IMG/VR virus record: IMGVR_UViG_3300025276_000259
Coordinates: 1-21,072 of that record
Origin: a virus
Reading direction: 5' to 3' (one strand)
Length of the DNA stretch: 21,072 nucleotides
Position 1 is the first letter of the stretch; each line of letters opens with the position of its first letter. Below, piece by piece: positions 1 through 21,072 of the stretch. Made by a program: the position numbers and the translations under genes. The notes below the pieces were generated by a model. The model searched no databases. It was not told the origin of the DNA and saw only the letters and a program-made list of their open reading frames with translations.

Positions 1-286
1 GAAGTGCAGGGCTTAACACTAAGCTTGCGATCTGATTTGATTGAATCCAAGCCGCTGTATCTGGGTACGTTTCTAGGAGGCCATCGCACATAAAACTGAA
101 CTGACATTTATGAAGTTGATTTGGGTAGTGATTCTCATGCACAACAGCACATACCGTGTTCGGGAAGTTAGGCGAACTAACACGGTTCAGCACAACCTGC
201 GCCACAGCCACTTGCTCGATCAATGGCTGGGATCGGGCTTCGTGGTAGACCGTCAGTGCCAAACAAAATAAAGCTTCGGTAATCAT
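1..286 (-). CDS. Cell wall hydrolase, SleB/Hydrolase_2 family (C-terminus off window)
   Basis: The ATG lies at 284-286 on the minus strand behind a good GAGG ribosome-binding site, and the frame stays open to the left window edge, giving about 95 residues. The translation has the SleB/CwlJ-type Hydrolase_2 pattern: an early YHEAR block, then VAVAQVVLNRV, then FPNTVCAVVH and later CQFSFMCDG. Family members cleave peptidoglycan, so this is the likely phage endolysin. No clear signal peptide is visible, although the start (MITEALFCLALTV) is hydrophobic. It starts 2 nt after the stop of the 289-465 gene and is the most distal visible gene of the leftward early operon, an unusual place for a lysis gene. 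Identification rests on motifs; the C-terminal part of the domain cannot be seen. Confidence 0.85.
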   Translation of the reverse strand, partial: MITEALFCLALTVYHEARSQPLIEQVAVAQVVLNRVSSPNFPNTVCAVVHENHYPNQLHKCQFSFMCDGLLETYPDTAAWIQSNQIASLVLSPAL

Positions 287-288
287 TT

Positions 289-465
289 CTATTCCTCTAA
301 ACTAAACCATTCGTGTATTTCATCTATTACACACTTAGAAACGGCTTTAATAAGTTCTTCTTCGCTAATGTTTTCTAGGTCTTCATTCTCAAGTGAGTAC
401 AGACCTTTCTTTACACCGTCTTCGACAACCTTAGTTATGATTTGCCGGTAGTTTGGCGCGTTCAC
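289..465 (-). CDS. Small acidic protein, 58 aa, unknown function
   Basis: This GTG-started frame encodes MNAPNYRQIITKVVEDGVKK and continues with an acidic, probably helical tail ending HEWFSLEE. The GTG at 463-465 overlaps the TGA of the upstream gene (GTGA), so translation is probably coupled; no strong separate Shine-Dalgarno is seen. The stop lies 2 nt before the lysin start. Its K/E-rich composition and a helical pattern from residue 28 onward suggest a small soluble protein. No family is recognised. Support comes from the tight fit between two well-supported neighbours. Confidence 0.6.
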   Translation of the reverse strand: MNAPNYRQIITKVVEDGVKKGLYSLENEDLENISEEELIKAVSKCVIDEIHEWFSLEE

Positions 466-689
466 TTTCGTACCAGTACCAAGTCGTCAAACTCAGCCTC
501 AATCCATACGTGTGCGCCGCAGGACAGAGGTTTGTCTTGGCTATACACAACCTTGCTTGGCCCTTTAAGATGCACCTCATGGCAGTACGTGTTGGCTTTA
601 TAAGTCTTAACAGTAATGCACGGGTTGTCTTCGCCATGTTTGCGGTTTGATCTGATTACGTGCTGATTAATGTGAATCTTGGCTTTCAC
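462..689 (-). CDS. Conserved small phage protein, 75 aa, unknown function
   Basis: The start is GTG at 687-689, inside the GTGA overlap with the upstream gene and behind AGGAAGAG. The product begins MKAKIHINQHVIRSNRKHGE and later has ITVKTYKAN, GPSKVVYSQDKPLSCGAHVWIE. The KIHINQH, ITVK, GPSxVVY and PLSCGAxVWIE blocks match a small protein I associate with many tailed-phage early regions, for which I know no function. It looks compact and beta-rich. It is part of a chain of overlapping genes in the leftward early operon. A frame on the opposite strand is a shadow. Confidence 0.75.
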   Translation of the reverse strand: MKAKIHINQHVIRSNRKHGEDNPCITVKTYKANTYCHEVHLKGPSKVVYSQDKPLSCGAHVWIEAEFDDLVLVRK

Positions 690-844
690 GATAGCTCTTC
701 CTGTACGCGACGCTCTTGGTGTTCTTCGATAGCATTAATACGCTTTCGCTTTTCAGCTTTATTGCGAGTGGCTATCTCGTCAGTAAGCCGCTTAACTCGG
801 ATAGCCTGTTCTAAAGATAGACATGGGTTTCTAGGGGCTTTCAT
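686..844 (-). CDS. Small basic helical protein, 52 aa, unknown function
   Basis: The ATG at 842-844 overlaps the TGA of the preceding gene (ATGA) and the TGA at 686-688 overlaps the next GTG (GTGA), so the gene is locked between coupled neighbours. The protein reads MKAPRNPCLSLEQAIRVKRL and continues as a highly charged helix rich in K, R and E up to RRVQEELS. A coiled coil or single long helix is likely. No family is recognised. The gene is too short for usual ORF cut-offs but is well supported by the overlap geometry and the lack of any alternative occupant. Confidence 0.6.
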   Translation of the reverse strand: MKAPRNPCLSLEQAIRVKRLTDEIATRNKAEKRKRINAIEEHQERRVQEELS

Positions 845-1179
845 TTCCACGCTCTTGTTAACACGCTTCTAGGTGTGATCGTCCCAGATTTAATCGGGCC
901 TTTTTTACGCGCTTCTTTTCGCTTTAAGTTCCGCTCGATCCGGCAGTCAGTGCATTCTATTTCACCTACTCGCTTGCGTATTAAGTCTGCTTGAAACCAC
1001 TGGCTTTCTTCACCACACTCGCATTCAACTTCGTACAAATGCTGGAGTCCAGGAGTCCCATTCGGGTTATCTTCTCGACCCATATATCCAAGGATTGTAA
1101 TTCGCCCAACAACATCACCCTCTTTAAATCTTTGATGCGCTGGGGTTGGCTTGTTCTTTTTAATCATGCTCATTTTCAT
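841..1179 (-). CDS. Putative zinc-finger protein, 112 aa, unknown function
   Basis: The product has a small beta-rich N-terminal part (GDVVGRITILGYMGRE) followed by two cysteine pairs, CECG near residue 53 and CTDC near residue 76, a spacing compatible with a four-Cys zinc ribbon. A strongly basic tail (RNLKRKEARKKG) follows, suggesting nucleic-acid binding. The start at 1177-1179 forms an ATGA overlap with the DUF3310 gene; a second in-frame ATG lies two codons on, so the exact start is uncertain. The stop overlaps the next ATG. The general look, a short beta domain with a Cys4 ribbon, resembles small phage proteins often found near DUF3310 genes, but no specific function is assigned. Confidence 0.7.
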   Translation of the reverse strand: MKMSMIKKNKPTPAHQRFKEGDVVGRITILGYMGREDNPNGTPGLQHLYEVECECGEESQWFQADLIRKRVGEIECTDCRIERNLKRKEARKKGPIKSGTITPRSVLTRAWK

Positions 1180-1436
1180 AACTTATGGCCCTGCTGCTCG
1201 TTCTCAATCATCCAGTCGATGTAGACCTTTGCTTTATTAAGGTCTTGTACTCCGTCTTTTTGTTTCCAGCGGGAGGTGTACTTGATAACGTTGGCCCAGC
1301 AGAATCCACGCATCTCTTCTTGAGATAAGCAGTCACGTATATAGTCGATTGTTTCAATCTCACCGCTTACATAGTGAGGTGGTGAACTGACCATGTGAGG
1401 GTTTTCTATCATTGGCTCGATCTTTGTCTCGGTCAT
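1176..1436 (-). CDS. DUF3310 family protein (T7 gp1.7-like), 86 aa
   Basis: The core PHYVSGEIETIDYIRD, then FCWANVIKYTSRWKQKDG, then DLNKAKVYIDWMIE matches the DUF3310 domain found in many phages. The family is related to T7 gp1.7, described as a nucleotide kinase; whether this short version has that activity is not known from sequence. The ATG at 1434-1436 follows a strong AAGGAG seven bases upstream, within the TAACCCACC-AAAGGAG cassette shared with other genes of this phage. Its TGA overlaps the next ATG. Placement among DNA metabolism genes fits a role in nucleotide supply. Confidence 0.85.
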   Translation of the reverse strand: MTETKIEPMIENPHMVSSPPHYVSGEIETIDYIRDCLSQEEMRGFCWANVIKYTSRWKQKDGVQDLNKAKVYIDWMIENEQQGHKL

Positions 1437-1456
1437 TCCGATGCTCCTTTGGTGGG

Positions 1457-1555
1457 TTAGTCTATTGTTTCGCCAATGACGCCAAACTTTCGTCGCCGGT
1501 GGTTCTTAGTTAATTTGTCGTATAACTTACGAAACCATTCTTTGATTGCTTTCAT
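1457..1555 (-). CDS. Very small basic protein, 32 aa
   Basis: An ATG at 1553-1555 sits five bases after AGGAG, inside the 3' end of the helicase gene in another frame. It encodes MKAIKEWFRKLYDKLTKNHR and ends GETID. The stop TAA at 1457-1459 is immediately followed by the CCCACC-AAAGGAG leader of the DUF3310 gene; the same stop-plus-leader arrangement follows real genes elsewhere in the window, which supports this as a genuine reading frame. The first 20 residues could form an amphipathic basic helix. No function is proposed. It overlaps the helicase by 29 nt. Confidence 0.5.
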   Translation of the reverse strand: MKAIKEWFRKLYDKLTKNHRRRKFGVIGETID

Positions 1556-2888
1556 TTTTGCTCCTGTATTTAAGCGCGTCTTTAAGTGCGTCTTGAACTG
1601 TTTTCTTATTGATTAACCGGTCAATCACTATCTCGTCAACGCTGTCAGGGACGACAAGGTGGTGAACTGTTACTGGCTTGGTTTGACCTTGACGATAGAG
1701 TCGGGCATTAAACTGCTCGTATAGTTCTAGCGACCAGTTGAGTCCGAACCAAACGATCCGGCTTCCACCGGCTTGAAGATTAAGGCCATGTCCTGCGGAT
1801 GCAGGGTGTGCCAGTAGAATGGCTATCTCACCATTGTTCCAACGTTCAACAGCCTCGCCTTTGCTATCCACTTGGACGGCGTCGGGGAAGCGCTGCTTCA
1901 ATCTAGCAAGGTCACTTTGGAAGTTGTAGGCAACAAGCACTGGTTCACACGCCAGTTCAATAATCTCTTCTAAGGCGTCCAGTTTGGCGTCATGGATCTG
2001 CTCCCATGCGCCATTCTGTTCATCTAGGTAGAGTGCGCCATTGGTTAGCTGCATACATTTACTTGATAGCACAGCAGCGTTAACCGCAGTGACATCGCCG
2101 GAATCGAATTGAATAAACATATCGTCTTGTAGTGTCTCGTAGCGTCTCCTAACAGCTCTTGGTATCTGTACTGGTTCAGTCACAGATAGATATTCGGGCA
2201 GCGTCAGGTAGTCTTCTGAAGTCATGCTGATAACAATGTCATCAATGGCTTTGTGGATCTGAGCGTCAGCGGTGGCTTTAGGTGTCCACTTGTGGCCGAA
2301 GTAATCAACAGTAAACCAGCGGTTCTTAAATGCGGTGAACGTCTTACCCAGTCGTAAGCCTTCATCGAGCAAATAGGTCTGGCTCCACAGGTCGATTAAC
2401 CCGTTGCTGGCTGGTGTACCGGTAAGGCCAATGACTTGTGTGATTCTGGGCCGCAGACGTTTGAGGGCTTTGAATCGCTTGGAGCCTGGAGCTTTGAGTT
2501 TAGATAGTTCATCGAACACAACCGTATCGTAGGGCCACTTCTTACCATATGCGGTAATCAACCAGACTAGGTTCTCGTAGTTGATGATGTGGATGTCCTC
2601 TTTACCTTGCGCAGCACTGGCTCTCTTAGCCGCTGGCCCAGTGAGCAATGCACTGGTCAGTTCAAGGTGATCCCACTTGTCAATCTCCTGCTGCCAAACC
2701 AAGTTAGCAACACGCAGGGGAGCAACAATCAGAATGCGGTTAGCTTCGTAGTCTCGATGAAGGTCTTGTACAGCAGTAAGCGTTGTAACTGTCTTACCCA
2801 GTCCCATCTCCAGAAAGAGTGCGCAGTTGCGCTTCTCTTTAATAAAGTCTATAGCAGCCGTCTGGTAGTCGTGCGCGATAAATTTCAT
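1527..2888 (-). CDS. SNF2/DEAD-type DNA helicase, 453 aa
   Basis: This is a superfamily 2 ATPase. Walker A is EMGLGKT at about residues 27-33, motif II is DELS at 126-129, and motif III is GLTGTPAS near 154-161. The C-terminal RecA-like half carries QFNARLYRQGQTKPV, the SNF2-type motif VI. Length and layout fit the compact SNF2-like helicases common in phage replication modules, which act in replication or recombination. The start overlaps the VRR-NUC stop (ATGA at 2885-2888), and VRR-NUC plus SNF2 helicase next to a phage PolA is a recurrent arrangement. The 3' end overlaps a 32-aa gene. The helicase substrate is inferred, not seen. Confidence 0.93.
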   Translation of the reverse strand: MKFIAHDYQTAAIDFIKEKRNCALFLEMGLGKTVTTLTAVQDLHRDYEANRILIVAPLRVANLVWQQEIDKWDHLELTSALLTGPAAKRASAAQGKEDIHIINYENLVWLITAYGKKWPYDTVVFDELSKLKAPGSKRFKALKRLRPRITQVIGLTGTPASNGLIDLWSQTYLLDEGLRLGKTFTAFKNRWFTVDYFGHKWTPKATADAQIHKAIDDIVISMTSEDYLTLPEYLSVTEPVQIPRAVRRRYETLQDDMFIQFDSGDVTAVNAAVLSSKCMQLTNGALYLDEQNGAWEQIHDAKLDALEEIIELACEPVLVAYNFQSDLARLKQRFPDAVQVDSKGEAVERWNNGEIAILLAHPASAGHGLNLQAGGSRIVWFGLNWSLELYEQFNARLYRQGQTKPVTVHHLVVPDSVDEIVIDRLINKKTVQDALKDALKYRSKNESNQRMVS

Positions 2889-3160
2889 ATGCTATCCACT
2901 ATTTCGTCGATTGATTCTTTGGAGTCAACAACAAATACCTGCTGACCCAGATTGCGAAGCCGCTCAATCTCATGCGCTTGAAGTACCGTTGGCGTCTTCT
3001 TTGGGGCTTTGCACTCTATGAATACAGAGATACCGTCAGGGAACACACACAGCCTGTCAGGTACACCGCGACGCGAAGGCGATGTAAACTTATAAGCAAC
3101 ACCCCCCAAGTCTTTTACGCGCCTAACTAAATATCTTTCTATGTCACGTTCTAGCATCAT
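2885..3160 (-). CDS. VRR-NUC domain nuclease, 91 aa
   Basis: The protein is a stand-alone VRR-NUC domain of the PD-(D/E)XK superfamily. Visible motifs are RRGVPDRLCVFPDG (catalytic Asp35) and FIECKAPKK (Glu49, Lys51), with the helix PTVLQAHEIERLRNLG after it. Single-domain phage VRR-NUC proteins are believed to act as structure-specific DNA nucleases in replication or recombination. Both junctions are ATGA overlaps, with PolA upstream and the SNF2 helicase downstream, so the three proteins are probably translated together and may act in one complex. The start uses the first of two adjacent ATG codons. Confidence 0.93.
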   Translation of the reverse strand: MMLERDIERYLVRRVKDLGGVAYKFTSPSRRGVPDRLCVFPDGISVFIECKAPKKTPTVLQAHEIERLRNLGQQVFVVDSKESIDEIVDSI

Positions 3161-5094
3161 TTTGAATACCTCATGCCTTCAAAGCCTTTGGCGTCAAGCG
3201 GTAAGCCTTCGGCCCAACTGGGAGATGTGGAAAGGAGTGCTGATAATGCGGGGGCGTTGTACTGCTCTTCGTCGGGACATAGCGTGACAACTTCGTCGTG
3301 GACAGTAGCGACTATCTCGTAGCCAGCCGCTTCGATGACACTGAGGTTTGCACCCAGTACATCACGCGCAACAGCTTGGGTAACGTTCTCTACAATCTTG
3401 CCACCGTATGTGTCAATGCGCATAAACTTGCGAGTGAATCCGACACCCATAAAAGTAGTCTTCATGCGACCACTGCTTTCATGGTCTTCATTCAATGGCT
3501 TGTAATACGTCAGCTTGCGCCCAGAGGGGAGGCGCACGGTAAGCCAGTCTCCTTCAATGTTAATTAGGAGTTTTCCTACGTCTTTGTATTTAAGTGTGCA
3601 TCCAACAACGTCCATCACACCATCGTTCATGTCATGCCATAGCCTTACAATCCGTTTGTTTGCTCTACGATAATTACGCACTGTCTCAGTCGCTAAAGTC
3701 TCGTCAATATCTACGCCGTAGTTTTTACCCATTGAAGTAAAGGCATTGACGCCACCTTGGAACCCAAGCGCAAGCGTTGCGACTTTGCCGATGAAGCGCA
3801 TATCGCCATCAACTTCTGAATAGTCTTTGTTGAAAATTCCAGACGCCATGTGCTTATAAATGTCTTTGCCGGATCTGAACACATCGAGCGTCTTTTCATC
3901 GCCGGCCAGCCACGGTAAAACCCTTGCTTCAATACTGGCTAAGTCAGTCACTACCAGCTTCATCCCCTTGGGTGCGCAGATCATTGCGCGAACGCAGCTT
4001 GATAAGACTTCCATCGGGTTATCGTAGGCTAGGTCAATTGTGTTGTTACGTATGTGCGCCACGCCAACATCAAGATCGCTGATAGAAGGACGGGCTAAGT
4101 TTTGAGGCTGGAACAGACGGCCAGCCCAGCGGCCAGTGCGGTTAGCACCATAAAACTGGAGTGTTCCGCGAAGACGCCCATCGACGCACGTTCCCATCGC
4201 CAGTGTGCTGTACTTCTTAACACTGGTCTTGTCGGCTTGCTGTCTAATCTCTAACAGACGACGCGCGAGAATCGTAATGTCATCGCGTAGTAACACCGCA
4301 GCAACATCGCCCTTGGCCAAGGAGGGTATTTTCAAACCTTCATGGTCTTCAAGGAAGTTAACAAGCTTAGTAACGGATGCGCTGCTGGTGAGCGTACCCT
4401 TAGTGATTTTAATTAGTTCTTCAGTGAGGTGCTTCTTTTCTTTTGCAACGTGTTCAATGGCGATGGCGACTGTGTCCAAATCAATCGGCATACCTCGATC
4501 ATTAATCTCTTGATCTAAATGCCATAAGTCCATCTCATGGTCTAGGTCATTAATGTCCGGCATGAGTTTCCAGATGGTGCGCATGGCTTCAACGTCTTGG
4601 CCACAGTATTCGATAAAGCGTAGCCACTCTGCTGGGTGTGTTGTCTTGTCGTACTTAAAGGCTTTGTGGTTTGTCGGAGCAGGTTTACAGAACTTCATTA
4701 CAAGCTTGTGGCCGTCACTCATTTTGGCTTGGTCGTCGGATAAGCCCAGCGCTTGGCCCAACTGGGCAAGGGAGCCAGGTAATCCCAGCGTATAGGCTTT
4801 GACCATGCTATCGCGCCAGCGGCGCATTGGTAATTTAATACCAAGGGTGTGTTCGATGACAGGTCTGTCAAACATACTGTTGTGGGCCAGAACAAGATGG
4901 TTGTCATCGTCTAGCGCGTCACTTAAATCTTGGGGCATCGGTGTGCCGGTGGTCACGTCCCATACTTGAGCAGGGGCGTCGTCTATCGCGTAGCCAAACA
5001 GGGTTACACGGGTCGTAGGATCTTGGGCGTAACGGTAGCCGCCACACTTCTTTAACTCGCACTCGCTGTACGTTTCCGTGTCGATGTATAACAT
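3157..5094 (-). CDS. DNA polymerase, family A, with 3'-5' exonuclease, 645 aa
   Basis: The N-terminal proofreading domain shows Exo I DTET (residues 5-8), Exo II HNSMFD (71-76) and Exo III YCGQD (163-167). The polymerase domain has motif A VVTDLASIEARVLPWLAGD (about 381-399), motif B RFIGKVATLALGFQGG (433-448) and motif C VHDEVV (598-603). Length and motif spacing match phage PolA enzymes of the T7/SPO2 type rather than bacterial Pol I, since no 5'-3' exonuclease domain is present. It is expected to be the phage replicase. The Shine-Dalgarno is weak (GCAGAG). A hairpin at 5124-5155 precedes it. The stop overlaps the VRR-NUC start. Confidence 0.96.
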   Translation of the reverse strand: MLYIDTETYSECELKKCGGYRYAQDPTTRVTLFGYAIDDAPAQVWDVTTGTPMPQDLSDALDDDNHLVLAHNSMFDRPVIEHTLGIKLPMRRWRDSMVKAYTLGLPGSLAQLGQALGLSDDQAKMSDGHKLVMKFCKPAPTNHKAFKYDKTTHPAEWLRFIEYCGQDVEAMRTIWKLMPDINDLDHEMDLWHLDQEINDRGMPIDLDTVAIAIEHVAKEKKHLTEELIKITKGTLTSSASVTKLVNFLEDHEGLKIPSLAKGDVAAVLLRDDITILARRLLEIRQQADKTSVKKYSTLAMGTCVDGRLRGTLQFYGANRTGRWAGRLFQPQNLARPSISDLDVGVAHIRNNTIDLAYDNPMEVLSSCVRAMICAPKGMKLVVTDLASIEARVLPWLAGDEKTLDVFRSGKDIYKHMASGIFNKDYSEVDGDMRFIGKVATLALGFQGGVNAFTSMGKNYGVDIDETLATETVRNYRRANKRIVRLWHDMNDGVMDVVGCTLKYKDVGKLLINIEGDWLTVRLPSGRKLTYYKPLNEDHESSGRMKTTFMGVGFTRKFMRIDTYGGKIVENVTQAVARDVLGANLSVIEAAGYEIVATVHDEVVTLCPDEEQYNAPALSALLSTSPSWAEGLPLDAKGFEGMRYSK

Positions 5095-5123
5095 CTTTGA
5101 ATCTCTGCTTAGTAAAAGGGGGT

Positions 5124-5155
5124 GGGGCGCTCACCCAATGAAAAATGAACGCCCC
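5124..5155 (-). other. Intercistronic hairpin before DNA polymerase gene
   Basis: On the minus-strand transcript the arms GGGGCGTTCA and TGAGCGCCCC can pair over 10 positions with one G-U pair and a 12-nt loop. It lies between the SSB stop and the polymerase start and has no U-run, so it is not a typical terminator. It may protect the SSB message or reduce expression of the polymerase relative to SSB; this is inference. Confidence 0.5.
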
Positions 5156-5202
5156 GCGTTTGGGCAAGTTACCAAGGAAATAAAAATAACCCGCCCGAAC
5201 TT

Positions 5203-5715
5203 TTAGCTAAACATTTCTTCATCCTCCGCGATGACATTGAAATCTTCTGTGGTGGAACCGCCACCTCCGAATGCTTCGCCTTCACGAACGAATTGGATGC
5301 CTTCAAGACTAAAGTTAATGCGCTTACCGTAGGCGTTGTCCTGCGCCCAAGGCTTAACGATGGCGTTGACGTAGCAGCCAGCGTAGGGCTTTCCGTCATC
5401 CTCGACAAGTGCTGATAAGTCTTTGTCTTTTAAGACTGGTCGCTTCGTGTTGGACGCATTAAAAAAGAACGTTCCCTCTCCGAACCCGTCAAGGTCTTTC
5501 TCTTCGCCGTCGCGCAGTGGGCGCTTCAAGCTTGATGGAATCTTCTTATCCCACTTAGCTATCGCAGTCTGCTCGATTGCCTCTTTCAACGCCTCCATCT
5601 GCGGATGGTCTTCATCCATGATGAACGTGGCGCTATACTTCTTGGTCTGCCCTTCGGCAAACGCTGAAGCGTTAAAGATTTGCGGAAATGAAATTCTTAC
5701 GTTTTGTACTTGCAT
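5203..5715 (-). CDS. DUF2815 family single-stranded DNA-binding protein, 170 aa
   Basis: The start MQVQNVRISFPQIFNASAFA, the segment KKYSATFIMDEDHPQ and the later GCYVNAIVKPWAQDN and INFSLEGIQFVREGEAFGGG match the DUF2815 family, regarded as phage single-stranded DNA-binding proteins with an OB-like fold. The acidic tail (IAEDEEMFS) is the feature expected of an SSB that recruits partner proteins. The start is set by GGAG seven bases before the ATG. It sits between the DUF2800 nuclease and PolA, an order seen in many phage replication modules. It probably coats ssDNA during replication and recombination. Confidence 0.88.
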   Translation of the reverse strand: MQVQNVRISFPQIFNASAFAEGQTKKYSATFIMDEDHPQMEALKEAIEQTAIAKWDKKIPSSLKRPLRDGEEKDLDGFGEGTFFFNASNTKRPVLKDKDLSALVEDDGKPYAGCYVNAIVKPWAQDNAYGKRINFSLEGIQFVREGEAFGGGGSTTEDFNVIAEDEEMFS

Positions 5716-5725
5716 GTCGGTACTC

Positions 5726-6898
5726 CTAATTATTACTAATAATATCGAACTCTAAAGCGGGGGTAAGCGCAGGGCGCTTGTCGGACTCCGGTGCGATGGT
5801 GGGTTTACCTGCTGGGCGGCTCACGTCATCCGCGAACAACTCAGCAAATTCTTTCTTGCCAATCAACTTCTCGGCTTGCGCCACAGTGACTAGCCTTCTT
5901 TGCCAAACATCATCCTCGTCCAATGATGCTGACAGTTTGTCTGATACTGCTTTTTCATCAGCCCAGCGGCGAACTGAACGCCCCTCGACCATCTTGTACC
6001 CTGGCACTTCATGGCCAAGTTCAAGCGCTTCGTAAGCACGGTGTTGAACAGCCTTAGTCCATTGCTCTAACAGCTTTAGATTAGGCAGGATCTTCTCGCC
6101 AATCTCAGCCAAAGTGAGCGTGTCAACCTTCTCGATGATGTCGAGATTGTCGAACTGGCTCCCAATGAGTTGATGCTGGTGGTCAGCTAAAGCGCGACAG
6201 TTACCTTTATTCAAGCACCAACTGCATTGCTTCTCGCCAGCGTTAAACTTAGCGTTAGGCTTTAATGCAGCAGCGCTTGCCAGCTTTACTTCTTCACCGA
6301 AGGCCAGTAGCGCTTCGCGGGTAATGACCCACTCAGGGAAGTGATTCAAGCGCGGCTGGTAGATACCGATCACGATTTCATCAATCTCTGTGTAGATTGC
6401 ATACTCTTGAAGAGCGCCAAGCGCGTACATCATCGCCTGTTCATTGCCTTCTGCCTCGACCTTGACTCCTTTGCCGTATTTCAGATCGCCTACATACAAG
6501 CGCTTGCTACTGGCATCGAGCGTGACAGCGTCAGCAGTGCCGAAGCTATCTTTCGCATACTCACGAAGATCCAAGCGCACTTCAATATCGAGATTGCCTT
6601 CCAGTGAATGGATGCGATCAACGTATTGCTGTACGAACATGGCCATCTCGTCATCGACAGTAAAGCCATTGAAGACATTGCCAATGTAGTGAGCGGCATT
6701 GGTTTCTGGGTTACGTAGAACAGTCTCAGCCAATTCGTGGGCAGCAGTGCCCTCTTCAGCATGAATGCTGGACGTGTCTTTTATGTCACGACAAGCTTCA
6801 ATCGAAGCAGGGCAGCGCAGCCAGCGGTGCGCCGATGACGGCGACAGCTTTGCATGGGCGCGTTGCTCATGGTTCTCAACTAACTTGAGTTGGTTCAC
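5726..6898 (-). CDS. DUF2800 family PD-(D/E)XK nuclease, Cas4/RecB-like, 390 aa
   Basis: The core shows GTADAV (Asp123) and VGDLKYGKG (Asp138, Lys140), followed by GNEQAMMYALGAL, the QxxxY-like helix of RecB/Cas4 nucleases. Four cysteines, Cys29 (WLRCPAS) and Cys225, Cys228, Cys234 (CSWCLNKGNC), are placed as in the 4Fe-4S cluster of Cas4/AddB-type enzymes. It is expected to be a phage DNA exonuclease for recombination or end resection, working with the adjacent SSB. The GTG start (6896-6898) overlaps the preceding TGA (GTGA) behind an AAGGGGG element. Metal cluster and polarity are inferred from the family. Confidence 0.9.
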   Translation of the reverse strand: MNQLKLVENHEQRAHAKLSPSSAHRWLRCPASIEACRDIKDTSSIHAEEGTAAHELAETVLRNPETNAAHYIGNVFNGFTVDDEMAMFVQQYVDRIHSLEGNLDIEVRLDLREYAKDSFGTADAVTLDASSKRLYVGDLKYGKGVKVEAEGNEQAMMYALGALQEYAIYTEIDEIVIGIYQPRLNHFPEWVITREALLAFGEEVKLASAAALKPNAKFNAGEKQCSWCLNKGNCRALADHQHQLIGSQFDNLDIIEKVDTLTLAEIGEKILPNLKLLEQWTKAVQHRAYEALELGHEVPGYKMVEGRSVRRWADEKAVSDKLSASLDEDDVWQRRLVTVAQAEKLIGKKEFAELFADDVSRPAGKPTIAPESDKRPALTPALEFDIISNN

Positions 6899-7242
6899 GC
6901 TGCCCCCTTCTGAAGCTCCACATGAAGTGCTTCAATAAAGGACGTGCGCTTGTCTTCAGCAATGTCGCTTGCGCGAACTACTTTGAAGCTTGTCATTATC
7001 TTAGAGAGAATTTCTCTATCGGTGATTACGCGCATCTCGTCAATTACTTCTTCCAAGGTGGGGAAGTTATCTTCGGTGGCGGCTTCAACAAGCGCTACTG
7101 GGGTGGTAGCTTCCTTAACAGGGGCAGGTTTAGATGCCTTAACTGCTTTAGGCTTAGTGGCGACAGTGTCTAAGGCGCTAATTACTTTAATTAGCTCCTG
7201 TACGCTATCATTCAACTGGGTTATACTCGATTCCAGTGTCAT
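6895..7242 (-). CDS. Unknown early protein with Ala/Pro/Lys-rich linker, 115 aa
   Basis: An N-terminal helix (MTLESSITQLNDSVQELIKV) is followed by a low-complexity linker rich in A, P, K, V and T (about residues 28-55), then a helical C-terminal domain (PTLEEVIDEMRVITDREILS). The layout suggests an oligomerising helix joined to a small protein-binding domain. The gene precedes the DUF2800 nuclease with a GTGA overlap, so it may be a partner of that enzyme; similar short proteins precede such nucleases in phages I know, but no name is given. The start follows AAAGGAG, preceded by CTAACCCACC, the same cassette as upstream of the DUF3310 gene. Confidence 0.8.
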   Translation of the reverse strand: MTLESSITQLNDSVQELIKVISALDTVATKPKAVKASKPAPVKEATTPVALVEAATEDNFPTLEEVIDEMRVITDREILSKIMTSFKVVRASDIAEDKRTSFIEALHVELQKGAA

Positions 7243-7283
7243 CTCAAATTCTCCTTTGGTGGGTTAGTTTGCCGATACGCTAC

Positions 7284-7317
7284 TGCCCCAGTACGCCTTG
7301 TCCGCGTGTCTGGGGCA
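7284..7317 (-). other. Leader hairpin between two early genes
   Basis: Perfect 8-bp arms TGCCCCAG and CTGGGGCA enclose a second short stem ACGC/GCGT around a GGACAAG loop. On the leftward transcript it lies after the stop of the first early gene and about 40 nt before the AAAGGAG site of the second. It has no U-run. It resembles in place and base composition the GGGGC/GCCCC hairpins of the small-gene operon. Confidence 0.55.
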
Positions 7318-7327
7318 ACCATTCTTC

Positions 7328-7654
7328 TCATTCTAATTGACCAGATTCAGCAGCAGCCACTAGCATGGCGGTGCTTTCATCCATGTGATCTTGGAATAAA
7401 TTCTTTAAGTTCGTGATGTTCTTCATCAAATCGACTGTCTTGTCATTCGCAAAAAGTAACTCAAGCTCTGACAAAATACATTCATCTTTTAATGACTTCT
7501 GAATCACGTAATCAATGTCTATTGAAACGCCTCTAGCGAAGAAGCCTTCGCCGTTATACAGCTTATGCTGAAACGCTCCAGCGATAGCTTCAGACGCATC
7601 ACCTGCGTCGATACTATGCTGTGTTAGGGCGATGATGGGTGGGTTGATCGTCAT
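7328..7654 (-). CDS. First gene of leftward early operon, 108 aa, unknown function
   Basis: This is the promoter-proximal gene of the leftward operon, about 80 nt from the predicted promoter. The ATG at 7652-7654 follows AGGAGA with good spacing. The protein begins MTINPPIIALTQHSIDAGDA and is mostly helical and acidic, with a C-terminal segment VDLMKNITNLKNLFQDHMDE. No membrane segment, Cys cluster or catalytic motif is visible. The promoter-proximal position directly under repressor control is where phages often place regulators or host take-over proteins, but nothing in the sequence proves such a role. Confidence 0.75.
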   Translation of the reverse strand: MTINPPIIALTQHSIDAGDASEAIAGAFQHKLYNGEGFFARGVSIDIDYVIQKSLKDECILSELELLFANDKTVDLMKNITNLKNLFQDHMDESTAMLVAAAESGQLE

Positions 7655-7680
7655 ACATTCTCTCCTATTTGCTGTTTAAT

Positions 7681-7701
7681 ACACACCCTTGTCTGGCGTG
7701 T
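7681..7701 (-). other. Hairpin in 5' leader of leftward early transcript
   Basis: On the leftward transcript ACACGCC pairs with GGTGTGT (one G-U) around an AGACAAG loop region. It resembles the inner part of the 7284-7317 hairpin (ACACGC...GACAAGG...GT). Upstream lies AGCCCACCAAGAG, a degenerate form of the CCCACCAAAGGAG leader motif, although no gene start directly follows it. Confidence 0.35.
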
Positions 7702-7731
7702 AATCCAACTCTTGGTGGGCTGGTAGAGAAC

Positions 7732-7760
7732 AATATAGTTAGGTTGACACTGTAAGTCAA
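7732..7760 (-). promoter_or_regulatory. Predicted early leftward promoter (PL-like)
   Basis: On the minus strand the -35 box TTGACT (7755-7760) and -10 box TATATT (7732-7737) are separated by exactly 17 bases. It fires away from the repressor terminator and toward the first early gene. Its -35 box lies within a perfect inverted repeat (7741-7763), which is the expected geometry for repression by the phage repressor. Confidence 0.7.
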
Positions 7761-7763
7761 CCT
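7741..7763. promoter_or_regulatory. Predicted operator over the leftward promoter
   Basis: Perfect inverted repeat with 8-bp arms AGGTTGAC and GTCAACCT and a 7-bp spacer ACTGTAA. It covers the -35 box and part of the spacer of the leftward promoter. The TTGAC/GTCAA half-sites recur several times between 8957 and 9051, at the other early promoters, supporting a common DNA-binding protein, most likely the repressor or the Cro-like protein. Confidence 0.65.
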
Positions 7764-7798
7764 TATAATCATTTATTTGTGAATTAAATGTTGCGCAT

Positions 7799-7823
7799 AA
7801 AAAAACCCGCCAATGAGCGGGTT
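7799..7823 (-). terminator. Rho-independent terminator of the repressor gene
   Basis: On the minus strand the 7-bp stem AACCCGC/GCGGGTT with a 6-nt loop is followed by an uninterrupted T-run. It lies 27 nt after the repressor stop codon and isolates the repressor transcript from the leftward early promoter. Confidence 0.88.
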
Positions 7824-7849
7824 ATGTTTTGAGCAAGTAAAAATTGCTG

Positions 7850-8656
7850 TTAGCTGGATCTAAAGCTGGCCTGATAATCAAGTAGCTCCTTTGGCCAGCG
7901 CTTCTCACCGTCTTTGAACTGTGGATCAATTATAAGATTGGCTATACTTTTCACATCTTCACTGTCTCTTATTGCTACTTCGACCCCAAGCATACGGGCC
8001 TGGTGAGCAAACGAACTGGCGTCATCTCGTTCTTTCTCACTCGCTTGAGGATGAATAAGAACTAATTGATAACGCCTCTTTTCTGCACCGTTCATTTCGT
8101 CCAACCGTTTTGCCATTTGGAAATTCCATAACAAGCACGGCAGGGTGTCTGAGTTGCGGGGTGTTTTGTTTCTATATATGTCAACAATCAAGGCGATTCT
8201 GGAGTCAATGAAATCAAAATCAAACTTAATTGGCTCGTAATCGTGGCCAACCGTAATAAGAAAAGGAAAATCAAATCCTTTATCAAAGTTAGGCTGTTCA
8301 TCAAGAACAAGTTTCCTAACATCACTCATAAAGCTAGTGCTGCTGGGGGTTTGCTGGGTTGTGAGGCTATCTATAATAGCTCCGTTAAGTTTTGGGCCAC
8401 CTTCTTGACTCTCGCCAGTGATCCAGTCTGGGTTTACTTTTAATATATCACTCATTTTTATTATTGAAGACCTTCCTATTTCCGATCTTCGTTCGGCGTC
8501 ACGATTAAGCCAAGCGGAGACGGCGGCGCGAGTCACCCCCATCTGTTCCGCAAGCTGGGACTGGTTCATGCCGATGGTTTGCATTAAATACTTGACTCGT
8601 AAATACGGTTCAAGCGTTGTGTTAGGTGTTTCCATAGTTGTATTTGTCTTATTCAT
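7850..8656 (-). CDS. Phage repressor: HTH domain with atypical C-terminal domain, 268 aa
   Basis: An HTH_3/Cro-C1 type domain covers about residues 20-80, with MNQSQLAEQMGVTRAAVSAW as the helix-turn-helix and NPDWITGE closing the domain, as in C1/LexA-like phage repressors. The remaining ~190 residues lack the AG cleavage site and Ser-Lys dyad of S24 peptidases. Instead there is an alpha/beta segment, DSRIALIVDIYRNKT, then LLWNFQMAKRLDEMN and RRYQLVLIHP, reminiscent only of a degenerate restriction-nuclease-like fold. The chosen ATG at 8654-8656 overlaps the upstream stop by 8 nt; an in-frame GTG at 8696-8698 would add 14 residues and an ATG 24 bases later is also possible. Role as lysogeny repressor is inferred from position and the HTH. 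Confidence 0.85.
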   Translation of the reverse strand: MNKTNTTMETPNTTLEPYLRVKYLMQTIGMNQSQLAEQMGVTRAAVSAWLNRDAERRSEIGRSSIIKMSDILKVNPDWITGESQEGGPKLNGAIIDSLTTQQTPSSTSFMSDVRKLVLDEQPNFDKGFDFPFLITVGHDYEPIKFDFDFIDSRIALIVDIYRNKTPRNSDTLPCLLWNFQMAKRLDEMNGAEKRRYQLVLIHPQASEKERDDASSFAHQARMLGVEVAIRDSEDVKSIANLIIDPQFKDGEKRWPKELLDYQASFRSS

Positions 8657-8858
8657 TAGGTGGGCCTTGCGGTTCTTGATCTTCTTTGAATTTTCCACCC
8701 ATTAGATTTTGTTTTTGAGAGTTGCAATTGCCTGACGCTACAGCGTGTTTAGGCAGCAGTTCGCCAAACGCATCGACAAGATATAACCAACTAGGCCAAT
8801 CTTCGAGCATCCATGCCAGTTTTTTAATCCGCATTTTACTTAAATTAAATGTATTCAT
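8649..8858 (-). CDS. Small protein between maintenance promoter and repressor, 69 aa
   Basis: The gene lies directly downstream of the predicted repressor promoter and overlaps the repressor start by 8 nt, so both would be made from one transcript with coupled translation. From the chosen ATG (8856-8858, AAGGT seven bases upstream) it reads MNTFNLSKMRIKKLAWMLED, followed by WPSWLYLVDAFGELLPKHAV, then a polar tail ending GPPNE. A longer version from ATG 8886-8888 would add ten residues. No HTH or membrane segment is evident and no family is recognised. Context suggests it modulates the repressor or is a lysogeny-expressed accessory protein; this is inference. Confidence 0.65.
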   Translation of the reverse strand: MNTFNLSKMRIKKLAWMLEDWPSWLYLVDAFGELLPKHAVASGNCNSQKQNLMGGKFKEDQEPQGPPNE

Positions 8859-8941
8859 ATTGTTACCTTTTTTACTAGGGACACTCATTGTCCGTCCAAG
8901 GTTTTAGCGTCATTGCCATAGTCTTGTGATGCCCCAGGATC

Positions 8942-8971
8942 AGTATGCAAGCTTTGGTTGACAAAAGTCAA
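8942..8971 (-). promoter_or_regulatory. Predicted repressor maintenance promoter (PRM-like)
   Basis: Minus-strand boxes TTGACT (8966-8971) and CATACT (8942-8947) are separated by 18 bases. It would transcribe the 69-aa gene and the repressor. Its -35 box interleaves with that of the rightward promoter. Confidence 0.5.
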
Positions 8972-9051
8972 AGCCTAATTTAATTAATTAGTTGACATCG
9001 GTAACATTTACTTGACAAAAGTTTGTGTCAATCTCAGTATCCTTAGTTGAC
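8951..9051. promoter_or_regulatory. Cluster of TTGAC-type operator half-sites in the immunity region
   Basis: TTGAC occurs at 8958, 8992, 9012 and 9047, each preceded by G or C. Inverted partners GTCAA are at 8967-8971 (4-bp spacer) and 9027-9031 (10-bp spacer). The first pair lies over both divergent -35 boxes and is nested in GCTTTG...CAAAGC (8951-8956 and 8969-8974). The sites share the half-site of the 7741-7763 operator but differ in spacing, so which are bound by the repressor and which by the Cro-like protein cannot be told. Confidence 0.55.
8958..8986 (+). promoter_or_regulatory. Predicted early rightward promoter (PR-like)
   Basis: TTGACA (8958-8963) and TAATTA (8981-8986) are separated by 17 bases on the plus strand. 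It would drive the Cro-like gene, the primase-helicase and Q. Other TTGACA boxes at 8992 and 9012 lack a convincing -10 at normal spacing. Confidence 0.55.
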
Positions 9052-9087
9052 TTACCCACCAAAACTTTAAATATCAAGGACTTGATT

Positions 9088-9312
9088 GTGAACACTACTC
9101 AAAAGAATTTATCAATCGCCACACTTCGATTAGCTATCGACGAAGCCGGCGGCATTTCAGCACTCGCAAAACTAATGCCTGACTCACCGTCTCGCCAAGC
9201 TGTAGACAACTGGACGAAAAAAGGACTCCCTGCAAAACGCGCTGTTCACATTGAAGTTGCTCTTAAAGGGCGAGTTCGCCGTCAAGAACTTCGCCCCGAC
9301 TTATACGTTTAA
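9088..9312 (+). CDS. Cro/YdaS-like transcriptional regulator, 74 aa
   Basis: From the GTG at 9088-9090, placed seven bases after AAGGA, the protein carries AIDEAGGISALAKLM as first helices, then SPSRQAVDNWTKKGLPAKRA and HIEVALKGRVRRQELRPDLY. This is the pattern of the YdaS/Cro family: a five-helix HTH protein with a conserved W..GLPA.RA recognition region and a terminal RxELRPDLY. Such proteins in phages are the lytic-side repressors. It is the first gene of the rightward operon and faces the repressor across the operator region, consistent with a Cro role. A longer GTG frame from 9025 would run through the operators and is rejected. Confidence 0.85.
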   Translation: MNTTQKNLSIATLRLAIDEAGGISALAKLMPDSPSRQAVDNWTKKGLPAKRAVHIEVALKGRVRRQELRPDLYV

Positions 9313-9326
9313 CAGAGGACAAGACT

Positions 9327-11477
9327 GTGATGACAAATTTCATGCACGAATTCGGCCCGATGTTAATTGAGAACGGGTACAACATTATCCCAGTATCAAA
9401 AGGGACTAAGCGGCCAGCGTTAGCTAATTGGCCAAAGATCAAAGCCACCCCAGAACTTATTGAGTCATGGGATGCTGACGCCTCGATCGGTATAACGACT
9501 GGCGAAGTGGTGGCTATAGACATCGACTGCTATGACAAAGATGTCACGAATGCCATTGTAAGATACTGCAATCAGAATATCGGCAGGGGACTGGGCCGTA
9601 TTGGTAAAGCGCCAAAGGCTCTTCTTCTTTTTCGTACAGACACGCCTATGGCTAAGTCAGTCTCGCCAAAGTTCGTCGACGCAGACGGAAATACCAATTG
9701 CGTTGAAATACTGGGCAAAGGACAGCAGCTTGTTGCCTATGGTATTCATCCTGATACACAGAAAGAATACCTTTGGCCTAAAGCCTGTCCTACTACTGTG
9801 CCTATCTCTGATCTTCCAACGATCAGCGCAGAGCAGATCACTGAGCTATTCTGGTTTTTCAATGAGACTGCGCCTTCTAAGTGGAGACGCAGCTCACCTG
9901 GAGCGCTTGGATCTAAACTCCAGCCACAACCTCAAACCCAACCACGGCCTCAACCCGCAGCAAATCAGGATAACGTCCTAAACTTTGAACACATGAAGCA
10001 GCCTACGGGCATCTCGTCCACAGAGTTGAAGCGCCACCTAGCGCTTATGGACGCTGAACCCTACGACGAGTGGTTACTTGTTGGCCAAGCGCTGCACCAT
10101 GAGTTCGATGGAGGCTTTGATGGCCTGACTCACTGGGTAGACTGGTCATCGAACGCCTCTTCTTATGATGGCCATGAGTTACTTGAATCGAAGTGGGAAG
10201 GATTCTCTTCGTTAAGAGAAGATGCAGTCGTAACAATGCGCACCGTCATTGCCACAGCGCAGACCCGCACGAAAGAAATCAAGCAGCAAGTCGCTGTAAC
10301 TCAAGCGACTGGGTTAGAAGCATCAACACTTCTCGACTTTGATGTTGACAACTTTTCTGTCTCGCCAAGAGAGTGGGTGTTAGGCAATCGTCTATTAGCC
10401 GGTTATATAACTGCTACATTTGCCCCAGGTGGCGTGTCGAAGTCGATGTTCAGCATGATTACCGCTGTTTCTGTCGCTACTGGATTGAAGCTAACCAATG
10501 AAGAGGTACATAGAAAAGGTAAAGTCTGGCTCATAAATAATGAGGACGACACTGATGAACAGTATCGCCGTCTCATGGGTATCGCTCAGCATCACAATAT
10601 CCCTTGGCAAACCTTAAAGGAAAACCTTTTCCTTACCTGCGGTTACGGCAACCCCTATATAGTCGCGCACGAAGGCCCAGATGGCGTTATCGCGCACCCC
10701 AACGCTGAGAAGATAATAGAAGAAGCACTAGCTAAAGGCATCACTTACATTGTCTTCGACCCGTTTATTACTGTGCATGACACCGAAGAAAACGACAACG
10801 GTGCTATTCAGCAAGTCGCTAACGTCTTAAAGCGCATCGCTAAAGAGTCTGGAGCAGCTATTGAGGTGGTGCATCACACAAAGAAGGCGGGTGCTAAATC
10901 CGACTCAGAAACCCATGCTGGCGATGTTGAGTCAGGCCGTGGCGCTTCTTCATTAAAAGACGCGTGTCGAATTGCGATTACCCTAGCACGTATGGCCCCC
11001 AAAACGGCTGAAAAATTGGGGATTAACTATGAGGATGAAGGCCGCTTCTTAGTCCGTTTAGATCATGGTAAAGGTAATTTCTCTGGCCCACCGGAAGGTG
11101 CGTCATGGTTTAAGCAAGTATCCGTTCTTCTTTCCAATGGCGATACGGTTGGTGTACACGAAGTTTTCGACATCTCAGAGCTAGTCGACGAGGCTAAGCA
11201 ATTAGCAGTAGAACGTGACAGACAGCAAATCAAGCAACTTCGCTTAGACATTTGCGAAACCATGCCACTTGATACCATCGGCCTACCCGTCCTACTAACC
11301 AATCTTGAGCCAATATGGAACAAGGCAAATCAAACGTGCCGTCGCCGTGTAATGGACGCATTAATTCTGGATGAACCTGTCCGAGTTACTGGCATAGATA
11401 GCGTCGAATACGACATTACATTGACCAGTCGAGTGCTTAAAAATGGCAACATGGACATCACAAAGGAGGCTGTTTAA
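9327..11477 (+). CDS. Primase-polymerase/RepA-type helicase fusion, 716 aa
   Basis: Three parts are visible. Residues 10-185 resemble the bifunctional primase-polymerase (Prim-Pol) domain, with NIIPVSKGTKRPA, the catalytic VAIDIDCYD (Asp65, Asp67) and later VEILGKGQQLVAYG. A Q/P-rich linker at 198-213 leads to a PriCT_2-like helical region (about 233-300; DEWLLVGQALHHEF). The C-terminal part is a RepA/AAA_25 helicase: Walker A APGGVSKS (366-373), Walker B YIVFDPF (474-480) and HHTKK (516-520). The Walker A deviates from GxxxxGKS. It should prime and unwind DNA at the phage origin, much like P4 alpha. The start may be GTG 9327 or the next ATG 9330; GAGGA lies upstream. The 3' end contains AAAGGAGG, and an iteron cluster follows directly. 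Confidence 0.92.
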   Translation: MMTNFMHEFGPMLIENGYNIIPVSKGTKRPALANWPKIKATPELIESWDADASIGITTGEVVAIDIDCYDKDVTNAIVRYCNQNIGRGLGRIGKAPKALLLFRTDTPMAKSVSPKFVDADGNTNCVEILGKGQQLVAYGIHPDTQKEYLWPKACPTTVPISDLPTISAEQITELFWFFNETAPSKWRRSSPGALGSKLQPQPQTQPRPQPAANQDNVLNFEHMKQPTGISSTELKRHLALMDAEPYDEWLLVGQALHHEFDGGFDGLTHWVDWSSNASSYDGHELLESKWEGFSSLREDAVVTMRTVIATAQTRTKEIKQQVAVTQATGLEASTLLDFDVDNFSVSPREWVLGNRLLAGYITATFAPGGVSKSMFSMITAVSVATGLKLTNEEVHRKGKVWLINNEDDTDEQYRRLMGIAQHHNIPWQTLKENLFLTCGYGNPYIVAHEGPDGVIAHPNAEKIIEEALAKGITYIVFDPFITVHDTEENDNGAIQQVANVLKRIAKESGAAIEVVHHTKKAGAKSDSETHAGDVESGRGASSLKDACRIAITLARMAPKTAEKLGINYEDEGRFLVRLDHGKGNFSGPPEGASWFKQVSVLLSNGDTVGVHEVFDISELVDEAKQLAVERDRQQIKQLRLDICETMPLDTIGLPVLLTNLEPIWNKANQTCRRRVMDALILDEPVRVTGIDSVEYDITLTSRVLKNGNMDITKEAV

Positions 11478-11827
11478 TGCTCGTTTGTCGTGTGTCAAAA
11501 CCCGTTTGTCGACAGACGAGATTGGACGACAAACGAGATTATTCAAATCCGTTTGTCTCGTTTGTCACGGTGTGTCATGACAGACGACGACAAACGGGAA
11601 AGGTACTGGTGACGGGCGTTTCCTCGTTTTTCATTTCGTTTGTCGTCGTTTGTCATCGTGTTTTAAATGACACACGGGCAAAACCCGCGCCACGTAAGGG
11701 TTTCCCGTTTGTCATCTGTGTCACCCCTATAGGGGGTAAACGTGTTGACACACCACCCCATAAGTGGAAACCCGTTCGGCATAATATTTGCCGGATACTG
11801 GGTTTAACAATGGTAGATCAAAACTAA
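11477..11827 (+). CDS. Doubtful ORF across the iteron region, 116 aa
   Basis: A frame opens at ATG 11477-11479, overlapping the primase stop (TAATG) and placed seven bases after a strong AAAGGAGG. It stays open for 116 codons and gives a basic, Cys-rich product (start MLVCRVSKPVCRQTRLDDKR). However, the CGTTTGTC repeats it covers are read in different frames (as VC, FV and so on), so the repetition is conserved in DNA, not protein, and the composition is not protein-like. The region most likely acts as DNA. The strong start signal is the only reason to keep it listed. Confidence 0.22.
   Translation: MLVCRVSKPVCRQTRLDDKRDYSNPFVSFVTVCHDRRRQTGKVLVTGVSSFFISFVVVCHRVLNDTRAKPAPRKGFPFVICVTPIGGKRVDTPPHKWKPVRHNICRILGLTMVDQN
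11482..11754. repeat. Iteron-like repeat cluster, candidate replication origin
   Basis: Nine exact copies of CGTTTGTC lie in 232 bp: forward at 11482, 11503, 11550, 11559, 11637, 11647 and 11706, reverse at 11528 and 11589. Four one- or two-base variants (CGTGTGTC or GGTGTGTC) lie at 11489, 11569, and reverse at 11669 and 11747. I saw no exact copy of the octamer elsewhere in the window. The cluster begins 5 nt after the primase-helicase stop. Iteron clusters next to the gene of a RepA- or P4-alpha-like initiator are the classical arrangement of a theta origin. Spacing is irregular and orientation mixed, unlike simple plasmid iterons. Confidence 0.75.
11724..11735. repeat. Perfect palindrome inside the candidate origin
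   Basis: CCCCTATAGGGG is a 12-bp perfect palindrome between the last exact iteron and the terminal variant iteron. It could be a protein-binding site or the base of a cruciform. No function is assigned. Confidence 0.5.
11768..11805. repeat. Two-step inverted repeat with A/T loop beside the iterons
   Basis: Outer arms AAACCC (11768-11773) and GGGTTT (11800-11805) enclose inner arms CGGCA (11777-11781) and TGCCG (11789-11793) with loop TAATATT. It is followed by an A-rich stretch (about 11815-11840). An iteron array next to a hairpin and A/T-rich DNA is a typical origin layout; single-strand priming or helicase loading here is inference. Confidence 0.6.
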
Positions 11828-11856
11828 AAACGAAACACAATCAGAGGGCAAGACTG

Positions 11857-12117
11857 ATGGGGTTAATCAGAAGAGTTATTTGGAAAGTCATTTGGGTGTG
11901 CAGTTTTTGTACACTGGGGATAACCGTCATATATAAAGACGGGGTTGTTATTAAACTTGAATCTATCTGGGGTGAGGTTGATGAACGCGTTGATAAAGAA
12001 GTTGAGGATGAAAAGTTTAAAGAGTTAGAACCTGAGTCCGATGAAACTAAGTTTAAGGATTCTGTGAAACTTGGGCTAAGCCCTTCAACAAAAGTCGAAT
12101 ACTGGGATTGTCGCTAA
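11857..12117 (+). CDS. Small membrane-anchored acidic protein, 86 aa
   Basis: The ATG at 11857-11859 follows AGAGG with nine bases spacing. One hydrophobic N-terminal segment (VIWKVIWVCSFCTLGITVIY, about residues 7-26) preceded by RR predicts a single membrane span with the N-terminus inside or an uncleaved signal anchor. The rest is strongly charged and acidic (DERVDKEVEDEKFKELEPES). It lies between the candidate origin and Q, and its stop overlaps the Q start (TAATG). Possible roles include membrane tethering or superinfection exclusion, but no family is recognised. An upstream in-frame extension is unlikely because it would enter the hairpin region. Confidence 0.7.
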   Translation: MGLIRRVIWKVIWVCSFCTLGITVIYKDGVVIKLESIWGEVDERVDKEVEDEKFKELEPESDETKFKDSVKLGLSPSTKVEYWDCR

Positions 12118-12506
12118 TGGTCGCATCAAGAGTGTTAACTGAATCAACTGTTATGATGATGGATTCGTGGTCGCGGTGGGCGAGGGGGTTAGATGCCTAC
12201 AGCGCTTTGTGGTATCCGTCCCAGTCTCCAGAGTCCAGGCTGTCGGTTGATAGTAATGTTTGGGAATCATCCAAGAGTGGTACTCCGATTATTATATCTG
12301 ATGCCGAACGTGTAGAAGCCGCAATTCAGCGTTTGAGAAGTCAAGATAGTCAAATGGCCAAGTGTCTGAAGTACAGATGGGTCTACGAGTTCTCAGGAAG
12401 GCGTCTAGCGAAAGAAATGGGTACAAACCGTACCGATGTATGGCCTTTATTAGAACGCTCTGAGATGGCCTTACAGGGCGTCCTGTGGGGTGGGGAGATT
12501 AATTGA
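12117..12506 (+). CDS. Phage antitermination protein Q-like, 129 aa
   Basis: The product resembles the Phage_antitermQ group: an N-terminal DSWSRWARG block, YPSQSPESRLS, then ISDAERVEAAIQRLRSQDSQ and a C-terminal HTH-like region, CLKYRWVYEFSGRRLAKEMG with NRTDVWPLLERSEMALQGVL. These proteins join RNA polymerase at the late promoter and let it pass terminators. Here it is the last gene of the rightward early operon, the position of Q in lambda-like phages, with a strong hairpin terminator after it. The start ATG 12117 overlaps the upstream TAA. A terminator-bearing leader in front of the terminase genes is its probable target. Similarity is judged by eye, so the exact subfamily is unsure. Confidence 0.75.
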   Translation: MVASRVLTESTVMMMDSWSRWARGLDAYSALWYPSQSPESRLSVDSNVWESSKSGTPIIISDAERVEAAIQRLRSQDSQMAKCLKYRWVYEFSGRRLAKEMGTNRTDVWPLLERSEMALQGVLWGGEIN

Positions 12507-12527
12507 GTATTTAGATATAAAAGACGA

Positions 12528-12556
12528 TTAATTGGCGTATAAATATGCCCAATTAA
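12528..12556. repeat. Inverted repeat just before the convergent terminator
   Basis: Arms TTAATTGG and CCAATTAA are separated by 13 A/T-rich bases. It abuts the 12555-12593 hairpin. Its role is unknown; it may add to transcription blocking between the convergent operons. Confidence 0.35.
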
Positions 12557-12593
12557 AAGGGGTATGGAAATGAAAACTCCCATACCCCTTTTT
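12555..12593. terminator. Strong bidirectional terminator between convergent operons
   Basis: A 13-bp perfect stem, AAAAGGGGTATGG with CCATACCCCTTTT, has a 12-nt loop and T-runs on both outer sides. It lies between the Q stop (plus) and the last gene of the leftward small-gene operon (minus), so it probably ends both transcripts. Confidence 0.9.
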
Positions 12594-12630
12594 CAGTCAG
12601 CTTTCGTTTTTTCAGTCAGCTTTCGTTTTT
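12593..12630. repeat. 19-bp perfect tandem duplication
   Basis: The unit TCAGTCAGCTTTCGTTTTT occurs twice in direct succession (12593-12611 and 12612-12630). The second copy encodes the C-terminus and stop of the minus-strand gene ending at 12612; the first lies between that stop and the terminator. It looks like a recent slippage duplication. Confidence 0.8.
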
Positions 12631-12803
12631 TCGCTGGCCTTTTCTCGTTCGGAAACGAGTTCAGCGGCGTAAGTTCTGAGCTTGGGTACATCGTCTGGGT
12701 GCGCCCAGAACTTAGCTTGTCTCAACCCTTTAGCCTTGAGCCGGTCAACATACGCAGCTTGCCGCGATGCACCGGTGTAGTCGTAGTTGTTTTTAGCTGT
12801 CAT
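12612..12803 (-). CDS. Small RHH-like protein, 63 aa
   Basis: The ATG at 12801-12803 directly follows GGTGAGG and overlaps the preceding gene by 11 nt. The product begins MTAKNNYDYTGASRQAAYVD and has RLKAKGLRQAKFWAHPDDVPKL..YAAEL in short form: a basic stretch, a beta-strand-like segment and a helix, as in small ribbon-helix-helix or MazE-type antitoxin-like phage proteins. The tail (SEREKASEKTKAD) is charged. It is the last gene of the leftward small-gene operon, ending just before the bidirectional terminator. A longer frame from 12896 exists but has no ribosome-binding site. DNA binding is inferred. Confidence 0.6.
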   Translation of the reverse strand: MTAKNNYDYTGASRQAAYVDRLKAKGLRQAKFWAHPDDVPKLRTYAAELVSEREKASEKTKAD

Positions 12804-13056
12804 CCTCACCCCTTGTCGTGTCAAGCGGTGGAAGCAACTCGTCCCACGCATCGGGAAGGAGTTTTTCTCCATTAGGGCCGTGTACAAATGGGCCAATTTT
12901 TAAGCCCGTGTCCCTGAAAAATAGCTTTGCCAATCCATGGTGCAGGTTAGATAACTGCTGGCACATTTCATCCTCGTCTTCGCAGTCAAGTATGTCGTGT
13001 ATTTTGCTAAACATATAAGATGTTGAAACTGTGCTGTCGCCCCATTTGTTACTCAT
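12793..13056 (-). CDS. Unknown protein, 87 aa
   Basis: The start ATG 13054-13056 follows a very strong GGAGGTG inside the end of the upstream gene, and overlaps its TGA (ATGA). The product begins MSNKWGDSTVSTSYMFSKIH, has an acidic patch CEDEDEMCQQLSN and a central helix LHHGLAKLFF, then a polar tail. Probably a soluble helical protein. No family is recognised. Neighbouring frames on the other strand are shadows. Confidence 0.7.
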   Translation of the reverse strand: MSNKWGDSTVSTSYMFSKIHDILDCEDEDEMCQQLSNLHHGLAKLFFRDTGLKIGPFVHGPNGEKLLPDAWDELLPPLDTTRGEDDS

Positions 13057-13472
13057 TCGTCACCTCCAAAAATGTGGACGTTATCTGCAATGTATTTATT
13101 CAGCGCAATTTCAACGTCGGCATGGCTTTTGAACTCTTTAGCCTCCGCAACAGACAAGAAGTGACATTGTGAAAGGTCATGCCCAATGGCTTCTTTGGCT
13201 GCGTCAATTTCGCTGTCAGCATCTTTTAAAGAGTAGCATTCCGTCTGACCTGACCATCCAATAACCGTTACCTGTTTATCTTTCTTTAAAATATCGTTGT
13301 ATTCATCCGGTATTTCATCGCCAAAACAATCAACAGCATTTTCCATCGTCCACTCTTGATAGCAAAAGTCGTGCGCTTCAGATGCTTTTTGGATTAAATC
13401 AGCCTCGTCTAGCGCCCTCCAGATCATTACTGGCCTACTATGTGGCACTTCAACTACTATTATATCGTTCAT
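13053..13472 (-). CDS. Unknown acidic protein, 139 aa
   Basis: Two ATG codons are available, 13476-13478 and 13470-13472. The second is preferred because GGGAG then lies nine bases upstream rather than three. The protein starts MNDIIVVEVPHSRPVMIWRA and is acidic, with a possible beta-alpha fold and the segment VTVIGWSGQTECYSLKDADS, followed by helices ending in a DNVHIFGGDE tail. No known family, membrane segment or catalytic motif is seen. It is coupled to the next gene through an ATGA overlap whose Shine-Dalgarno lies in its own last codons. Confidence 0.7.
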   Translation of the reverse strand: MNDIIVVEVPHSRPVMIWRALDEADLIQKASEAHDFCYQEWTMENAVDCFGDEIPDEYNDILKKDKQVTVIGWSGQTECYSLKDADSEIDAAKEAIGHDLSQCHFLSVAEAKEFKSHADVEIALNKYIADNVHIFGGDE

Positions 13473-13486
13473 AATCATCTACTCCC

Positions 13487-13642
13487 TTAGCTGTTAAGCC
13501 ATTCATCATAAGTTTTTAATGGCCGACCTGTAAAGGTATCGTTGCCATCACTATCACCAGCGCAAGACAGATATATCTGATACTCGCTGTCATTGGTTCC
13601 CCTAGTTTGGGTCTGCCAGCTTTCGTTATATGTTAATTCCAT
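13487..13642 (-). CDS. Small unknown protein, 51 aa
   Basis: The ATG at 13640-13642 follows AGGAGAACACT. The product reads MELTYNESWQTQTRGTNDSE, continues YQIYLSCAGDSDGNDTFTGR and ends TYDEWLNS; it is acidic and polar, and may be a small beta-strand protein. The stretch AGGAGAACACTATGGAATTA around its start is identical, over 20 nt, to the start of the upstream gene, hence a shared leader and a shared MEL(T/C)Y N-terminus. The remaining sequences do not look related. Confidence 0.65.
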   Translation of the reverse strand: MELTYNESWQTQTRGTNDSEYQIYLSCAGDSDGNDTFTGRPLKTYDEWLNS

Positions 13643-13651
13643 AGTGTTCTC

Positions 13652-13984
13652 CTAATAGTTAAAACCAGTCAGCTTTCGGATATATGCTAGTCGGTCTGAT
13701 ACATATTCGACTGCAAAAGACTGCGTAAATGGGCAACCACAACAATCATGCTCATGGTCGCAGCGATATGATTGTTTGCTGCAAACTAAATCAAAATACC
13801 TCACACAAGCGACCAGTTTATCTTCGTCTTGTGGGATAGCCTTGTCATGCTCTACTCGCCATATCGTCGTTGCTGCCCCGTCATATTCGGCTGGCTTTTC
13901 CTTATAGCGATTAATAGTCATGCCCTCAACCGGTAGCTCAGTTTTGTACTCTTCTGTTGGGTCGTATTGGTAGCATAATTCCAT
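13652..13984 (-). CDS. Cysteine-rich unknown protein, 110 aa
   Basis: The start ATG 13982-13984 is chosen because it follows the cassette AAAGGAGAACACT; a longer frame from 14032 would read through the hairpin and is rejected. The product starts MELCYQYDPTEEYKTELPVE and has a Cys/His-rich centre, CSKQSYRCDHEHDCCGCPF, with five Cys and two His that could bind zinc or an iron-sulfur cluster. It ends YIRKLTGFNY. No family is recognised. It is separated from its upstream neighbour by a GGGGCGAAAGCCCC hairpin and lies 9 nt before the next gene. Confidence 0.7.
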   Translation of the reverse strand: MELCYQYDPTEEYKTELPVEGMTINRYKEKPAEYDGAATTIWRVEHDKAIPQDEDKLVACVRYFDLVCSKQSYRCDHEHDCCGCPFTQSFAVEYVSDRLAYIRKLTGFNY

Positions 13985-13997
13985 AGTGTTCTCCTTT

Positions 13998-14011
13998 GGG
14001 GCTTTCGCCCC
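13998..14011 (-). repeat. Hairpin-RBS cassette, copy 1
   Basis: On the transcript the hairpin GGGGCGAAAGCCCC (5-bp stem, GAAA tetraloop) lies between the upstream stop in TAACCCACCAACT and the AAAGGAG site of the 13652-13984 gene. This is an exact copy of a unit found six times in the operon. Confidence 0.9.
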
Positions 14012-14021
14012 AGTTGGTGGG

Positions 14022-14399
14022 TTAATATCCAATTGCGTTTAAATAGCTGTCAAGCTGCTTTTCGTCTACTTTGGTTAAATTAATAACCACCACGCCGTCC
14101 AGCATGGTTATTGCGACTGTGTCGCCGTCTCCTGCTAGGCTCTTTAGTTTACTGATAGATACCCGTCTATCGCCGCGCTTGGTTAGATAGAATTTGATCT
14201 TGCAATCTTCCCCGCTTAAATGTCGGGCTTCGATTACAACACCGTTTTCGCCTCCCTTTTCTAGTTGGGTAAAGTCAACACCGTGGGCAAAAGCAAACCG
14301 GCGCACCGTCGCGTTAGCGTCGATGATGCACTTGTCTAACATCGTAAAAGTCAGGTCAATAGTTGCTGTGGGTTGAGGTAATCTTGATACATTATTCAT
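14022..14399 (-). CDS. Unknown protein, 125 aa
   Basis: The ATG at 14397-14399 follows ACAGGAGTTTTAACG. The protein begins MNNVSRLPQPTATIDLTFTM. An N-terminal helix (LDKCIIDANATVRRFAFAHG) is followed by a beta-rich part (KIKFYLTKRGDRRVSISKLK) and (AITMLDGVVVINLTKVDEKQ), possibly a small alpha+beta domain. Its TAA is the first codon of the TAACCCACCAACT hairpin cassette. No family or motif is recognised. Confidence 0.75.
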   Translation of the reverse strand: MNNVSRLPQPTATIDLTFTMLDKCIIDANATVRRFAFAHGVDFTQLEKGGENGVVIEARHLSGEDCKIKFYLTKRGDRRVSISKLKSLAGDGDTVAITMLDGVVVINLTKVDEKQLDSYLNAIGY

Positions 14400-14414
14400 C
14401 GTTAAAACTCCTGT

Positions 14415-14428
14415 GGGGCTTTCGCCCC
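14415..14428 (-). repeat. Hairpin-RBS cassette, copy 2
   Basis: Exact GGGGCGAAAGCCCC hairpin between the stop of the 14439-14633 gene (TAACCCACCAACT) and the ACAGGAG site of the 14022-14399 gene. Confidence 0.9.
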
Positions 14429-14438
14429 AGTTGGTGGG

Positions 14439-14633
14439 TTATCGCGCAGATATGCGCTTGTTTTTCATCATAAATTTATGGGCGTCTTCGATTACGTCGT
14501 TAATCGTTTCTAGCTCAAACATGACTCCAATTTGTTCGTCGGTCAGCGCTTTGGCTGCGTGTCCAGCGTCCAGTGCTTTTTCTATATCGTATTCAAACTT
14601 CTGTAGATACGCGTCTGTCGTTTTACTTATCAA
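14439..14633 (-). CDS. Small unknown protein with TTG start, 64 aa
   Basis: The frame starts at TTG (14631-14633), six bases after AAAGGAG of the cassette; no in-frame ATG is placed at a usable distance. The protein reads MISKTTDAYLQKFEYDIEKA, is helical and mildly acidic, and ends with a basic tail MKNKRISAR. The rare start may keep expression low. No family is recognised. Flanking hairpin cassettes on both sides support it as a separate gene. Confidence 0.65.
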   Translation of the reverse strand: MISKTTDAYLQKFEYDIEKALDAGHAAKALTDEQIGVMFELETINDVIEDAHKFMMKNKRISAR

Positions 14634-14646
14634 AATATTCTCCTTT

Positions 14647-14660
14647 GGGGCTTTCGCCCC
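14647..14660 (-). repeat. Hairpin-RBS cassette, copy 3
   Basis: Exact GGGGCGAAAGCCCC hairpin before AAAGGAG of the TTG-started gene. Here the segment between CCCACC and the hairpin is longer (CCCACCGTAACGACT), a variant shared with copy 4. Confidence 0.9.
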
Positions 14661-14678
14661 AGTCGTTACGGTGGGTTA

Positions 14679-14942
14679 TTAATGAATACGACGACAAACA
14701 AAACCGCCGCGTCTTCCTACTTTTAACAGATAATCTGGATACTCAGGGTATCCCAGCTTTTCCTCGTCTCCGTCAGCTTTTCCTCGATATATGTAACCTA
14801 CTGGGAAAGGGTTTCCGACTAGGCCACTGCCCCAGCGTTTTTCGAGGTCTGCTATCGCCGCTTTAAGCGACGGGTAATTGGTGGCCTTCACTGGGTAAAA
14901 GTCCCTGTTATAACCTTCGGTAAAATATCCGTGTACTTGCAT
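14679..14942 (-). CDS. Unknown phage protein, 87 aa
   Basis: The ATG at 14940-14942 follows AAAGGAGAACACC. The product begins MQVHGYFTEGYNRDFYPVKA and has SLKAAIADLEKRWGSG, then GNPFPVGYIYRGK and a basic end (GRRGGFVCRRIH). The aromatic-rich, beta-type sequence suggests a compact domain. I have an impression of similar small proteins in other phages but cannot name a family. Cassette hairpins lie on both sides. Confidence 0.75.
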   Translation of the reverse strand: MQVHGYFTEGYNRDFYPVKATNYPSLKAAIADLEKRWGSGLVGNPFPVGYIYRGKADGDEEKLGYPEYPDYLLKVGRRGGFVCRRIH

Positions 14943-14955
14943 GGTGTTCTCCTTT

Positions 14956-14969
14956 GGGGCTTTCGCCCC
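14956..14969 (-). repeat. Hairpin-RBS cassette, copy 4
   Basis: Exact GGGGCGAAAGCCCC hairpin between the stop of the 33-aa membrane protein (TAACCCACCATAACGACT) and AAAGGAG of the 14679-14942 gene. Confidence 0.9.
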
Positions 14970-14984
14970 AGTCGTTATGGTGGG

Positions 14985-15086
14985 TTAGATTGAGTCGTAC
15001 GCAGCTTTGATAATCACGGCAGATAGCCAGATAATAAAAGCCCAGACACCAAGGTGTCCGCTTTTAATCGCCTTGAAAAGCTTCAT
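14985..15086 (-). CDS. Tiny membrane protein, 33 aa
   Basis: The ATG at 15084-15086 overlaps the upstream TGA (ATGA). The product is MKLFKAIKSGHLGVWAFIIW and then LSAVIIKAAYDSI: a basic amphipathic start followed by one transmembrane helix of about 17 residues. A longer frame from 15167 would overlap the upstream gene extensively and has a non-membrane, unlikely N-terminus. Tiny single-span proteins in phages include holin-like and membrane-enzyme modulators; nothing specific can be said here. Confidence 0.6.
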   Translation of the reverse strand: MKLFKAIKSGHLGVWAFIIWLSAVIIKAAYDSI

Positions 15087-15277
15087 TTGTTTAGCTCGTC
15101 CTGTAGCGCGTTTATTTCCTTTCCCATAGTGTTGAAAAGCACCATTAGGCCGGTAATCATCGCGCATTTATCAGCGTCTCCCATACTGTGGGCGATCTTC
15201 ATACCGTAGCTGGTAGCGCCTTCTATGCTGTCGTAAGTGGCAAATACTGGTACTGTTTTAATCGGTTGTGTGTTCAT
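15083..15277 (-). CDS. Small unknown protein, 64 aa
   Basis: The ATG at 15275-15277 follows AGAGGAAATAACC and lies 2 nt after the upstream stop. The product starts MNTQPIKTVPVFATYDSIEG and contains the moderately hydrophobic helix KCAMITGLMVLFNTMGKEIN, probably a packing or oligomerisation helix, and ends LQDELNK. Its TGA overlaps the start of the tiny membrane protein, so the two are translationally coupled and might work together. Confidence 0.65.
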   Translation of the reverse strand: MNTQPIKTVPVFATYDSIEGATSYGMKIAHSMGDADKCAMITGLMVLFNTMGKEINALQDELNK

Positions 15278-15279
15278 GG

Positions 15280-15471
15280 TTATTTCCTCTCGTTGGTTAA
15301 TGCTGGCAGACCGACGTTATTTAAAACGTGCTCTTCTAATAAATCCTCCAGTGATGAAAAATAGCTTTGTACATATTCCCTTACGGTTTCATCCGTAATA
15401 TTTAAATCTTCTAAAAGTATTTCCATGTTTTCCTTAATAACGTCTACTGTAAATTCTATTCTTATTTTCAT
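15280..15471 (-). CDS. Small acidic helical protein, 63 aa
   Basis: The ATG at 15469-15471 follows GAAGGAGTTTTACAA. One N-terminal strand (MKIRIEFTVDVI) is followed by acidic helices, ENMEILLEDLNITDETVREY and VQSYFSSLEDLLEEHVLNNV. Strong negative charge is common in DNA-mimic and inhibitor proteins but does not prove such a role. No family is recognised. A cassette hairpin precedes the gene. Confidence 0.65.
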   Translation of the reverse strand: MKIRIEFTVDVIKENMEILLEDLNITDETVREYVQSYFSSLEDLLEEHVLNNVGLPALTNERK

Positions 15472-15486
15472 TTGTAAAACTCCTTC

Positions 15487-15500
15487 GGGGCTTTCGCCCC
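15487..15500 (-). repeat. Hairpin-RBS cassette, copy 5
   Basis: Exact GGGGCGAAAGCCCC hairpin between TAACCCACCAACT, the end of the 15511-15702 gene, and GAAGGAG of the 15280-15471 gene. Confidence 0.9.
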
Positions 15501-15510
15501 AGTTGGTGGG

Positions 15511-15702
15511 TTAAAGTGATGCTGTGCTGTGGACTACTTGCCGGCCGTCGACTTCTGCAATGACTGTGCAAATATCGTAGCCTTTAACCTTCTTTCTAGT
15601 GGACTTTTGAAAACGCGCCCTAGCTTTCTCTTGCGCTTCGTATGAACTGGCCGCGTGTACTTCTTCGCGGTTTTGATTCCAAAAGCATATATAACCGTTC
15701 AT
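15511..15702 (-). CDS. Conserved-looking small phage protein, 63 aa
   Basis: The ATG at 15700-15702 follows an ACGGGGT element. The product is MNGYICFWNQNREEVHAASS, then YEAQEKARARFQKSTRKKVK, then GYDICTVIAEVDGRQVVHST. This strand-helix-strand layout, with SYEAQ..A...F in the helix and LAE/IAE-DG-QVVH at the end, resembles a small protein I have seen in several tailed phages, for which I know no function. The upstream membrane-protein stop is only 3 nt away. Confidence 0.7.
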   Translation of the reverse strand: MNGYICFWNQNREEVHAASSYEAQEKARARFQKSTRKKVKGYDICTVIAEVDGRQVVHSTASL

Positions 15703-15705
15703 AAA

Positions 15706-15861
15706 TTACCCCGTAACATTAATTATTTGAAACATTGCCAACACGGTCACAATTGACCATGCAAGCGCCAACACAAAACCACAAAAAACCATTGATTTAA
15801 TGATGCTTCCACCCAGTAGTGAAAGCTCCTGTATTAGTTCTCTTTTTGTTTGTCTGTTCAT
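15706..15861 (-). CDS. Small membrane protein, 51 aa
   Basis: The ATG at 15859-15861 shares one base with the TAA of the GP88-like gene (TAATG). The product begins MNRQTKRELIQELSLLGGSI and continues IIKSMVFCGFVLALAWSIVT. It has a basic N-terminal helix followed by one transmembrane span of roughly 20 residues (about 24-45), so an N-in single-pass protein is predicted. It could be holin-like or a membrane modulator; no family is recognised. Coupling to the GP88 gene may point to joint function. Confidence 0.65.
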   Translation of the reverse strand: MNRQTKRELIQELSLLGGSIIKSMVFCGFVLALAWSIVTVLAMFQIINVTG

Positions 15862-16532
15862 TACGCCACCTCTAAAAGTTTGATTTTGATAACCTTCGCC
15901 ATGGTTCGTCCGTGGGCCACATAAGCAATAGTTTTAATACCTGAGTCCCAGCAATCACGGCATTTTCCGCACTTGCCATCGTTTGCCCATGCATTGCAGA
16001 GTGACATCTCTGGCGTCAAATATTCGGGCGTTGGTATTATTGTCGTGTTGGGTAGGCTAGTAGTAAGAATACCGCCTAGAACTGAATCACTAGAGAGCCT
16101 CACGGCTACGTTAGGGAGCGATTCCATATTGTTCAATACTTTCATAAACTTAGGGAATTTGTGCTGTCTGGTAGGGAACCAGTGCCGGCAGTGGGGCGTC
16201 GCTGCCATAACTGCTAGAATCTTTTTAGCGAGTCTCAAGTCGTAGCAGTCGCCGGAGTCAAACCACCTAAAATATCGGTGACTGTCTAACTCTTCGACCA
16301 TGTCGTCGACCCAGTCGTCGCGTTTCCAATCTTGCCGGTTGGCGATGCGTGGGGCTTTGACGTTGGGATAACGGTAATTACCGCCCAGTGCGTAACAACC
16401 CTTGCAAGCGTCGGCTAGTTCGTATTTTCCGGACTTTAAAGAGCCGGATATAATAGCGGCGGGGCAAGTTAGGAGCGCTTCAAGGCTCCAGCTTCCGGCG
16501 CGTATTTTCTGCGTCTGACTAATATGTATCAT
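15861..16532 (-). CDS. GP88-family cysteine-rich protein, 223 aa
   Basis: The N-terminus has SWSLEALLTCPAA and ELADACKGCYALGGNYRYPN (Cys23, Cys43, Cys46), then RIANRQDWKRDDW and the RWFDSGDCYDL block (about 89-99), TPHCRHWFPTRQHKFPKF, and a C-terminal CGKCRDC cluster (Cys188, 191, 194). This is the pattern of the 'Gene product 88' (GP88) family known from mycobacteriophages, plasmids and other mobile elements, whose function I do not know. The Cys spacing suggests metal or Fe-S binding and the barrel-like motif order recalls radical-SAM-type folds, which is speculation. The RBS AAAGGA is rather distant. It is by far the largest gene of the small-gene operon. Confidence 0.8.
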   Translation of the reverse strand: MIHISQTQKIRAGSWSLEALLTCPAAIISGSLKSGKYELADACKGCYALGGNYRYPNVKAPRIANRQDWKRDDWVDDMVEELDSHRYFRWFDSGDCYDLRLAKKILAVMAATPHCRHWFPTRQHKFPKFMKVLNNMESLPNVAVRLSSDSVLGGILTTSLPNTTIIPTPEYLTPEMSLCNAWANDGKCGKCRDCWDSGIKTIAYVAHGRTMAKVIKIKLLEVA

Positions 16533-16565
16533 TAGCTTTTTATCCTTTGGTGGGATTTATTGGTT

Positions 16566-16579
16566 GGGGCTTTCGCCCC
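16566..16579 (-). repeat. Hairpin-RBS cassette, copy 6
   Basis: Exact GGGGCGAAAGCCCC hairpin upstream of the GP88-like gene. Element order differs: the hairpin comes first and TCCCACCAAAGGA follows it, so the two halves of the cassette can be rearranged. Confidence 0.85.
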
Positions 16580-16588
16580 AGTAGTTAA

Positions 16589-16747
16589 TTAATAAGTAGC
16601 TAAGCGGGTTTTTAATTGTCGCTTTGTCCGGCTAACAATTAAGCTCAATAGTTCAGCGCGTCGGCTGGCCATGCGGGAGTCGTACGGGGTGCAAACTGTC
16701 CCAGTAGATAAGGGCATTTTTAAAGGGTGGTTGTTTGTCTTATTCAT
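16589..16747 (-). CDS. Small basic protein, 52 aa
   Basis: The ATG at 16745-16747 follows AAAGGAAATATTAACC, part of a TAACCCACCAAAGGA leader. The product is MNKTNNHPLKMPLSTGTVCT, then PYDSRMASRRAELLSLIVSR and a basic tail TKRQLKTRLATY. A single amphipathic helix (about residues 25-50) is predicted. Nucleic-acid binding is possible from charge alone. No family is recognised. Confidence 0.6.
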   Translation of the reverse strand: MNKTNNHPLKMPLSTGTVCTPYDSRMASRRAELLSLIVSRTKRQLKTRLATY

Positions 16748-16769
16748 GGTTAATATTTCCTTTGGTGGG

Positions 16770-16979
16770 TTATATTTTAGCTAGTAATTCTTTTCGCAAA
16801 GAATAGATTTTCAGGTGTTCATCAACTGGGCAGTTTTTAGCGTAGTCCCATATATGCGGCAAAGCGTTTTGATATATTTCCAACCAGTTGCAGCCGGTAA
16901 CTTTTACGATATTTGATAGACTAGTATCATGGCCATTGATAACCATGCTTAGCACTAGGTTAGATATATTAGCTTTCAT
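16770..16979 (-). CDS. Small unknown protein, 69 aa
   Basis: The ATG at 16977-16979 is chosen since AAAGGAGTTTTAACC precedes it; the longer frame from 17003 overlaps the upstream gene without a binding site. The product begins MKANISNLVLSMVINGHDTS and has a helix-rich remainder, WLEIYQNALPHIWDYAKNC. The pattern of short helices resembles a small HTH-like fold (SNIVKVTGCNWLEIYQNALP), but this is weak. The 17 nt around its start are identical to those of the preceding gene. Confidence 0.65.
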   Translation of the reverse strand: MKANISNLVLSMVINGHDTSLSNIVKVTGCNWLEIYQNALPHIWDYAKNCPVDEHLKIYSLRKELLAKI

Positions 16980-16992
16980 GGTTAAAACTCCT

Positions 16993-17199
16993 TTAATAAT
17001 CAAAGTCTAAAAATACGGTGGTATTTGGGTTTAAAAATACTTCTCGGTTGATGTCTTCAGCATCTGAACAACATATTGAAGCGGGGCCGAATGAGTCCTT
17101 GCGGTTGAAGTGTTCACGAATAAAAACGGTTTTAGAATCTATCTTCCGCTTAAATAGTTCACCCTTCTTGAGTGCTTTTAAAGTAATGGTTTTACTCAT
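16993..17199 (-). CDS. First gene of the small-gene operon, 68 aa
   Basis: The ATG at 17197-17199 follows AAGGAGTTTTAACC. The product begins MSKTITLKALKKGELFKRKI, then TVFIREHFNRKDSFGPASIC and ends INREVFLNPNTTVFLDFDY. The KALKKGELFKRK...V+.R...(D)DINREVFL.....VF..F.Y pattern recalls a widespread small phage protein of unknown function, predicted to be a compact beta barrel. It is promoter-proximal, so likely the most strongly expressed gene of the operon. Confidence 0.75.
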   Translation of the reverse strand: MSKTITLKALKKGELFKRKIDSKTVFIREHFNRKDSFGPASICCSDAEDINREVFLNPNTTVFLDFDY

Positions 17200-17223
17200 G
17201 GTTAAAACTCCTTGGTTATATAT

Positions 17224-17244
17224 GGCCCCAGCTATCGCGGGGCC
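17224..17244 (-). other. Leader hairpin of the small-gene operon
   Basis: Arms GGCCCC and GGGGCC with an inner GC/GC pair form a strong hairpin about 15 nt upstream of the first gene's AAGGAG. It has the same position relative to the ribosome-binding site as the six cassette hairpins, but not the same sequence. Confidence 0.6.
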
Positions 17245-17288
17245 GTGGTTAATTATAACCGTTACGGCCTGACGGTGTATAGTATTTA

Positions 17289-17302
17289 TAAGTAATTACT
17301 TA
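17289..17302. promoter_or_regulatory. 14-bp perfect palindrome, candidate operator
   Basis: TAAGTAATTACTTA is perfectly symmetrical and lies among the candidate promoters of both directions. It is unlike the TTGAC/GTCAA sites, so a different regulator would be involved. Confidence 0.45.
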
Positions 17303-17376
17303 ATAAACTGCCACTTTGGCAGTGCTTCGCCCCAGTATTAGTGTTTTAATCCGATCAAATACCAAACTAACCACTT

Positions 17377-17404
17377 AACCCGCTCCGGCGGGTTTTGTCG
17401 TTTT
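17377..17404 (+). terminator. Terminator-like hairpin in the leader of the terminase genes
   Basis: A 7-bp stem AACCCGC/GCGGGTT with TCCG loop is followed by TTTTGTCGTTTT on the plus strand. It ends right before the terminase small-subunit ribosome-binding site. Upstream genes are on the other strand, so the only transcript it could stop is one starting in the control region, as at lambda tR'. It has the same stem sequence as the repressor terminator. Confidence 0.7.
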
Positions 17405-17419
17405 AGGAGAGCCGCACAA

Positions 17420-17854
17420 GTGCCGCCACTAGATACAATGGGCCAATTAAAAAACCACCAATGGGAAACCGCCGCGCAGGTGTTCGTAGCTACTGGGAAC
17501 AAAACCGAGGCATATAGACAGGCCGGTTATTCCACCAACATGACGGACAAAGCTATCAGCACCAAGGTTCAACGCGTGTTTAATAACGGGGCGGTATTGG
17601 GTAGGGTCGCCGAACTACAAGCGGAGCAGGCTAAGCTTCACGCTGTCACCGTAGAGAGCCTAACCGCGCAGCTTAGGGAGGATAGACAGCTTGCATACTC
17701 TGTTAAAAACCCATCTGCCGCAGTTTCCGCGGTGATGGGCATGGCTAGACTGCATGGGCTTGATAAACAAGTGCTAAGCGCTGACCCAATCAACCCGCCA
17801 AGCTTGATAAATATAGCGATAGTGGATAACACAGCAAAAAGACTCAATGGTTAA
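17420..17854 (+). CDS. terS: Terminase small subunit, 144 aa
   Basis: The GTG start (17420-17422) is ten bases after GGAG; an ATG six codons later is possible. The protein has a Terminase_2-like N-terminal DNA-binding region, LKNHQWETAAQVFVATGNKT and EAYRQAGYSTNMTDKAISTK, followed by a helical core (VAELQAEQAKLHAVTVESLT) and a C-terminal part with MGMARLHGLDKQVLSADPIN. Small subunits recognise the packaging site and regulate the large subunit. The gene overlaps the large subunit by 8 nt, and its leader carries a terminator, so it heads the late operon. Confidence 0.9.
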   Translation: MPPLDTMGQLKNHQWETAAQVFVATGNKTEAYRQAGYSTNMTDKAISTKVQRVFNNGAVLGRVAELQAEQAKLHAVTVESLTAQLREDRQLAYSVKNPSAAVSAVMGMARLHGLDKQVLSADPINPPSLINIAIVDNTAKRLNG

Positions 17855-19142
17855 CGCTAAAAGCTTAGACCTAACACTAGCTAAACCTTTCGAGCCTTTA
17901 CTAGAGCCAAATAGATATAAAATCTGTTTTGGAGGTCGGGGGAGCGGAAAAAGCTATTCTATAGCCATGCTCTTGGTGCTTGCTGCATACCAGCAACCAT
18001 TGCGCATACTCTGCGCGCGTGAGATCCAAAAGAGCATAACCGACTCAGTTCACCAGCTTTTAGTTGATACCATTGACCGGCTGGGCTTACTTGGACACTT
18101 TGAAGTGCAGAAGACCCAGATACTGGGGCGAAACGGTTCGCGGTTCTTGTTTGAAGGTCTGCGCTCTAACATCTCCAAAGTTAAGTCGATGGAAGGCATT
18201 GATAGGGTCTGGGTAGAAGAGGCCGAGAGTGTCACTAATGCCAGTTGGGATACGCTCATACCTACTATCCGGAAGGATAATTCAGAAATATGGGTAAGCT
18301 TTAACCCATTAGACGAGATGGACGCAACATATCAACGCTTTGTTGTTGAACCGCCCCCAGGTGCAGTCGTGATTAAAGTTAATTACGATGAAAACCCATG
18401 GTTTCCTGAGACCCTGGAGGCTGAACGGTTACACCTTAAAGAGAAGAACGAAGCATTATATAACCATATATGGCTTGGTGACTGCTACGCCAACAAAGAC
18501 GGTGCGTATTTTGCTGAACACATCATCAACAAGCAGATAAGCACGATCCCAGTAGATAGAGCATTGCCAGTAAATACAAGTTGGGATCTCGGGGTTGCAG
18601 ACGCCACCGCTATATGGCTGTTTCAGGTTCAGGGAAAGTCTGTAAGGTTTGTAAGCTATTACGAATCAAGCGGTGAGGGTATCCAGCACTACCTTGATGC
18701 ACTGGCAGAGTACAAGCAAGAGCATGGCATCCAATGGGGTCATCACATTGCACCCCACGACATACGAGTCAGGGAATGGTCAACAGGCCAGAGTCGCCAA
18801 GAGATGGCTGCTAACCTTGGAATTAACTTTGAGATAGCACCCAGTCTGCCCATTATTGATGGCATTGAGTCAGTCAGGCGTCTACTGGGTTCAGCATGGT
18901 TCGATGAAGAGAACTGTAGTGCTGGTATCAGATCACTGCGGAACTACCGCAAAGAGTGGGACGACAAGCGCCAAGCATACAAGACTAAACCACTACACGA
19001 CTGGACAAGCCACTGTGCTGATGCAATGCGCTACTGCGCTGTATCGGCTGAACTGTGGGAACAACAACCGGTACAAGCATTACAACAAACACGAATGAGA
19101 CTGGCAGCGTATGTTGCCGGTGATTCATCAATAGGCTATTAA
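17847..19142 (+). CDS. terL: Terminase large subunit, 431 aa
   Basis: The ATPase domain shows Walker A GGRGSGKS (29-36), Walker B VWVEEAE (121-127) and coupling motif WVSFNPLDE (149-157). The C-terminal nuclease domain has the acidic residues in SWDLGVADAT (Asp247), HDIRVREW (Asp305) and HCADAMRYC (Asp392). Length and motifs fit the Terminase_3 (XtmB/PBSX-like) family. It is the DNA-packaging motor and headful or site-specific nuclease. It starts within the TerS stop and ends directly at the portal ATG. Confidence 0.96.
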   Translation: MVNAKSLDLTLAKPFEPLLEPNRYKICFGGRGSGKSYSIAMLLVLAAYQQPLRILCAREIQKSITDSVHQLLVDTIDRLGLLGHFEVQKTQILGRNGSRFLFEGLRSNISKVKSMEGIDRVWVEEAESVTNASWDTLIPTIRKDNSEIWVSFNPLDEMDATYQRFVVEPPPGAVVIKVNYDENPWFPETLEAERLHLKEKNEALYNHIWLGDCYANKDGAYFAEHIINKQISTIPVDRALPVNTSWDLGVADATAIWLFQVQGKSVRFVSYYESSGEGIQHYLDALAEYKQEHGIQWGHHIAPHDIRVREWSTGQSRQEMAANLGINFEIAPSLPIIDGIESVRRLLGSAWFDEENCSAGIRSLRNYRKEWDDKRQAYKTKPLHDWTSHCADAMRYCAVSAELWEQQPVQALQQTRMRLAAYVAGDSSIGY

Positions 19143-21072
19143 ATGCACGAAGCTAACGAGTTCGATCAATACTACCAAGAGCAGGAAGTCACAGAGAAAT
19201 CTGAACAGGCTGAACGCGATATGGCAGAGCGTCTACGGGTATTCGGTGTACGCCTACAATCCAAAGCAGACGATCAAGTACAACGCCGTTATAGCATTGA
19301 CGAACGATGGTTAGATGATCTACGCCAGTTCAACGGTCAGTACGACAAGGTCACAGCAGCCACACTGGCAGCTAGTGGGGGCAGTAAACTGTTCGTCAAC
19401 ATCACCCGCAATAAGGTGAATGCAGCAGAAGCACGACTAATAGACATCCTATTCCCAACAGATGACCGCAACTGGGGTATACAGCCCACCCCAGTACCCT
19501 ATCTATCCAAGATAGCCAAAGACGAAGACCCAGTACAAAACGAAGATGGAAGCCCATTTGTAACCGATAAGGGCGTACAGGTAGAGAAGCGAGACATCGC
19601 ACAAGGCGTTATAGAAGAGGCCAGAGAACGGTCAAACGCGATGCAGGATGAAATCGAAGACCAGTTAACCGAAACGAATTATAACTCTGTGAACCGAGAT
19701 ATGGTTCACGATGCAGTGCTATATGGTACAGGCATACTCAAAGGGCCAGTCATACTTGGCAAGACCAGACAGAAGTGGTCTGAGGTAGTAGATGACCAAG
19801 GTCAAGTGGCCCAAGTCATTGAAATCGTTGAGGATCTAAAGCCCGGTGCAGAGCGTGTAGACCCTTGGGACTTCTTCCCAGATATGCAAGCACGGTCAAT
19901 CGACGATGCTGAGTTCATATTCCAACGTCATTACATGAGCAAGAAAGCGCTTAGAGACTTAGCAGACAAGCCGGGCTTTCTACGCACACAGATCGCTGAA
20001 GTCTTAAAGCAAGATGCTGACAACAGCCATACAGCTACACACCTGCAAGAGATGCAGTCAATGGCTGGACTATCGTCTTATGAGAATAACCGCATTGAAG
20101 TATGGGAGTACCACGGCCCAGTAGATAAAGAAGACCTGATTGCTGCTGGTGTAGAAGTTGATGAAGACGATGTATTCACTGACTATAACGGCGTTGTGTG
20201 GTTCAGCGAAAACCGAGTTATTAAAGCCGTAATCAATCCAGCAGACACAGGCGAAATGCCTTACAGCGTATTCAACTGGGAAGGTGATGACACATCGCTA
20301 TTCGGTGTAGGTATTCCGTTCTTAATGCGTTCTAGCCAAAAGGTATTGAATGCCACATGGCGTATGCTGATGGACAATGCAGGGCTGTCAGTAGGCCCAC
20401 AGACCGTGATTAACAGTCAGGTTGTGCGTCCAGCAGATGGCAACTGGCGTCTTACACCGCATAAGGTGTGGGAGCTAACAGACAAAAACGGCAACGTGAA
20501 TAACGTGTTCGGATCGTTTGAGATTAACAGTCACATGACTGAGTTAATCGCTTTGTTCCAGTACGCACGACAGATTGCCGATGAAGAAACAGCATTACCC
20601 CAGATCGCACAGGGCGAACAGGGATCAGCGACAGACACAGCGAGTGGTATGTCGATGCTAATGAATAGTGCAAACACCATGCTTCGACGTGTGGTGAAGA
20701 ACTTTGATGATGACATTACTCGTCCATTCATCAAGCGGATGTACGACTGGAATATGCAGTTCAACCCAAAAGAAGATGTGAAGGGTGACTTCTGCATTGA
20801 TGCTCGCGGTACAAGCAGCCTCTTGGTCAAAGAGCAGCAAGCAGCGAACTTGATGAATCTAATGAACATCTCCGCATCACCGTTACTAGAACCTTTAACA
20901 AACACCGCAGCGTTATACCGCAAAGTGGTGTCATCCATGCAGATCGAAGCCGATGAAATCGTGAAGTCTACCGAAGAGATCGAGCTTGAAACACAGAAGA
21001 TGCAGCAGCAGATGGAAGCTCAACAGCAAGCCATGATGCAAGCCCAGCAACAGCAGCAGCAAGCGCCTACTG
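19143..21072 (+). CDS. Portal protein (3' end off window)
   Basis: An ATG directly follows the TerL stop and the frame is open for 643 codons to the window edge. It starts MHEANEFDQYYQEQEVTEKS and includes VNITRNKVNAAEARLIDILF, DAVLYGTGILKGPV, RVDPWDFFPDMQARSIDDAE, FGVGIPFLMRSSQKVLNATW and QIAQGEQGSATDTASGMSML. These blocks, the position and the length fit the large portal proteins of P22/SU10-like type, which form the dodecameric connector at the DNA entry vertex. The visible end is a Gln-rich coiled region (from about residue 616). A P22/SU10-like portal suggests a short-tailed virion, but a siphovirus is not excluded. Confidence 0.9.
   Translation, partial: MHEANEFDQYYQEQEVTEKSEQAERDMAERLRVFGVRLQSKADDQVQRRYSIDERWLDDLRQFNGQYDKVTAATLAASGGSKLFVNITRNKVNAAEARLIDILFPTDDRNWGIQPTPVPYLSKIAKDEDPVQNEDGSPFVTDKGVQVEKRDIAQGVIEEARERSNAMQDEIEDQLTETNYNSVNRDMVHDAVLYGTGILKGPVILGKTRQKWSEVVDDQGQVAQVIEIVEDLKPGAERVDPWDFFPDMQARSIDDAEFIFQRHYMSKKALRDLADKPGFLRTQIAEVLKQDADNSHTATHLQEMQSMAGLSSYENNRIEVWEYHGPVDKEDLIAAGVEVDEDDVFTDYNGVVWFSENRVIKAVINPADTGEMPYSVFNWEGDDTSLFGVGIPFLMRSSQKVLNATWRMLMDNAGLSVGPQTVINSQVVRPADGNWRLTPHKVWELTDKNGNVNNVFGSFEINSHMTELIALFQYARQIADEETALPQIAQGEQGSATDTASGMSMLMNSANTMLRRVVKNFDDDITRPFIKRMYDWNMQFNPKEDVKGDFCIDARGTSSLLVKEQQAANLMNLMNISASPLLEPLTNTAALYRKVVSSMQIEADEIVKSTEEIELETQKMQQQMEAQQQAMMQAQQQQQQAPT

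What the first reader, a model, noticed from the sequence alone, without database searches (positions are those of the whole stretch)
13991..16591. Six identical hairpin plus ribosome-binding cassettes between small genes
GGGGCGAAAGCCCC, a 5-bp stem with a GAAA tetraloop, is repeated exactly six times (13998, 14415, 14647, 14956, 15487, 16566), always on the minus-strand transcript, after a stop codon in TAACCCACC and normally just before AAAGGAG. Related GC hairpins precede other gene starts (17224-17244, 7284-7317, 5124-5155). An RNA element tied to translation starts is suggested: it could hold the ribosome site open, mark RNase cuts or stop upstream ribosomes or nucleases. As identical islands they could also be recombination points for swapping gene cassettes.
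Basis: partly seen in the sequence, partly recalled or inferred. Interest (0 to 1): 0.72.

Follow-up and report, generated by a model that had tools for sequence, protein, structure and literature searches.

The report
Repeated RNA hairpins between phage genes
A bacteriophage carries the same extra-stable little RNA hairpin about nine letters after the stop signal of several small genes, most likely to cap and protect each gene's message, and the hairpin keeps its shape (and its lineage's own spelling) while the genes around it are swapped between relatives.

Summary
In detail: GGGGCGAAAGCCCC occurs six times, exactly at the stated places, all in the sense of the small-gene operon. About 25 related IMG/VR contigs carry the element at about 76 junctions (55 exact 14-mers sense, 0 antisense) between many different gene pairs. 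Stems stay paired; loops are mostly hyperstable tetraloops (GAAA, GCAA, GCGA, UUCG). The hairpin starts a median of 9-10 nt after the stop codon and is a clean insertion into a standard 22-nt spacer. It has no U-tract and no promoter, and deleting it does not change predicted Shine-Dalgarno accessibility, so terminator, promoter-cassette and 'opens the ribosome site' readings are not supported. In 309 unrelated viral contigs the same 14-mer also sits about 9 nt after stop codons (76% sense, 7% antisense, mostly without U-tract); other tetraloop hairpins do not. Best reading: a cistron 3'-end cap (exonuclease barrier) on polycistronic phage mRNA. Secondarily the islands are joints of cassette exchange: some cassettes 95-98% identical between lineages are bounded by hairpins in each recipient's dialect, but hairpin junctions are not broken more often than other spacers. 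Function is untested; a new variant of known intercistronic phage hairpins.

The parts
13998..14011 (-). hairpin copy 1, between genes 14022-14399 and 13652-13984; junction TAACCCACCAACT-hairpin-AAAGGAGAACACT-ATG
14415..14428 (-). hairpin copy 2, between genes 14439-14633 and 14022-14399; ...ACAGGAGTTTTAACG-ATG
14647..14660 (-). hairpin copy 3, between genes 14679-14942 and 14439-14633 (TTG start)
14956..14969 (-). hairpin copy 4, between genes 14985-15086 and 14679-14942; TAACCCACCATAACGACT-hairpin
15487..15500 (-). hairpin copy 5, between genes 15511-15702 and 15280-15471; hairpin-GAAGGAG
16566..16579 (-). hairpin copy 6, between genes 16589-16747 and GP88-like gene 15861-16532; CCCACC lies downstream of the hairpin
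16758..16772 (-). hairpin-less base spacer TAACCCACCAAAGGA
7251..7266 (-). hairpin-less base spacer TAACCCACCAAAGGAG in the replication module
1444..1459 (-). hairpin-less base spacer TAACCCACCAAAGGAG
17224..17244 (-). different GC hairpin in the leader of the first small gene
7284..7317 (-). larger GC hairpin just after a gene end and before TAACCCACCAAAGGAG
5124..5155 (-). GC hairpin upstream of the DNA polymerase gene
15861..16532 (-). GP88-family gene (PF17338), used to find relatives
13487..17199 (-). operon of small, mostly unassigned genes in which the hairpins lie; hypervariable in relatives (79 protein clusters in the set of contigs)

Best explanation
The element is a transcribed intercistronic cap: a short, hyperstable tetraloop hairpin placed about 9 nt after a stop codon, which is just beyond the mRNA that a terminating ribosome should cover, and inserted neatly into the phage's standard stop-to-Shine-Dalgarno spacer. 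In the polycistronic mRNA it most likely blocks 3'-to-5' exonucleases, so that after cleavage or premature 3' ends downstream each upstream cistron survives as a translatable unit, while transcription and translation pass through because there is no U-tract and the Shine-Dalgarno stays outside the stem. Shown: position, orientation, stem maintenance, loop class, absence of U-tract, recurrence in unrelated phages, dialects. Inferred: the exonuclease block and its benefit. As a by-product, the near-identical islands act as homologous joints when small-gene cassettes are exchanged.
For: 55 sense and 0 antisense 14-mers in the family. Stop-to-hairpin mostly 8-17 nt. Core pairs all kept in 14 distinct variants, with one G-C to A-U double change and four C-G to U-G; 4-nt loops include GAAA, GCAA, GCGA and UUCG. 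In 309 unrelated viral loci the 14-mer is 76% sense after-stop vs 7% antisense, cUNCGg hairpins 61% vs 5%, other tetraloop hairpins 14% vs 15%; 64 of 103 lack a U-tract, median 9 nt after the stop. Hairpin presence follows the upstream gene (concordance 0.64; 1 of 2000 permutations) more than the downstream gene (0.55; 201 of 2000). Hairpin predicted to form with mean probability 0.93. E. coli galE gives a worked precedent: an intercistronic 8-bp, 4-nt-loop hairpin blocks exonuclease digestion (PMC11925234). A terminator only 5 bp after a stop had under 10% efficiency, maximal beyond 27 nt (PMC4824070), so such a placement favours read-through.
Against: No RNA data; the exonuclease block is by analogy. 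The stem (5-6 bp) is shorter than galE's 8 bp. Many junctions of the same operon have no hairpin, and some orthologous junctions have it in one phage and not in another. Substitutional covariation is too sparse to beat shuffles. C-G-closed GNRA hairpins other than the 14-mer show only a weak after-stop bias in the unrelated loci (30% vs 18%). The tight hairpin-to-start spacing (11-15 nt in most copies) leaves a translational role open.
Confidence: 0.5

Rival explanations
1. The islands exist mainly as recombination joints for shuffling small-gene cassettes, as proposed for T4-type PeSL cassettes; the hairpin as RNA is secondary.
For: Cassettes far more alike than the backbone: gene cluster 16 is 98.1% identical between L013 and L017 (terminase 87.2%), with identity ending inside the hairpin junctions on both sides, where each phage keeps its own dialect; cluster 14 is 94-95% identical between the window/L015 and L036 (terminase 81-82%) with the same edges. 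Window gene 14679-14942 is replaced by another gene between two kept hairpins in L008, L012 and L013.
Against: Gene neighbours change in 73-77% of comparisons at hairpin junctions but in 84-88% at spacers without hairpin; the 99.5% identical cluster 1 exchange between L013 and L185 has no hairpin at either edge. A DNA joint needs neither a hyperstable loop nor a fixed distance to the stop codon, nor recurrence in unrelated phages.
Confidence: 0.2
2. Translation element: the hairpin tunes reinitiation or coupling by looping out RNA and keeping stop and start at an effective distance of about 22 nt, or it serves as a ribosome standby or insulator.
For: Junction length minus hairpin is 23 nt (median) against 22 nt for hairpin-less CCCACC junctions (p 0.21), while total lengths differ (p 5e-7); start spacing 11-15 nt in most copies.
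Against: Predicted Shine-Dalgarno accessibility is the same with, without or with scrambled hairpin; a second class has the hairpin 30-32 nt from the start; in unrelated phages only about half of after-stop copies are followed closely by a start.
Confidence: 0.17
3. Weak or conditional transcription terminators or pause sites within the operon.
For: 39 of 103 after-stop copies in unrelated loci have a U-tract, and in relatives a GGGGC-UACG-GCCCC stem with T-run lies at an operon end, so the same core is used as a terminator elsewhere.
Against: In the family no copy has 5 or more T in the next 8 nt (69 of 73 have 0-2); none is called by the terminator scan; position 4-17 nt after the stop is where ribosomes repress terminators (PMC4824070).
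Confidence: 0.08
4. Binding site of a phage or host RNA-binding protein that co-regulates the small genes; lineage dialects reflect its recognition.
For: Flank dialects are uniform within genomes (ACT before the stem in all copies of one group, mostly ATA or ACA in the other) and can disagree with the terminase relationship (L013).
Against: Loop and flank vary within the family (GNRA to UUCG), which is unlike a specific operator; no candidate protein identified.
Confidence: 0.05

Closest known systems
Intercistronic exonuclease-barrier hairpins (E. coli galE-galT; REP-type elements)
   Same: GC hairpin with 4-nt loop at the end of a cistron, between stop codon and next Shine-Dalgarno, no U-tract
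   Different: phage, six near-identical copies in one operon, shorter stem, ultra-stable tetraloops; barrier function untested here
PeSL cassettes (promoter early stem-loop) of T4-type phages
   Same: repeated intergenic stem-loop cassettes in a region of shuffled small genes
   Different: no promoter in the cassette, no terminator tail; hairpin followed at once by a ribosome site; nothing here points to a T4-type phage
SAS/ESAS of cluster K mycobacteriophages
   Same: repeats at starts of a subset of non-structural genes, with inverted repeats whose consensus differs between subclusters (PMC3203893)
   Different: different sequences; ESAS has 17-bp imperfect repeats beside a 13-bp SAS; here a 5-6-bp perfect stem placed by the stop codon
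T4 CUUCGG intercistronic hairpins (recalled from memory, not looked up)
   Same: hyperstable tetraloop hairpins between phage genes
   Different: here mostly GNRA loops, with UUCG in some relatives

Membership tests
Intercistronic exonuclease-barrier hairpin | stable transcribed hairpin between stop codon and next start | tested here: met
   (transcription inferred from gene order)
Intercistronic exonuclease-barrier hairpin | mRNA 3' ends accumulate just 3' of the hairpin and depend on the stem | not testable with these tools
   needs 3'-end mapping; precedent PMC11925234
Intrinsic (Rho-independent) terminator | U-tract directly after the stem | tested here: not met
   0 of 73 family copies with 5 or more T in 8 nt; not called in the window
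PeSL cassette | early promoter within the cassette | tested here: not met
   promoter-like sites at shuffle level in the region (8 found, 8.9 expected), and the 11-15 nt from hairpin to start leave no room for one; only sigma-70-type promoters were scanned
PeSL cassette | stem-loop cassettes between shuffled genes | tested here: met
SAS/ESAS | 13-bp GGGATAGGAGCCC and 17-bp inverted repeats | tested here: not met
   junction sequences; definition
RNase III processing site | about 11 or more bp of duplex (general knowledge) | tested here: not met
   stem 5-6 bp, up to 8 in variants
Known Rfam family | score above gathering threshold | tested here: not met
   no Rfam match in the window

The most novel reading that the evidence does not exclude
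Hyperstable tetraloop hairpins placed at a fixed distance (about 9 nt) after stop codons, without a U-tract, are a general but undescribed 'cistron cap' of phage mRNAs. In this family the caps evolve in concert within each genome, independently of the genes they separate, so that genes from one lineage acquire the other lineage's caps (L013).
Probability: 0.2. Interest if true: 0.72.

Novelty: new variant of a known kind. Interest (0 to 1): 0.5.

Why it matters
It offers a compact natural test of how phages protect and partition polycistronic messages without terminators, and a clear case in which the joint between swapped genes carries its own conserved RNA structure. If the after-stop spacing holds in a proper phage-wide survey, it gives a simple rule for annotating small phage genes and a ready part for operon design.

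Tried and rejected
Terminator (no U-tract). Promoter cassette. Insulator that opens the Shine-Dalgarno (no change on deletion or scrambling). Hairpins as preferred breakpoints. Formal covariation (too few substitutions). Known RNA family or tRNA. Host identification: the one bacterial genome scan with the hairpin-RBS motif gave a single MAG contig that looks like a chance match; GenBank phages have no near match and no match to a hairpin cassette. A loose pattern scan returned mostly chance matches. More distant GP88-bearing contigs (L018-L024) show no such family of hairpins at their junctions. The two original PeSL papers are not held, so PeSL is described from their titles and a citing paper.

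Full report
OBSERVATION. The window is a whole 21,072-base IMG/VR virus record. GGGGCGAAAGCCCC occurs exactly six times, all on the minus strand at the stated positions, with no other match within two mismatches and none of 100 shuffles reaching that number. The copies lie in an operon of small genes (13487-17199, minus), with a GP88-family gene among them. It is flanked by a terminase module on one side and, beyond a plus-strand primase and Q-like segment, a replication module with DNA polymerase A, Enc34-type ssDNA-binding protein, DUF2800 and SNF2 helicase.

RELATIVES. Pattern, GP88 and terminase searches gave about 25 related contigs with usable small-gene regions. I called genes with a simple script and clustered the proteins (79 clusters; gene calls are approximate). 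Counting junctions up to the end of the operon, 76 contain the GGGG-type hairpin, 17 only CCCACC, 41 are plain spacers, 14 hold another hairpin and 90 are overlaps or near-overlaps. The 14-mer occurs 55 times in the sense of the genes and never antisense.

ANATOMY. The hairpin begins mostly 8-17 nt after the stop codon, which is TAA in 69 of 73, and ends 11-15 nt before the start codon, or 30-32 nt in a second class that has CCCACC between hairpin and Shine-Dalgarno. Subtracting the hairpin leaves a median spacer of 23 nt, the same as the 22 nt of hairpin-less CCCACC junctions (p 0.21): it is an insert into a standard spacer TAACCCACCA/AAGGAG. Variants keep the stem: GGGGC-GAAA, GGGGC-GCAA, GGGGU-GAAA, GGGGCCA-GCGA-UGG, GGGGCU-AAA-AG, GGGGC-UUCG, AGGGC-UUCG-GCCCU, GGGGU-UUCG, GGGGC-UUUG. 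The five core pairs are intact in all 14 distinct variants, with one double change and four C-G to U-G changes, but shuffles do not separate this from chance because there is so little substitution. No half-decayed hairpin was found among 59 other spaced junctions: one holds an unrelated GGGG, and one is an intact variant cut by my gene call in L190.

UNRELATED VIRUSES. Scans for the 14-mer alone also return unrelated viral contigs. In 309 loci outside the family, 103 of 135 copies (76%) start within 30 nt after a stop codon of a 60-codon or longer open frame in the same sense and 7% in antisense, median distance 9 nt. C-G-closed UNCG hairpins behave alike (61% vs 5%), other tetraloop hairpins do not (14% vs 15%); other C-G-closed GNRA hairpins show only a weak bias (30% vs 18%). 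64 of the 103 lack a U-tract. The common anchor is therefore the stop codon; a start codon follows closely in only about half.

FUNCTION. No U-tract in any family copy, no excess of promoters, no effect of the hairpin on predicted Shine-Dalgarno accessibility (0.567 with, 0.564 deleted, 0.549 scrambled). A hairpin this close to a stop would be a poor terminator even with a U-tract (PMC4824070). What remains is a stable structure just outside the terminating ribosome (the ribosome footprint is general knowledge). The E. coli galE hairpin, in a like position, blocks exonucleases and defines the 3' end of a cistron (PMC11925234). I therefore favour a cistron cap at 0.5, the rest being shared by recombination, translation, termination and protein-binding readings.

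RECOMBINATION. The region is highly mosaic. Single cassettes are far more similar between lineages than the terminase. Cluster 16 in L013 and L017 is 98.1% identical, running from the hairpin and its ribosome site through TAACCCACCA and breaking at the next hairpin, where L013 has ACT-type and L017 ATA-type flanks. Cluster 14 in the window and L036 shows the same edges. Yet cluster 1 (99.5% between L013 and L185) was exchanged with no hairpin at either edge, and neighbours change no more often at hairpin junctions than at other spacers (the pairwise counts are not independent). So hairpin junctions serve as joints but are not special ones.

DIALECTS. In one group all copies are preceded by ACT, in the other mostly by ATA or ACA. 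L013 has a terminase nearer to the second group (87-90% vs 81% to the window) and several genes 92-99% identical to it, but all four of its hairpins are in the first group's dialect. This suggests homogenisation of copies within a genome, or replacement. It resembles the subcluster-specific consensus of ESAS repeats (PMC3203893). It is a small sample.

VERDICT. Observation confirmed, interpretation partly supported, new variant of a known kind.

Noticed in passing
window 16758-16772, 7251-7266, 1444-1459, and at 14021, 14438, 14675, 14984, 15510 (minus): CCCACC directly after the stop codon is a hallmark of spacers in several parts of this phage, with or without hairpin; L009 has it in tandem (TAACCCACCATAACCCACCATAACGACT). 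Its role is unexplained.
   Followed up: partly
window 14439-14633 (minus): The gene's 3' end seems fused to the 3' end of a different gene that is separate in L015 and L012 (junction near 14455), a cassette deletion whose edge lies before the stop codon rather than in the hairpin.
   Followed up: partly
window about 17306-17323 and 17377-17394: Two inverted repeats conserved in most relatives near the operon start: ACTGCC-AAAGT-GGCAGT (operator-like) and AACCCGC-TCCG-GCGGGTT (terminator-like, between operon and terminase).
   Followed up: no
window 12583-12642: 19-bp tandem repeats at the end of the last small gene, followed by a two-way terminator-like hairpin (about 12558-12596).
   Followed up: no
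L302, L256, L276, L297, L337: Several contigs share one junction with the same 14-mer about 5 nt after a stop (GAATAACGAAT-hairpin-ATAAACAGGATGATTCGATG); a partly similar region occurs in Escherichia phage PHB10.
   Followed up: partly
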